Shown here: one piece after another, positions 1 through 64,000 of the stretch | Numbering within the stretch: the stretch's first letter is position 1 | Layout: each line of letters begins with the position of its first letter | Position numbers and translations under genes: made by a program | Assembly (NCBI GenBank): GCA_949738465.1 | Contig: CATJBQ010000250.1 | Coordinates: forward strand, 1 to 64,000 | Length of the DNA: 64,000 nt | Source: an uncultured Lachnospiraceae bacterium | GTDB taxonomy: Bacteria > Bacillota > Clostridia > Lachnospirales > Lachnospiraceae | Reading direction: 5' to 3' | The notes under the pieces: model-generated | What the model saw: only the letters and a program-made list of their open reading frames with translations | The model's database searches: none | Told to the model about the DNA's origin: nothing

Positions 1-747
1 CCTGCCATTGACCCGGGCATGGGCCGCAATGGGCGCGCTGCAGCCGCCGCCTAAAGCACTCACAAAGGCCCGCTCGCAAACCGCTTCATACCAGGATTCC
101 TTCTGAAAAAAACCTTCCAGGCAGAGAAATTTCTCCCCGGCCCTTCCCTGCACCGCAAGAATCCCCTGGCCTGCCGCCGGAATGATCTCGTCCACCGTAA
201 AATACCGTCTGATGCGGTGTTCCAGTCCAAGGCGTTTTAAGCCCGCCGCCGCTAAGATCAGCCCGCCATATTCCCCCTGCTCCAGCTTCTGAAGCCGGGT
301 CAGAACATTTCCACGGATACTCCTGACAATCGCATCGGGAAAAAGCTTCTGTAATTGCACGATACGTCTGCGGCTGGAGCACCCCAGGGGCAGATTGGGA
401 TTGGGATGCTCCACCCCTTCCGGCAGCACCAGCACATCCCTGGGATCCTCCCGCCGGGAAAATCCCAAAAGCGGCAGGTCGTATGGCACCTCCATGGGCA
501 CATCCTTCAGACTGTGGACCGAAAGGTCGCTGCGGCCCTCCCGCAGGGCCTGGTCCAGTTCCTTGACAAACAGCCCCTTTCCTCCGATCTGGTCCAGCGT
601 CCGGTCAAGGATCTTATCTCCTGTGGTCTTCATAGGGACGATCTCCACCGTAAGCTCCGGATGGGAAGACCGTATGTAATCCTGCACCATTTCCGACTGT
701 ATCATTGCAAGCCGGCTTTCCCGGCTGCCGATCCTGATTGCTTCCAT
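1..747 (-). CDS. hemC: Hydroxymethylbilane synthase (porphobilinogen deaminase), 3' end runs off window
   Basis: Own translation of minus strand from ATG at 747: MEAIRIGSRESRLAMIQSEMVQ...KTTGDKILDRTLDQIGGKGLFVKELDQAL...DLSVHSLKDVP; canonical HemC motifs. Missing from ORF track because it is open at the window edge. Confidence 0.95.
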   Translation of the reverse strand, partial: MEAIRIGSRESRLAMIQSEMVQDYIRSSHPELTVEIVPMKTTGDKILDRTLDQIGGKGLFVKELDQALREGRSDLSVHSLKDVPMEVPYDLPLLGFSRREDPRDVLVLPEGVEHPNPNLPLGCSSRRRIVQLQKLFPDAIVRSIRGNVLTRLQKLEQGEYGGLILAAAGLKRLGLEHRIRRYFTVDEIIPAAGQGILAVQGRAGEKFLCLEGFFQKESWYEAVCERAFVSALGGGCSAPIAAHARVNGR

Positions 748-751
748 ATCT

Positions 752-853
752 CCTCCTTATTGCCCTGCTTTCTGGGCATAAAGGTATACCCGCAGGGTGT
801 TTCCTCCTTATTGCCCTGCTTTTTGGGCATAAAGGTACGGCCCAGGCCGCCTT
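752..853. repeat. Two tandem copies of a 51-bp intergenic element bounded by CCTCCTTA (SD complement); second copy partly diverged
   Basis: CCTCCTTATTGCCCTGCTTTCTGGGCATAAAGGTATACCCGCAGGGTGTTT at 752 recurs from 803 with period 51; a third copy lies at 34873-34931. Confidence 0.85.
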
Positions 854-869
854 CTCTTGCCACTTCGTG

Positions 870-1361
870 TCAATTCACCTTGTCCCCGCAGGATGCTTCT
901 GGGCTGTCCGCCAGATACTGCCGCAGCTTCTGCGCTACCTTACGCACCCTGCCGTGATCCTTCCCGCCGGAGCAGACGCCGATCACCAGCTCCTCCTGCT
1001 CCACCAGGGCCGGAAAAAAGAAATCGCATTTGCTCTGGTCCGAGGACAGGTTCACCGGTATGCCAAGCTCCCGGCACTCCTTATAAATGGCCTCCTGCAC
1101 CGCCGGATTGTTGGTGCAGGCCAGCACAAAATCCGCCTCCCCGATGCCCGGCCGGTAGCTTTCCTCCAGGAAGCTGCACTGCCCGGGATACTCCGTCCCA
1201 TACTGCCGGATGGCATCGCTGATTCTGGGCGCGACCACCAGAACGTCCGCCCCGAACCGCAGAAGGGCGCCGACTCTTCTGGACGCGATCTTACCGCCGC
1301 CGTACACAAGGCAGCGCTTCCCCTTCAGAGAAATAAAAAGAGGAAAATAGCGTTCTTCCAT
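870..1361 (-). CDS. Precorrin-2 dehydrogenase/sirohydrochlorin ferrochelatase-type NAD-binding protein (CysG-N/SirC-like)
   Basis: MEERYFPLFISLKGKRCLVYGGGKIASRRVGALLRFGADVLVVAP; adjacent to hemA and hemC. Confidence 0.88.
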   Translation of the reverse strand: MEERYFPLFISLKGKRCLVYGGGKIASRRVGALLRFGADVLVVAPRISDAIRQYGTEYPGQCSFLEESYRPGIGEADFVLACTNNPAVQEAIYKECRELGIPVNLSSDQSKCDFFFPALVEQEELVIGVCSGGKDHGRVRKVAQKLRQYLADSPEASCGDKVN

Positions 1362-2600
1362 CTATCCTTCCTCCTGGCCATACACCTGTTCCAAAGCTTC
1401 TAAGCACTCCCGGAAGATCTCCGGCTCCAGATGATCCCGCAATCCGAACATCAGTTTGTTTACCACCTTTACTGCCGCCTCCCCGGCCCCCTCCTCCAGC
1501 GTCTTTACCGCCTGGGCGGGGAGCGCCAGGACTTTCGTGGTCTTCCGGGTGCGCCACACAAGATCCGCAGAAGCGCGGCTGCTTATGCCATTGACCCGGG
1601 GAAGCAGGTCGCGGCATTCATACCAGCCGTAAAACTCCTCCATTTTTTCCTTTAAAATCTCCCTGGCTCTTTGGACCTGCTCCTGCATAGCCGCCGAAAA
1701 AGCATCGATCCGGAAGGAGTCGATATCGTACAAAACCACACCGGGAAGCTCCGCAATGGTTGGATCCATGTCCCTTGGCACCGCCAGGTCGATGTAAATC
1801 TGCCGGGAGGGCCGTCTTATTTTTGCAAGCTCCTCCCTGGAAATGGTGCAGTTGGGGCTGGCCGTAGCCGAAACTACAAGATCGCACTCCGGAATCTCCC
1901 GATACCGCTCCCCATAATTCACCCGCTTACATCCTCTGGGGATTTTCACCTCCCCGCTGTGGTACTGGCGCACCGTCATCGTCACCTCCGCCCCCGCTTC
2001 CATCAGGGCCGTAGCCGTCAGCGGTCCCATCTCGCCGTTCCCGATCCCCAGACAGGTCTTTCCCGCCACTGGATCCCCCTGCTGTTTCAGAGCCGCAATG
2101 GCCTGATGGGCGGCCGAATAATTGGCTTTCTGGATGGGAACCAGCGTTTTGACCCGCTTGCCCCCGGTGACGGCCATGCGGAACAGCGTTTCCAAAACCT
2201 GGTCCGTGTAGTAGCATTCTCTGGCAAACGCCAGCGCCTCCTTCACCTGGGTCAGGATCTGGTCCTCCCCCAGGATCTGTGATTTCAGCCCGCCGGCCAC
2301 TTCGAACAAATGTTCTATCGCTTCTTTATTTTTCCGTACCACAAAAAAGGGCCGGTAAACCAGGGGGTCCGCCTGCATCCACCGGCACAGCACCTCCCCG
2401 GCATTCAGCTCCTCCCCTTCCCGTCCATTGAGCCACAGCTCCGTCCGGTTGCAGGTGGACAGCAGCACGCAGCCCGATATCCCCTTTTGCCCTTTCAGCC
2501 AACCATACGCCTCCCCCATGGATTTTCTGGTAAAAGCAAACTCCTGCCGCACATCCAGGGGCGCTTTGGTATGGTCGATCCCGATCATCTGTATATTCAT
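1362..2600 (-). CDS. hemA: Glutamyl-tRNA reductase
   Basis: MNIQMIGIDHTKAPLDVRQEFAF...LLSTCNRTELW...GEDQILTQVKEAL; start chosen at MNIQ rather than the upstream Met of the track ORF. Confidence 0.95.
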   Translation of the reverse strand: MNIQMIGIDHTKAPLDVRQEFAFTRKSMGEAYGWLKGQKGISGCVLLSTCNRTELWLNGREGEELNAGEVLCRWMQADPLVYRPFFVVRKNKEAIEHLFEVAGGLKSQILGEDQILTQVKEALAFARECYYTDQVLETLFRMAVTGGKRVKTLVPIQKANYSAAHQAIAALKQQGDPVAGKTCLGIGNGEMGPLTATALMEAGAEVTMTVRQYHSGEVKIPRGCKRVNYGERYREIPECDLVVSATASPNCTISREELAKIRRPSRQIYIDLAVPRDMDPTIAELPGVVLYDIDSFRIDAFSAAMQEQVQRAREILKEKMEEFYGWYECRDLLPRVNGISSRASADLVWRTRKTTKVLALPAQAVKTLEEGAGEAAVKVVNKLMFGLRDHLEPEIFRECLEALEQVYGQEEG

Positions 2601-2629
2601 ATCCCGCTCTTTTCCATTCTGCAAAAAAA

Positions 2630-3154
2630 CTACATCTCGATTCCCTTCCGGGCCGGAATGCCCTTGTCAAAGGGATGCTTCACCTTCACGATCCTGGAAA
2701 TATAATCGGCAAGCTCACAAAGCTCCGGCGCCGGATCCCGGCCGGTGAGCACCACCTCCAGCTCCTGGGGTTTCTTTTTCAGAAACTCCAGCACCTCCGT
2801 CCGGTCCACCATGTCCAGGTTGTAGCTGGCTATCAGCTCATCCAGCACCAGCAGACGGACATTCTCTGTGCGGGCAAGCTCCGCCACCCTTCTGAAATGC
2901 TCCGTGTAAAACTGCCGGGCCTTCTCCTTCGTATCCGCATCCATGGTAAAAACAAACCCATAGCTCTCGCTGCAGCGCACCAGATGGATATTCGTAAGCT
3001 GCTCTAACATTGCAAGCTCGCTGGAATCGTCCGTTTTTAAAAACTGTGTATACAGCACCTTCTGGCCGCTTCCGGCACAACGCACCGCAAGCCCCACGCC
3101 CGCGCTGGTCTTCCCCTTTCCGTCCCCCTCATAAATGTGAATCAATCCGTTCAT
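2630..3154 (-). CDS. cobO: Corrinoid adenosyltransferase (CobO/BtuR/CobA family)
   Basis: HIYEGDGKGKTSAGVGLAVRCAGSGQKVLYTQFLK (P-loop) ...VLDELIASYNLDMVDR...VVLTGRDP. Confidence 0.9.
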   Translation of the reverse strand: MNGLIHIYEGDGKGKTSAGVGLAVRCAGSGQKVLYTQFLKTDDSSELAMLEQLTNIHLVRCSESYGFVFTMDADTKEKARQFYTEHFRRVAELARTENVRLLVLDELIASYNLDMVDRTEVLEFLKKKPQELEVVLTGRDPAPELCELADYISRIVKVKHPFDKGIPARKGIEM

Positions 3155-3207
3155 GTTCCTTCCTCCTGCTTTCTTCTATTTTCCCGAAATCTTCTCATAC
3201 TTTTATT

Positions 3208-3220
3208 AGTATACCATATC
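3208..3220 (-). promoter_or_regulatory. Putative extended -10 promoter (TGGTATACT on minus) for cobO-hem operon
   Basis: Minus-strand ATATGGTATACTAATA upstream of cobO; the same TATTAGTATACCATA string occurs upstream of the GntR gene near 13985. Confidence 0.5.
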
Positions 3221-3272
3221 TTGATGGGGTTTTGCTATAGTTTTATGAAATGGATTCGAAGTGTTTATGAAA

Positions 3273-3320
3273 GAAAACCTGCTAACAAAAGTCAAAGCTT
3301 TTTAGCAGGTTTTAAATAAT
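3273..3320. terminator. Hairpin AAAACCTGCTAA...TTAGCAGGTTTT followed by T-rich tract
   Basis: Inverted repeat AAAACCTGCTAA/TTAGCAGGTTTT in the intergenic gap, followed on plus by AAATAATTTTT. Confidence 0.6.
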
Positions 3321-3512
3321 TTTTCATATGAATCTTTCCATAACAATAAAACGGGGGAATCCGGTCAGCCATATTCTTTGCTTATGGTAAAACTTTCGTG
3401 TTGTATTTTCTGGCCTGTATCTCTTTATGGACTTCTAATCCGCGAATATTATAATAGTCTATACGCTCCTGCCGACTCATATCATTTCAATAATTTGCTG
3501 TGCAATATCCGC

Positions 3513-3866
3513 CTATTCGCCCTCCTTGAAATCTTTTGGCAGTATTCCTGCCTGTGCAACGATTTTCTTTTCCTGTGATTTTACGCGCCGCTCCAGTTTT
3601 TTGATGTCTTCAGAGGGCGGCAGATTTTCAGGCTTGATACCACGCTGCCCACCCTTGTCGATAGTCATCATTTTCGTGACCTCACGAAAATGATCCAGCG
3701 CTATGATTCCAGAAGCTTCACAGGATTCCATGGCACGACAGACTGCTTTATCGAAATTTTCCCAGCGCTCATAGCCGAGAAGTGGCATTAATTCACGGGC
3801 ATACCAAAATTCTATATCAGCGATTTCCATCGTGTGGATATCATGGTATTCCGAAAGCCTTCTCAA
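3513..3866 (-). pseudogene. dinD-like protein remnant with apparent internal deletion
   Basis: N-term IEFWYARELMPLLGYERWENFDKAVCRAMESCEASG...DHFREVTKMM joined directly to C-term-like IKPENLPPSEDIKKLERRVKSQEKK; 117 aa, shorter than remembered DinD proteins. Confidence 0.6.
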
Positions 3867-3872
3867 AACCGT

Positions 3873-4271
3873 TCAGTCCCCCCAGCCCGGACTCAGCTCC
3901 CCATATTTCTCATACCTGGCCACCTGCCGGATCTGGTTTTCCTCATCCACAAACACCACATAGGGCTTGTGCTCCTTCGCCTCCTGGGGCGTCATCTGGG
4001 CGTAGCACATCAAAATGATATGGTCGCCCACCGCAACCTGGCGGGCCGCCGCCCCGTTTAAGCAGATCATGCCGCTGCCCGGCTCCCCGGCAATGGTGTA
4101 GGTCTCAAAGCGGTTGCCGTTCTCCACATCCACAATCTGCACATATTCGTATTCCAGAATTCCGGCAGCCTCCATCAGCACGGGATCCACGGTAATACTG
4201 CCCACATAATTCAATTCCGCCTGGCGCACCACCGCCCGGTGGATCTTGCCCTTTAACATCGTTACAAGCAT
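3873..4271 (-). CDS. panD: Aspartate 1-decarboxylase
   Basis: [40 protein letters not shown] self-processing site. Confidence 0.95.
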
Positions 4272-4307
4272 GTTCGTTCTCCTTGCTCTTTCAAATCCCA
4301 ACCGGCC

Positions 4308-5150
4308 CTACAGGATAATCCGGTTATCAATGAGGCGCGTGGTACCGATATACACCGCAATGGCGATCAGCACGGCGCCCTCCACCTTCTGGATGGGCTG
4401 GATATTATCAAAGCTGACAATCTCCACATAATCGATCCGGGCCGCCGAACAGGTGTTCAGTTTTTCTGTGATGGCCGCCTTCACCTTCCCGGCATCGGTC
4501 TCGCCGCCCTCGATCAAGGCCATAGCCACTTCCAGGGACTGGTTTAAGATCACTGCCTGGGCCCGCTCCTCCGCCGACAGATAGGTGTTGCGGGAGCTTT
4601 TCGCCAATCCGTCCGCTTCCCGTACAATGGGACAGCCCACAATCTCGATATCAAAATCCAGGTCGATCACCATCCGCCGGATAATGGCAAGCTGCTGGGC
4701 GTCCTTCTGCCCAAAATAAGCCCGCTGGGCGGGAATGATATGGAACAGCTTGCTCACCACCGTCTGCACGCCCCGGAAATGTACCGGACGGCTGGCGCCG
4801 CACAGCTTCTCCGGCAGGGTGTGCATATCCACGTAACCGCAGAAATTGGGGCCGTACATCTCCTCCACCTCCGGGTGGAAAATCCAGTCCACGCCGGCTT
4901 CCTCACACAATCCCGCATCCCTCTCCAAATCTCTCGGATAGCTGTCATAATCCTCGCCGGGCCCGAACTGCATGGGGTTTACAAAAATACTGACCACCAC
5001 TTTATCGTTCTCTTTTCTGGCCCGCTCCATCAGGCTCTTATGGCCGTCGTGGAGATATCCCATGGTGGGAACCAGCGCCACCGAAAGGCCCTGGTTCTTC
5101 CACTCCTTCACCTGGTCTCTTGTCTCTTTGATACTTCCTGAAATCTTCAT
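4308..5150 (-). CDS. panC: Pantothenate synthetase
   Basis: VPTMGYLHDGHKSLMERAR...SIFVNPMQFGPGEDYDSYPR; clustered with panB and panD. Confidence 0.96.
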   Translation of the reverse strand: MKISGSIKETRDQVKEWKNQGLSVALVPTMGYLHDGHKSLMERARKENDKVVVSIFVNPMQFGPGEDYDSYPRDLERDAGLCEEAGVDWIFHPEVEEMYGPNFCGYVDMHTLPEKLCGASRPVHFRGVQTVVSKLFHIIPAQRAYFGQKDAQQLAIIRRMVIDLDFDIEIVGCPIVREADGLAKSSRNTYLSAEERAQAVILNQSLEVAMALIEGGETDAGKVKAAITEKLNTCSAARIDYVEIVSFDNIQPIQKVEGAVLIAIAVYIGTTRLIDNRIIL

Positions 5151-5171
5151 ATCCGTCTTCCTCCCCCGACT

Positions 5172-5999
5172 TTAGTACAATTTCTCCAGCACATCATCAC
5201 TGATGGCATACTCATGCTTCTTCTCCGGGAAGGAGCCGTCCTTCACCGCCGCGTCGTAGGCGGCAAAAGCCTCCCGCATGGTCTGGCCCACCTCGGCGAA
5301 GCGCCGCACAAATTTTGGCGTAAAGTCGGAAAACAACCCCAGCATATCCTGGTAAACCAGCACCTGTCCGTCGCAGACATTGCCGGCCCCGATCCCGATG
5401 GTGGGAATGGAAACCTCCTTCGTCACCATCTCCGCCAGTCTGGCCGGCACGCACTCTAAGACCACGGCAAAGGCCCCTGCCGCCTCCACTGCCTTCGCGT
5501 CCTCTAAAAGCTTCTTAGCCGCGCTCTCGGTCTTGCCCTGCACCTTAAAGCCGCCAAAGGCATTGATGGACTGGGGCGTCAGGCCGATATGGGCGCAGAC
5601 CGGAATACCCGCCGCCGTGATGGCCGCAATCTGGGGACAGACCTCCTTGCCGCCCTCCAGCTTCACCGCCGCCGCCCGGCCCTCCTTCATCAGCCGCCCG
5701 GCATTGATTAAAGCGTCCGTCACCGACACCTGATAGCTCATAAAAGGCATATCTACAATCAAAAGGGCATTTTTCACGCCCCGGGACACGGCTGCCCCGT
5801 GATGGATCATATCCTCCATGGTGACGGAAATGGTGTCCTCATAGCCCAGAATCACATTTCCCAGGGAGTCTCCCACCAGGATGGAGTTGACCCCGGACTC
5901 GTCGATGAGCTTTGCCGTGGAATAGTCGTAGGCCGTCAGCATGGACAGCTTCTCGCCCTTTTGCTTTGCTTCCTTAAATGTAGTTACTGTGTTTTTCAT
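5172..5999 (-). CDS. panB: 3-methyl-2-oxobutanoate hydroxymethyltransferase
   Basis: [48 protein letters not shown]. Confidence 0.96.
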
Positions 6000-6092
6000 G
6001 GTAATCCTCCTTCTCTTAGCGCCAAACCGGTCGCCCTGATTTTTCCGGTATCCGCCCAGAAATCCTTCCGCTTTTTTCCGTGTTCTCCCGTT

Positions 6093-6947
6093 TTAATCGA
6101 ACAACAGTTCTTTCATACTATCATAATTCTGATCCGGATGCTTCTTTACCGCAAGGGAAACCAGCTTCCTGCCGCAGGCCCGGTACAGCTCCTGCTGTTC
6201 TTCGCAAAGCTCCGCCAGATGCTTCCTGACCGTTCCGGTATCTCCACGCTCTATGGGGCCGGTGAGGGCAGAAACGCATCCGTCCGAAATGGCGTTTTCC
6301 ACATTTTTCTTCACCAGAATCCGGCTGAACTCTCTGGCCTCCCTGGCAGAAAATCCACATTCCTCCAGCAGCTCGTAGCCTGCGGAGAGCACGGCGAGTA
6401 CATGGTTGGACAACAGGCTTGCCGCCGCATGGTACTTCCCCTTCAACGCCTGCCGGATAGGTACCGCCCCATTCCCCAGGGCCGCAAAGGCTTCCTGCCA
6501 CAACGAAACCGCCCTGGGATGTCCCTCCAGGGTAAAGCTTGCCTCATACAGTTGTCGATACACGGATTCCCGGTTGCTGAACGCAAACAGTGGATGAATG
6601 GAGATGGGATCAGCGCCCGTTTCCTCCACTCCTGAAAATACATCGGATGATAAGGAGCCACTCAAATGACAGATCATCTTGCCGCTCAATTGCTCCTGCC
6701 GCAGGGATTCCCACACCTTTGTTACCGCTCCGTCCGGAGTCGATACGATGATGGCGTCGCTGCCCTGCACAGCTTCTCCCAATGACGTAAAACACTGGGA
6801 GGAGGTGAAGGAAGCCGCCCAGGCGGCGTCTGCTTCCTCCAGACTATAATACCCGCTGACGATAAGGCCCGCCCTGCCGCCCGCTTCTGAAAAATATTTT
6901 CCCAGGCTGCACCCTGCCTTACCGGCGCCAATAAATCCTATTCTCAT
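6093..6947 (-). CDS. Rossmann-fold/DUF2520-type oxidoreductase
   Basis: MRIGFIGAGKAGCSLGKYFSEAGG...IIVSTPDGAVTKVWESL...HLSGSLSSDVFSG...SIHPLFAF. Confidence 0.75.
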   Translation of the reverse strand: MRIGFIGAGKAGCSLGKYFSEAGGRAGLIVSGYYSLEEADAAWAASFTSSQCFTSLGEAVQGSDAIIVSTPDGAVTKVWESLRQEQLSGKMICHLSGSLSSDVFSGVEETGADPISIHPLFAFSNRESVYRQLYEASFTLEGHPRAVSLWQEAFAALGNGAVPIRQALKGKYHAAASLLSNHVLAVLSAGYELLEECGFSAREAREFSRILVKKNVENAISDGCVSALTGPIERGDTGTVRKHLAELCEEQQELYRACGRKLVSLAVKKHPDQNYDSMKELLFD

Positions 6948-7093
6948 GTTATCACCCCGCCTTATCTTATCTACAATCGTTCGTGACAACACTTATCATG
7001 CGATGCAGTTTCATACGAATACCGCTCACTAAAGAATTTACCACTTATGAAAAAGAATTTCAAGTAAAAAATGATGGGATTTCCCTAAGATTT

Positions 7094-7711
7094 CTACTCC
7101 TTCGCCCCTTCCGGCCCAATCCCCACCGCCTGCTTTGCCAGCTTATCCGCCAGGTCATTGTACTTGTCCCCGGAATGACCCTTCACCTTCACAAAACGCA
7201 CATCCAACTGCCGGATCGCCCGCTGGTAAAAATCCCGGTAGGCAATGGTCCCTTCCTTGTTGGCCTTCCAGGCCCCGGTGCACCATTTCTCAATCCCCTC
7301 ATAATCATAAAAAATCGTAAGGCTCGCGATCTGATGCTCCAGACAGTAATTCATGGCGCACATGCTGCCCTCGATCTCCCCGGCCACATTGCGCATGGCA
7401 GCCCGATTGGGATCCGAGAATTTTCTTGAAAAATACTGGGTGCTGCCCCGGTAAAACAGCACCACCCCGCAGGAATATTCCCCGGTGGCAGCATTGTAGC
7501 TGCCATCCACATAGGCCGTCGCTCCCCCTTCGCCCGCATCCTGGAATTCTTCCTTCTGCCCTCCCAGGAGATACGCCTCCGCCTTCAGGATATCGTCAAA
7601 GCCCTTATATTCCGCCCCGGAAACTCCCTGGATATTCTTCTGGCAGTCCACCCAGTTCAGATAAATCCCCACGGTCAGCCCGTTGCGCACTGCATAATAT
7701 TTTTTTGCCAT
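7094..7711 (-). CDS. Ribonuclease H with N-terminal viroplasmin-like domain
   Basis: MAKKYYAVRNGLTVGIYLNWVDCQKNIQGVSGAEYKGF (viroplasmin) + AYVDGSYN...EIEGSMCAMNYC...KVKGHSGDKYNDLADKLAKQA. Confidence 0.92.
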   Translation of the reverse strand: MAKKYYAVRNGLTVGIYLNWVDCQKNIQGVSGAEYKGFDDILKAEAYLLGGQKEEFQDAGEGGATAYVDGSYNAATGEYSCGVVLFYRGSTQYFSRKFSDPNRAAMRNVAGEIEGSMCAMNYCLEHQIASLTIFYDYEGIEKWCTGAWKANKEGTIAYRDFYQRAIRQLDVRFVKVKGHSGDKYNDLADKLAKQAVGIGPEGAKE

Positions 7712-7729
7712 TTTTTCCTCCTCCAAAAG

Positions 7730-7741
7730 AACATATGTTCT
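7730..7741. promoter_or_regulatory. Candidate LexA/SOS box GAACATATGTTC
   Basis: Perfect palindrome AGAACATATGTTCT just upstream of the RNase H start; matches Gram-positive GAAC-N4-GTTC consensus. Confidence 0.5.
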
Positions 7742-8686
7742 CTATTTTCCCTGCATCCGCACCACATTGTCCCGGATCTCAAATTTTGAAAAGCTGCGGA
7801 TAAAGCTGGACAGCCTGCTGTACCCATACTGGTTCACATTGAAGCCGGAATAACGTTTTTTGAGTTCCTCATAAATCACGCTGAGATTGTCAATCTGCCC
7901 GCCGTTGGCGGCAATCAGGGCCGTCACCTGCTTTTCGATCTCTTTTCTGGGAACGGTGGTCTGCTTATCCCGCACAAAATAGGTGGACCCCTTTTTCTCC
8001 AGCTCAAACTTTTCCAGGCCCTCTAAGAAGGTAGACAGCTTGGTAAAACCATAGTTACGCACGTCAAAATCCGAAAACTTTTTGCTGAGCATACTGCCCA
8101 CCTCCGCAATCTGGGTGGGTTTGCCCTTGTTGTTGTTCTCGGTCACCACCTTCTCCACCGCGTCCTGGATCTCCTCTAAGCCGGTGATCTCCTCCTTGAC
8201 GCTTTCGCCGATTTCTTCCTTCACACTGCCGCCCATGGTCTCCTTCCCCTGGGCGATGATCTCTAAGATCTTGAAGGTATCGCAGGCTTTTACAAAGGGC
8301 TTGGGGGTCTTGCGCTCCCCCATGCCCACCACGAACATTCCCGCCTCCCTAAGACGCTGGGCCAGCTTGGTAAAATCCGAATCGCTGGACACCAGGCAAA
8401 AACCCTGGACCTTTCCGGAATAAAGGATATCCATGGCGTCAATAATCATGGCCGAATCGGTGGCGTTCTTCCCGAAGGTATAGCTGTACTGCTGGATCGG
8501 GTTCACCGACCATTCCAGGATCGTCTCCTTCCAGCCCCGCTTGGTGTTGTCGGTCCAGTCTCCGTAGATCCTCTTATAGGTGGCCACGCCCATATCCGAC
8601 ACCTCGTCTAAAATGTATTTGATGTATTTCGGCGACACATTATCCGCGTCGATCAATACTGCAAATTTTCGTTCTGTCTGTTCCAT
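7742..8686 (-). CDS. NYN-domain putative RNase with two C-terminal OST-HTH/LOTUS-like repeats
   Basis: FAVLIDADNVSPKYIKYILDEV...DSAMIIDAMDILYSGKVQGFCLVSSDSDFTKLAQRLREAGMFVVGMG; repeated F..NYGFTKLSTFLEG and FNVNQYGYSRLSSFIRS. Confidence 0.85.
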   Translation of the reverse strand: MEQTERKFAVLIDADNVSPKYIKYILDEVSDMGVATYKRIYGDWTDNTKRGWKETILEWSVNPIQQYSYTFGKNATDSAMIIDAMDILYSGKVQGFCLVSSDSDFTKLAQRLREAGMFVVGMGERKTPKPFVKACDTFKILEIIAQGKETMGGSVKEEIGESVKEEITGLEEIQDAVEKVVTENNNKGKPTQIAEVGSMLSKKFSDFDVRNYGFTKLSTFLEGLEKFELEKKGSTYFVRDKQTTVPRKEIEKQVTALIAANGGQIDNLSVIYEELKKRYSGFNVNQYGYSRLSSFIRSFSKFEIRDNVVRMQGK

Positions 8687-8737
8687 TGTCTGCTCCTTTT
8701 CCATAAACCTTTGCGGCTTTATTTCCATTGTAAAGTA

Positions 8738-9748
8738 TTATGCCCCATTGTGCAAGGAATTTAAAGCAATCCTGCTAAACGTCAGCACCACGTCATTTTC
8801 TTTTAAAAGCGTGCTCCCATTGGGCGCCACCCTTCTCCCGCGGCGCTTCACCATCACAATAAAGGTCTGTCGTGAAATATCCAGCTCCTTGATCCGCCGC
8901 CCGATCCATTCATGGCCGGACTCCAGCGTAACCTCCTCAATCCGTGCCTCCAGCCTGCAGTTTGAGGTCGTGGCCAGAAGCAGGCTGTCCCCGGACCGGA
9001 GCGTCAGCCCGGAATAGGGAATCAGCACATCCTCCCCCCGCATCACCACCGCCGGGTACAGCCCCAAAGGCAGCGGCGCCTCATCCAGACGTTTTCCAAT
9101 AAAAGAGTGCTCCAGAGAAATATCCAGGGTAATAAAATCCGCGTCGTGCCGGGTATAGGATCCCACCTTCATCCTGGTATAGTGTTCTACAAAGCCGGCG
9201 GAAATAATACCGGTGGGAATCGCCACCATCCCCACTCCCAGAAAGGCAATCACGATGGCCATCAGCTTCCCGCCCACCGTGACAGGATAAATATCCCCGT
9301 ACCCCACCGTCAGCAGTGTGGACACCGACCACCAGATCCCGGAAAAGGCATTGGAAAACGCCTCCGGCTGGGCCTCATGCTCCAGGCTGTACATGCACAG
9401 CGACGAGGCCAGCATCAGCATAATCACCAGGAAAATCGAAGAAAAAAGCTGGTTTTTCTTCTCCCGCAAAACCCCCGTAATCACATGGAAGGCGTCATAG
9501 CGGGCGTTGATGCGGAACAGCCGGAAAATCCGCACCACCCGCAGCATCCGGAAAGCCACCGCCCCGATTGGAAAGAAAAACGGCAGGAAATAGGGCAGGA
9601 AGGTGAAAAGATCGATGATACCATAAAAGGAAAAAATGAATTTAATCCGCGCTTTTGCAGCCCCCAGCTCCCCGTACAGGTAATCGGCAGTAAAAATACG
9701 CAGCACATACTCCGCCAGGAAGATCAGATTCGTGGCCAGCTCCAGCAT
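8738..9748 (-). CDS. Voltage-gated-type K+ channel with C-terminal TrkA-C-like domain
   Basis: FRMLRVVRIFRLFRINARY (S4-like), STLLTVGYGDIYPVT (selectivity filter), two RCK-C-like stretches. Confidence 0.85.
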   Translation of the reverse strand: MLELATNLIFLAEYVLRIFTADYLYGELGAAKARIKFIFSFYGIIDLFTFLPYFLPFFFPIGAVAFRMLRVVRIFRLFRINARYDAFHVITGVLREKKNQLFSSIFLVIMLMLASSLCMYSLEHEAQPEAFSNAFSGIWWSVSTLLTVGYGDIYPVTVGGKLMAIVIAFLGVGMVAIPTGIISAGFVEHYTRMKVGSYTRHDADFITLDISLEHSFIGKRLDEAPLPLGLYPAVVMRGEDVLIPYSGLTLRSGDSLLLATTSNCRLEARIEEVTLESGHEWIGRRIKELDISRQTFIVMVKRRGRRVAPNGSTLLKENDVVLTFSRIALNSLHNGA

Positions 9749-9899
9749 ATGGTTCCCCTTCCCGTTCTCTTTTGCCGTTTCTTATCATATCATATCCAGC
9801 ACGCCAGGAAAAGCCTTTCTTTCAAGGGGAAATGTATTTTTTCCCTTGAAAACAAACAAGTTTTAACAAACATCCCCCATTTTCCGGACCTGTTTTTTT

Positions 9900-10865
9900 G
9901 TCAATATCTTACGAAATTTGCAAAAACGGGCAGGCAGATAATCGATCCTGCAAAGCTTACTCCCCTTGATCCCACAGAGACCGGGATCTTGTCCGGGCAT
10001 TCTGGCAATCCCGAGATCGGAAGCCTGATCCAGAGATACAGGGATCTCTTAAAGCTTGCCCATTTTATGCTGGATGATAACGCCGTTTATCTGCTGCCGG
10101 GCCTGGAAAGCCAGAAAACCGTGAATTGCCACGCCGGTCAGAAATATGACTTACGATGCACTGCAGTACGCCGGACAGGTAGCGGCCATCGCAAAAGGGC
10201 GCCGGGATAAAAAGGATTATCCGGGACGCACCGGTTAGGAATATCTCTCCGGATTTTATAAGGAGGACCGGATACTTCCTGTGATCACTCTGGCCGTATT
10301 TTTGGGCCCCGACCGCTGGGACGGCCCACGATCCTTACACGAGATGCTGTCCGTAACAGATCCCCTGCTCCTCTCCCTGATACCGGATTACCGGATTCAT
10401 CTGATTGAGCCGGCACCCCTGAAACCGGAAGATCTCTTAAAATTTAAGACCAGTCTGCGTGAGGTCTTAAGCTTCATCAAATATTCCAGAGACAAAGACA
10501 GAATTGCGAAGCTGCTGGCAGAAAACGAACGTTTCCAGGCACTGGACCGGGACGCAGCCCTGATGATCCGTACCTGTACCAATATAGCAATCGAGATTCC
10601 GAAAGATTCGGAGGTGGTTAACGTGTGTAAAGCAATTGACGATTTAATGGCCGACAGCAGATCGGAAGGATTGGAGGAAGGCAGAGAGGAAGGCATCCAG
10701 GTGTTTATTCTCGATAACCTGGAAGAAAAGATCCCTAAGGCCCGTATTCTTGAAAAGCTCCAGCGGCGGTTTAAGCTGAGCGCAGAAGTGGCGAAAAGCT
10801 ATTTTGACAAGTATGCGGAGAAAATGGGCAGCTCCACACAGGATGGATATTGCCTGCCGCAATAG
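9900..10865 (+). pseudogene. Rpn/PD-(D/E)XK nuclease family transposase-like protein, frameshifted and nonsense-mutated
   Basis: Frame 2: DPAKLTPLDPTETGIL...YRDLLKLAHFMLDDNAVYLLPGLESQ; frame 3 from 10146: MTYDALQYAGQVAAIAKGRRDKKDYPGRTG(stop 10236)EYLSGFYKEDRILPVITLAVFLGPDRWDGPRSLHEML then intact ORF to 10865. Confidence 0.75.
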
Positions 10866-12481
10866 ATTTTCTGCCGCGCACACTTCGAACCGGTCTGAAC
10901 CGACCATACCCCGCTGTAATTGCTGTGAATATGATACTGTGGGAAATCCGACGAGGAAATATCCAGACGCAGACGTGAGCCGCCCTTCATCTGCCACCCA
11001 ATATCCCAAAGCGTAACCTTAAGCTCCACAACGGATCCCGGCTGATATTCCTCTGCCGCTTCCGCCGTGCGGCCACATGCCAGGGTTGTAACTCCGCTCC
11101 GGATATTATAGGCTGTTCCATCCTCCATTACCTCCATCAATTTTACGGTAAACGCCGTATCCTCCGCGTCGGAGGACACCCAGAGAGATACCCTGACGGC
11201 GCCCAGCAGCTCAAAGGCCTCCCAAAGCGGATCCGATACAAAGCTGCATACGTCTGGCCGCCAGCCAGCAGGAGGCTGCGTCAGACTTCCGATCTCGTCC
11301 CAGCTATACAGGAGTGCTTCTCCGCCATGGGATCTCACCGGATGGGAAGGATCATAGGTATATTCCCGCACTCCCGCTTCTTCCGCCGGCTCCTCCTTCA
11401 GAACGCCTTCCGCATCCAGGAAAAAACACCTGCTCTGATCCGGGAGAAAGGGGTATCCTTCCTGAAGGCGCCAGACATCCCCACCGATGGTATAGGTCAG
11501 TATCTGCATATCCGGAAGCTGCTTTTTACGCAGAATACGGTCAAACCAGTAAAACGCGCTCTCCACATCGCTATTTTGCAGATTCTCTGTTTTCCGGCCC
11601 GGTATGCATGGTTCAAAGTCATGATTCCATCCGCCAATCCGCAGCGTACTGTGACGCCGGCTCTCAGGCGAAAGCCGCATCCATGTATGCAGCGCACTGC
11701 CCAGATGGTGGTCATACCACCCTTCTCCAAGATAAACCGGCACCTTCACCCGCTCTGGAATCTGCTCCAGTTCTGCCCAGAAGCCCTCCTGCCAATAGGC
11801 ATCGCTCCTTTTGGTACTGGTAACCCAATCCCGGTACCACTTAAGACGGCAGCCCCACAATTCCTCATCCACCTCACACTGGGGCTGATACGCCGCGCTT
11901 TCATAAAAATCCGCATCTACCGGCGCCCCGGTATTCTCCATCGCCCAGGACGTCAGCACATCCTGGCGGAAGCATCCATTGGAATACGCGGAAAAATACC
12001 GGTCCGTTCCATAATGTGTCAGATACATGGTTTTCACCTTGTCCGGCAAAAGGTCTGCCACGCTCCATCCCGTCAAAGCCAGATAGGAGCAACCAAAATA
12101 TCCGATACTCTCCACCCAGGGCTGCTTTGCCAGCCATGTAAGCGTATCCAGGCCATCCTGCCGCTCATGCACATTGGGAACCCATTCCCCTCCGGATTCC
12201 CCGATCCCGCGGCAGAACTGATACACAAAGGCAAACCCGCGGATGCAATATTCATAGGCATGATAGCAGTAAACCGCTTCCTCTGGCAAATAACAGCTCC
12301 GCATCAGAATCGTAGGAAAAGGCCCCTCGCCCACCGGTTTTTGAAGGACCGTGTATAACTGCACACCATCCGACATTTTAATTCGAACACACGTTTTTTC
12401 TCCTGCCACAGCAGAAGGCGTCTCCGCCAGCCTGCCATATTCTTCCTGAAGCCGCAAAAGCTTTCTTTGTATGTAATCCAT
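10799..12481 (-). CDS. CocE/NonD-type X-Pro dipeptidyl-peptidase-like alpha/beta hydrolase
   Basis: MSDGVQLYTVLQKPVGEGPFPTILMRSCY...FVYQFCRGIGESGGEWVP...QPWVESIGYFGCSYLALTGW (GxSxxG) with jelly-roll C-term. Confidence 0.88.
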   Translation of the reverse strand: MDYIQRKLLRLQEEYGRLAETPSAVAGEKTCVRIKMSDGVQLYTVLQKPVGEGPFPTILMRSCYLPEEAVYCYHAYEYCIRGFAFVYQFCRGIGESGGEWVPNVHERQDGLDTLTWLAKQPWVESIGYFGCSYLALTGWSVADLLPDKVKTMYLTHYGTDRYFSAYSNGCFRQDVLTSWAMENTGAPVDADFYESAAYQPQCEVDEELWGCRLKWYRDWVTSTKRSDAYWQEGFWAELEQIPERVKVPVYLGEGWYDHHLGSALHTWMRLSPESRRHSTLRIGGWNHDFEPCIPGRKTENLQNSDVESAFYWFDRILRKKQLPDMQILTYTIGGDVWRLQEGYPFLPDQSRCFFLDAEGVLKEEPAEEAGVREYTYDPSHPVRSHGGEALLYSWDEIGSLTQPPAGWRPDVCSFVSDPLWEAFELLGAVRVSLWVSSDAEDTAFTVKLMEVMEDGTAYNIRSGVTTLACGRTAEAAEEYQPGSVVELKVTLWDIGWQMKGGSRLRLDISSSDFPQYHIHSNYSGVWSVQTGSKCARQKIYCGRQYPSCVELPIFSAYLSK

Positions 12482-12501
12482 ATCTGTCTCCCGCTTTCCC
12501 G

Positions 12502-13227
12502 TTATTTTCTGTAATGGGCATAAAAACTGCAGGTATCCCCTCTGGTATAGGTGCGGGCAAATTCCACCGCCCGTCCCTGCTGGTCATAGCTGACGCCCTG
12601 AAATTTCATCACAGCCGCATCGGCCTCCAGTTCCAAAAGCTTCGCATCCGCCGCATCCAGCCGTGTCAGATCCAGTGTCTGCTCCGTGCGGGCCAGGTGG
12701 ATTCCGGAAAATTCATACACGTCATAAATGGAAAATACGCCCAGATCAATGTCGCAAAGATTCGGAACCATCTCATAGGGAATATAAACCTCCTCCAGGG
12801 ACATGGGCAGGCCATCGCTGGAGCATACCCGGCGGATATAATACAGCGGATCCTCCGGTTCCATCCCCAGAAGATCTGCATAATACTTCCCGGCCTCTCT
12901 TAAGGCCTTCATCAGAATCCGCGTTGAAGGCGTCTTATTCCGTTCCAGCATCGTCTGCTTAAACCCTCCCAGAGTATCCAGGTCCCGTTCCACCTTCTCT
13001 GCCAGAACAAAAACGCCCTTCCCCTGAACGCTTTTTAAAAGCCCTTCATAGATCAGCGCCGATATTGCCGACCGCACGGACAGCCTGTGAATGCCATACG
13101 TCTCCGCCAGCGTATGCTCGGATGGAATACAGGTTCCCGGCGGATACTCGCCGCTCTCAATCTTGCCCCGTATGACTTCCCGAAGCTGGAGATAAAGCGG
13201 CGAACGTGCATCAAGCTCCTTACGCAT
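12502..13227 (-). CDS. GntR-family regulator with UTRA-type domain (cassette A, type 1)
   Basis: SPLYLQLREVIRGKIESGEYPPGTCIPSEHTLAETYGIHRLSVRSAISALIYEGLLKSVQGKGVFV; paralog of 24774-25571. Confidence 0.93.
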   Translation of the reverse strand: MRKELDARSPLYLQLREVIRGKIESGEYPPGTCIPSEHTLAETYGIHRLSVRSAISALIYEGLLKSVQGKGVFVLAEKVERDLDTLGGFKQTMLERNKTPSTRILMKALREAGKYYADLLGMEPEDPLYYIRRVCSSDGLPMSLEEVYIPYEMVPNLCDIDLGVFSIYDVYEFSGIHLARTEQTLDLTRLDAADAKLLELEADAAVMKFQGVSYDQQGRAVEFARTYTRGDTCSFYAHYRK

Positions 13228-13963
13228 GATCCTTCGCCCCCTCTCTCCACTCCAGCACCGTTGTAAGCTGCAGTTCATTTGGGCGGGCCACCGTACGGCA
13301 ATATTCGATCAAATTCGTTTTATCGTCGTAGGATCTGCTGACCAGCCAGAAAACAGGAGTTTCCACCGGAAGCTTGAGGATTTCGCTTTCTTCCCCGGTT
13401 GTGTAGGTGATACTGATCTTTTCTTCGCCCTGCTTAAGCCTGACACCATAAAAATGCTCCAGAATATGAAACAGCGACTCTTCTTCCAGGTTATACGCCT
13501 CAAGCCCCGGACAGTAAGCCTCGGGCACATACGCCGTCTCGATCAGCAGGGGGATCCCGTCCACAATCCGAAGCCGCACAATCTCATACAGCAAGGCTCC
13601 CGGTACGATCTGGAATTGTTCCGACAAATGCCTGCTGCTTTCCACAAGCTTCATGGAAAGCAGGCGGTTTTTCAGCATCCGCTCCTGCGCCTTCACGCTT
13701 TCCGAGAAAGAATACAGGTCATGAAGATTTCTCCGAAGCTTTGGCATCGCAAGAAAGGTGCCTGCCCCATGTCTGGAATACAGCAGGCCGTCCTTTTCCA
13801 TCCGTGCGATGGCGCTCCGGAGCGTTCCCCGGTTCATATTCCATAGCTCGCTTAATTCCCGTTCAGAGGGAAGCCTGTCATGAGGCTGCAATTTTTCTTC
13901 ACGAATATAGGACAGAATATATTCCTGCGCTAAGTCCCTTGGTTTCACACGATATTCCTTCAT
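13220..13963 (-). CDS. GntR-family regulator with UTRA-type domain (cassette A, type 2)
   Basis: MKEYRVKPRDLAQEYILSYIREEKLQPHDRLPSERELSELWNMNRGTLRSAIARMEKDGLLYSRHGAGTF; paralog of 25575-26303. Confidence 0.93.
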   Translation of the reverse strand: MKEYRVKPRDLAQEYILSYIREEKLQPHDRLPSERELSELWNMNRGTLRSAIARMEKDGLLYSRHGAGTFLAMPKLRRNLHDLYSFSESVKAQERMLKNRLLSMKLVESSRHLSEQFQIVPGALLYEIVRLRIVDGIPLLIETAYVPEAYCPGLEAYNLEEESLFHILEHFYGVRLKQGEEKISITYTTGEESEILKLPVETPVFWLVSRSYDDKTNLIEYCRTVARPNELQLTTVLEWREGAKDHA

Positions 13964-13987
13964 GTATATACCTCCGTTACTGCTATT

Positions 13988-14017
13988 AGTATACCATAAT
14001 GAGACGTGAAAGCACAA
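13988..14017 (-). promoter_or_regulatory. Putative sigma-A promoter TTGTGC-N18-TATACT (extended -10) for GntR-GntR-CocE unit
   Basis: Minus strand TTGTGCTTTCACGTCTCATTATGGTATACT, about 25 bp upstream of the GntR start. Confidence 0.55.
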
Positions 14018-14050
14018 GGAACGGATGCGAAACGTTCTTATTTTTCTCAC

Positions 14051-15046
14051 TTAATATTTTAAGGTGCGGTAATAACGGCGTATCGTCATCGGATGCCGGT
14101 TCAGCCTCTCGATATGGGCGTCGATCCGTTCCGTCACCGCATGCATCACCAGATGCGAAAGATTGCCGCGATATTTTTCACTGATTCCCTTCAATGCATA
14201 ATCCTTCGTATCGATCAACGTATAATTGCCGCACACCTGGGGCAGAAATCCCGCTACCCGCTCCGCCAGCGGGCGCTGGGCATCCTCTCCCAGAAACAGG
14301 GTTATGGGCGTATCGCATTCTACAATTTCCAGCATACCATGGAAAAACTCGGCCGCATGGATGGACTTGGTACGCAGCCAGTGCTGCTCCTCCCAATAGC
14401 ACATGGCATAGGAATATGCGGCGCCATACTGATTTCCCGCCGCCACAAAATAATGCATCGCATCCCTGTGATGCTTTTGGGCAAACGCTTCGCCAAAGGC
14501 GTCCGCCTCCTTCTCCACCTCCACCAGCACCCGGGGCAGATGCGCGTCCAGCTCCTGATAATACTCCCGGTAATCGGGAAAATCCCCTGCCAGATACATC
14601 AGCCGGTCAGCCACCATAAAGAGCTTTAGCTGCTCGTTCATATCGTATGTAACCAGAAAATCGCTCATCCCGGCCAGCGGACTGTCCGGCGTATCTACAA
14701 ATCCCAGAACATTTGCCCCGGCCGCCTTTAATTTTTCCACGGCGGCAACGACCTCCTCCGTTGTCCCGGAAACAGACGAAAATACTGCCAGCGTATCCCT
14801 TCCCAGATTCCTGTTTCCCGTATAATTGTAAAATGCCGCATTCTCCACACAGACATGAATTGCGCTTTTTTCCTTCACATGGCTTTCCACCTGCAGCGCG
14901 GAGGCATACGTCCCGCCAATTCCCAGGAAGCAGAAATTCCGGATTCCCGCCTCCCACACCTGATCCACATACGCTTCGATCATTGGACGCAGCTTCAGCG
15001 CGCCGCTCACACTTTCCCACTTTTTCTTCTCATCAAATTTAATCAT
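14051..15046 (-). CDS. SIS-domain Amadori deglycase-like enzyme (FrlB/GfrF family), copy A
   Basis: FLGIGGTYASALQVESHVKEKSAIHVCVENAAFYNYTGNRNLG...SSVSGTTEEVV...YSYAMCYWEEQHWLRTKSIHAAEFFHGMLEIVE. Confidence 0.82.
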   Translation of the reverse strand: MIKFDEKKKWESVSGALKLRPMIEAYVDQVWEAGIRNFCFLGIGGTYASALQVESHVKEKSAIHVCVENAAFYNYTGNRNLGRDTLAVFSSVSGTTEEVVAAVEKLKAAGANVLGFVDTPDSPLAGMSDFLVTYDMNEQLKLFMVADRLMYLAGDFPDYREYYQELDAHLPRVLVEVEKEADAFGEAFAQKHHRDAMHYFVAAGNQYGAAYSYAMCYWEEQHWLRTKSIHAAEFFHGMLEIVECDTPITLFLGEDAQRPLAERVAGFLPQVCGNYTLIDTKDYALKGISEKYRGNLSHLVMHAVTERIDAHIERLNRHPMTIRRYYRTLKY

Positions 15047-15076
15047 AATTCCGATCCTTTCCCATTTCATCGATCT

Positions 15077-17107
15077 CTATAAAAAGAAGCATGCCGCCTG
15101 GTGGTTCTCTCCCACCTGCTCCATGGCAGGCATCTTAATCCTGCACTTCTCTGATGCCTTCGGACATCTGGTACAAAACGCGCACCCGTCCGGACGGTTC
15201 ATGGGACTTGGCACCTCTCCGCTGATTTTGTGCGCGCTGCGGTTCCGCTCATATTCCGGATTGGGCGTGGGCACAGAATCCAGCAGGGCCTGCGTGTAGG
15301 GATGCCTGGGATTCCCATAAAGCTCCTTCCACCCGCCTGTCTCCACAATCTGTCCCAGATACATCACCGCAATCCGGTCGCTGATATGGCGCACCACCGA
15401 CAAGTCGTGGGCAATAAACAGATATGCCATTCCCAGCCGTTCTTTTAGCTCCTCCAGCAGATTGATGACCTGCGCCTGGATCGATACATCCAGCGCGGAA
15501 ATTGCCTCGTCACAGATAATCATGGACGGATTGGCCGCCAACGCCCGCGCAATCACAATCCGCTGCCTCTGGCCTCCCGAAAACTCATGGGGCAGACGGT
15601 ACCGGCAGGTTCCGTCTAAGCCCACCAGGTCAAACAGCTCGTCCACCCGGTGATCCAGTTCCTTTTTGGAATACCCCAGCTTAAAGTTTACAAGGGGTTC
15701 CATCACCGCATCCCCCACCCGCTGGCGCGGATCCAGGGATCCGTAAGGATCCTGGAAAATCATAGCCATATTCCGCCGGACCGGGTAAAGCTCCTTTTCC
15801 TTCCTATGGGTAATATCCGTACCGTCAAATAAAATCTTTCCGGAAGCAGTCTCCTCCAGGCGCATAATCGCCCGGGCCACCGTGCTTTTTCCGCATCCGC
15901 TCTCCCCCACCAGGCCAAAGGTTTCTCCCCGGTGCAATTGGAAGCTCACATGGTTCACAGCGCTGACTTCTCCGATTTTCTTGCGGAAAACGCCGCTGTA
16001 GATGGGAAATGTCACGCTCAGATCCTCCACCTGCAGTAACACCTGATTTTCCTGCGCATCCCCCTGCTTCTTTGTCCGCAAAAGGGCCTGCGGAGCCGGC
16101 TGCTCCTTTTCCAATACCTCCCGGGTCAGCGTCCTGTGACACGCACGGATGTGTGTATCCGAATCTCCCACCGGAGCAGGCTGCGGCGTCCCTTTGCTTT
16201 CGCATTCCTTTGACGCATAAGGACATCTGGGCAAAAACATGCAGTTCTGTCCACGGTCTGCAAGATTTCCTACATTTCCGCTGATGGGAACCAGCTTCTG
16301 TTCACGGGGAGCGCTTAAGCTCGGAATCGCTTTCAAAAGACCGATGGTATAGGGATGGCTGGCATGATAGAAGATCTCATCCGTCGTTCCCGCCTCCACA
16401 ATTTCTCCGGCATACATAACGTACACCCGGTCCGCGTAACGGGCCACAAGGCTTAAGTTATGGGTTACAATCACCAGGGTGGTCCCTGTCTCCTTTACGA
16501 TATTCTTCATCAGCTCCAGAATCTGCGCCTGGGTAGTTACATCCAGAGCAGTAGTGGCCTCGTCCGCAATCAGGACCTTGGGATTACAGGACAATGCCAT
16601 GGCGATCATCACCCGCTGCCGCATGCCGCCGGACAATTGATGGGGATAGGCTTTCAGGCGTTCCTTTGCATCCGGAATCCCCACCTTTTCCAGCAATTCC
16701 TCCGCTCTTTGGCGCGCTTCTTTTTTGCTCATTTTCAGATGCAGGCATATAGATTCCGCCATCTGTTTTCCGATGGTCATCACCGGATTTAAGGACGTCA
16801 TGGGCTCCTGAAAAATAACCCCGATCTGCCCGCCGCGGATCTGGCGCAGCTTCTCACTGCCGGGCCCGTAGCTTAAAATATTTTCCCCCTGAAACCAGAT
16901 CTCTCCGCCCGCCACATGGCCCGGAGGGCAGGGTACCAATTGAAGGCCGCTATACTGGGTCACAGACTTCCCGCTTCCGCTTTCCCCCACAAAGGCCACA
17001 ATCTCTCCTTCCTCCAGATAGTAGGAAATATGGTTTGCCGCAATCAGGGTCTTAGACCTCTGCCTGAATTCCATGGTTAAATCTTTTACTTCCAACAGTC
17101 GTTTCAT
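15077..17107 (-). CDS. Fused two-ATPase peptide/opine-type ABC transporter subunit (DppD-DppF-like)
   Basis: Two Walker A (GESGSGKSV, GESGCGKST) and two LSGGMRQR/FSGGQRQR signatures plus CxxC oligopeptide-transporter C-terminal motifs. Confidence 0.95.
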   Translation of the reverse strand: MKRLLEVKDLTMEFRQRSKTLIAANHISYYLEEGEIVAFVGESGSGKSVTQYSGLQLVPCPPGHVAGGEIWFQGENILSYGPGSEKLRQIRGGQIGVIFQEPMTSLNPVMTIGKQMAESICLHLKMSKKEARQRAEELLEKVGIPDAKERLKAYPHQLSGGMRQRVMIAMALSCNPKVLIADEATTALDVTTQAQILELMKNIVKETGTTLVIVTHNLSLVARYADRVYVMYAGEIVEAGTTDEIFYHASHPYTIGLLKAIPSLSAPREQKLVPISGNVGNLADRGQNCMFLPRCPYASKECESKGTPQPAPVGDSDTHIRACHRTLTREVLEKEQPAPQALLRTKKQGDAQENQVLLQVEDLSVTFPIYSGVFRKKIGEVSAVNHVSFQLHRGETFGLVGESGCGKSTVARAIMRLEETASGKILFDGTDITHRKEKELYPVRRNMAMIFQDPYGSLDPRQRVGDAVMEPLVNFKLGYSKKELDHRVDELFDLVGLDGTCRYRLPHEFSGGQRQRIVIARALAANPSMIICDEAISALDVSIQAQVINLLEELKERLGMAYLFIAHDLSVVRHISDRIAVMYLGQIVETGGWKELYGNPRHPYTQALLDSVPTPNPEYERNRSAHKISGEVPSPMNRPDGCAFCTRCPKASEKCRIKMPAMEQVGENHQAACFFL

Positions 17108-17122
17108 TGCTTCACCTCCCAT

Positions 17123-18007
17123 CTATAAGGTTCCTTTAAGCTTCGGATCCAGCACGTCCCGCAGAGCGTCCCCACATACGTTGAACGCCCAGACCGTCAG
17201 TACAATAAAAATACCAGGCGCAATTGCCACACAGGGGTTCATACTCAGCCACTCGTATCCATTGCTGACCATTCCTCCCCAGGACGCCGTGGGCGGGTTG
17301 ATTCCCATCGCCAGGTAGCTGAGACTGGCCTCTGTCAGGATCGCATCCCCCAGGTTCATGGTCATCATGACCAGGTTGGAGGACAGGCAGTTTTTCAAAA
17401 TGTGCTTTACCGCAATCTGAAACCGCGATGCGCCATAGATCCTCCCGGCCGTAATATAGTCCAGCTTTTTTACGCTCAGCACGCTGCCCCGGGTGACTCT
17501 GGCATAGCGGGGGATCATGGAAATGCCGATGCAGAAAATGATATTTCCAAGCCCCTTCCCCAGGGCACTGCCCAGAAACAGCGCCAGGATAACGATTGGA
17601 ACGGCCAGCATAGCATCCATAATACGCATAATCACGCTGTCCACAATTCCTTCCATATATCCGGCGATCAGCCCCAAGGCCATCCCCAGCACACCGGCTA
17701 CCAGGGTGGAAGCCAGCCCCACCAGCAGGGATACGCGCGTACCGTACAGGATCCGTGTCAGCACGTCGCGCCCCAGGTCATCCGTCCCAAGCCAGTGGGA
17801 GATGTCAGGATGCCTTAATACCTCCTTCAGGGAGGACAGGTTGGGATCATAGGGACTTAAAACAGGAACCAGCAGGGCCAGAAGGATCATCGCCACAATA
17901 ATGATAAATCCAAAAATGACCAGCTTTCTTGAAAAAAATACCCCTGCAAATTCCTGCATCCTTTTTGCTGTTGTATGTTGTTTTCCTTTCTGTACTTCCA
18001 TACCCAC
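17123..18007 (-). CDS. Peptide/nickel-type ABC transporter permease (DppC-like)
   Basis: HWLGTDDLGRDVLTRILYGTRVSLLVGLAST...EASLSYLAMGINPPTASWGGMVSNG. Confidence 0.95.
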   Translation of the reverse strand: MGMEVQKGKQHTTAKRMQEFAGVFFSRKLVIFGFIIIVAMILLALLVPVLSPYDPNLSSLKEVLRHPDISHWLGTDDLGRDVLTRILYGTRVSLLVGLASTLVAGVLGMALGLIAGYMEGIVDSVIMRIMDAMLAVPIVILALFLGSALGKGLGNIIFCIGISMIPRYARVTRGSVLSVKKLDYITAGRIYGASRFQIAVKHILKNCLSSNLVMMTMNLGDAILTEASLSYLAMGINPPTASWGGMVSNGYEWLSMNPCVAIAPGIFIVLTVWAFNVCGDALRDVLDPKLKGTL

Positions 18008-18013
18008 ACCTCC

Positions 18014-18958
18014 CTACTTCACACGAATTCTCGGGTCAATGTAGCCATACAAAATGTCCACAATCAAATTACTGCCCAGTGCAAACAATGACATAATCAA
18101 AATGATATCCTGTACCAGGATATAATCCACGTTCAGAATTGCCGTCAGAAGCAGGGAACCGATTCCCGGTATACAGAACACCTGTTCTACCAACACCGTG
18201 CCGCCCAGCAGGTTTCCAATGGACATGCCAAGAACCGTCACCAGCGGGATCAGCGCGTTATGCAGCGCATGCACCAGCATAATGGTCCGCTCCTTCAGAC
18301 CCTTCGAGCGCGCCGTGCGGATAAAATCCTGGTTGATTACCTCCAGCATGGCAGACCTCGTCTGCCTGGCATAATAGGCAATGGATCCCAGGGACAAGAC
18401 CAGAACCGGCATCACCAGCTTCCTGACGCCCAGGGTGAAATCCTCCGTCAGCGGCGTATAGCCCTGCACCGGCAGCAGCTTACATTTCAAAGCCAGGATG
18501 TATACAAATAAAATGGCAAGCCAGAAGGCCGGTGTCGCCATCCCGATATTGGCGCATCCGGAAACCAGGGAATCGATCCACCCGTTCCGCTTCACGGCCG
18601 CGATAATGCCCAGAAGCACTCCCAGGATCACGGAAATAACCAGCGACGGAATCGTCACGGAAAGCGTCGCCACAATCCGGTCTGGAAGCAGGGTAGTAAT
18701 ATCTGTGGCAAAACAGATGGATCTCCCCCATTCGCCTGTCACAATCCCCCGCAGCCATTTTACATATTGAACCAGCACCGGCTGGTCAAAGCCAAACACT
18801 TCCGTATAATATTCGATCTGCTCCGTCGTGGCGCCGTCTCCCAGATACAGTCTGATGGGATTTCCCGGTATCGAATGCATAACGAGAAAAATCAGCAGTG
18901 TAACAATCAGCAGGACAATCACGCTTTGCGCCACTCGTTTTACAATATAACGTCCCAT
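18014..18958 (-). CDS. Peptide/nickel-type ABC transporter permease (DppB-like)
   Basis: MGRYIVKRVAQSVIVLLIVTLLIFLVMHSIPGNP...ARQTRSAMLEVINQDFIRTARSKGL; track ORF over-extended. Confidence 0.94.
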   Translation of the reverse strand: MGRYIVKRVAQSVIVLLIVTLLIFLVMHSIPGNPIRLYLGDGATTEQIEYYTEVFGFDQPVLVQYVKWLRGIVTGEWGRSICFATDITTLLPDRIVATLSVTIPSLVISVILGVLLGIIAAVKRNGWIDSLVSGCANIGMATPAFWLAILFVYILALKCKLLPVQGYTPLTEDFTLGVRKLVMPVLVLSLGSIAYYARQTRSAMLEVINQDFIRTARSKGLKERTIMLVHALHNALIPLVTVLGMSIGNLLGGTVLVEQVFCIPGIGSLLLTAILNVDYILVQDIILIMSLFALGSNLIVDILYGYIDPRIRVK

Positions 18959-19089
18959 AAGGTTTCCTCCAAATTCCAGCTTCCGCAGGTCTCTTTTGTA
19001 AAAAGGGGCCGTACACCAGACTGGTGCGCGGCTCCCTTTTTCATCCAAGAATGCCATCCGTATCTTTGTTGCGAATTGTTCGTCTTTCT

Positions 19090-20733
19090 CTACTTTGCGT
19101 CCATCCAGGTGTCGGCGGGCTCCCATGCAGACGCATGATAGAATCCCCACTGGCAATCATGCACATTTTCGTATACAAAGGTTGCCAGCGGCTCCGTATA
19201 GAGCGGCAGTCCGAAAAGCGCATACTCGTCATATACTTTTTCCTGCAGGGACCAGGAAAGCTGCTGCTTCGTCTCCTCATCCTTCGCCGTCTTGATCTGT
19301 TCCAGGATGTCCAGGCAATCCTGGGGATGGAGAATCGCCGGTGCATAATAGGCTCCGTCTGCCAGCAGATGACGGCTCATATACAGGCTTAAGTCCGGCG
19401 TAATGGTAAAGTAATGGAACATTAAGCCATCCCAGCCATTGACCATCATATCGGAAAGCTTGTTGTCGTCGATCTGCTCCACCGCCGCACGGATGCCAAC
19501 TGCATCCAGATATTCGGAAATGGATACGGCATAGCCGTCGCTGCGTTCTGTGTACAGGACGGTATCGAAACCGTCCCCATAGCCAGCCTCTGCCAGAAGC
19601 GCTTTTGCCTTTTCCGGGTCATAAGCGTAACCCTTCACATTGGGCGACCAGGTGGAAGCGCCCTCCACGGCCCACTGATTGATCTTCTGCTGGTATCCGA
19701 AGCCGATGCCTTCGACCAGAGTGTCTACATCCACCGCATAGCACATTGCCTGGCGCACCTTCGCATCCGCCCAGGGAGAATTCTCTGCCGCGCTGCTGCA
19801 GATAAGGCCCGTTCCCTCACAGCCAATTCCGGTAAGATTTGAAAGCTTTGTAAAGCCCATGGAATCCAATTCCATATTGACACGGGTGTAATCACAGTGT
19901 GCCAGAATATCAATCTCCCGATTCTTAAACGCGTTTAAGAGCGTTGTGGAATCCTCAATAATCTGCATATCGATTCCGTCCAGATAAGGCCTGCCCTCCT
20001 CAAAGTAATTCTCATTCTTCTCGTAGGAAATGCATACCCCTTTCTCCCACTCCTTTAATACGAAGGGGCCGGTACCCACCGGATTCTCCCGGGCCCATTC
20101 CACACCGTTTTCCTGCACTGCCGTGGGAGACATGTAGTAAACCATGTAGCCAATGCTGTTCAGGGCGGAAGAATTCCAACTGCTCAGATGAATAACTACC
20201 GTGCTTTCATCCGGCGTCTCAATGGATTCTACCTCGGCCGTCTCGCTCCGCTTTGCCTCCACGTACTGCTCGATGTTCCATTTTACCGCTTCGGCGTTAA
20301 AGGGTGTCCCGTCGCTGAAGGTAACGCCCTCCCGCAGCTTGAAGGTCAGTGTCTTCGATTCATAATCCGACGACCACTCCGTGGCAAGATCCTCGCACAG
20401 CGCGCCTGTTTCATCGTAATTGCACAAGGAATTGAAATTCAGCCTCAGATATTGAATGTTGGTATTGGAGCCACATTCCGGCGTATACCCCAGCACGGAG
20501 GGCGATAAGTAGCTGCCCACCTTCAGCACACCGCCATACACCGGCTCCCCGGACGCGGGTTCCTTCTCGTCCGTATCTGCCTGTCCCTGATCCTCCGTCT
20601 CCGCGGGCGGCTGCTGTTCTTCCTTCGGATTCCCTTCCTGGTTTCCTTCCGCGGGCTTCTGGGGCTGTTCGCCTCCACATGCGCTCAATGCCATCGCCGC
20701 AGCCAATACAAGTACTAAAAACCTTTTTTTCAT
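19090..20733 (-). CDS. Peptide-type ABC transporter substrate-binding lipoprotein (SBP family 5)
   Basis: MKKRFLVLVLAAAMALSACGG lipobox; FKLREGVTFSDGTPFNAEAVKWNIE; GTGPFVLKEWEKG. Confidence 0.95.
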   Translation of the reverse strand: MKKRFLVLVLAAAMALSACGGEQPQKPAEGNQEGNPKEEQQPPAETEDQGQADTDEKEPASGEPVYGGVLKVGSYLSPSVLGYTPECGSNTNIQYLRLNFNSLCNYDETGALCEDLATEWSSDYESKTLTFKLREGVTFSDGTPFNAEAVKWNIEQYVEAKRSETAEVESIETPDESTVVIHLSSWNSSALNSIGYMVYYMSPTAVQENGVEWARENPVGTGPFVLKEWEKGVCISYEKNENYFEEGRPYLDGIDMQIIEDSTTLLNAFKNREIDILAHCDYTRVNMELDSMGFTKLSNLTGIGCEGTGLICSSAAENSPWADAKVRQAMCYAVDVDTLVEGIGFGYQQKINQWAVEGASTWSPNVKGYAYDPEKAKALLAEAGYGDGFDTVLYTERSDGYAVSISEYLDAVGIRAAVEQIDDNKLSDMMVNGWDGLMFHYFTITPDLSLYMSRHLLADGAYYAPAILHPQDCLDILEQIKTAKDEETKQQLSWSLQEKVYDEYALFGLPLYTEPLATFVYENVHDCQWGFYHASAWEPADTWMDAK

Positions 20734-20803
20734 GTTGTCCTCCTTCTCTTTCGGGCGTATGCCGTATGTAATCTGACCGCTCTGTCTCATTTGGTCTAAA
20801 ATT

Positions 20804-20832
20804 ATTTTAATATCATCTATATAATATGTCAA
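20804..20832 (-). promoter_or_regulatory. Putative sigma-A promoter TTGACA-N17-TAAAAT with palindrome TAAAATTATTTTA over the -10
   Basis: Minus TTGACATATTATATAGATGATATTAAAAT upstream of the SBP; palindrome at 20797-20809 is a candidate GntR operator. Confidence 0.6.
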
Positions 20833-21043
20833 CAATTTTGAACCAATTTGCTCCTCTGGACAAAACAGGCGACTATACAAAATAGACAATCGCGTTTTCC
20901 TTGTGATTGCAGGCTTTTCGCCGTTTTGTTCTTTTATTTCCGGAAAAATTGTGAATAATTTTGTTAATTTTCACTATGAGTGGTTTAAGAATTATATTGA
21001 CTTGTATGGTGTTCATCTTGCGACGGCTTCGTGGTTATCGATT

Positions 21044-21870
21044 TTACCAGGCCCCCAGACACTCCCGCACCCGCTCCAGCGCCCGCCCGGCATACAGAGA
21101 CGGCTCGTTCAGATACGCCGTAACCAGTTCTATGGTTGCCCTTTTGTCGTACCCATACCGCCTCATTTCAGCCAGAAGCTCCGGCAGCGGCATCCGTCCT
21201 TCCCCCGGCAGCAAATGGGTCTCATCGGTTCCATTACTGTCCACCAGGTGGAGATGCTGCATATCAGATCCCAGTTTTGTCAGATAATCCACCACCGGCT
21301 CCCCCTCCACAAAGGGAACTGCCACGTCGCACATCCCCGAAAGATACGGGGAATGGATCCGTTCCAGAATTCCGGCCAGGCAATTGGCGCTGGTACATAC
21401 GTTCGTCTCAAAATGTGTCAATGGCTCCAGCAGGATCTTATGATCCAGCTTTTCGGCCTTTTTGCATAAGCGAAGCAGCGACCGGTCCAGCCGGGTCCGG
21501 ATCTCTGTCTCCGTAGCCGTATTCCCCGCATGCCCCGCGGAGATCAGCGTATACTCCGCTCCCAGGGCTTTTCCCATCTCCAGGGCCGTCTCCAGGTACA
21601 GCATCGCATCCTCCCACTGACAGGCGCTTCCCATCATATAATTATAAGGATAGCCGTTATGCTCCGGCGTATACACCGCCACCGGCATTTCGTATCGGTC
21701 CACAAAAGTTAAAACTTCCTTTAATTCTCCCTTTTGCAAGTCAAAAGCAAAAGCGTGGGGCCTTCCGCCCAACAGTTCAATATAGTCATATCCAAATCTC
21801 TTTGCATCCGCAAAAGCTTTCTCCAGAGGATACCGCTGATATCCGCTGGTAAACATTCCGATCTCCATTG
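21044..21870 (-). CDS. Sugar-phosphate isomerase/epimerase, FrlC-like (fructoselysine 3-epimerase family)
   Basis: MEIGMFTSGYQRYPLEKAFADAKRFGYDYIELLGGRPHAFAFDLQKGELKEV...EPLTHFETNV...GMCDVAVP; adjacent to FrlD-like kinase. Confidence 0.82.
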
Positions 21871-21897
21871 AATTTCCTTCTTCCTTTCCGCGATATT

Positions 21898-22695
21898 CTA
21901 CCAGGCCCCAACGTACTGCAATGTGACGCTGCTGCTTTTTGCCCCCTGCTTCATGCAGTCCTCTAATTCCTTCCCTTCCAGAATTCCCACCAGGAAGCCG
22001 GCAATATAGCTGTCCCCGGCTCCCATGGTATCCGCCACGGGACAGGGAACGATCCCGCACCGGAGAAATTCCTTTCCGTCAAAGGCAACGCTGCCCTTTT
22101 CCCCCAGCGTCACAACCACCACCCGAGGCCCCCGGGCCTGCATTTTTTTCATGAATTCCTGCAGTTCCTTCTCCTCCCCCTCATCATAAGAGAAAAACGC
22201 GTAATCCACAAAGGGCAGCGCCTCCTCCACCCGTTCATCCGTCAGCTTCGTTGCAAAATCAAAGGCCACCGGAACACCTCTTGCCTTTATTTTGGGAAGC
22301 TCCCCCTCGATCTTTCCCCAGATTCCGGTCACCACCAGATCATGGCTGCACAGGAAATCAAGATCATTCTGCCGCAGGGCAAACTCCGCAAGGACGCCCT
22401 CCTCATACTCTCCTAAAATCCGTTCCCCGTCCTTGATTTCCACATGCGTGACGGCCGTGTGCCCAAAGGCCACCCGGATATGGGAGGTGTCAACGCCCTT
22501 CTCCGCAAGCGCCGCAATCATCTGCTGCCCGTAAGGGTCGCTTCCCACCACGCCGGTATAAGACGCCGTACATCCCAGCCGTGCGGCATACACAGCCACA
22601 TTCACCGGATTTCCTCCCGGGAACGCCTCCTTCTGTGCGTCATAAACGTCCATGCAGTTATCGCCTGCACATGCAATTCTGATATTACTTCTCAT
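21898..22695 (-). CDS. PfkB-family kinase, FrlD-like (fructoselysine 6-kinase)
   Basis: IACAGDNCMDVYDAQKEAFPGGNPVNVAVYAARLG...PVADTMGAGDSYIAGFLVG. Confidence 0.85.
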   Translation of the reverse strand: MRSNIRIACAGDNCMDVYDAQKEAFPGGNPVNVAVYAARLGCTASYTGVVGSDPYGQQMIAALAEKGVDTSHIRVAFGHTAVTHVEIKDGERILGEYEEGVLAEFALRQNDLDFLCSHDLVVTGIWGKIEGELPKIKARGVPVAFDFATKLTDERVEEALPFVDYAFFSYDEGEEKELQEFMKKMQARGPRVVVVTLGEKGSVAFDGKEFLRCGIVPCPVADTMGAGDSYIAGFLVGILEGKELEDCMKQGAKSSSVTLQYVGAW

Positions 22696-23776
22696 GCTGC
22701 TCCTCCGTTTTGTCATTTATTTTATAAGTAATCTGCCGTTCCATTTCCAGGAAAAGGGGATGCTCCCTCCAGCGGTCCAGATCCGTGGGAATCCAATAGG
22801 AAAGGCACTGAAAGCAAACCACATCACAAAGAGGACGCACCTGTGCCAGAATTCCATCATCCGCTTCCTCCCGGTCCTCTCCCTTTGCCAGAATGCCCGA
22901 AGGCCCCAGAAGATATACCTTGTCCGTAATAACCTGCAGGGCATGGAAAATCTCTCTGACCCGCTCGCCGGCCTCATCGCCATTATCCAGCAAAAACACC
23001 GTATACTCCGGCGTCAATTGTATATTGGGACCATGAAGAAATTCCTCTATCTCACAGGCCATCACCGGAATTCTGACCGTTTCCCCAAGCTTCAGCGCCC
23101 CTTCCAATGCCGTGCCATAATTCGCCCCGGCTCCACAAATAAACGCCTTGGAAAGGGACAGCATTTCCTTTTGATGGCTTTTGTAAAAATTCTCCGCCCT
23201 CTGGTACATCGCCCGGTTCTGGTATGCGGCGCCCTTAAGCTCATTAATTTTCTCCCGATAGGCCGCATCATCGATCTGCCCGGATGCCAGGCCCGTTTCT
23301 AAGGCAAAAAGCATCAGGAATAACGCCAGGGTCACATACCCGATGGTCACATATCCCACCGTCTCCTGTCCCACGCCATAATCCACACAGCAGTCTGCCG
23401 CCTCTCCTGCCGCTCCGGGGTTTCCCGTCACCAAAATGGTTTCCCGCCCCTCCTGCCGGAATTTCTGCATCGCATTGCGGATGTTCGAGCTCCTCCCGCT
23501 CTGGGAAATAAAGAAATAGAAGTAATCCCATCGGATTTCTTCGTAATACCGAAAAGAATAAGGCATATAAATCCGGACCTGTACGCCTAAGCATTTCTCC
23601 ATATAGGGTCTGGCCGATACCGCCCCATGATAGGAAGAACCGGAGGCGATCAATCCGATCCTCCGATTCCCATTCTCCCTGTATTTTTCCACCAGAGGCT
23701 TTACAAGCTCCCTGGCATTTGCAATATTCTCCAAAAGCTGTTCCGGCTCCTTCTTGATATAATCGATCATTTTCAT
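22685..23776 (-). CDS. SIS-domain protein (GlmS-isomerase-like)
   Basis: IGLIASGSSYHGAVSARPYMEK...FISQSGRSSNIRNAM...CGAGANYGTALEGALKLGE...EIEEFLHGPN. Confidence 0.88.
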   Translation of the reverse strand: MKMIDYIKKEPEQLLENIANARELVKPLVEKYRENGNRRIGLIASGSSYHGAVSARPYMEKCLGVQVRIYMPYSFRYYEEIRWDYFYFFISQSGRSSNIRNAMQKFRQEGRETILVTGNPGAAGEAADCCVDYGVGQETVGYVTIGYVTLALFLMLFALETGLASGQIDDAAYREKINELKGAAYQNRAMYQRAENFYKSHQKEMLSLSKAFICGAGANYGTALEGALKLGETVRIPVMACEIEEFLHGPNIQLTPEYTVFLLDNGDEAGERVREIFHALQVITDKVYLLGPSGILAKGEDREEADDGILAQVRPLCDVVCFQCLSYWIPTDLDRWREHPLFLEMERQITYKINDKTEEQHEK

Positions 23777-23809
23777 CTGTCCGTCGCCTCCGATTCCATG
23801 CCCCATACG

Positions 23810-24805
23810 CTAATAATCCAGTCTCCGGTAATAACGGCGGATCTCCATGGGATGGCAGTTCAGCCGTTCCAGATGGGCATCGATCCGCTGGGTGACGGCA
23901 TGCATCACAAGATGGGACAAGGCTCCCCGGAACTGCGGGCTGATCCCCGGCAATTCATAATCCTTCGTATCAATAATCGTGTAATTCGCGCAGACGCGGG
24001 GTAAAAAGGCGGCCACACGCTCACTTAAGCACCGCTGGGAATCCTCGCCCACAAACACCGTCACCGCCGTATCCCGGTCAATGATCTCCAGCATTCCGTG
24101 GAAAAATTCCGCACTGTGGATGGACCTGGTCCGGATCCAGTGCTGTTCCTCCCAATAACACATGGCATAAGAATAGGTCGCCCCATACTGGTTGCCGGCT
24201 CCCACAAAATAATGGATCGCATCATCCTTATGCTTCCTGGCAAATTCCTCCCCCAGCGCATCGGCCCTCTTCTCCACTTCCGCCAGATCAACGGCCAGAT
24301 GCTCCTCCAGCTCCCGGTAAAACCGGTCGTATTCCGGAAATTCGCCTGCCTGGTACATAAACCGGTCCGCCACCATGAAAAATTTCAACTGCTCGTTTCC
24401 GGGATACGCCACTTCATAATCCACCAGAGCCGCCAGCTCCGCCGTCTCCTCGTCGATAAAGCCTAAAACCTTTGCGCCCGCCTCCCGGGCTTTTTGGACC
24501 CCTTCCACCATTTCCACAGTATTGCCGGTTACGGAAGAGATCACCACAAGGCTCCCCGCCCCAATCCGCCGGTTTCCCGTGGCCAGATATTCGGCGGCAT
24601 TTTCCACAAAAAACGGCAGTTCTGATCTTTCCTTCATATGTACTTCCACCTGCAGACAGGAAGCATAGGTACCCCCGATTCCCAGCCAGCAGAGATTCCG
24701 GTATCCTTCCCGGCAGATTCCGTCTACGATCCCGTTAATTTTTTCACGAAGTTTCAGTGCTCCGTTTACACTGTCAATCTGTTTTTGTTCCTCGAATTTC
24801 AACAC
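23810..24805 (-). CDS. SIS-domain Amadori deglycase-like enzyme (FrlB/GfrF family), copy B
   Basis: WLGIGGTYASCLQVEVHMKERSELPFFVENAAEYLATGNRRIG...YSYAMCYWEEQHWIRTRSIHSAEFFHGMLEIID; clearly paralogous to 14051-15046. Confidence 0.82.
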   Translation of the reverse strand: MLKFEEQKQIDSVNGALKLREKINGIVDGICREGYRNLCWLGIGGTYASCLQVEVHMKERSELPFFVENAAEYLATGNRRIGAGSLVVISSVTGNTVEMVEGVQKAREAGAKVLGFIDEETAELAALVDYEVAYPGNEQLKFFMVADRFMYQAGEFPEYDRFYRELEEHLAVDLAEVEKRADALGEEFARKHKDDAIHYFVGAGNQYGATYSYAMCYWEEQHWIRTRSIHSAEFFHGMLEIIDRDTAVTVFVGEDSQRCLSERVAAFLPRVCANYTIIDTKDYELPGISPQFRGALSHLVMHAVTQRIDAHLERLNCHPMEIRRYYRRLDY

Positions 24806-25571
24806 TGTCAGTTCCTCCTAATTTCTCCGGGAGCTGCCAATCTGCCTGATTTTTATAAAAATTAACCGTATAGCCACACAGATCCTCTCTGGTATAGGTC
24901 CTTGTATATTCAATCGCCCGGTCATGGTTGTCATAACTGGTGCACTCAAACATAAAAACCGGCAGAGAAGCGTCAATCCCCAGCGCTCTCGCTCCTTTTT
25001 TATTCAAATGGGTAATATTTAACGTTTGAAACGCCTGCTTCAGTTCCACCCCGAAAAACTCATACGTCTCATAGATGGAAAACACAGCCAGATCCACATT
25101 GATCAATTCCGGAAGGATATACTCCGGGATATAAATATCCTCCAGGGAAAAAGGCGTATCCTCCACATAGCAGATCCGCTTGATATAGAAAACCGGTTCT
25201 TCCTCCCCAATTCCAAAAATTTTCGCAAAACGCCCCCCTGCCGGACGAAGGCTCTTGACCAGCACCTTGACCTTGGGGGTCTTATTTTTCCCGCGTATGG
25301 TTTTGGAAAAACCGTCCAGGGTATACAGATTCTGCTCCAGCTTCTCCCCCACCACAAATACGCCTTTGCCCTGTACCCGCCTAAGCAGCCCTTCCTTCAC
25401 CAGCGTGTCGATAGCGCTGCGCACTGTCAGGCGGTTGATGCCGTAGGTCTCAGCCAGGGCATTCTCCGACGGAATGGCCGTTCCCGGCAGAAACTCCTCC
25501 TCTTCGATTTTCGTCCGTATCACTTCCCGAAGCTGTAAATAAATCGGTGCGTTCTGGTTTCTTTTTTCCAT
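24774..25571 (-). CDS. GntR-family regulator with UTRA-type domain (cassette B, type 1)
   Basis: APIYLQLREVIRTKIEEEEFLPGTAIPSENALAETYGINRLTVRSAIDTLVKEGLLRRVQGKGVFV. Confidence 0.93.
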   Translation of the reverse strand: MEKRNQNAPIYLQLREVIRTKIEEEEFLPGTAIPSENALAETYGINRLTVRSAIDTLVKEGLLRRVQGKGVFVVGEKLEQNLYTLDGFSKTIRGKNKTPKVKVLVKSLRPAGGRFAKIFGIGEEEPVFYIKRICYVEDTPFSLEDIYIPEYILPELINVDLAVFSIYETYEFFGVELKQAFQTLNITHLNKKGARALGIDASLPVFMFECTSYDNHDRAIEYTRTYTREDLCGYTVNFYKNQADWQLPEKLGGTDSVEIRGTKTD

Positions 25572-25574
25572 GTC

Positions 25575-26303
25575 TTATTTCCTCGCTAACCTGCTTGTAA
25601 ACTGAAGCTTATCGGACCGCGCAACGGTCTTAAACCGCTCGATGAGCCGTCCCGCTTCATCCCGCACTTCGCCGGACAGATAGAACAGGGCCGTCCCCGG
25701 CGCAATCTCCAGAATCTCCGCCTCCTCCGGGGTGGCAAAGGTAATCCGGATCTTCTCACTGCCCGAATGCCCTGTGACACCGTAGGTTTCCAGCACATCA
25801 TAGAGGGATTCCCTGGAAAAATCATGCTGGAGAATACCGTCATAGCCGTCGATCTTCACCTCGGTTGTCTCAATCATCACCGGCGTTGCATCCAGCTTCC
25901 GCAGACGGACCAGATGCAGCACCTTATGGCCAAGGGGAACCGCAAAGGCCGCCGCCTGCTTTTTATTGCACTCGGTCATGCGCTGCTCGATCACCACAGA
26001 CTCCAGGCTTCTCCCCAGTTCCCTGGCCCGCTCCGAGATCGATTCCAGATCCTGCAGATTCCACTTAAGCTTCGGTTCCTTCACAAAGGTTCCGGCCCCC
26101 GTTTTATTATATAAGACGCCCCGCTCCATCAATTCCCAGATGGCGCTGCGCAGGGTAGAGCGGTTGAGATCCCACATCCCGCACATCACCCGTTCCCCCG
26201 GCAGCCTGTCGTCCGGTTTCAGATTCTGTTCCTCCAGATAGAGCAGTATTTTCTCCACGGCCTCCTCATGTGGCGTAAGCTTATATTCCTGTATGATTGC
26301 CAA
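25575..26303 (-). CDS. GntR-family regulator with UTRA-type domain (cassette B, type 2)
   Basis: KILLYLEEQNLKPDDRLPGERVMCGMWDLNRSTLRSAIWELMERGVLYNKTGAGTF. Confidence 0.93.
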   Translation of the reverse strand: MAIIQEYKLTPHEEAVEKILLYLEEQNLKPDDRLPGERVMCGMWDLNRSTLRSAIWELMERGVLYNKTGAGTFVKEPKLKWNLQDLESISERARELGRSLESVVIEQRMTECNKKQAAAFAVPLGHKVLHLVRLRKLDATPVMIETTEVKIDGYDGILQHDFSRESLYDVLETYGVTGHSGSEKIRITFATPEEAEILEIAPGTALFYLSGEVRDEAGRLIERFKTVARSDKLQFTSRLARK

Positions 26304-26412
26304 TTTCCTCTCTCCCTCTGCAAAAAATTTACTGCTTTTATTTTATCATATTTTTTTCGAAAATGGTAAAATTTTGGCAAGGCATTTGGCAAAACCGGAA
26401 TCCGCGCGAACG

Positions 26413-27342
26413 TCAGTTCTTTTTTCCAAACTGTATGGCAAGCTTGGCATAGAAATCCTCCATGGTAAACCTTGCGTCCACACGCCGGTAAACGCGGATG
26501 GGGCGATTGTTCTGATGATGGATATAATGCATATCCTCATCCACCACAGGGGCTGGGATCCAGTCATAATTCACCGCCTCCAGTTCCTCCAGAAGCACGG
26601 TGATCCCCGCCTGGTCTCCTAAGCCCCAGCACTCTCCATGGGGCCAGATCTTCTCCCCTCCCATTCTGGTATTGTACTCCGCCATACGGGTGAAGAGATA
26701 ATTTCCGATTTCAGAGCAGGGCGCTACGCGGTATTGAAGCTCGGCCAGGGTTACGGAAATCTGCTTGTATACATCCATGGGAATCTGCCACAAGGGCATG
26801 GACGATTGGAACACCACATTGGCCGCCGCAATATCATTCCACAGATTGAATTCTTCCCCGCCGCAAGGGTAGGGGCCTCCGCCGATCCACACGGCCGTCA
26901 TGCGGGAACAGATTTCTGGCTTCATCAGTATGGCGCTGGCCAGATCTGTCACCGCCCCCTGGCACACAATAAAAAGCGGGTGGGGATCCTCCCTCATGGC
27001 TTCCCGGATGATATATTCCGCCCCTTCCGAAGCGACAGGCTCCCTTTCTCCCGGCAGACTGCCGCAGGCTCCCCGAAAGACACGGCCCCCGTATTCCTCC
27101 CGGACTCCCATAAGGCTAAGGATATGCAGAATCTCCTGGTAACTGGCCTCCATGGTATTTGCCTTTCCATAGATCTGGGGATAGCTGTCAAAATGACCTG
27201 CCACAATTCCCGTGACAAGAAACTTCGGCGTCAGCAGATGGTGGGCCAGCGCAAACTGGTCATCCGCCTCGTTCATACAGTCCGTATGCACGATCACCCT
27301 GTATTTTTTCTCATCCGGTACCTCAAATAAATACTGAAACAT
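26413..27342 (-). CDS. Nucleoside hydrolase-like protein
   Basis: YRVIVHTDCMNEADDQFALAHHLLTPKFLVTGIVAGHF...GAVTDLASAILMKPEI...AVWIGGGPYPCGGEEFNLWNDIAAANVVF. Confidence 0.8.
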   Translation of the reverse strand: MFQYLFEVPDEKKYRVIVHTDCMNEADDQFALAHHLLTPKFLVTGIVAGHFDSYPQIYGKANTMEASYQEILHILSLMGVREEYGGRVFRGACGSLPGEREPVASEGAEYIIREAMREDPHPLFIVCQGAVTDLASAILMKPEICSRMTAVWIGGGPYPCGGEEFNLWNDIAAANVVFQSSMPLWQIPMDVYKQISVTLAELQYRVAPCSEIGNYLFTRMAEYNTRMGGEKIWPHGECWGLGDQAGITVLLEELEAVNYDWIPAPVVDEDMHYIHHQNNRPIRVYRRVDARFTMEDFYAKLAIQFGKKN

Positions 27343-27357
27343 TTCTTTTCCCCTTTC

Positions 27358-28197
27358 CTATGATTTTACTGCCCCGGAAATTCCTTCCACGAAGTAGCGC
27401 TGGAAAACCAGATATACGATCAGCACCGGTATCACGCAGATCAGAACGCCCGCGCACAGGTAGCCGTAATCCGTCCCATGCTCTCCCACGAAGGTCATAA
27501 GCCCCACCGGAACCGTTTTTTTGTAGGTATCGTTGATGATCACGCTGGCCAGAAGATATTCGTTCCAGGTAGATAAAAAATCGGTGATAATCAGCGTGGC
27601 AACGGCCGGCTTCGTGATGGGCATAATAATCTTATAGTAAAGCTGCCATTTGGTACACCCGTCGATGCGCGCCGCCTCGTCAAGCTCCCTGGGGATTCCC
27701 CGCATGAACCCCCGAAGGATCAGGATTCCGATGGAAATACCAAACCCGATGTATACAAAAATCAGTCCATGAAAGGTATTGATCCAGTTGATTTTGTTAA
27801 AAATCACATTGATGGGCACCAGGGCCACCTGCATGGGAAGCATCATACCGATCAGGAAGAAGATGAAAATCCCCGTTTTATGCCGGATGTTTGTCCGTGT
27901 CAGCGCAAAGGCGGCCAGGGATTCCACAAAAATGCCAAGGGGCACCTTGATCACCGATACCAGCAGATCATTTTTCATATACATGAAAAGCCGGCCCTTT
28001 GTCATGGCATTCACAAAATTGCTCCAGGCAATCTGATCCGGCAGCTCAAACAGACTCAAACCGCTGAAAAAATCCTGTTTTGATTTCAGGGAGGTGGCCA
28101 CCACGGCCAGGACCGGTACGATCCAGATGATTCCAATCAGGATCAGAATCAGATACAGAACCGCTTTTTTCCCATATTTTTTTGTTTTCCCAGACAT
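27358..28197 (-). CDS. Carbohydrate ABC transporter permease (MalG-type)
   Basis: LRGFMRGIPRELDEAARIDGCTKWQLYYKIIMPITKPAVATLIITDFLSTWNEYLLA. Confidence 0.95.
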   Translation of the reverse strand: MSGKTKKYGKKAVLYLILILIGIIWIVPVLAVVATSLKSKQDFFSGLSLFELPDQIAWSNFVNAMTKGRLFMYMKNDLLVSVIKVPLGIFVESLAAFALTRTNIRHKTGIFIFFLIGMMLPMQVALVPINVIFNKINWINTFHGLIFVYIGFGISIGILILRGFMRGIPRELDEAARIDGCTKWQLYYKIIMPITKPAVATLIITDFLSTWNEYLLASVIINDTYKKTVPVGLMTFVGEHGTDYGYLCAGVLICVIPVLIVYLVFQRYFVEGISGAVKS

Positions 28198-28210
28198 CGC
28201 AATCCTCCTC

Positions 28211-29083
28211 CTATTCGTCCCTGGCGGAAAATGACACGTAGGGCACAATCACGACCAGAGAGATCAGCAGCATCACACAGGCCACCGCCGTACCCGTCCC
28301 CACATGGTTGTACTGGAAGGTCTGGGTATACATATAGGTGGACAGCACCTGCGTGGCATTGTTGGGGCCGCCGTTGGTCAGACCACAGATGATATCGTAT
28401 ACGTTGATGGCGTTTACAATCAAGGTGGCAAGGACCATAACAAAGGTTTCCTTTAACATGGGAATCGTAATCCGGAAAAATTGTTGTATGGAATTCGCCC
28501 CGTCGATAAATGCGGCCTCCTGGATTTCGCCAGGTATGGTCTGAAGTCCCGCCAGAAACAGGATCATGGGCTGGCCAATCATCTGCCAAATCGCCGCCAC
28601 AAAAAGCGCATACAGGCTGACCTTGGGATCCGAGATCCAGGTCTGGCGGTAACTAAGGCCGATCGCATCAAAAAACCAGTTGAAAAATCCGATATTGGGA
28701 TCATACATCCACCGCCAGATAATGGAGACGGCAATGGGAGCAATGACACAGGGAAAATACAAAAGTCCCCGGAACAGAGTTCTTCCTGCAAATTTTTTGT
28801 TCAGCATCACCGCAAACAAAAGCGAGATACTGGTTGTCACTACAATCGTCAATAGTACCCAGATAATGGTATTCACCAGGGATTTCTGGAAAACCTCATC
28901 TGCCGTAAACAACTGGATATAATTCCCAAGCCCCAGGAACTTCATCTCTCCAACGCCGTTCCAGTCATGCATACTGATAAACAGCGAATATAGTATGGGA
29001 ATCACGATGACAGCCACATAAATGACAAAGGCCGGAACCAAAAACATGTAAGCTCCCGGATCTGCTTTTCTTTTTCCTTTCAT
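28211..29083 (-). CDS. Carbohydrate ABC transporter permease (MalF/UgpA-type)
   Basis: FLAGLQTIPGEIQEAAFIDGANSIQQFFRITIPMLKETF. Confidence 0.95.
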   Translation of the reverse strand: MKGKRKADPGAYMFLVPAFVIYVAVIVIPILYSLFISMHDWNGVGEMKFLGLGNYIQLFTADEVFQKSLVNTIIWVLLTIVVTTSISLLFAVMLNKKFAGRTLFRGLLYFPCVIAPIAVSIIWRWMYDPNIGFFNWFFDAIGLSYRQTWISDPKVSLYALFVAAIWQMIGQPMILFLAGLQTIPGEIQEAAFIDGANSIQQFFRITIPMLKETFVMVLATLIVNAINVYDIICGLTNGGPNNATQVLSTYMYTQTFQYNHVGTGTAVACVMLLISLVVIVPYVSFSARDE

Positions 29084-29110
29084 ACTGCTCCTTCCTCTGC
29101 GGATGGGATT

Positions 29111-29140
29111 CCAGGAAACATACGTTCGTATGTTTCCTGG
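29111..29140. promoter_or_regulatory. Strong hairpin CCAGGAAACATACG-TT-CGTATGTTTCCTGG between SBP and permease genes
   Basis: Perfect 14-bp arms around a 2-nt centre; no U-tract after it in the minus direction, so more like an mRNA stabiliser/attenuator than a terminator. Confidence 0.7.
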
Positions 29141-29158
29141 CCGTCCTTAAAAGCCTGA

Positions 29159-30502
29159 TTACTCCTCCGTATGTGCCTCGATACCGGCCTGAATGGCCTT
29201 TGCCGCTTCTTCCGGCGTCATCTCGTCGTTTGCAATGGCTGCCTGGGCATTGAACAGGACGTCCGCCACCTCTGCCGGCAAAACCTGGTCGGCAATGGCA
29301 AAGGTTCCGTTTTCATTGCTCATATTGAACACTTCCTCTACATGGGGCTGTCCCTCGGGAACAGAGGCCCCGTACTTTGGCAGCGGAAGGTTGTAGCCGT
29401 CCGGATATTTTTCTACATTCTCATCGCTGAGATAATAATCCAGGAACGCGATGGTGGCATCCAGCTTCTCCGGCGTGATATCCTTGGAAAACTGGAACAT
29501 TTCCGCAAAAGCCGATACACGGTTGGTTCCTCCTGTGGGCAGTGAAAATGCGCCGAAAAGACTTGTATCCTGCTCATTGGTCACACAGTTGGAATCAAAC
29601 CACTGGCCGTCAATGTCCATGGCGGCGGTACCGGCAAATACTGCCATGTTGGTATTATCCGGATCTGCCGTTACAAATCCGTCCGGAAAATAGCCCTTGT
29701 CGCAGAATTCCTTATATTTTGCCAGGGCCTGTACCACTGCGTCGCAGTCCCAGCTTGCTTCAAAGTTATTCAGGGAATCATGCAGCTCTGCTCCGGCATA
29801 GTGCTCGATCAAAAGCTCCACCAGACGCATCACATGCCATCCGTTTAATCCCGCCGTGGAAATCGGCGTGATTCCTTTTTCCTTTAACGTGGCGCATACC
29901 TGCTCAAATTCTTCAAAGGTGGTGGGAACCTCCAGGTTATTCTGCTCAAAAATATCCTTCCGGTACCACATGGTGATCACGTTATAGCTGCAGGGGTATC
30001 CGTATAATTTTCCGTCATAGGTACATAATTCCGTAGGCCCGGGGGTGAAAATCTGATCCCAGCCATGCTCCGCGGCATAATCGGTCATATCCTTGCACAG
30101 CCCGTTGTCCACAAAATACCCGCCCAGGCTTCCGCCGTAAGTTCTCCAGGTATCCGGAAGCGTATTGGAGGAAGCGGCTACCTTCAGGGCATCCTTCAGC
30201 CCGTCCGTATCATAATAGGAAGCAATCACTTCGATCCCGTCCTGCTCCTGGTTGAAGGCCTCCACAATCGCCTCCTTGGACGACATGGCGTCGCTGCCAA
30301 ACCATACGTTCACCTGCACCTTCTCCCCGCTGCCGCCCTTTTCCTCCTGGGAATCCCCAGATCCTTCCGATCCTTCCGATCCTTCCGTAGATGCCGGGGT
30401 GTCCGGCGTCCTGGGCGCGTCTTCGCCCCCGCATCCTGCCAATACAGAACCGGCCAATGTAGTCACGGCCAGTAACAACGCTGCTAATTTCTTTCCTTTC
30501 AT
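29159..30502 (-). CDS. Carbohydrate ABC transporter extracellular substrate-binding lipoprotein (SBP family 1)
   Basis: MKGKKLAALLLAVTTLAGSVLAGCGGE lipobox; VNVWFGSDAMSSKEAIVEAFNQEQDGIEV. Confidence 0.95.
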   Translation of the reverse strand: MKGKKLAALLLAVTTLAGSVLAGCGGEDAPRTPDTPASTEGSEGSEGSGDSQEEKGGSGEKVQVNVWFGSDAMSSKEAIVEAFNQEQDGIEVIASYYDTDGLKDALKVAASSNTLPDTWRTYGGSLGGYFVDNGLCKDMTDYAAEHGWDQIFTPGPTELCTYDGKLYGYPCSYNVITMWYRKDIFEQNNLEVPTTFEEFEQVCATLKEKGITPISTAGLNGWHVMRLVELLIEHYAGAELHDSLNNFEASWDCDAVVQALAKYKEFCDKGYFPDGFVTADPDNTNMAVFAGTAAMDIDGQWFDSNCVTNEQDTSLFGAFSLPTGGTNRVSAFAEMFQFSKDITPEKLDATIAFLDYYLSDENVEKYPDGYNLPLPKYGASVPEGQPHVEEVFNMSNENGTFAIADQVLPAEVADVLFNAQAAIANDEMTPEEAAKAIQAGIEAHTEE

Positions 30503-30577
30503 AGGTATCCTCCTTCTATTGGTATATTTTTCTTATGTACATATGTATGTATATTTTCCATACCAATTTGTGTTTAT

Positions 30578-30606
30578 ACTATAACACACCTCCTTTTCAT
30601 TTTCAA
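30578..30606 (-). promoter_or_regulatory. Putative sigma-A promoter TTGAAA-N17-TATAGT for the sugar ABC/frl-like operon
   Basis: Minus TTGAAAATGAAAAGGAGGTGTGTTATAGT upstream of the SBP; palindrome-like ATACATACATATGTACATA lies just downstream as a possible operator. Confidence 0.6.
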
Positions 30607-30852
30607 TATATCGGAATCATTCTTTTTCATTTCGGGATATTTCACAGTTTTATCTGTTATTTTTTGGGAATGTTCCACAACCGGTATGCTTTTTCTCTAT
30701 CTTATATAGTTTTTCCGGTGCAGAATAGAAAAAAGATTTTTATCGCCTATTTTAAATGATTTTTTAGTGAATTACGAGTATACTACTTTTAAGTATATTT
30801 TAGAAGGCGTCATCCTCCGTTCCCTGAAAGACCTGTTTCAATAAACGCAAAA

Positions 30853-30873
30853 CGTGCGCCCCACGGGCGCACG
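30853..30873 (-). terminator. Rho-independent terminator CGTGCGCCC-CAC-GGGCGCACG then T-rich on minus
   Basis: Perfect inverted repeat directly after the stop of 30886-32322. Confidence 0.75.
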
Positions 30874-30885
30874 CTCCAATCAGAA

Positions 30886-32322
30886 TCATCCAGGATTCTT
30901 CGCAAAATACACATCAATTTTTTTCTTAATCTCCGCGGGCCTCATGCTCTTTAAGAGATACCCCTCCGGCTTTAAGGGCACCACCCGCTTCACGCTCTCC
31001 TTGTCAATGGTAGCTGTCAGAAAGATTACCGGAATATTCCTGAAATCATCCTCCGTACGGATCATCTCCAGAAGCTGGGCGCCGTCGCACACCGGCATGT
31101 TATAATCCAGAAGGATCATATCCGGACGCTCTCTGTCCATCGCGCGGATTGCGGATATCCCGGACCGGGCCAGGGTAACCTGATACTCCTCCTCTAACAG
31201 ATCCTTCATCACCCGGCGCACCATCCCGGAATCGTCCACCACAAGCACCTTTTTTCGTTCCCTGGGGCGTTCCTCCTTCTTCGGCGGCGCCTCCTTCTTT
31301 ACCGGAGCTTCTTTCTTCCTGCCCCCTTCGAAGCCCTTTCCAGCCGGCGCCTCCTTCTTTCCGGCCGCCTTGGCGCCCTCTTCCGCCCGGGGCTCCCCGG
31401 CTTCCCTGCCTTCCTTCTCCGTCTCCTGGCCATCGTTTTTATTAAAATGCGCCGTGATGGCACAATATCCGAAATATCCCATGCCCGTATTGAAAAGCAG
31501 GCTGAATCTTGGGTGCTGCCGCAGCAGAATACGCCGGAACTGATCCCTGGTGAGCTGGTTTTCCCCCAGAAGCTCATATTTTCCATCCGCAAAGAAATAA
31601 TCCTGGATCTCCTCTAACTGCTCCGCTACCCCCCGGATATTTTCCAGCATCAAGGAGCCCGACCGTTCCTGCTCCTCCGCCTGCTGCTCGATCATATGAA
31701 TCAACAGCTTTTTTTCAAAAACCAGGACAATATCCTGCTTGCCCTTTTCCTTCGTCCCGTAGGAAAACCGGAAAAACACTCCTTCTCCAAAGTGCTCCCC
31801 GTTATAGCATTCCGTAAGTAGCTGCGGTTCCTGTCCAAACATCTCCGCAAGTTTCTCCCCCACCGCGCGCCTTATGGGCTCAAGCTCCCCCTTTGACATC
31901 AGATTCGCCCATCTGCCGATTCCGCTGCCCGCAATGGCCTGATCCTCCACCTGGATATGTTCAATCAGCCATGCCGTACAGATTGCCCGCAGATGGTCGA
32001 TGGCCTCTTTGGCATATTCTGTCTCCATGAGCTCCTTCTCCAGGGCCGGAAGCCTTCTGAGGCGGAAATCCTCATGAAGCCGCTTATGAATCGCCAGATC
32101 CTGATAAGAAACAGACGCCATGTATTCTTCCTCATCTGCAAAATGCCTTGTCGCATAGTTCTTAAAATATTTGATCCCCTCCTGGCATACCCAGGGGCCC
32201 TTATCCTCATCCTCGCTGACGGAACGTAGCTTATTTATAATCCGAAACAACCTCTGGTGCTGCCCATCAACCTGATCGATGCCAATATTATACCGTTCCT
32301 TCCACTCCAGTTGACCTTCCAT
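30886..32322 (-). CDS. Hemerythrin-domain protein fused to a C-terminal CheY-like receiver
   Basis: LEWKERYNIGIDQVDGQHQRLFRIINKL...ATRHFADEEEYM...HKRLHEDF (His/Glu hemerythrin pattern); KKVLVVDDSGMVRRVMKDLL...DMILLDYNMPVCDGAQLL; KKEAP-rich linker. Confidence 0.88.
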   Translation of the reverse strand: MEGQLEWKERYNIGIDQVDGQHQRLFRIINKLRSVSEDEDKGPWVCQEGIKYFKNYATRHFADEEEYMASVSYQDLAIHKRLHEDFRLRRLPALEKELMETEYAKEAIDHLRAICTAWLIEHIQVEDQAIAGSGIGRWANLMSKGELEPIRRAVGEKLAEMFGQEPQLLTECYNGEHFGEGVFFRFSYGTKEKGKQDIVLVFEKKLLIHMIEQQAEEQERSGSLMLENIRGVAEQLEEIQDYFFADGKYELLGENQLTRDQFRRILLRQHPRFSLLFNTGMGYFGYCAITAHFNKNDGQETEKEGREAGEPRAEEGAKAAGKKEAPAGKGFEGGRKKEAPVKKEAPPKKEERPRERKKVLVVDDSGMVRRVMKDLLEEEYQVTLARSGISAIRAMDRERPDMILLDYNMPVCDGAQLLEMIRTEDDFRNIPVIFLTATIDKESVKRVVPLKPEGYLLKSMRPAEIKKKIDVYFAKNPG

Positions 32323-32447
32323 ATCATTCCTCCTTGTCCCAGCATTCTGATGCATTACCCCAAGATCAAATTTAGCAGAAACTCCCCTTTCTTCCTTTAT
32401 ACTCCTATTTTATCATAAGATTTCTGTCTGGGCAATATGCGAAAAGA

Positions 32448-32473
32448 AAGAAGCCACCAACCGGTGACTTCTT
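32448..32473 (-). terminator. Terminator hairpin AAGAAGCCACC/GGTGACTTCTT
   Basis: Inverted repeat with one mismatch downstream of kamE, T-rich on minus. Confidence 0.6.
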
Positions 32474-32507
32474 CCGTTCCAATGGCATCTCCTTCTCCCA
32501 AAAAAGA

Positions 32508-33296
32508 CTATTTTACGCCACGTTTTACCATCTCTGTCACTGCAAAGGACGCCACGTCCTCCGCAAACTTCCCGGCTCCAAAGCCGGCGTCATACCCAAG
32601 CTCCTTGGCCAGCTCGTGGGTAATACGGGCTCCGCCGCAGCATACCACAAACCGGTCCCGGAGATTCTCCGCCTCCAGAAGTTCGATGAGTTCCGTCAGG
32701 TTCTGGATATGGATATCCTTCTGTGTTACCGTCTGGGATACCAGCAGCACGTCCGCATTCAGCTCCAACGCCTTCTCCACAAAAGCCTCGTTGGGCACCT
32801 GGCTTCCCATGTTCAGCGCCTCGATCATCTCATAGCGCTCCAGCCCGTAATGGCCCGCAAACCCCTTGCGGTTCATCACGGCGTCGATACCTACCGTATG
32901 GGCATCGGTTCCCGTGGAGGCCCCCACCACCACGATCTTGCGCCCGATGTTTTCCTTAATATAGGCGTCTACCTCCTCCATGCTCATGGTGTCGGATTCC
33001 ACCGTCTGCACCCGAATGGAGGTATAATCCACCGTATGGCTGCAGCTTCCGTATACCACATACATGGTGTATTCCTTATCCAGCGGATTGTGGAAGGCAA
33101 TATTCACATCCTCCAGCCCCATGGCCCGCGCGATCTGCCTGGCCGCTTCCTCCCCCCGCTCATCATCCTTCACGGGCAGCGTAAAGCTCAACTGCACCTT
33201 GCCGTCGTTCATGGTATCGCCGTAGGGACGCAGCTTCTTCAGGTCCAGGGTTTTATCAAAATCCTTTTTATGTAAATCATACAGTCCAGAACTCAT
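32508..33296 (-). CDS. kamE: Lysine 5,6-aminomutase beta subunit (B12-binding)
   Basis: VVVGASTGTDAHTVGIDAVMNRKGFAGHYGLERYEMIEALNMGSQVPNEAFVEKALELNADVLLVSQTVTQKDIH. Confidence 0.95.
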   Translation of the reverse strand: MSSGLYDLHKKDFDKTLDLKKLRPYGDTMNDGKVQLSFTLPVKDDERGEEAARQIARAMGLEDVNIAFHNPLDKEYTMYVVYGSCSHTVDYTSIRVQTVESDTMSMEEVDAYIKENIGRKIVVVGASTGTDAHTVGIDAVMNRKGFAGHYGLERYEMIEALNMGSQVPNEAFVEKALELNADVLLVSQTVTQKDIHIQNLTELIELLEAENLRDRFVVCCGGARITHELAKELGYDAGFGAGKFAEDVASFAVTEMVKRGVK

Positions 33297-34868
33297 TTAC
33301 ACTGCCTCCTTTCCACGGTTTTCCGGCGCCATCAGCGCAATAAAGGGATTGAAGTACACATTCTCCTTGGCCACCACGCCGGCAAGCCCCTTCCCGCCGT
33401 CCTTGGGCCGCTTGATATCCGCAAAGGTTCCCGCCTCTAAGGTGGCAAACATGCCCTTCTGCTCAATCTCCTTAAGCAAAGCCGCCGCCTTTTCCAAAAC
33501 CTCGTTGGCCCGGTTCTGCATAATGCCGCCATCCTTGTATACAAGCTCATCCCCCAGATCCTTCATGGTCCGGGCGATATACTGTGCATTCTCAATGGCC
33601 AGGGCACGGTCCGACATGAACGGCGTATGGATCGCCTCCGTCATCATCCCCAGCAGATGGATTCTCTGGTTGGTCAGCACCGTCACCATGTTAAACAGTG
33701 CATCCTGCACATGGCCCCGGAAAATATTCCCCGTCATAAACTTGGTGGGCGGCATATATTTCAGCGGCGCATTGGGGAAAATCTCCCGCGCCATCTGTGC
33801 CTGGGCCAGTTCATAGAGGAAGCCGTTCTCCACATCGGGAGAAATCTCAAAGGCATGGCCTAAGCCCTGCTGCTCCTCGGGAAGCCCCGCTTTCAAGGCG
33901 AACTGCTCATTTAAAAACTGGGAAGCCAGCACCGTATGTGCCTCCTCCACCGCGTCGGCCGTGGTCAGGTAATTGTCCTCGCCGGTGTTGATAATCACCC
34001 CGGCAAATCCGTTGATCACTCTGGAAAAATACTGGTCGATCAAGGTACGCTGCATATTGATATCGCGGAATAAAATACCATAAAGCGCGTCGTTGAGCAT
34101 CACATCCAGCCGCTCCAAAGCGCCCATGGCCGCGATCTCCGGCATACACAGACCGGAACAGTAATTGCACAGGCGAATGTAACGCTTCTCCTCACGTCCC
34201 ACCTCATCCAATGCCTCGCGCATCAGGCGGAAATTCTCCTGGGTAGCGTAGGTCCCGCCAAACCCTTCTGTGGTAGCGCCGTAGGGCACATAATCCAGAA
34301 GGCTCTGCCCGGTGGTACGGATCACGGCGATAACGTCTGCTCCCTGCTTGGCCCCGGCCTTGGCCTGAATGATATCCTCGTAAATATTTCCGGTAGCCAC
34401 AATGATATACAGCAGAGGCCCGCTCTTGTCCCCGTACTCCTCCAGATACTGATTCCTCTGGTTCACATTCTCCCGGATCCGCTCCGTGGTCTTCCCTGCC
34501 ACTTCATCCATAACCTTCTGGATCTCGGCTGTCTCATGCACCGGCAAAGCGGTCAGATCAAGTTCGCCACGGCTAACTCTCTCAGCAATCTCCTGGGGAT
34601 CAATGCCAAGCTCCAGCATGGCATTTCCAATATAGAAGGATGCGCCTGCCCCCAGCACGCCCTTATCCATCAGGTGGTCCACCAGCACGTTGGGCAGCGG
34701 CACCTCCACCTCATTGACACCGTCGATTCCCAGCAGACGGCACACGGCACGTTCCACCGTAACGGTGGTGTGCAGGTCAATAAAGTCCTGCACATCCGCC
34801 GCTACCTTGGCCGCGCTGGCCCTGGCCTGGTCCACAAGTGTCTGGTTCAAATTCAGCTTACTTGTCAT
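33297..34868 (-). CDS. kamD: Lysine 5,6-aminomutase alpha subunit
   Basis: KLNLNQTLVDQARASAAKVAADVQDFIDLHTTVTVERAVCRLLGIDGVNE...YVPYGATTEGFGGTYATQENFRLMREALDE. Confidence 0.95.
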   Translation of the reverse strand: MTSKLNLNQTLVDQARASAAKVAADVQDFIDLHTTVTVERAVCRLLGIDGVNEVEVPLPNVLVDHLMDKGVLGAGASFYIGNAMLELGIDPQEIAERVSRGELDLTALPVHETAEIQKVMDEVAGKTTERIRENVNQRNQYLEEYGDKSGPLLYIIVATGNIYEDIIQAKAGAKQGADVIAVIRTTGQSLLDYVPYGATTEGFGGTYATQENFRLMREALDEVGREEKRYIRLCNYCSGLCMPEIAAMGALERLDVMLNDALYGILFRDINMQRTLIDQYFSRVINGFAGVIINTGEDNYLTTADAVEEAHTVLASQFLNEQFALKAGLPEEQQGLGHAFEISPDVENGFLYELAQAQMAREIFPNAPLKYMPPTKFMTGNIFRGHVQDALFNMVTVLTNQRIHLLGMMTEAIHTPFMSDRALAIENAQYIARTMKDLGDELVYKDGGIMQNRANEVLEKAAALLKEIEQKGMFATLEAGTFADIKRPKDGGKGLAGVVAKENVYFNPFIALMAPENRGKEAV

Positions 34869-34872
34869 ATTA

Positions 34873-34931
34873 CCTCCTTATTGCCCCGTTCTTTGGGCAT
34901 ACAGGTACACCCGAAGGGTGCTTCCTCCTTA
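34873..34931. repeat. Third copy of the 51-bp SD-bounded element, between kamA and kamD
   Basis: CCTCCTTATTGCCCCGTTCTTTGGGCATACAGGTACACCCGAAGGGTGCTTCCTCCTTA; flanking CCTCCTTA copies exactly 51 bp apart. Confidence 0.85.
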
Positions 34932-36188
34932 CTCGTGATGGCCACGCTCCAAACGCTTCAATCCCTTGGGCTCTAAGTTCAACGCCTCGCCCTGCTCTAA
35001 GGATGCGATTCCCACAATATCCTTGGCCATGTGATTCTCGCAGTCCTTGCAGTGACAATGGTTGTCGTAATGCTCCGGCTCCGTGTAGGTGGTGATTACG
35101 CCCTCGAAATTCCGAAGGATCACCTTACCCGGCGTCTGGGAAATCACATAGTTGGGCATTACCGGCGTCTTGCCGCCGCCGCCGGGCGCATCCACCACAA
35201 AGGTAGGAACCGCAAACCCGGAGGTATGGCCTCTGAGAGCCTCAATGATCTCAATTCCCTTGGAAACCGGCGTACGGAAGTGCTCCAGGCCAAAGGACAG
35301 ATCACACTGGTAAATATAGTAAGGACGTACACGCATCTGCACCAGTCCGTGCATCAGACGGCGCATGATGTGGATACAGTCATTCACCCCTGCCAGAAGC
35401 ACCGACTGGTTGCCCAGCGGAATACCGGCATCTGCCAGCCTTGCACAGGCCGCCGCGCTCTCCTCGGTAATCTCATTGGGATGGTTGAAGTGGGTATTCA
35501 GCCAGATGGGATGATACTTCTTCAACATATCGCACAGCTCCTGGGTAATACGCTGGGGCATAACCACCGGCGTACGGGAACCGATCCGGACAATCTCCAC
35601 ATGCTCGATCTTGCGCAGCTCGGAAATGATATACTCCAGCCGCTCGTCGCTGACTAAGAGCGCATCCCCGCCGGAGAGAAGCACATCGCGCACCTCCGGG
35701 TGATTCCGTACATAGTCGATGCAGGCGTCGATCTGATCCTTGGGTACGCTGCAGTCGTCATGTCCTGCAAAACGTCTTCTGGTACAGTGGCGGCAGTACA
35801 TGGAGCACATGTCAGTAATTAGGAACAGCACACGGTCCGGATACCGGTGGGTCAGACCCTTCACCGGAGAATCCGTATCCTCGTGAAGCGGATCCAGAAG
35901 ATCTGCCGGCGACTGGTGAAGCTCCGCAGCAGTGGGTACCGCCTGCTTCCGGACCGGATCGTTCGGATCATTGAGATCGATCAAGGACAGATAGTAGGGC
36001 GTAATCGCCATGCGCAGCGTCTTTAAGCAGGCCTCTACTCCTTCCTCCTCCTCTGGAGTCAGAGTCATATATTTCTTCAGATCGTCTACGGTCTCAATGC
36101 GGCTCTTCACCTGCCATTTCCAATCATTCCACTGCTCATCCGGCACATCCAGAAACAGCCCATTGCTTCTGCTTTTATTAAATTTCAT
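34929..36188 (-). CDS. kamA: Lysine 2,3-aminomutase (radical SAM)
   Basis: DMCSMYCRHCTRRRFAG (CxxxCxxC); VLLSGGDALLVSDERLEYIISELR; VPTFVVDAPGGGGKTPVMPNY. Confidence 0.96.
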   Translation of the reverse strand: MKFNKSRSNGLFLDVPDEQWNDWKWQVKSRIETVDDLKKYMTLTPEEEEGVEACLKTLRMAITPYYLSLIDLNDPNDPVRKQAVPTAAELHQSPADLLDPLHEDTDSPVKGLTHRYPDRVLFLITDMCSMYCRHCTRRRFAGHDDCSVPKDQIDACIDYVRNHPEVRDVLLSGGDALLVSDERLEYIISELRKIEHVEIVRIGSRTPVVMPQRITQELCDMLKKYHPIWLNTHFNHPNEITEESAAACARLADAGIPLGNQSVLLAGVNDCIHIMRRLMHGLVQMRVRPYYIYQCDLSFGLEHFRTPVSKGIEIIEALRGHTSGFAVPTFVVDAPGGGGKTPVMPNYVISQTPGKVILRNFEGVITTYTEPEHYDNHCHCKDCENHMAKDIVGIASLEQGEALNLEPKGLKRLERGHHE

Positions 36189-36238
36189 AGTAAACCTCCT
36201 CGTTTTATGGGATTCAATCGTTCCAGCCAATCTGCAGC

Positions 36239-37276
36239 CTACACATATTTTTTATCAAAAATATCCCTGATATCGGCATTCTCGCGAAGCTCCTGCAGGG
36301 TAATCTCCGCATGGCCCTTGGTGTAGCCGTTGCCGATAATCATATCGATGTCCTTGCCTACGCCCTCTGCGCCCAGCGCCGCCTTGGTAAAGCTGGTGGC
36401 CATGGAGAAGAAATATACCACGCCGCCGTCATGAACCGGCAGGATTGCGGACATCTCGCAGTTGTTTACATTGACGCAGCAGATGGACACATCGTACTCC
36501 TTGCCATCATTACAAGCCAACGCCTTCTCCAGCACATCCACCGGCAAAGCCGCGCTGGCCTGGAATGCCTTGTGGCAGACGCCGATCTTAAGAAGCTCGT
36601 CGATTCCCTCCTGGCTGTAGTCCATCGCCACCACACGCCCGGTGGGGCCTACCCGCTTCATGGCCTCATAGCAGCACAGCGTACCGGATTTACCGGCGCC
36701 GCCCAGAATCAATACGCTCTGGCCAGGCTTCACCAGCTTGGCAGTCTGGGCCGGCGCTCCGGCCACATCCAGCGCCGCCAGAGCCAGCGGCTCGCTGATA
36801 TCATCCGGAAGCTTGGCATACAGGGCCGTCTCAAACAATACCGCCTGCCCCTTGATGTCCACCCGGTCGATATCGGGATGGATCTCTAAGATCTCGTCGA
36901 TCCGGAGGGGTGTCATCGAGAGGGATACCAGGGATGCGATCTTATCTCCCACCTGGATATCCAGATCCAGATCCTCACCGATGTAAGCCACCTTACCGAT
37001 GAACATACCGCCGGAGCCGGTGACCGGATTCTGCATCTTGCCCCGCTCGTTCACAATATCCAGGATCATCTGCTTGATGCGCTCCACATCATGGTCGCAG
37101 ACTTCCTCAATCTGGGTAAAGGATGCGGAGTCGATATTCAGGGAGATCACGTCGCAAATGATCTCATTGGAATACTTCTCCGTCATATCATTGTCGATCT
37201 TCTGCGCCGCCTGGGTCAATACTCCCTGGGGCTCGATCACTCTGTGGATTCCATACTTATTACCTTTCTTGGCCAT
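36239..37276 (-). CDS. kdd: L-erythro-3,5-diaminohexanoate dehydrogenase
   Basis: KYGIHRVIEPQGVLTQAAQKIDNDM...LILGGAGKSGTLCCYEAMKRVGPTGRVVAMDYS; position in lysine fermentation operon. Confidence 0.93.
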   Translation of the reverse strand: MAKKGNKYGIHRVIEPQGVLTQAAQKIDNDMTEKYSNEIICDVISLNIDSASFTQIEEVCDHDVERIKQMILDIVNERGKMQNPVTGSGGMFIGKVAYIGEDLDLDIQVGDKIASLVSLSMTPLRIDEILEIHPDIDRVDIKGQAVLFETALYAKLPDDISEPLALAALDVAGAPAQTAKLVKPGQSVLILGGAGKSGTLCCYEAMKRVGPTGRVVAMDYSQEGIDELLKIGVCHKAFQASAALPVDVLEKALACNDGKEYDVSICCVNVNNCEMSAILPVHDGGVVYFFSMATSFTKAALGAEGVGKDIDMIIGNGYTKGHAEITLQELRENADIRDIFDKKYV

Positions 37277-37334
37277 TGCCTTCTCCTCCATTTTTAATAA
37301 TTAAACATAGACTTAATGTTGTTCCCGGGCTGTC

Positions 37335-38159
37335 CTATTCCCTCCGCAGGCCCAGAATTCTTCTGGCCTCGTCCGGCGTAGCGATCGCACGTCCCAGCTC
37401 CCTGGCCAGACGTGCCACCTTGGCCACCAGCTCCCCGTTGGAAGCGGCCGGCACGCCCTTCTCCAGATAGACATTGTCCTCAAATCCAACCCGCACATGG
37501 CCGCCCATGATGATCCCCATCACAGCCATGGGGAACTGGTTCCTTCCCACACCGGCCACCGTCCAGGTGGAGCCTTCCGGAATGCTGCCCACCATGAACT
37601 CCAGGTCCCTGGGCTCTCCGCTGATGCCGCCGTTGACGCCCATCACAAAGTCAAAATGCATGGGGGACTTGATGTATCCCTTCCGGCCCAGGCGCTTCGC
37701 CATGTCGATCATGCCCTTGTCAAACACCTCGATCTCCGGCTTGATATTCCGCTCATTCATCCGCTCCACAAAGTCAATAATCATATTCTCTGTGTTGACG
37801 AAGATCTCATCGCCGCCGAAATTACAGGTGCCGCAGTCTAAGGTAGCCATCTCCGGGTTCAAGAGCAGCGGCTGCAGACGTTCGTCGTTGGTCATGCCCA
37901 CCGCTCCGCCAGTGGACACCTGGACGATCACGTCGGGACATACTGCCTTGATGGCATTGATGCACGCCTCAAACCGGTCCCTGCTCTGGGTGGGCGTCCC
38001 GTCGTCCTCCCGCACATGCAGGTGGATCAGGGCGGCTCCCGCATCGTACGCCGCCTTGGCCTCCCGGGCAATCTCCTCCACCGTATATGGTACTGCCGGA
38101 TTCTGCTCCTTGGTCACCTCCGCGCCGCAGATGCAGGCTGTAATAATTAATTTTTCCAT
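37335..38159 (-). CDS. kce: 3-keto-5-aminohexanoate cleavage enzyme (BKACE family)
   Basis: MEKLIITACICGAEVTKEQNPAVPYTVEEIAREAKAAYDAGAALIHLHVREDDGTPTQSRDRFE. Confidence 0.95.
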   Translation of the reverse strand: MEKLIITACICGAEVTKEQNPAVPYTVEEIAREAKAAYDAGAALIHLHVREDDGTPTQSRDRFEACINAIKAVCPDVIVQVSTGGAVGMTNDERLQPLLLNPEMATLDCGTCNFGGDEIFVNTENMIIDFVERMNERNIKPEIEVFDKGMIDMAKRLGRKGYIKSPMHFDFVMGVNGGISGEPRDLEFMVGSIPEGSTWTVAGVGRNQFPMAVMGIIMGGHVRVGFEDNVYLEKGVPAASNGELVAKVARLARELGRAIATPDEARRILGLRRE

Positions 38160-38177
38160 CGCCATCCCCGCCCCTTT

Positions 38178-38567
38178 CTATCTGCGCTGTTTGTCCTTAG
38201 GCACCACGCAGGTACCGCTGGCCCGGCATACCACAATGGGCTCCTTAAGCACATCGCAGGCGGAATCATTCAGATCCGGCCTGGGCGCAATCACCTTGCG
38301 GGCCTCGAACTTCATCTTGCGGGAAGTATTGCCCACGCTGACAATCTCTCCCACCGCTTCGATGTAATCGCCTGCAAAAACCGGCGCCAGAAACTCCACC
38401 TCGTCATATGCCTTGAACAATCCTTCATCTCCATCCTGAAGAATCAAAAGCTCCGTCGCCACATCGCCGAACAACTGCAGCATTCTGGCTCCATCCACCA
38501 GATTCCCGCCGTAGTGCGCGTCGTGGGCGCTCATCCGCAAGCGGATGATTGATTTTTTTGTCTCCAT
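38178..38567 (-). CDS. kal: 3-aminobutyryl-CoA ammonia-lyase
   Basis: [36 protein letters not shown]...[35 protein letters not shown]; hotdog-fold, operon context. Confidence 0.92.
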
Positions 38568-39167
38568 TAACGTTATAAACCTCCTTCTCGGAAAACTTGT
38601 TCAGAGTTTTTCCTGTTTATATAACCCCGTCTCCGGGTGGTTACCATGTGGTTACTGTATAAGGTAAAAAAAGACGCCATTCCACCGCATGCCAAAAATT
38701 CCAAACGGTACAATAGCGCTCCATGTTCCATGTAGAACAATAATCCCGCATAGATAAGTCTCGTATAAAAAACAAATGCTATCGACACTCACAAGCCCTC
38801 CTGTGAATATCAATAGCGCTCCATGCGAACATGACAGGACAGTGGTGCTGAACCACTCACCCCAAGAATACATCCCCATCACCAGATCTATTCTTTCGGC
38901 AGGATATGCATTCTGCACCGGCATCCGACATGACAATCGTTCCCATCCGGCGTGTACCTCATAACCTGCACCTCTATTGTCTCTCTATGTAGTTGTCAAT
39001 GTCATCGCTCCATCTACGTTCATCATACTACCCATTGAATCTTTCGTCAACCCCTTCATTTCAAAATTTTTTACCAAAAATACAAAGATTTTTTTGGTAA
39101 AAAGTATAAAATTTCAGAAATTTGAAATAATTTTAGAATCATACAAAGAACAGCGATATCAGAAAAG

Positions 39168-39204
39168 TCCCCGGAAACCCTGGCCAAGCCAGGATTCCCG
39201 GGGA
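39168..39204 (-). terminator. GC-rich hairpin downstream of nhaC-like gene
   Basis: CCCCGGAAACCCTGGC/GCCAGGATTCCCGGGG inverted repeat, followed on minus by ACTTTTCT. Confidence 0.6.
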
Positions 39205-39261
39205 AGCCGTGTCACAAACGACACAATTTTTCAAAGATTCTGGCGCATCACACGAAACAGA

Positions 39262-40860
39262 CTATCTGTCTGCCGTAATCCGCTTGATCACAAACAAGGT
39301 TCCAAGGGTAAGGATAATTCCTGCACCCAGGGAGATAATAACATTCTGCGCAAATCCCGCTATGATAAAGCTGACGAAGGAAATTACCGCAACCGTCACC
39401 GCATACGGAATCTGGGTGGAAACATGGTTCAAATGATTGCACTGTGCTCCGGCCGAGGACATAATCGTCGTATCGGAAATCGGTGAGCAGTGGTCGCCGC
39501 AAACCGCGCCGGCCAGACAGGCTGACATACCGATGGCGCCCAGGGGGCTTCCGATCGGGAATACATTGAGGACGATCGGGATCAGGATTCCGAAGGTTCC
39601 CCAAGAGGTACCCGTTGAAAATGCAATCAGGCAGGCAACAATGAAGATGATGGCCGGCAGGAAGTTATTCAACGATCCCGCATTATCCAGCGCCGCCTTT
39701 ACAAAAGCGGAAGAATCCAGCAGATTGGTCACGTTCTTTAAGGAGGTTGCCAGGGTAAGGATCAGGATCGCAGGCACCATGGCGATAAAGCCCTTGGGAA
39801 TGCATTCCATAGCTTCCTTGAAGGTAACCAGTCTTCTTGCCACAAAATAAATGATTACAATTACCAATGCGATAATACCGCCCCAGGGAAGGCCCATGGT
39901 GGCGTCTGTGTTAGCAAATGCGTCTACCAGGCCGATGGAACCGTCATAATCAGCGCCCATGCCTCTTCCGACATAAACCAGCGCAACAATACAAAGTACA
40001 ATCAGCACTATAATGGGAATAACAAGGTCGAACACCCGGCTTCTGCCCTTGGAGGACGCGCTTTCTTCCTCATCGTCTCCCACGCGTTCGCCAGTGGTGA
40101 ACAGGTCTCCCTTTTCCGCGTTCTTCTCATGCAGCTTCATGGGGCCATAGTCAAACTTCATAAGGACAAGACCGATAATGAACACGAAGGTCAGCAGAGA
40201 ATAAAAGTTGTAGGGGATCGCCTGGATAAACAGAGTAATCCCGTTGGTTCCCTCCGGTGTAAAGGAAGAAACTGCCGCCGCCCAGGAGGAAACAGGCGCG
40301 ATCATACAGATCGGAGCCGCCGTGGCATCGATTAAGTACGCAAGCTTTGACCGGGAAATTCTGGGCTTTTCCGTCACCGGACCCACAACCGCCCCACCCG
40401 GCAGGCGGTTGAAGTAATCGTCAACGAAAATAAGGACACCCAGGGCAAAGGTCGCAAGGGAAGCTCCCACCTTCGTCTTCACATGCTTAGATGCCCATTC
40501 GCCGAAAGCCCTCGAACCGCCGGCCTTGTTCAGCAAAGCCACAATAATGCCCAGAAATACCAAAAATGCAAAAATACCCGCGCTGCCGGATACGGCCGGC
40601 ACAATACCTTCTCCCACAACCGCGTCTACCGTGTGGATCGGATTGAAGTTGCTGGACAAAAGACCGCCCACCAGGACACCGATAAACAGGGAGGAATAGG
40701 CTTCCTTTGTTATCAGCGCCAGTCCGATCGCCACAACTGGCGGGAACAGCGACCATAAGGTCCCCACAGGGCTCGTAATGGAACCCGTGAATGCGCAGAT
40801 AATAGCGAAAATAACAATAAACGCTATTATCGCAATCTTAGAGATGATTTTTTTGCTCAT
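39262..40860 (-). CDS. NhaC-family Na+/H+ antiporter
   Basis: YFNRLPGGAVVGPVTEKPRISRSKLAYLIDATAAPICMIAPVSSWAA...FSTGTSWGTFGILIPIVLNVFPIGS...GDHCSPISDTTIMSSAGAQCNHLNHV. Confidence 0.92.
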   Translation of the reverse strand: MSKKIISKIAIIAFIVIFAIICAFTGSITSPVGTLWSLFPPVVAIGLALITKEAYSSLFIGVLVGGLLSSNFNPIHTVDAVVGEGIVPAVSGSAGIFAFLVFLGIIVALLNKAGGSRAFGEWASKHVKTKVGASLATFALGVLIFVDDYFNRLPGGAVVGPVTEKPRISRSKLAYLIDATAAPICMIAPVSSWAAAVSSFTPEGTNGITLFIQAIPYNFYSLLTFVFIIGLVLMKFDYGPMKLHEKNAEKGDLFTTGERVGDDEEESASSKGRSRVFDLVIPIIVLIVLCIVALVYVGRGMGADYDGSIGLVDAFANTDATMGLPWGGIIALVIVIIYFVARRLVTFKEAMECIPKGFIAMVPAILILTLATSLKNVTNLLDSSAFVKAALDNAGSLNNFLPAIIFIVACLIAFSTGTSWGTFGILIPIVLNVFPIGSPLGAIGMSACLAGAVCGDHCSPISDTTIMSSAGAQCNHLNHVSTQIPYAVTVAVISFVSFIIAGFAQNVIISLGAGIILTLGTLFVIKRITADR

Positions 40861-41092
40861 AAAAATCCCCTTTCTCCAAACACATTTGTTTTATAAAATT
40901 TTTAGAAAAAACTCTGAACAATTTTATTATAATCCATAAATTGCATAAAGTAAATGGTAAATTGAAACTTTTATTGGGTAACATCCACAAACCCGCCAAA
41001 AATGGGCAAATATTGTTTTACAAATTCTTAAATCCATATTATAGTCTATAGCGTTCAGAGTTTTTCCATCCAAAAAAATTTTGGAGGTTTTT

Positions 41093-41932
41093 ATGGATTG
41101 GAATGCAGGTATATGGTCAATTATACCACCGATTATTGCCATTATTTTGGCGCTTCTCACCAAGGAGGTTGTATTCTCCCTGATTCTTGTATCCTGTCGG
41201 GTACTGTGATTTATTCCGTGATGACCGGTTTTGGCTTCATGGGAATCTTTGACGCTTTTGTAACCCTGATGAGCGTCAAGCTTTCCCGGAAGGCTGGCCT
41301 ACAGCATCGACGCTACCGCTGCGCCGGTCTGCATTATCGCCCCCATTTCTTCCTAGGCGGCCTCTGTGATTTCCTATTATCCGGAAAATGCCGAAAGCGG
41401 CATGGCGGCTTTCTTAAGCTCCATTCCCATGAACCTGTACGCAGTGCTGACCCTGTTTATGGTGTTCTGGATGGCCCTTAAGAAGAATTCCGAGTACGGC
41501 CCCATGGCAAAAGCAGAGCTGCAGGCTGCCACCACCGGCGAGCTGGGCGCCATCGACAGCAGCGAGGCCGAGGATGAATTCAACAAGGTAACCAAGAAGA
41601 ATTCCAACGGGCGCGTGTCCGACCTGGTGATCCCCATTGTAGTGCTGATTGTGCTGTCCATTCTTTCCATGCTTTTTGTGGGCGGCTCCTGGGACGGAAC
41701 CGGAAAATCCCTCTTTGATGCCTTCGGCGACACCGATACCGGCTACGCCCTGGCGCTCAGCGCATTCATGACGTTGAGCGTTACGTTTATTTACTATCTG
41801 CTGCGCCGTGTGCTCAACTTCAAGGAATACTTCGGGTGCATCAACCAGGGGGTAAAATCCATGGTTCCCGCCTGCGTGATCCTGCCCAGGGTATGGGGCG
41901 TAGACAAGATTCTGGATAAAACTGCGGCTTAA
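41093..41932 (+). pseudogene. Decayed second NhaC-family antiporter
   Basis: MDWNAGIWSIIPPIIAIILALLTKE in one frame, then stops/frameshifts, SIDATAAPVCIIAPISS*AASV..., then PMNLYAVLTLFMVFWMALKKNSEYGPMAKAE...DLVIPIVVLIVLSILSMLFVGG; C-terminal half missing. Confidence 0.85.
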
Positions 41933-41969
41933 AGGGATTGTCTCGAACTGATGTTCTGTTTGTGTTCAT

Positions 41970-42004
41970 AGAAAAAGATGGCTGCCTGCAGCCATCTTTT
42001 TCTG
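41970..42004. terminator. Bidirectional terminator AGAAAAAGATGGCTGC-CT-GCAGCCATCTTTTTCT
   Basis: Long perfect inverted repeat with A/T-tract flanks between convergent genes. Confidence 0.9.
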
Positions 42005-42021
42005 TGATGTTTTCCCACCGT

Positions 42022-43695
42022 TCAAAAATATGGAATCTCCTCCGGCCCGTCTTCCGGCACGGGCATTTCTCCCGCCCCAGAAACGCTCTGCCTTGCAGCC
42101 AGCTTCACCAGCTCCAGAAAGTGGGCCACCTCCTGGTTGGCTTCATAATCGATGCCCTCCCACAGAGACATCAGATGATCATAAGAGCTGTTCCCCTTAT
42201 TTTCACTGTCCTTAAGCACCATGGCAAATTCCGCCACGGAGGAGGACAAAAGCATCCCCGCCTCCCGCAGATCCTTCCGGTAGATTTCCTTTCCAAAGGC
42301 ATACTCCAGCTCCCGGGCTGTCTCTGCCCCCGGATCCTTATAGCGGATCCGGAAGGTTCCCCATTCCTTCCCCGTCTCCCCCTCTGCGGGAGTCACGGTC
42401 TGATATTTCAATCCGTCTTCCTCCGCATCCGCGGATCCGGCCCAGACCACCTCATATAGGGCCGTCACCCGGTGGCCTGCTCCCAGCTCGCCGGCATCCT
42501 TCGCATCGTCCCGGAATTCCTCGGCAGACATCAGGCGGTTTTCATAGCCCAGAAGCCGGTAGGAAGAAATCCATGCCGAGTTAAATTCCATCTGCAGCTT
42601 CACATCCTCCGCCACCGTCACCAGGGTGCTTCCCATCTGCTCCACCAGCATGCGCCTGGCCTCCATCAGGGAATCTATGTAACCGTAATTCCCGTTGCCG
42701 TAATCCGCCAGCGCCTCCATCTTATTGTCCTTCAGATTCCCCTGGCCGAAGCCCAGCACCGACAGATATACGCCGCCCCTTTTTTTCTCCTCGATCAGAG
42801 TCTTAAGGCCGCTCTCACTGGTGGTCCCGATATTGAGGTCCCCGTCTGTGGCAAGGATCACCCGGTTGATGCCACCCTCCACAAAATACCGTTCCGCAAT
42901 GGCATACGCCGTCTCAATCCCGTCGCTTCCGTTGGTGCCGCCGCCCGCTTCTAAGCACTGGATTGCCTCCATAATCTCATCCTTCTGATCCCCCCGGGCT
43001 CCCTCCAGCACCACCTCATCCCCGCTGGCATAAGTCACCACAGAGATCCGGTCCTTCTCCCCCAAGCTGTCTGTCAGCATCCCGAAGGCCTGCTTTACCA
43101 GGGGCAGCTTATCCGGATCCTCCATGGAGCCCGACACGTCCAGCAAAAATACAAGATTGGTTCCCGGCGTCTCCCCAAAATCAATTTCCCCGGTACGGAT
43201 CCCCACCCGGATCAGCCCGTGCTCCGGCTGCCAGGGGCAGTCCGTCCCGTCGATGGTAACGCCAAACACCTCATCCTGCCCTGGAAGACGGTAGTCATAG
43301 CGGAAATAATTGACCATCTCCTCCAGCCGCACCGCTCCCTGGGGAATCTCCTCCGGCGTCCTCCCCTGCTGGAGCATCCGGCGCACATTGCTGTAGGAGG
43401 CGGTGTCCACATCCGCCGCGAAGGTGGAAAGAGGCTGATTCGTGACCCGGACAAATCCGTTTTCCCGGACAGCGCTGTACTCCTCGGTCTCCCACTCCTG
43501 GGGGCTCTCCATATCAAAAACCACAAAGTTTTCTTCTGCCTTGGGGCTTTCTGCCCCATCCGCAGCATACTCTGTGCCGGACTCCCCGGCGCCGTTCCTG
43601 CCACTGGCATCCTTGCGTCCCATCCCGCAGCCCGCCAGGGCCGATACCACCATACATCCTGCCATCAAACCCGAAACCATACGCATCTTTTTCAT
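42022..43695 (-). CDS. VWA-domain lipoprotein (YfbK-like)
   Basis: MKKMRMVSGLMAGCMVVSALAGCGMG; NLVFLLDVSGSMEDPDKLPLVKQAFGMLTDSL (MIDAS DxSGS); YSNVRRMLQQGRTPEEIPQGAVRLEEMVNYFRYDY. Confidence 0.92.
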   Translation of the reverse strand: MKKMRMVSGLMAGCMVVSALAGCGMGRKDASGRNGAGESGTEYAADGAESPKAEENFVVFDMESPQEWETEEYSAVRENGFVRVTNQPLSTFAADVDTASYSNVRRMLQQGRTPEEIPQGAVRLEEMVNYFRYDYRLPGQDEVFGVTIDGTDCPWQPEHGLIRVGIRTGEIDFGETPGTNLVFLLDVSGSMEDPDKLPLVKQAFGMLTDSLGEKDRISVVTYASGDEVVLEGARGDQKDEIMEAIQCLEAGGGTNGSDGIETAYAIAERYFVEGGINRVILATDGDLNIGTTSESGLKTLIEEKKRGGVYLSVLGFGQGNLKDNKMEALADYGNGNYGYIDSLMEARRMLVEQMGSTLVTVAEDVKLQMEFNSAWISSYRLLGYENRLMSAEEFRDDAKDAGELGAGHRVTALYEVVWAGSADAEEDGLKYQTVTPAEGETGKEWGTFRIRYKDPGAETARELEYAFGKEIYRKDLREAGMLLSSSVAEFAMVLKDSENKGNSSYDHLMSLWEGIDYEANQEVAHFLELVKLAARQSVSGAGEMPVPEDGPEEIPYF

Positions 43696-43714
43696 AAGAA
43701 TCCCTCCTTGATCA

Positions 43715-43726
43715 GAACATTTGTTC
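43715..43726. promoter_or_regulatory. Candidate LexA/SOS box GAACATTTGTTC
   Basis: AGAACATTTGTTCT 20 bp upstream of the VWA gene start; GAAC-N4-GTTC. Confidence 0.4.
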
Positions 43727-43783
43727 TCTTGAAACCGTTCCTTTTCTATCCTTTGTGATAGATACGCACAGCACCTGGCAAAT

Positions 43784-44488
43784 TTATGGTAAAATCTCCA
43801 GAATTTTTAAATTTTCTTCCTCCACGTCCAGCAATACACGTAAGCTTCCGGAAAAATCCTCCTCCCCGTAAGCGTCTCCCTCGTAAAACAAGGTGACCCG
43901 TTCTCCTTCCTCAAACCAGTTTTCCTCAGACCAGAGGATCTGGCCGGTCACCAGATAGCCCTCCAGCGTGGTCTGCACCTGCTCTGCCAAAAGCTCCACC
44001 TCCAGATGAAATTCCTCCTCTGCCGCTCCGTCCGCCCATGGGGCCAAAGGATCCGATCCCCCATTCGCAGCCTCCGCCTTGTCGGCGGCCGCCCCGCTTT
44101 CCCCGGCCGCCTGGTTCTTGTCAGCCGCCCCGCTTTCTCCGGACGCCTGGTATCCCGCATCCATAGGCGCCTCGCTGTCCGCCTCCATAGGCGCCTCCAT
44201 GGATGCATTGCCTCCGTCATAGGATTTGACGCCGCCCGACAGAAACTGCCAGGCCGGAAATACCAGAAGCGCCACAGCCAGCATGGCCGCCATTGCGCCA
44301 ATGTAACGCAGCCAGCGTACCTTTTTCTTCCCCGGACCTACGGCCCCTTCTCCCTGGAACAGGTCCGCATCCCGGACCGGCGTCCTCGGTGCAAGATTTC
44401 CTTCTATTTTTTTCCAGAGGTCAGGAATTTCCTTCATTTTTTCCTCTTTATACAAAGCTTCAATCTCTTTGTCTGATAATTCCTTCAT
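43784..44488 (-). CDS. Single-pass membrane protein, probable anti-sigma factor
   Basis: Overlaps sigma gene; cytosolic N-term, TM WLRYIGAMAAMLAVALLVFPAWQFLSGG, Ala/Gly-rich extracellular repeats. Confidence 0.65.
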   Translation of the reverse strand: MKELSDKEIEALYKEEKMKEIPDLWKKIEGNLAPRTPVRDADLFQGEGAVGPGKKKVRWLRYIGAMAAMLAVALLVFPAWQFLSGGVKSYDGGNASMEAPMEADSEAPMDAGYQASGESGAADKNQAAGESGAAADKAEAANGGSDPLAPWADGAAEEEFHLEVELLAEQVQTTLEGYLVTGQILWSEENWFEEGERVTLFYEGDAYGEEDFSGSLRVLLDVEEENLKILEILP

Positions 44489-45045
44489 CCCCGCACCTCC
44501 TTTTTGACATTATAAAATGCTCTCAACTGGGCAATCCCCTGCCGGTACAGCCAGGAAACCGTGCCCAGGGGCTTTCCCAGCACATTTGCAATCTCCTGGA
44601 AGGTCATGTCCCCTAGGATTTTTAAGTCCAGCACCTCACGCTGGGCCGATTTCAAGCCCGCCATAACCTCCTGCACGGTGAGGTCCCCCACCAGCTCCTC
44701 CGCAAAGCTTCCCGTTTCCCCATAGCCTTTGCCATTCTCTGCCGTTATGGCTTCCTCCTCTGCCGGAAGCTCCCGTCCCCGTCTCCGCAGATGGTCGACG
44801 GCCATATGCCGGGCAATGGAGGCCATCCAGCCCTTGTGCCTGCCGCCAGGCCGGTAGCTGTCCGCCTTCTCCCACAGCCGGATGAAAAAATCCGACGTCA
44901 GGTCCTGGGCGTCCTCCCGCTGCCGGGTCAGCTCATAAACCACCGAATAGATCAACCCCACGTATGCCTCGTAAATCCTCCTGAGGCCCTCCTTATCTCC
45001 CTGCCGGATCCTTTGGATGCAGGCTTCAAATTCTTCTTCCCTCAC
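44485..45045 (-). CDS. RNA polymerase sigma-70 factor, ECF type
   Basis: LIYSVVYELTRQREDAQDLTSDFFIRLWEKA (region 2); VQEVMAGLKSAQREVLDLKILGDMTFQEIANVLGKPLGTVSWLYRQGIAQLR (region 4). Confidence 0.94.
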   Translation of the reverse strand: MREEEFEACIQRIRQGDKEGLRRIYEAYVGLIYSVVYELTRQREDAQDLTSDFFIRLWEKADSYRPGGRHKGWMASIARHMAVDHLRRRGRELPAEEEAITAENGKGYGETGSFAEELVGDLTVQEVMAGLKSAQREVLDLKILGDMTFQEIANVLGKPLGTVSWLYRQGIAQLRAFYNVKKEVRG

Positions 45046-45135
45046 TGCGCTTCCTCCAAAATCGTGCTCCTGTAAACGATACGTTTTTTCCTGTCCGGAT
45101 TTATGCGTATTCTTAAAGAAACTTTATCACACTTC

Positions 45136-45164
45136 TTGAAAAAGTACAATCAGAAGCGTATAAT
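45136..45164 (+). promoter_or_regulatory. Sigma-A promoter TTGAAA-N17-TATAAT for asnA
   Basis: TTGAAAAAGTACAATCAGAAGCGTATAAT upstream of the asnA start. Confidence 0.75.
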
Positions 45165-45182
45165 CAATGTTAATTCAACAGC

Positions 45183-46211
45183 ATGAAAGGACATTACATT
45201 ATGGAATCAATGATTATACCCAAAGCTTATGAACCTCATCTGGATCTGCATGATACCCAGATTGCCATCAAGACCGTCAAGGATTTCTTTCAGAACCTGC
45301 TGTCACAGCGTCTGAACCTTGCCCGGGTCTCCGCGCCGCTTTTTGTGGATCCCGCTTCCGGCCTGAACGATAACCTGAACGGCGTGGAGCGTCCCGTCAC
45401 CTTCGGCATCCGGGAGCAAGGGGAAAAGCAGGCGGAGATCGTCCACTCCCTTGCCAAGTGGAAACGTTACGCCCTTAAGAAATACGGTTTTTCCGTGGGG
45501 GAGGGTCTTTATACCGATATGAACGCCATCCGGCGGGATGAGGATACCGACAACATCCACTCCATTTTTGTAGATCAGTGGGATTGGGAGAAAATTATCA
45601 CCAGAGAGCAGCGCACCTTCGACACCTTGAAGGATACGGTCCGCACCGTCTACAAGGTCCTTCGGAAAACAGAAAAATATATGGCGATCCAGTACGATTA
45701 CATCGAGGAGCTCCTGCCTCACGATATCTTTTTCATTACGTCCCAGGAGCTGGAGGATCTGTTCCCGGAATATACGCCCAGGGAACGGGAATACTACATT
45801 GCCAAAGCCAAGGGCGCTGTCTGCATCATGCAGATCGGCGACGTGCTGGAATCCGGTCAGAGCCATGACGGCCGCGCGCCGGACTATGACGACTGGGCGC
45901 TGAACGCGGATATTATCGTCTACTACCCGGTATTGGACATTGCCCTGGAGCTGTCCTCCATGGGAATTCGGGTGGACCGGGAGGCGCTTCTTTCCCAGCT
46001 TGAGAAGGCCGGCTGCCCCGAACGGGCACAGCTCCCCTTCCAGAAGGCGGTTCTCGACGAGACGCTGCCCTTCACCATCGGCGGCGGAATCGGTCAGTCC
46101 CGGATCTGCATGTTTTTCCTGCGCAAGGCCCACATCGGAGAGGTCCAGTCCTCCCTCTGGCCCCAGAAGATGGTGGAGACGGCCCAGGCCCATGGGATCC
46201 CGCTTTTGTAG
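45183..46211 (+). CDS. asnA: Aspartate--ammonia ligase
   Basis: IPKAYEPHLDLHDTQIAIKTVKDFFQNLLSQRLNLARVSAPLFVDPASGLNDNLNGVERPVTF...GGGIGQSRICMFFLRKAHIGEVQ; start probably Met at 45183 or 45201. Confidence 0.96.
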   Translation: MKGHYIMESMIIPKAYEPHLDLHDTQIAIKTVKDFFQNLLSQRLNLARVSAPLFVDPASGLNDNLNGVERPVTFGIREQGEKQAEIVHSLAKWKRYALKKYGFSVGEGLYTDMNAIRRDEDTDNIHSIFVDQWDWEKIITREQRTFDTLKDTVRTVYKVLRKTEKYMAIQYDYIEELLPHDIFFITSQELEDLFPEYTPREREYYIAKAKGAVCIMQIGDVLESGQSHDGRAPDYDDWALNADIIVYYPVLDIALELSSMGIRVDREALLSQLEKAGCPERAQLPFQKAVLDETLPFTIGGGIGQSRICMFFLRKAHIGEVQSSLWPQKMVETAQAHGIPLL

Positions 46212-46263
46212 GGGCAGTTCCATTTTCAGAAGCATTTCCCCAGGCCAACGCCCGGAGAATGTC

Positions 46264-46294
46264 AAAAGGGGCTTTTCAGCCCCTTTTTCTTTTT
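46264..46294 (+). terminator. Rho-independent terminator AAAAGGGGCTTTTCAGCCCCTTTTTCTTTTT
   Basis: GC stem plus T-tract 3' of asnA. Confidence 0.88.
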
Positions 46295-46300
46295 ACTATT

Positions 46301-48259
46301 TTACAGAGAAGACTCCACAATCAATCCCTCCCGGTAAGCCGCAAGCAGTTGTTCCAGATCGGATATTACCTCCCGGATCTCCTTGCCGCCGTCGGTATCT
46401 GCCACCGTGATCCTCCTGGCGGTATGCTGCACCACCACCATATGGGAATGGATATCGCTTTCGTTCTGCACCGCCTTTTCAACGGATTCAAAGGGCTCAT
46501 GGGCAGCCAGCAGCAGCCCGTAGGAATTGTAGATTAAGGTATAGCCCGCAATTCCCGTCTTGGGCTGATAAGCCTTGGAAAAACCGCCGTCGATGATCAG
46601 AAGCTTTCCGTTGCATTTGACCGGAGATTCCCCCTTTTTTGATTCCACCGGAATATGCCCGTTAATGATATGGGAATCCTCCACCGGGAGGCCGAACTCC
46701 ACCAGGATCCTGTTGACGGTCTCCTCCTGCTCGATCAGCCGGTAGTAAGGATTCTTCGGCTCCTGATGGGTACTCTTGTCCGCCACAAAGTACCGCTCAA
46801 AGGTAGTCATTTTCGATTTGCCAAACACCGGGGAATCCGGGTGCTTCCAGATAAACCACAGGATATCCAGCCCCTTCTGCTTCTCCTCCGGCTCCAGGGA
46901 AAAATATCCCTTTCTGGCGTAGTGCTCCAGCACGTCGTACAGCTCCTTGCCGCTGTATTTTGTCCCGAAAATATCCACCTCCTTAAAGGTGCCGTTCTCG
47001 TTAAAGGGAACGCAGCCATGATACAGAAGGTTTCCGTTATAAACCTTATAGAGGCTCCCCTTGGCGTAAAGGAACCGGATATGGCGCTGCAGACGCTCAC
47101 AGTTGATAAAAGCATGGGTCAGCCGCTCCACCACATCCGCCTCCTCCGGCGTCAACTCATAAGGATGCGAAAGGTCCAGGGTGGGGAAGGTCTTCTCCCG
47201 CAGGGGATAGGCCACCCCTTCCACCGTAGCCGTACCCTTTTCCAGATCGATCTTATCCAGCAAAAGCCGGTGCTCCATCTGAAACTGAGGTCTGCGCAGA
47301 ATCAACTGCCCCTCCAGCTTAAACTGGATGATGGAAATGGCCTTGTGCATCCGCTCGTCCAGCATGACCTCCTTCAGGTCATATTCATCCTCCCGGTAAT
47401 CCAGCTTGAAGGCCTCGCAGCTATCATTGGCATACACATTCATGGCCAGGCGGGCCAGCGGGATCAGATTGATGCCGTAGCCCTCCTCCAGAATATTCAG
47501 ATTCCCATATTTGGCGGAAATGCGGATCACATTGGCAATGCAGCAGGGATTCCCGGCCGCCGCTCCCATCCACAGCACATCGTGGTTGCCCCACTGGATA
47601 TCCACCGAATGATGCGCCATCAGCGTATCCATAATCAGATGGGGATAAGGTCCCCGGTCAAAAATATCCCCCACCACATGGAGATGGTCCACCACAAAAC
47701 GCCGGATCAGATTGCACAGGGCAACAATCAGCTCCGGCGCACGTTTGGTTCTTATCACAGTGCGGATTATCTCATTGTAATACGCCTCCTGGTCCGACAT
47801 ATCCGCCCGTCCCGTAATCAATTCCTCAATCACATAGGCAAAATCCCTGGGCATGGCTTTTCGTACCTTGGAACGGGTATATTTGGAGGAGGCCACCTTG
47901 CAGATCCGCACCAGCCGGTAGATCGTCACCTTATACCAATCCTCGATATTTTCCTCCTTCTTCTGTACCTGCTCCAGCTTCAATTCCGGATAATAGATCA
48001 GCGTGGCCATGGCCTTTTTCTCCGAAACGGAAAAATTATTGCCAAACTCTTCCTCGATCTTGCGCTTGATGGCCCCGGAACCGTTTTTCAGAACATGCTG
48101 GAACTGCTCATACTCCCCGTGAATGTCCGTGATAAAATGCTCCGTGCCCTTGGGCAGGCTTAAAATTGCCTGAAGGTTGATAATCTCCGTGGCCGCCGCC
48201 GCGATACTGGGGTACTGCTTTGCCAGCCCCTTCAGATACCTCAATTCCGTTTCCTGCAT
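46301..48259 (-). CDS. fbp: Fructose-1,6-bisphosphatase class III
   Basis: FITDIHGEYEQFQHVLKNGSGAIKRKI...VVGDIFDRGPYPHLIMDTLMAHHSVDIQWGNHDVLWMGAAAG. Confidence 0.96.
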   Translation of the reverse strand: MQETELRYLKGLAKQYPSIAAAATEIINLQAILSLPKGTEHFITDIHGEYEQFQHVLKNGSGAIKRKIEEEFGNNFSVSEKKAMATLIYYPELKLEQVQKKEENIEDWYKVTIYRLVRICKVASSKYTRSKVRKAMPRDFAYVIEELITGRADMSDQEAYYNEIIRTVIRTKRAPELIVALCNLIRRFVVDHLHVVGDIFDRGPYPHLIMDTLMAHHSVDIQWGNHDVLWMGAAAGNPCCIANVIRISAKYGNLNILEEGYGINLIPLARLAMNVYANDSCEAFKLDYREDEYDLKEVMLDERMHKAISIIQFKLEGQLILRRPQFQMEHRLLLDKIDLEKGTATVEGVAYPLREKTFPTLDLSHPYELTPEEADVVERLTHAFINCERLQRHIRFLYAKGSLYKVYNGNLLYHGCVPFNENGTFKEVDIFGTKYSGKELYDVLEHYARKGYFSLEPEEKQKGLDILWFIWKHPDSPVFGKSKMTTFERYFVADKSTHQEPKNPYYRLIEQEETVNRILVEFGLPVEDSHIINGHIPVESKKGESPVKCNGKLLIIDGGFSKAYQPKTGIAGYTLIYNSYGLLLAAHEPFESVEKAVQNESDIHSHMVVVQHTARRITVADTDGGKEIREVISDLEQLLAAYREGLIVESSL

Positions 48260-48297
48260 CCCCTGATCCCCCTTATTTTTCTGTATTCGTAAAATCC

Positions 48298-49059
48298 TTA
48301 TCTGGCCGCGATCACGTCCTGCATATTGTAATAGCCCGCCGGCTTCCCCGCCAGGAACTTGGCCGCTTCGATCGCTCCCTTGGCAAACACGCCCTTGGAA
48401 TATGACGTATGGGTAAAGCTGATCACTTCATCCGGCCCGGCGAAAATCACTTCATGCTCCCCGACAATGCTGCCTCCCCGCACGGGATGAATCCCGATCT
48501 CATGCTTGTCCCTCTTTTTCCGCTCACCGGTTCTGTCGTACTGATAGCAGTAGTCTTCCTCCAGGGCTTCGTTCAACGCCTCTGCCAGGACCAGCGCTGT
48601 CCCGCTGGGCGCGTCCACCTTCTGGTTATGGTGCTTCTCCACGATCTCCATATCAAAGCCGGCAGGCGCCAGGATCCGGGCTGCCTTTTTCAGAAGCTCC
48701 AGCAGCATATTGATTCCCAGGGACATGTTGGCGGATTTTAAGACCGCCACCTTGCCGGACGCCTCCGTCACCGCTTCCTCCTGCTGGCGGCTTAAGCCGG
48801 TGGTGCACAAAACCACCGGAACCTTCCGCTCCACGCTGTAGGCCAGCAGCTCCTCCACTGCCCCGGCCGTGGCAAAGTCTATGATCACATCCGCCTCCAC
48901 ATCGCATTCTCCGATGGATGAAAACCGGGGATATTCATTCCGGATATGATCGGAAATATCCACCCCGGCTACAATCTCAATCTCCGCATCCTCCCGGCAC
49001 AGTCCCGTCACCACCTGCCCCATCTTTCCGTTGCATCCGTGCATAATCGCTCGTATCAT
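48298..49059 (-). CDS. dapB: 4-hydroxy-tetrahydrodipicolinate reductase
   Basis: MIRAIMHGCNGKMGQVV...VEKHHNQKVDAPSGTALVLAEALNEAL. Confidence 0.96.
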   Translation of the reverse strand: MIRAIMHGCNGKMGQVVTGLCREDAEIEIVAGVDISDHIRNEYPRFSSIGECDVEADVIIDFATAGAVEELLAYSVERKVPVVLCTTGLSRQQEEAVTEASGKVAVLKSANMSLGINMLLELLKKAARILAPAGFDMEIVEKHHNQKVDAPSGTALVLAEALNEALEEDYCYQYDRTGERKKRDKHEIGIHPVRGGSIVGEHEVIFAGPDEVISFTHTSYSKGVFAKGAIEAAKFLAGKPAGYYNMQDVIAAR

Positions 49060-49080
49060 CCTTTGTTTTCCTTCTTTCTT

Positions 49081-49971
49081 CTATGCCAGACTGATTCCAA
49101 AATCGATCATTGCCTTCTTCAGACGCTCTCTGTTCTGAGGCTCGATCTCATACAGCGGCTCCCGCAGAGGCCCGGCCTCCCAGCCCATCAGATTCATGGC
49201 CGCCTTCACAGGAATGGGATTCACCTCACAGAACAGCGCATCGCACAGATCCAGAGCCTTAAGCTGCAGATCCAGAGCTTTCCCGGTATCGCCCTCAAGA
49301 TACGCCATCACCATATCATGGGTATAACGGGGCGCAACATTGGCAAGGACGGAAATCACACCGATCCCGCCTGCGGACAGAAGGGGAATCACCAGACCAT
49401 CCTCCCCGGAATACAGATCGATCTCCCCGTGGGTCAGCTCCATCAGGCTCAGAGCGCCGGCCACGTCCCCGGTGGCATCCTTGATCCCCACAATATTATC
49501 CACCTTGTTCACAAGCTCCGCCACTGTGGCCGGCTGTAAATTACATCCCGTCCGCCCCGGCACATTGTACAAAAGGATGGGGACATCCACCTGGGACGCC
49601 ACCTTGGTATAATGGGAGATCAATCCCTTCTGCGTCGCCTTATTGTAATAGGGGGTCACGATCAGAAGTCCGTCTGCTCCGGCCTTCACGGCCTCCGTAG
49701 ACAGATAAACCGCCGTGGCCGTACAATTGGAGCCGGTTCCCGCTACCACCGGAATACGCCCATGTACCATGCCCACCGCGGCCCGGATCACCTCAAGATG
49801 CTCCTCCTCGGTCATGGTAGAAGCCTCCCCTGTGGTTCCGGCAATGACAATACAGTCCGTACCATTGGTAATCTGATCGTTGATGATCTCCTCCAGCTTA
49901 TCGAAATTCACCTCATAATTTTCCTTCATTGGTGTGATGATCGCAACACCTGATCCTTGAAACACTGCCAT
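49081..49971 (-). CDS. dapA: 4-hydroxy-tetrahydrodipicolinate synthase
   Basis: MAVFQGSGVAIITPMKENYEVNFDKLEEIINDQITNGTDCIVIAGTTGEASTMTEEEH...LLYNVPGRTGCNL; track ORF extends falsely into the riboswitch. Confidence 0.96.
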   Translation of the reverse strand: MAVFQGSGVAIITPMKENYEVNFDKLEEIINDQITNGTDCIVIAGTTGEASTMTEEEHLEVIRAAVGMVHGRIPVVAGTGSNCTATAVYLSTEAVKAGADGLLIVTPYYNKATQKGLISHYTKVASQVDVPILLYNVPGRTGCNLQPATVAELVNKVDNIVGIKDATGDVAGALSLMELTHGEIDLYSGEDGLVIPLLSAGGIGVISVLANVAPRYTHDMVMAYLEGDTGKALDLQLKALDLCDALFCEVNPIPVKAAMNLMGWEAGPLREPLYEIEPQNRERLKKAMIDFGISLA

Positions 49972-50066
49972 TTTTCTTCCTCCTAGAATGATCGTCCTTC
50001 CGTTTGCGGCCCCAGACGGCGGGCTCTTTATCTGACCGGGTAATCCGGTGGAATTTCCCTTAAGAT

Positions 50067-50096
50067 AAGAAAAGAGCCGTTCCGATGAGCGACTCC
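50067..50096 (-). terminator. Riboswitch expression-platform terminator GAGTCG-CTCATCGGAA-CGGCTCTTTTCTT
   Basis: Hairpin plus U-tract between the lysine aptamer and dapA. Confidence 0.7.
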
Positions 50097-50148
50097 TGGA
50101 AATCCACACGAGAAACAGGGCATACCCTGCCTCCTGCTGATTCATCCC

Positions 50149-50320
50149 CGATAGCGCCCCACCCGAAAAACAGGTGACAGTCACAGAATTGTTCACTCTG
50201 TGCCCAAGCAGCCTCATCACAGGAAAATCAGCCCTTTCGGCGCTCTCCCCTTTTGCCTGTTCTCTCCTGCTCCTGCCGCATCAAATAAGCTACTCATGAA
50301 TCGCGCAACCTCTACCCGAT
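50149..50320 (-). ncRNA. Lysine riboswitch (L-box) aptamer upstream of dapA
   Basis: Minus strand AGAGGTTGCGCGATTCATGAGTA...CAAAAGGGGAGAGCGCCGAAAGGGCTG...GGCTGCTTGGGCACAGAGTG...CTGTGACTGTCACC...GGGGCGCTATC: L-box conserved blocks in order. Confidence 0.92.
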
Positions 50321-50347
50321 TATTCTCTTTTCAAACGAACTAAAAAT

Positions 50348-50376
50348 AATATAGCATTTCTTCCCGGCCCTGTCAA
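50348..50376 (-). promoter_or_regulatory. Sigma-A promoter TTGACA-N17-TATATT for riboswitch-dapA-dapB
   Basis: Minus TTGACAGGGCCGGGAAGAAATGCTATATT directly upstream of the aptamer. Confidence 0.8.
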
Positions 50377-50476
50377 CATCCAATTCGCCCCGGTCCTGCG
50401 CCTGTAAAAGCTATGGACCCTCGCTGTATCAGCCAGTCTGCCCAGGCCGCAGCTTCCACAGGAAGCCACAGGCCTG

Positions 50477-50962
50477 CTACTTTTCAACCTGGATGCAGTA
50501 CACCTCATCCGCGTATTCCCGGATGCTCTCGTCCATCATACGTCCGGTAAAAATGATCTCCGTATCCTCCGCCTTTGCTTCCAGAAGCGACTTCAGTTCC
50601 TCCGCCGCTATCACATGATTATCCAGAAGTCCCAGGAATTCATCCAGGATCAACACCCCGCACTCCCCGGTGACCAGAACCTTCCTGGCAAAATTAAAAC
50701 CGTTGCGGATGTTCATATATTCTTCCCGTTTCTCCTCCTCCGAAAGCTCCTCATAATTGCCTCCGGCCTTCTCAAAACGGAAAAAACGGATCTCCGGCTC
50801 CAGCCTGCGGATAAAAGAAATCTCATCCTCATTCTTCTCCTTCATGAACTGAATCATAATCACAGGCCTTCCCTGGCTCGCACAGCGGATGGCATGCCCA
50901 AGCGCAGACGAAGTCTTTCCTTTTCCCTGTCCGTAATAAACGACGATGTTTCCATGTTCCAT
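50477..50962 (-). CDS. Second corrinoid adenosyltransferase-like protein (CobO/BtuR family)
   Basis: IVVYYGQGKGKTSSALGHAIRCASQGRPVIMIQFMKEKNEDE...VLILDEFLGLLDNHVI...EIIFTGRMMDESIREYADEVYCIQ. Confidence 0.85.
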   Translation of the reverse strand: MEHGNIVVYYGQGKGKTSSALGHAIRCASQGRPVIMIQFMKEKNEDEISFIRRLEPEIRFFRFEKAGGNYEELSEEEKREEYMNIRNGFNFARKVLVTGECGVLILDEFLGLLDNHVIAAEELKSLLEAKAEDTEIIFTGRMMDESIREYADEVYCIQVEK

Positions 50963-51077
50963 TCCAGTACCTCTGCTTTCTCAGTAGGATTTCCATTATT
51001 TTCTATTAAAAATAACATAAATCAATGGAAATTGCAAATTTTTTTACTAAAGCAGACCCGTAAGGCAGGAGAAAATA

Positions 51078-51704
51078 CTATTCCAGATAGTCGATCTTGC
51101 TGACGGAAACCTCATAGGCAATCCTCTTCTGTGTCTCATTTTCGCTGACCTTTTTCAGATATTCACGGCTCTGGATCCTGCCGTAAATCTGCACATGGCC
51201 TCCAACCTCAAACCCGGATGCAAAGCGCGCATTCCGTCCCCAGCAGATGCAGGGAATGTAATCCGACTTTCCATAAGACCGGTTCACCGCCACCAGAAGA
51301 TCCGCAATCTCTCTCCCCAGCGGGGTCTTACGGTAAATCGGTTCTTTGCATATGTACCCGTCCAAAAAGATCTGGTTGCTCTTCTCGCCATCGGGCATCT
51401 CATCCACGAACTCCAGTTCTCTTGCGAATACCGACAGCACCAGCCGGTTCTTCTTTTCTTCATGCCGGTTGTAGGAACGGAACTGCCCGTTCACCCGGAT
51501 GATCTGTCCGATGTAGCTCTGCTCCGTATCGATGAGACGCTCCGACACCATCAGCGGAATGCAGTCCGCGTAATTGCTGAGCCGGTTCACTGCCACATCC
51601 ACCATGTAAAACCCCTCCCCAAATACCTCATGGCTGTAGCAAAAATCCGAGATGATCTCTCCTGTTACGGTTACCTGGTTGTTTTCAAAAATTTTATCTG
51701 CCAT
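51078..51704 (-). CDS. SSB-like protein with two tandem OB-fold-like domains
   Basis: NNQVTVTGEIISDFCYSHEVFGEGFYMVDVAVNRLS...IFLDGYICKEPIYRKTPLGREIADLLVAVNRSYGKSDYIPCICWGRNARFASGFEVGGHVQIYGRIQSREY. Confidence 0.8.
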   Translation of the reverse strand: MADKIFENNQVTVTGEIISDFCYSHEVFGEGFYMVDVAVNRLSNYADCIPLMVSERLIDTEQSYIGQIIRVNGQFRSYNRHEEKKNRLVLSVFARELEFVDEMPDGEKSNQIFLDGYICKEPIYRKTPLGREIADLLVAVNRSYGKSDYIPCICWGRNARFASGFEVGGHVQIYGRIQSREYLKKVSENETQKRIAYEVSVSKIDYLE

Positions 51705-51897
51705 AATCTGTTTCTCCTTCCTCTTGCCCGCTATGCACGGGTCTCCTGGTATATCGACGGCATATCGATCCACTGTGTACTAATATTTTTATTCCGGAAT
51801 AAGTTTTTTAGAACTTAAATTGTTTGGCGCTCTGTAAGAATAACAAAGCAAAAAAAAGAAATATCGCAGTTCGTGTCGATAGTGGAAAAATTTATGC

Positions 51898-51926
51898 TTT
51901 ACGAATGTATATTTTTCCGTTACAAT
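51898..51926 (+). promoter_or_regulatory. Putative sigma-A promoter TTTACG-N17-TACAAT for cyclophilin
   Basis: TTTACGAATGTATATTTTTCCGTTACAAT 34 bp upstream of ATG at 51960. Confidence 0.55.
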
Positions 51927-51959
51927 GGAATTCATGAAAAAAGAAAGAAGGACAATCTT

Positions 51960-52481
51960 ATGACAGCAAACCCAATCGTTACTATTGAGATGCAAAACGG
52001 CGATGTGATGAAAGCAGAGCTTTATCCCGAAATCGCCCCCAACACCGTCCGTAATTTTATCCATCTGATTCAGGATCATTTTTACGACGGCCTGATCTTT
52101 CACCGTGTCATCCGCGGCTTTATGATCCAGGGCGGATGTCCCGAAGGCTCCGGCATGGGCGGCCCCGGCTACAGCATTCCCGGCGAATTCGCCCAGAATG
52201 GCTTTGCCAACGACTTAGCCCACACGGAAGGCGTCCTGTCCATGGCACGCTCCATGGCGCCGGATTCCGCAGGCTCCCAGTTCTTCATCATGCACAAGAA
52301 TGCCCCCCATCTGGACGGTGCATACGCAGCCTTCGGCAGGATCGTCGAAGGAATGGAGGTTGTCAACCAGATTGCGGAGACAGCCACCGACTACTCTGAC
52401 CGCCCCATGGAGCCCCAGGTCATCGCGAAAATGACCGTGGACACCCAAGGCGTTACTTATCCTGAACCGGATAAGATGTAG
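51960..52481 (+). CDS. Peptidyl-prolyl cis-trans isomerase, cyclophilin type
   Basis: VTIEMQNGDVMKAELYPEIAPNTVRNFIHLIQDHFYDGLIFHRVIRGFMIQGGCPEGSGMGGPGYSIPGEF...GSQFFIMHKNAPHLDGAYAAFGRIVEGMEVV. Confidence 0.96.
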   Translation: MTANPIVTIEMQNGDVMKAELYPEIAPNTVRNFIHLIQDHFYDGLIFHRVIRGFMIQGGCPEGSGMGGPGYSIPGEFAQNGFANDLAHTEGVLSMARSMAPDSAGSQFFIMHKNAPHLDGAYAAFGRIVEGMEVVNQIAETATDYSDRPMEPQVIAKMTVDTQGVTYPEPDKM

Positions 52482-55400
52482 GCCGGCCCTCCCCCCGGCT
52501 AAGCTGGCGGTCCCTCAGGGTCCAGACCGAGACCTGGTGCTGCCAGCTTCCGGAACCCGGCTTTTTTATTTCGTAGATTTTTCCCATAAATTCCTGCTGT
52601 ACCGTTTCTTCCTGCTGCTTCTCATTGGACAGGGCATGCTCCAGGCTGCTGCGATAGCTCTCCTCCTCCCGCCAGAGGGAGGTATCCTCCAAGCCCCCAT
52701 CTTCCCGGGCCAGCGAAAATCCATCGCCCCGATAGAAGGGTTCTCCCAGAAACCGTACATAGCTCTTATACGGATTCTCCTTTAGCGATGCGTCTACGAC
52801 ATGGGCGGTCACCTGTTTTCTGGTAACGTTGCCAAAGCTGTCCACCGCCTGGTAGGTTACCGTCACGCTGCCGTCCGAGGCAAAGTCCGTAAAATCCTCC
52901 GGCAGATAGGATACCACCGTCACCTGCCGCCCCTTTTCCAGTTCTCCGTCCTCCCAGTCTCTGCCTGTGACCGTTTCTAAGAGCACCTCGGGCGTAACCG
53001 CTCCCCCCTGGGCCTCCTCCAGCGTAAAATACCGGTCATAGGCCTCAATCTCCGGATAGCGGTCCCACGCGGCACAAAATTCCGTATCCTTCTCCAGCAC
53101 GGTCTGACTGCCGGCGTCAAAGGAATTTCCGGAAGGATCCCTCCAGCAGACAAAGGAATGCCCTGAAAGTCCCGGCGCCTCCTTCAGCACAAACTCCGGA
53201 TTCCCATAACTGTCCGAGGCATTGTAAAAGCGGCTCTTTGTCTCTCCTGGAAGCTCCTCCGGGGATCCGTTGGCATCATAGCTTACCGTAATCTCCTGCT
53301 GATAGATCCCGTAAAAAACCGTATCCTCCCGAAGCTTCACCGTCGACCGGGCCGAAGCCTCAATGACTCCCCAGGGATCCGGCTTCCTGGAATAACCCTT
53401 CCCGTTCCATCCGTTCCAGACATGCATATCCGGTACTGTAATCCCCGCATACTCCGCCCGGTTATAGATCGAACAGGTATCGGTTCTGGTCTTTTGCCCT
53501 TCCTCATCCCTGTCGATAAATGTGGCCGTGATCTCTCTTCTGTACACGGCGTACAAGATGAGATCCGTATCCTCCATCGTCAGGTGCTCAAGAGCGCAAA
53601 CCGCCTCCGGGTCGGTATTCCAGCCGATATGCTCCCAGCCCTCCTTCACCGCGGCCACATCCAGCCGTACCGCCTGGCCAAAGGCCGCCGTCTCCATGGC
53701 GGTCTCACAGGAGCTTCCGCCGTTTATGGCATAATCATACCGTACCTGATGGACATTTGCTTCCCATTGGGCATAGATGGTACTGTCACCTGCCGTCTCG
53801 TAGAGATCCTTACTGCGGATTCTTGTTCCGTCCTCCCTCTGTGTGTACCAGCCGGTAAAGGTATAGCCATACCGCCGGGCCGTGGGAAGAACGCCGTAGA
53901 GGCTCCCAAAGGAAATCTCCCTTTGCTCCACCTCGCAGACTCCTCCATTGGCATCGTAGTACAGGTGGTAAGTGACCGGACGGTAGTACGCGTAAGAATC
54001 CCGGTCCCCCTCCACCTGGTAAGGCGGATCGATGGTATCTGCCCGATACCCCTCCGGCGGCCCGATATGCTCCGGTGTATAGCTGCTTCCCTCTAAAGCC
54101 ATGGCCCCTGTAACCGCAAACTCCCGCCAGCCCTTCTTGGCATCGCTGTAATACAGGTGGTGTACCGTCTGCTGGAACCAGCGGATGGCCGGCGCGTTAA
54201 CCCCATAAATGCTGACATTGGCAGCATGGTCCCAGGCATACTCGAACACATCCACCGCTTCCCCGCCAAAATCCTCTGAAATCCGGGTGCTGCCGATGGA
54301 GTCGTAATATCCCCGGCTGGTGGTCCGGTCTGTATGGAGCGAATATATTTTCCCGTTTTCCACCGTCCGCTGCTCCTGGGGAAGGGATCTGGGCCAGGCG
54401 CCCAGATACACCTCCTTCACATCGGACACCGGAATTGACCACACCGCATACAGGGTGACATCCCCGGCCGGCATCCGGTAGGACTCAAGCCCCGATACCG
54501 CATATGGATCCGTACTCCAGCCGGTAAACACAAAATCCATATCCTCCGGACTTCCCTCCCGCCAGGAGGCCGTATGGTCCAGATTTACCGGAGCATTGTA
54601 GGTCACGGTTTCCGCGGTCTTTGATACCGCGCTTCCCCCGTTGGCGTCGTAGGTTACGGTATAGGTATTGATTTTCCATTGGGCGTACAGGGTAACGTTT
54701 CCGGCCCGTTTCCACCTGGCGCTGCCGCCGGAGCCCTGCCAGTACCCGCTGCTGTCCACCGCATTCCCATTGGAATCGTAGACCTGGAGACCACCGGAAG
54801 CCGCCGTATAGTATCCCAGAAAGGTATAGCCTGTCCGCTCTGCCCGGCTGGCTCCCTGGTTCCAGTTTCCGGTATCATAGATCACCGTCCGGCTGGCGGC
54901 CGTGACGGAGCCGCCGTTGCCGTGAAAAGAAACCGTATAGCTGTTGGCTGTCCAGTGGGCGTACAGCGTATGGTTCTCCTCCCGCTGCATCCGGGTGGCG
55001 GATCCGATCTGGGCGCCGCCAGAGGACAGCGTCCACCAGCCTGCCAGGGAATAACCCTCCCGGACGGCCGAAGGCAGCGGGCCATAGGTGTTCCCATAGG
55101 TAATCACCTTGGTGGGCATACTGACACTGTTTCCCCCGTTTCCATGAAAAGAAACGGTATACTGGGCAGAGCCTTCGTCCCGGGTGGCCCCACAGCCGCC
55201 GCGGGTACAGGAGCGGATCCAGCGTGTGCCGGACACATACTTGTTCCCCCAGCTATGGCCCAAGGCCGGGCTCAGGGCGGTCCCGCAGTAGCGGCAGGCT
55301 GCGGCCGCGGTGCAGGTGGCGCTTCCGGAGGCTTCATGATCGCCGGTCACCGCCTCACAGCCGCCGCAGGTATAGCATCTGCCGCCGATGGATCCGCCAT

Positions 55401-55821
55401 TATGCCACCCGTAACTGGAATAGCTGCAGCCACCGTTTTTGCACCTGGTATTCCTCCCATGTCCCGAGCAGCGGTCACAGATGGTTGTTACTTCCTTCGT
55501 CCCCGGCTTGTACCAGGGCGTTGTTCCCACTCCCACATTGGAGCAGACGGGACAGGCACGCCCCGTGGGTCTCGTCGAAGAAAAATTCCCGCAATCCCTG
55601 CACCTGAAGCCGTTCACCGTCTCCGTTACCGTCCCTGCCCCCGCGCATTTGGAACAGGTGGACAGCCCCTCGAAATTATGGCCGTGCCCCCGACAGGTAT
55701 ATCCCGTAATATGGCTGGCGCAGTTCCCCGCTTCTGCCACAAGCGCCCCGGCCGGCAGCAAAAGCACTGCCGCAAGCAGGCCCCCCAGGAGCAGGAATAT
55801 CCGTATTGTAGCTGTTTTCAT
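52453..55821 (-). CDS. Secreted protein: Cys-rich N-terminal region plus about seven InlB-B-type repeats
   Basis: Signal peptide MKTATIRIFLLLGGLLAAVLLLPAGALVAEA; repeated YTVSFHGNGG...GYSLAGWWT...LYAHW units; N-term CSKCAGAG, CRDC, CPVC, CDRCSGHG motifs. No LPXTG-type tail seen. Confidence 0.88.
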   Translation of the reverse strand: MKTATIRIFLLLGGLLAAVLLLPAGALVAEAGNCASHITGYTCRGHGHNFEGLSTCSKCAGAGTVTETVNGFRCRDCGNFSSTRPTGRACPVCSNVGVGTTPWYKPGTKEVTTICDRCSGHGRNTRCKNGGCSYSSYGWHNGGSIGGRCYTCGGCEAVTGDHEASGSATCTAAAACRYCGTALSPALGHSWGNKYVSGTRWIRSCTRGGCGATRDEGSAQYTVSFHGNGGNSVSMPTKVITYGNTYGPLPSAVREGYSLAGWWTLSSGGAQIGSATRMQREENHTLYAHWTANSYTVSFHGNGGSVTAASRTVIYDTGNWNQGASRAERTGYTFLGYYTAASGGLQVYDSNGNAVDSSGYWQGSGGSARWKRAGNVTLYAQWKINTYTVTYDANGGSAVSKTAETVTYNAPVNLDHTASWREGSPEDMDFVFTGWSTDPYAVSGLESYRMPAGDVTLYAVWSIPVSDVKEVYLGAWPRSLPQEQRTVENGKIYSLHTDRTTSRGYYDSIGSTRISEDFGGEAVDVFEYAWDHAANVSIYGVNAPAIRWFQQTVHHLYYSDAKKGWREFAVTGAMALEGSSYTPEHIGPPEGYRADTIDPPYQVEGDRDSYAYYRPVTYHLYYDANGGVCEVEQREISFGSLYGVLPTARRYGYTFTGWYTQREDGTRIRSKDLYETAGDSTIYAQWEANVHQVRYDYAINGGSSCETAMETAAFGQAVRLDVAAVKEGWEHIGWNTDPEAVCALEHLTMEDTDLILYAVYRREITATFIDRDEEGQKTRTDTCSIYNRAEYAGITVPDMHVWNGWNGKGYSRKPDPWGVIEASARSTVKLREDTVFYGIYQQEITVSYDANGSPEELPGETKSRFYNASDSYGNPEFVLKEAPGLSGHSFVCWRDPSGNSFDAGSQTVLEKDTEFCAAWDRYPEIEAYDRYFTLEEAQGGAVTPEVLLETVTGRDWEDGELEKGRQVTVVSYLPEDFTDFASDGSVTVTYQAVDSFGNVTRKQVTAHVVDASLKENPYKSYVRFLGEPFYRGDGFSLAREDGGLEDTSLWREEESYRSSLEHALSNEKQQEETVQQEFMGKIYEIKKPGSGSWQHQVSVWTLRDRQLSRGEGRPTSYPVQDK

Positions 55822-55832
55822 GTAACCCCTCC

Positions 55833-58055
55833 TTACCGTTCCCGTATGGAGACATAATCTGTCACAAACAGGCTGTCACTGGCGCTAAAGCCGTCAAACA
55901 GCAGCCTCCGGTCGCTGACCTTCGGCGCTGTAATATCGTAATATACGGTGCACCAGGCTTCCCCAGAGAGCCCGTTCAGGTCATAGGCCACCGCCTTATA
56001 GCGGATGGCCCCCTCTTTTGGGTTCTCATAGGCCAGGGTACTTTCCGCGATCCCCGAAAGCCCGGTCTTAACCGCCACCTGGGTGCTTCCCTGGTAAATC
56101 TCCACCCGGTCCAGCCCCACGCCAAAGTCCCATGCATCGGCGGTCAGGCAGATCCTGCGGTTGGTCCAGATTCCGGCGCTGGCCGTCAAGGTTACCGTGG
56201 GCGCCGTTGTATCCTTCCAGAAGGCGTAGAGCACCGTATCCTCCTCCTGGTCCCAGGGCCGGTTCCCGGCCATATGCTCATTGTAATAGCAGGTTCCGTT
56301 TCCTCCGGGCTGGGTATAATAGCCCTGAAACTCCCAGCCGTCCCGCACCGGACCGTCCGCAAAGGGCATAGCCTCCCCATAGACCGCCGTCACACCGTCG
56401 CTGCCGCCATAGCCCCCCTCCTTCTGGAAGGTAATCCGGCACTGCCTGGCCCGCCAGTGGGCATACACCAGGCTGTCGCAGCGGAAAATATTCTTGTCCG
56501 CCACCTGGCGGTCCAGAAGGGAACCCTCCCGGTTCTCCATAAAGCTTCCCTCCGGATCTGTAACCATGGCCCCCATGCCGGAAATTCCGGTATAGTAGCC
56601 TAAAAACTCGTACCCGAAAAGTGCGGGAACCTCAATCTTCGAAATCTCCTGCTTCCCTGCCCGGTCGCCGCACCAGGCCTGCTCGTATTTTTCGTAAAAA
56701 ATATCCGCTCCGCCCTGGATCTGCTTATCCCCCTGATAGATGCCGGTTCCGCCGTCCTTCACCGTGCGTATCTGATACACCTGCGGTTCCCAGAGCGCAT
56801 AGAGGGTCACCACCCCCTGATCCACATCGGTGAGATTCCGAAGCAGCTTCTCATGTCCGTTTTCATACTCCCTGCCATAGCTGTCCCCGCTGCCGTCCGC
56901 CCTTGTGTTCCATGCCAGGAAGGTATACCCCTCCCGGGTATATGCCATCGCCAGCAGAGCCGTATCCACATCGTAGGTACATTGCTGGTCTCCCATCAGC
57001 CCCTGGCCCCCATTGGCATCGTAGCAGATGGTATAGGTATTGGGCTGCCAGGCGGCAGACATGGTCAACTGAAGGTTCTTTATGCCGGCCTCCGGATGGA
57101 TCTCCCTGGGAAGATAGGCCGTATGCGCATCAAAATACCGGTTATTATATGTCCACTGCCTGCCGGAAACCAGATGATACCCTGTCTTTTTCAAATTCGG
57201 TGAGCTGCTTAAGGACACATGGTCCGGCACGACCATGGTTTCCTGCTGCAGCAAGCGGATCCGTGTCTCCAGGGGATACTCCCCCCGGCAAAGGATATCC
57301 GCCCCCTGGCTGTCCTTCACCGTACGATACCCTTCCGCCGGAATGCCGCCGGCAGCGTTATAGCGGATCTGCATGGCATAGTTGTGGATATCCTTTCTGA
57401 TATCGATGTAGTTCAGGAAATCATGCCCCGCAAACACCCGCCTGAGCGTCTTGAGATCCCCGCTGTCCCGCAGATGATAAACCGCCCCCCACTCGTCCAG
57501 ACTTCCGTCCCCGCGCTCCGAAACACCACCGTTCAAAGTGCTTCCCGATCTGGTGGTCATGATACTGTCAACCGTTACCTCCACCAGCTCCGCCTGAAAA
57601 ATACTGTCGGCCACCGCGCTGTTTTTTGCCCGTGCCAGCCGGATCAGATCCTGGCAGGAAATCCGGTACAGGACATATTCAAATCCGCCTGCACGCACAT
57701 CGGAAATCTCCTGCATGGTCTGATCCCGCTTGACGGCCAGTTGCAGGCTGACACCGTTTCCGGTAATCTCAATGTCCTGTCCCACCTCGCGGTACTTAAG
57801 GCTGGAGCCGGAAGACGCCACCCTTCCCGCCGTGGCATAATAGATATCTCCGTTGTAAATCTCCATATGCTTCCGGTTGTCCACCGTCTCAAAAAATTCT
57901 CTGGCATTGGTATAGCTTCCCGCCGCCCGCACCCTGCCTGCCGGGACATGGGCCGCCCCCAGCACAGCCGCCCCTGCTGCGCCCAGAAGGGTTCCCATAA
58001 GCAGCAGCAAAAATCCCGGTCCCCTTCTCCTGTCCCCGCTACTTCGTTCTTTCAT
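55833..58055 (-). CDS. Secreted protein with about three InlB-B-type repeats and a C-terminal Ig-like region
   Basis: Signal-like GFLLLLMGTLLGAAGAAVLGAAHVPAGRVRAAG; YTICYDANGGQG...GYTFLAWNT...LYALW; TTAPTVTLTASAGIWTNRRICLTADAWDFGVGL. Confidence 0.85.
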   Translation of the reverse strand: MKERSSGDRRRGPGFLLLLMGTLLGAAGAAVLGAAHVPAGRVRAAGSYTNAREFFETVDNRKHMEIYNGDIYYATAGRVASSGSSLKYREVGQDIEITGNGVSLQLAVKRDQTMQEISDVRAGGFEYVLYRISCQDLIRLARAKNSAVADSIFQAELVEVTVDSIMTTRSGSTLNGGVSERGDGSLDEWGAVYHLRDSGDLKTLRRVFAGHDFLNYIDIRKDIHNYAMQIRYNAAGGIPAEGYRTVKDSQGADILCRGEYPLETRIRLLQQETMVVPDHVSLSSSPNLKKTGYHLVSGRQWTYNNRYFDAHTAYLPREIHPEAGIKNLQLTMSAAWQPNTYTICYDANGGQGLMGDQQCTYDVDTALLAMAYTREGYTFLAWNTRADGSGDSYGREYENGHEKLLRNLTDVDQGVVTLYALWEPQVYQIRTVKDGGTGIYQGDKQIQGGADIFYEKYEQAWCGDRAGKQEISKIEVPALFGYEFLGYYTGISGMGAMVTDPEGSFMENREGSLLDRQVADKNIFRCDSLVYAHWRARQCRITFQKEGGYGGSDGVTAVYGEAMPFADGPVRDGWEFQGYYTQPGGNGTCYYNEHMAGNRPWDQEEDTVLYAFWKDTTAPTVTLTASAGIWTNRRICLTADAWDFGVGLDRVEIYQGSTQVAVKTGLSGIAESTLAYENPKEGAIRYKAVAYDLNGLSGEAWCTVYYDITAPKVSDRRLLFDGFSASDSLFVTDYVSIRER

Positions 58056-58103
58056 TGCCCCACCCTTTCATGGCTCCATTTTTTGCTCCACCCATTTCTT
58101 CCT

Positions 58104-59240
58104 TCATCCTTCCCGGGACGCCTGCTGCTTCCAGAGCAGCTCGCCCCAGTCGCTCTCCATCCCTTCTTCCACCGGCCGTATCTCTTTTGCCGTCACATAG
58201 ACGGCATATTGGTCCGCATCCATACTGATCCAGTCTCCGCTTCCCCCCACTGCCTCGCAGCCGATGGAGGCCAGATACGCCTGGATCAGTTGTGTCCCAT
58301 AGGATCCCTCCCCGCCGTGGACCATCACGATATAGCCTCCGTACCTGGGATCTTCAACTACCTGGTAATATCCGGCGTTGACAGCGGCAAGCTGCCCTTC
58401 CTCCAGGTGGGTATCATAGTAGTCGGGATCTGCCGCCGAGGGGCTCACCGGACCAGAGCCGCCATTTCCGGCCGCTTCTGCTGCGGGAGACTCTGTCCGG
58501 GAAGCCGTTTCCCCCACCGGGGAACTTTCCGGCTGTAAGGATGCCGTGTTTGCCGCAACAGAGCCAACGGCCAAAGTCCCGGCCGCTTCTCCCGCAGCCG
58601 TGCCCGCCGCCAGGGCAGCCTCCATTTCCCCGGGCTCCAGAACGATCCAGAGCTGCTCTAACCAGACGTTGTCATATATATCTGCCACCGCCAGCACCCC
58701 CCGGTAAATTCCCGGCTTTCCCGGAACCTTCTCCGTCCCCAGGCTTCTTAACTGTTCCTGGCTTAGGGGCGCAAGCATCAGGGCCTCCAGGCTCTCCCAG
58801 CCAGGATCCCCGTATTCCTCCAGCTCTGCCTCCCAGGCAAAACGGGTGAAAGATACCGTATAATCGCTGACGTCATAGACGGCTTCAATGAGCTCCTTAG
58901 GATCATATTCCGCCAGATTATCGGTAAAGACCACGCGCCCGGCCAGCTCCACCATGGGCGGCGTCCGGTCCGCCACATACACGGTAATGCCATAGCGCTT
59001 CCGGCCCACCAGGGCCTCCGCCGGATAAATCCCCGGCCGGTCTGCATCCACCCGGGAAATATCAAATACAATCTTCTCAAGCTCCCTTCCGGATGCCTCA
59101 AAAAAATCCTCTCCCATAAATTCCAGCTCCTGTCCTGCCTCCACCGTCACCTCATCCCGGATCTGACGGACGCCGCATCCGGCGCTAAACGCCAGAATCC
59201 CTAAAAGAACCGCCCCCAGGGCGCACTTCTGCTTCCACAT
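58104..59240 (-). CDS. Putative lipoprotein of the Tad-like operon; Ig-like and Ala/Ser/Glu linker regions
   Basis: MWKQKCALGAVLLGILAFSAGCG lipobox; two further in-frame RBS/ATG pairs upstream at 59273 and 59306. Confidence 0.75.
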   Translation of the reverse strand: MWKQKCALGAVLLGILAFSAGCGVRQIRDEVTVEAGQELEFMGEDFFEASGRELEKIVFDISRVDADRPGIYPAEALVGRKRYGITVYVADRTPPMVELAGRVVFTDNLAEYDPKELIEAVYDVSDYTVSFTRFAWEAELEEYGDPGWESLEALMLAPLSQEQLRSLGTEKVPGKPGIYRGVLAVADIYDNVWLEQLWIVLEPGEMEAALAAGTAAGEAAGTLAVGSVAANTASLQPESSPVGETASRTESPAAEAAGNGGSGPVSPSAADPDYYDTHLEEGQLAAVNAGYYQVVEDPRYGGYIVMVHGGEGSYGTQLIQAYLASIGCEAVGGSGDWISMDADQYAVYVTAKEIRPVEEGMESDWGELLWKQQASREG

Positions 59241-59395
59241 CTTCTTCTCCTTCCATGCCTGCTGCTTGCGCATCTTCTTCTCCTCCCGTGCCTGCTGCTT
59301 CCGCATCTTCTTCTTGCTTGCGCATCTTCTTCTCCTCCCGTGCCTGCTGCTTCCGCATCTTCTTCTCCTTCCGTGCCCGCTGCTACCGGAATCTG
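59238..59395. repeat. 33-bp tandem repeat array carrying iterated SD-ATG pairs at a gene junction
   Basis: Minus unit GCGGAAGCAGCAGGCACGGGAGGAGAAGAAGAT; ATGs at 59358, 59325, 59306, 59273, 59240 with spacings 33, 19, 33, 33. Confidence 0.85.
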
Positions 59396-59979
59396 GCCAC
59401 ATAGGTACAGTCCTCCGTCACTATTGTTCCTGCCAGCGACAGAAGTTCCTCTCCTCCCGCCTCCCGCCAGCCTGCAAATTCCTTTCCCTCTATCCCCGGT
59501 TTCCCGGGAATCCGTATGATGCTGCCCTTGCGCACATAATAGGATTTATAGCACTCGCCCTCCACCAGGTAGGTAATGCGGCAGTACTCCGGCTGCTCCT
59601 GGCTCCGGTACTGCTCTAAGATGGCCGTCCTGCGCCTGGAAACCGTCCCCATCCGGCCGATGGGGTGGCGGAATGCGCTCACCGCCTCCACCGACAAAAG
59701 CCCCCGCTCCACATCCACGTCCAGAATATGTACCGTCACCTGGGACCTGCTGGCGATCTGCACCGAAAACCGCTGCAGAAATTCCTCCACGAATTCCTCC
59801 GTGTCCTTCGTCTGCCCTGCCTCCAGCTCTTTCAGCCCCTGCAAGGCTTCCTCCATGGCAGTGGACAATGCCAGATCCAGCTCCGTCTGCCGGACGGACC
59901 TGCCGTGGAGCGTATAGGCGATCAGCACCAGCAGTCCCAGAAATACCGCCGCACTGATCCCGATTACCATATTTTTCAT
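59383..59979 (-). CDS. Pseudopilin/TadE-like membrane-anchored protein with a C-terminal InlB-B-like unit
   Basis: N-term single TM MKNMVIGISAAVFLGLLVLIAYTLHG; C-term IIRIPGKPGIEGKEFAGWREAGGEELLSLAGTIVTEDCTYVARFR. Confidence 0.6.
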   Translation of the reverse strand: MKNMVIGISAAVFLGLLVLIAYTLHGRSVRQTELDLALSTAMEEALQGLKELEAGQTKDTEEFVEEFLQRFSVQIASRSQVTVHILDVDVERGLLSVEAVSAFRHPIGRMGTVSRRRTAILEQYRSQEQPEYCRITYLVEGECYKSYYVRKGSIIRIPGKPGIEGKEFAGWREAGGEELLSLAGTIVTEDCTYVARFR

Positions 59980-59987
59980 AGAACCTC

Positions 59988-60545
59988 CTACTGCACCTCT
60001 GCTAAAAATGTCACCAACGCTTCTGTTTTCCTTCCATACGGGCCTTCCAGCCTCACTGACACCCGGTAGCTGCCCCCGGTAAAAAAGACAAGGCGTCCCT
60101 GTCCGGGATCATATCCCACCGGGGAGGCGATCTCCTCCGGCAGCTCCTCCTGCCAGGGGACCGGCGTAAGCGCCTGGCCCTCCCCGTCGTAAAGGGCCGT
60201 CATGCGCCCTGTAATCCCACTCTGCTGTGCCAGTGGAACCCACTGGTCCCCCTGGCGTACCAGAAGCTTCTCCCACAGGGATACCGGCTCCCCCACCCGG
60301 GCTTTGTATCCCTCTGCCCGAAGCTCCGGCGCCGGATGGCTCATAAGCTCCTCCAGCCTCCTTACGCAGCTTCCGGCCTCCCCGGCCGCTCCCGCGCCCT
60401 CCAGAAGCTTCCGGCTTCCTTCTTTTAAAAGGCTCTCTCCATGCTCTCCCCATAAAAACAGCAGGCAGAAGCACAGGATCAGCCCTCCTGTCATCATTTC
60501 CACCAGCCGGATCACCATCTGCTTCCCATGATCCATCTCCTTCAC
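59988..60545 (-). CDS. Pseudopilin-like single-TM protein, unknown function
   Basis: N-terminal HGKQMVIRLVEMMTGGLILCFCLLFLWGEHGES then soluble domain; operon context. Confidence 0.55.
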   Translation of the reverse strand: MKEMDHGKQMVIRLVEMMTGGLILCFCLLFLWGEHGESLLKEGSRKLLEGAGAAGEAGSCVRRLEELMSHPAPELRAEGYKARVGEPVSLWEKLLVRQGDQWVPLAQQSGITGRMTALYDGEGQALTPVPWQEELPEEIASPVGYDPGQGRLVFFTGGSYRVSVRLEGPYGRKTEALVTFLAEVQ

Positions 60546-60589
60546 CTCCTGCTTTCATTCCGTTCTCCGCGTATCCCTGGCCCTTTCTC

Positions 60590-60739
60590 TCAGCCGCACA
60601 GTGATTCCGCCATCAACTGAAGCGGCAATGCCAGCGGACTCCCCAGGGCCGTCCCAAACAGCCTCTGTAAAAGCCAGATGGCCGCCAGGGCATCGATCAG
60701 CAGCCAGACGAGCATTTCCACCATTCCCTTGATATCCAT
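60590..60739 (-). CDS. 49-aa hydrophobic small protein (not in ORF track)
   Basis: MDIKGMVEMLVWLLIDALAAIWLLQRLFGTALGSPLALPLQLMAESLCG. Confidence 0.6.
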   Translation of the reverse strand: MDIKGMVEMLVWLLIDALAAIWLLQRLFGTALGSPLALPLQLMAESLCG

Positions 60740-60750
60740 CCAATTCCTCC

Positions 60751-60858
60751 TTAAAAACAGGAGATTACCTGCAGATACTCATAGCCCTTCCCGAACAGGA
60801 AGCCGCAGAGCAGCGCCGCAAGAATCGCCCCGATCATATTTTCCACCAGCCGGTCCAT
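60751..60858 (-). CDS. 35-aa hydrophobic small protein (not in ORF track)
   Basis: MDRLVENMIGAILAALLCGFLFGKGYEYLQVISCF. Confidence 0.55.
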   Translation of the reverse strand: MDRLVENMIGAILAALLCGFLFGKGYEYLQVISCF

Positions 60859-60877
60859 GTTCTTCCCCCTTTTTCTG

Positions 60878-61210
60878 TTACAAAATCATTTCCCGTATTT
60901 TCCAGACCGAAATGCCAAACACCGGCATCTGGTAGGGATACTCCAGTTGTACAAAGGCGTAGGACGGCGGCATACCTGCCTCCCCGTAGAAGGGCTGTAC
61001 CCTGAGGCGGTATCCCAGTCCCTCCGCCTCCTGCCGGCAGTCCGCAATCACATCCGCATGGTAATTGCTCTCCTGAATTACCATGGCCGTCTCCACCAGA
61101 TAATGCTCCGCCGCCGTCACATCCGCATTGGCGGAGATTACCGAAATCCCGGTTACGGTAATGAGAACCACCACCGCGAAGGTCAGTATGGTTTTCCAGA
61201 TTGCTCCCAT
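60878..61210 (-). CDS. Pseudopilin/TadE-like single-TM protein
   Basis: MGAIWKTILTFAVVVLITVTGISVISANADVTAAEHYLVETAMVIQESNYHADVIADCRQEA. Confidence 0.6.
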   Translation of the reverse strand: MGAIWKTILTFAVVVLITVTGISVISANADVTAAEHYLVETAMVIQESNYHADVIADCRQEAEGLGYRLRVQPFYGEAGMPPSYAFVQLEYPYQMPVFGISVWKIREMIL

Positions 61211-61220
61211 AAGCTTCCTC

Positions 61221-62573
61221 CTAAATAAATGTCATGATATTTCGAAAAATCATGTAAATTAACGCAATTCCATACCCCACCATACACAGCATCACCGGAA
61301 CGGTGGGCAGCATATAGCTGATGGACAAAATATCGCCCCGTAGCTTCAGTCTCCGCTGCTCTGCCTCCGACAGCAGATTCATGTTGGTCTCGATCATCAG
61401 CTCCATCACCTCCCGGCGGATTCCACTGCCCATGCTGAGAGCGTAGAGCTTGCGCATGATCCCCTCCATCTCCGGTATTCGGTACTGGGCCAGGAAGGAA
61501 AAATACGCCTCCGCAGACCCGGGATCCTCCTTCAGGCGCTCCACAAGCTGCGCCACCGGCTCTCTTAGCACCTGGGGGATATTGTTCATGGAGCGTGCCA
61601 GCGCCACCGGCACCGTATCCTTCTGCAGAAGCAGCAGCAGGTCAAACAGCCAGCCCGGGAATTCCCGGATGATCTCCGCCCTGGTTCTGCGGTGAATAAT
61701 GGCCCGGTAAAAGGGGGCCGGCAAAAGCCTTGCGTTTCTTTTCTTTGGTAATTGCTTCGACATCCGCTTCCTTCCCGTATCCCTTGTTTCCACCAGCATA
61801 CTGCCGCACAGACGCTTGTCCATCTGGAAAAATACGAGAAAGAAGCAGACGATCAGAAATGTATTGAGACACTGCACAAGGGGCAGCTCAAGAATCTGCA
61901 GTTCCTCCGGGAACTGATGCAGAATATAGATACAGATCCAGATCAGGAAAAGGTATTCCAGGCTCACCAGATTCCGGATCGTCGTAAGGTTGCGCCGGTA
62001 ATCCAGCCTGGTCTTCTCCCACAGCCGTCGGATACTCTCCAGCAGGCGGAATTCCTCCTGGAAGCTTCCGCCCCTCTGCTCTGCCTTGAGCATAAAATCA
62101 TGCAATACACGGATTCTTTCACACTCGTACTGCCGGTAAATCCCGTCTAACATCTCCCGCTGTGTCAGCGACACGTCGCAGGACTTCTCAATCTGCGCCA
62201 GAGCCGTGTTCAAAAGCTGGCGCATCTTCCCCTGGGGAAAGGTATCCCTGGTTTCCCGCAGAGCCAGAAGCACCTTCCCGCTGGCGCCAAATGCCTGGGT
62301 CATCTGTGTCAGATAGGCATTGGCGGTTGCAAACCGCTTCTGTTCATAGAGCGCCTTCCGGTGCCGGTAATAAATCCCGGGCACCTGCAGCAGACACAGC
62401 ACCGTGCCGGTCATCCAGAAAGGCGCCCGAAGCTCCATGCCCCTCCCCAGCAGCAGGCACAATACCGCCACCGCCCCATAGAGGAGCAGTACCTCTTTTT
62501 TGGAAAATTCCTCCCCCTGGCTGATCAGCTCCTTCCAGCGGCTTCCCGGCCTTCTTTTTATTTTTCGTGCCAT
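61221..62573 (-). CDS. TadB/TadC-like (GspF-type) inner-membrane protein of type II/IV pilus-like system
   Basis: Multi-TM; MKAEQRGGSFQEEFRLLESIRRLWEKTRLDYRR and EIIREFPGWLFDLLLLLQKDTVPVALARSMNNIPQVLREPVAQLVERLKEDP pattern. Confidence 0.7.
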   Translation of the reverse strand: MARKIKRRPGSRWKELISQGEEFSKKEVLLLYGAVAVLCLLLGRGMELRAPFWMTGTVLCLLQVPGIYYRHRKALYEQKRFATANAYLTQMTQAFGASGKVLLALRETRDTFPQGKMRQLLNTALAQIEKSCDVSLTQREMLDGIYRQYECERIRVLHDFMLKAEQRGGSFQEEFRLLESIRRLWEKTRLDYRRNLTTIRNLVSLEYLFLIWICIYILHQFPEELQILELPLVQCLNTFLIVCFFLVFFQMDKRLCGSMLVETRDTGRKRMSKQLPKKRNARLLPAPFYRAIIHRRTRAEIIREFPGWLFDLLLLLQKDTVPVALARSMNNIPQVLREPVAQLVERLKEDPGSAEAYFSFLAQYRIPEMEGIMRKLYALSMGSGIRREVMELMIETNMNLLSEAEQRRLKLRGDILSISYMLPTVPVMLCMVGYGIALIYMIFRNIMTFI

Positions 62574-62587
62574 AATTCCTCCCCTTC

Positions 62588-63652
62588 TCAAATCCCGGCC
62601 GTGGGATTGCAGAAAATATCCTGCTGCCCGCTTTCCCGGCGGATTTTTTCCCGGATGAACTCCGGAATCCGTTCCTCATGGAGCACGCCGTCCTCCAGAA
62701 ACAGGATGCAGCCGTTCTCCTCCTCCCGGCGGAAATAAAAGCATCCCTGCCAGATCCGGTGCACCGTCGTCCCGTCCGGCTTCTCCAGCTCCCTGAGAAG
62801 AATCCCGATCCCCACGTCCGCATAGATCTGGTTGACCAGCCGTCCCGCGTCCTGGCGGGATTCCAGCATATTCAGGATCCGGTCCGGAATCCGGCGTACA
62901 TCGTCCACATGCAGCGTGGTCATACAGCTTACCCCGTTGGACCAGCTCTCCAGAAGATAGCGCACCTCCCGGGAGCGGGTCTCTGCGATCATCAGCCACC
63001 CCGGGTTCATCCGAAGGGCCACGGAAACCGCCTTCTCGTACTCCCGTTCTCCCTGCACCTTGAATTCGATGCAGTCCTTGTGGGGATTGATGGTATGGTA
63101 GTGCCATTCCCGCAGATCCTCCACGGTAATTACCTTTTCGTGAGGCCGGATATAGCTGCTGAAGAACTTGGCCGCCTCCGTCTTCCCCTGTCCCGGTTCC
63201 CCGCAGAACACAAAGTTGAACCCGCTCCAGACACAGTTTACCAGAAGCTGCAGGGTACGCGCCTGGCAGTACCCTTCCCGGACCGCCTCTTTGGGCGTGA
63301 AACGCAGCCGGGGCAGGGACTTGCGGATACTCATGCTTCTCCCCGATACCGCAAAGGCTTCGTGGACAAAGGTCAGACGAAGCTGCTCCGTCTCTGCGCT
63401 TAAGATATCGTCCATGCGGTTAAAGGGACTGCTGGCATGATTCGATACCAGAAGTGAAAACCGCTCGATAAATTCCTCCGTGATCTCCGGGTCCTCCACC
63501 CGCTGGCGGATATGGTTGGCGCACTTGATCCATAGCTGGCCGCTGTCCCAGTCCACATTGGTGACCTCGTCGCGGCTGACGTACTTCCACAAGGGGCCGA
63601 ACTGCTGGCTGGTCAGGTCGTAGCCATATTTTTTCTCCTCTTTGTCTCCCAT
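62588..63652 (-). CDS. CpaF/TadA-like secretion ATPase
   Basis: NFVFCGEPGQGKTEAAKFFSSYIRPHEKVITVEDLREWHY...ALRMNPGWLMIAETRSREVRYLLESWSNGVSCMTTLHVDDVRRIPDRILNM. Confidence 0.9.
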   Translation of the reverse strand: MGDKEEKKYGYDLTSQQFGPLWKYVSRDEVTNVDWDSGQLWIKCANHIRQRVEDPEITEEFIERFSLLVSNHASSPFNRMDDILSAETEQLRLTFVHEAFAVSGRSMSIRKSLPRLRFTPKEAVREGYCQARTLQLLVNCVWSGFNFVFCGEPGQGKTEAAKFFSSYIRPHEKVITVEDLREWHYHTINPHKDCIEFKVQGEREYEKAVSVALRMNPGWLMIAETRSREVRYLLESWSNGVSCMTTLHVDDVRRIPDRILNMLESRQDAGRLVNQIYADVGIGILLRELEKPDGTTVHRIWQGCFYFRREEENGCILFLEDGVLHEERIPEFIREKIRRESGQQDIFCNPTAGI

Positions 63653-63825
63653 CAGTTCATCATCCCCAATGCTTTCTCATAAATCGCGGTAAAAATATTT
63701 TCGATAAAGCCTTCAAAGATCCCGCCGCTGTCCATAAAGCTCTGCATCATCCGGATCATCAGAAATCCAATCACTGCTGCCAGCGCCACTGCCACCACGA
63801 TCGTTACAACGTCTTTTGCTTCCAT
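63652..63825 (-). CDS. 57-aa hydrophobic small protein, first visible gene of Tad-like operon
   Basis: MEAKDVVTIVVAVALAAVIGFLMIRMMQSFMDSGGIFEGFIENIFTAIYEKALGMMN. Confidence 0.65.
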   Translation of the reverse strand: MEAKDVVTIVVAVALAAVIGFLMIRMMQSFMDSGGIFEGFIENIFTAIYEKALGMMN

Positions 63826-64000
63826 ATTCTGTTTCCTTTCCTTCTGAAATTTTACTTGGTAATCATGGTTGGGAAATTCACAAAACTGTGTTCTTATAAA
63901 CATTTAGATTCTCGAGATAGCGATATCATATCTGATTTTTTAGAACTTGTAAAGACCTTTTTTGCATTTTTTTGTTTTTTGTGAAATATGTTCAAATTTT

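Follow-up and report, generated by a model that had tools for sequence, protein, structure and literature searches.

A probably young tandem duplication that multiplied a ribosome binding site at the junction of a Tad-like operon gene and a lipoprotein gene

Where a gene of a Tad-like operon meets the gene for a lipoprotein, a Shine-Dalgarno (SD) sequence and its ATG are repeated in a short array, which probably arose as a young, lineage-specific illegitimate tandem duplication (replication slippage) and for which no selected function is needed. The array lies in the window, that is, the whole 64,000-nucleotide stretch analysed here (positions 1 to 64,000 of contig CATJBQ010000250.1 from an uncultured Lachnospiraceae bacterium). 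Read on the minus strand from 59388 to 59238, it consists of units of 33, 33, 19, 33, and 33 bp (four 33-bp units and one truncated to 19 bp), each of which ends in AAGAAGATG. It opens on the CGG TAG that closes a 198-aa gene (final codon plus stop), as the original prediction had read from the sequence, and ends with ATG 59240 of the lipoprotein gene. The features referred to below are as follows.

59383..59979, minus strand: upstream gene of 198 aa in a T2SSE/Tad-like ATPase operon, whose last codons and stop open the array
59356..59388, minus strand: unit U0, CGGTAGCAGCGGGCACGGAAGGAGAAGAAGATG, the original junction with stop, SD, and ATG 59358 (now out of the lipoprotein frame)
59323..59355, minus strand: unit U1, 33 bp, with SD and ATG 59325, out of frame
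59304..59322, minus strand: truncated 19-bp unit, with ATG 59306 in frame and no strong SD
59271..59303, minus strand: unit U2, identical in sequence to U1, with SD and ATG 59273, in frame
59238..59270, minus strand: unit U3, with SD and ATG 59240, in frame; this start yields a canonical lipoprotein signal peptide
59315..59366, minus strand: first copy of an exact 52-bp tandem (identity run)
59263..59314, minus strand: second copy of the exact 52-bp tandem (identity run)
59185..59358, minus strand: 57-codon ORF, out of frame, opened by the first unit ATG and overlapping every in-frame lipoprotein start
58104..59240, minus strand: lipoprotein gene, 378 aa from 59240 (MWKQKCALGAVLLGILAFSAGC..., with a lipobox), Ig-like in its N-terminal part

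The five unit ATGs (59358, 59325, 59306, 59273, and 59240) and their spacings of 33, 19, 33, and 33 bp are as originally predicted, and recomputation of the frames agreed that the last three lie in the lipoprotein frame and the first two do not. The accompanying claim that every unit holds GGAGG/AAGGAG about 8 nt before its ATG was borne out for four starts, 59358, 59325, 59273, and 59240, whose predicted anti-SD pairing is −12.0 to −12.4 kcal/mol (−12.2 for 59240), but not for 59306, which reaches only −2.2 kcal/mol. There are two further ATGs, 59256 out of frame and 59402 in frame within the upstream gene. ATG 59402 was considered as a start and set aside as probably incidental: it has SD-like pairing of −9.5 but falls in a conserved stretch of upstream-gene codons (CTYVA), and the same-genus relative L012 has no ATG there.

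The two 52-bp copies (59366–59315 and 59314–59263) form an identity run of exactly 52 bases at an offset of 52, with zero divergence by TRF and an exact-run scan; the last event was therefore a 52-bp duplication. The older 33-bp units carry three to four differences between them, and the contrast with the undiverged 52-bp copies supports a young slippage event. The tandem-repeat background was 272 kb for this genome and about 590 kb together with relatives. The exact 52-bp tandem is not due to chance; no other exact tandem with a period of 30–199 bp was found in these 272 kb or in the 320 kb of relatives, and its head-to-tail copies are more alike than chance allows, as in tandem duplications of the VNTR type. 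The number of SD–ATG pairs is by itself less remarkable than this tandem, since shuffling the purine-rich array with its dinucleotides preserved gave at least four pairs in 85 of 2000 cases. Another contig of this genome (L109, positions 4560–5248) carries a 306-bp tandem repeat of 2.3 copies with 84% matches.

The 52-bp copy accounts for the present frames. When the second copy is removed on paper, what is left is three 33-bp units whose starts all share the lipoprotein frame; its presence takes the first two starts out of that frame. A 51-bp in-frame duplication, giving an 18-bp unit instead of 19 bp, would place all five unit ATGs in frame, and an assembly or sequencing error, either a spurious duplication or a single superfluous A within the 19-bp unit, was considered for this region. 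The assembly is a fragmented draft of 263 contigs (∼76% complete), and the similar stretches AAGGAGAAG and AAGCAGCAG lie 51 bp apart rather than 52. However, ordinary short reads can cover most of an array this short, and the adjacent operon genes are intact with no signs of indel errors. The intact state of these neighbouring genes makes a single-base mistake in the 19-bp unit unlikely, and we regard an artefact of either kind as very improbable.

The 198-aa gene has homologues of 48–52% identity in same-genus loci and weak matches to DUF5411 and Flg_new in Pfam. Its operon contains a T2SSE ATPase (PF00437, E 2.3e-13) whose gene order is conserved in family loci, a combination characteristic of Tad/type II–IV secretion-like operons; for the remaining operon genes, Pfam returned no Tad family match. 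The lipoprotein ORF opens ATG TGG AAG CAG and has a GC content of 0.68/0.46/0.66 at the three codon positions, the second being low as in coding genes. Read by eye, the product from 59240 has the short basic n-region, hydrophobic stretch, and FSAGC lipobox Cys (MWKQKCALGAVLLGILAFSAGC) of a signal peptidase II-type lipoprotein. No family was found for it in Pfam, and the search for orthologues in 98 and 397 genomes returned none, only Ig-like partial homologues in other contexts. Directly downstream (window 55833–58055) is a 740-aa protein with Listeria-Bacteroides (Flg_new) repeats, whose same-genus counterparts are ∼35% identical.

The same site is organised differently in relatives. L013 and L014, the two same-genus relatives readable across it, have a tRNA-Ala (CGC) on the opposite strand (L013:12353–12567 and L014:3968–4134) where the window has the lipoprotein gene at 58104–59240, and the contig of a third, L012, stops inside what looks like the same tRNA. 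No tRNA gene was found in the window itself. Such an array was present at none of the 16 junctions compared, though in a few of these the position at which the 198-aa homologue ends is approximate. It occurs once in its own genome and in none of five other genomes of the genus, a distribution that also supports young slippage. Its sequence was not found in viral contigs, and in plasmids there was just one weak 5% match. In the family relative L048 (4136–4960), a 270-aa signal-anchored protein, which has no evident similarity to the lipoprotein and is possibly its functional counterpart, occupies the same slot, flanked by the 198-aa homologue and a 693-aa ORF.

These observations can be assembled into a tentative order of duplication events, deduced from the sequence. 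The first duplication would have copied 33 bp reaching from the upstream stop as far as the lipoprotein ATG, probably through mispairing of CGGTAGCAG, at the upstream stop, with TGGAAGCAG, in lipoprotein codons 2–4; the two share 7 of 9 bases and, with the extra units taken out, are separated by 33 bp. The new units would already have carried AAG for the stop TAG, with no separate stop mutation, so that each joins the lipoprotein in frame. Within their first 12 bases, positions 1, 4, 10, and 11 distinguish U0 from U4. The hybrid (slippage) model is supported because position 4 is T in U0 and A in all later units, as seen in U1, U3, and the lipoprotein codons. In same-genus relatives the 198-aa gene terminates in FQ-stop, with TTTCAGTAGCAG in one of them, and CGGTAGCAG is therefore the old end of that gene. 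Later, an exact duplication of 52 bp, comprising one unit and parts of its neighbours, would have shifted the first two starts away from the lipoprotein frame. The originally proposed duplication of a gene junction is supported by this reconstruction, in which the SD and ATG appear to have been taken along. The absence of exact microhomology at the 52-bp breakpoint counts against young slippage.

The 33-bp period, equal to 11 codons, keeps the frame through U1 and U3, which could also reflect selection on the N-terminus. The array would then act at the protein level: initiation at 59306 or 59273 would add a highly charged in-frame extension (RKQQAREEKKM repeats) that lengthens the cytoplasmic n-region, the SD-like GGAGGAG being a by-product of Glu-Glu codons. 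The Ig-like homologues in L005 and L008 likewise have strongly basic n-regions. However, 59306 lacks an SD, and the most recent duplication threw the two upstream starts out of frame, a change that selection for protein repeats would be expected to oppose. A protein-level role is unlikely. The signal peptide of the 59240 product, the strong SD of that start, and the weak local RNA folds around the array (RNA hairpin control) all support young slippage.

In the best reading of these features, the array would have a weak effect on translation or none. Start 59240 most likely accounts for the bulk of lipoprotein translation, and 59273 for some of it. Starts 59358 and 59325 probably lead into the overlapping frame and a peptide of up to 57 aa that stops at 59185, beyond the real starts; such initiation may reduce lipoprotein output or hold ribosomes nearby. 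Start 59240 retains its own SD and frame at any upstream copy number, and there is therefore no simple on/off frame switch but at most a tuning of translation. The slippage-tuned translation switch of the original prediction is at most conjectural: this constancy in all copy states argues against on/off switching, one of the five units lacks an SD, and the array is known from one genome.

It is formally possible that frame changes in 52-bp steps could modulate translation. Exact tandem repeats of about this size are expected to be unstable, and 52 is not a multiple of three (3 × 17 + 1); by computation over one to five copies of the block, the first start is in frame with one or four copies and not with two, three, or five. 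If the 52-bp block or 33-bp units were gained or lost, the strong stop-proximal start would move into or out of frame, and expression would alternate between a long form made at high level and a short form made at low level, as in a contingency-type modulator. A precedent for starts in two frames before a repeat is the Haemophilus influenzae contingency gene lic2A, whose CAAT tract follows start codons lying in two frames (PMC3116884, citing Dixon et al. 2007). We consider such a modulator quite unlikely here: 59240 keeps its SD and frame in all states and leaves no true OFF, the exact 52-bp copies number just two, and the array is absent from relatives. Still more doubtful is a translation rheostat in which each repeat unit is a complete ribosome binding site and start, and 52-bp gain or loss moves the strongest stop-proximal start in or out of the lipoprotein frame.

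Compared with known systems, the array is at most a modulator and is not classed as a contingency locus. SSR contingency loci have short units (1–9 bp) in many copies, and the units here are 33 and 52 bp; copy number does alter the frame of a start by computation, but leaves 59240 unaffected. In H. influenzae, tetranucleotide tracts lie at or just after the start (PMC2651432). The likeness to lic2A lies in a cell-surface gene whose 5′ end offers alternative starts in two frames, with repeat number setting the in-frame start; the lic2A tract, however, has 7–33 tetranucleotide copies located after the starts, whereas the array has few copies of larger units with SD and ATG inside and is known from one genome. 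A literature search for tandemly repeated ribosome binding sites found nothing on point. The array resembles minisatellite or VNTR-type short tandem duplications, formed by slippage or illegitimate recombination, in its head-to-tail units, with one exact recent copy and older diverged ones. It differs from ordinary tandem duplications in spanning a stop/SD/start junction, so that the ribosome binding site was copied too. For now a curiosity of one draft genome, it offers a clear snapshot of slippage multiplying a ribosome binding site and creating overlapping starts in different frames; if its copy number is variable, frame-based phase variation would extend from short repeats to units with their own start signals.
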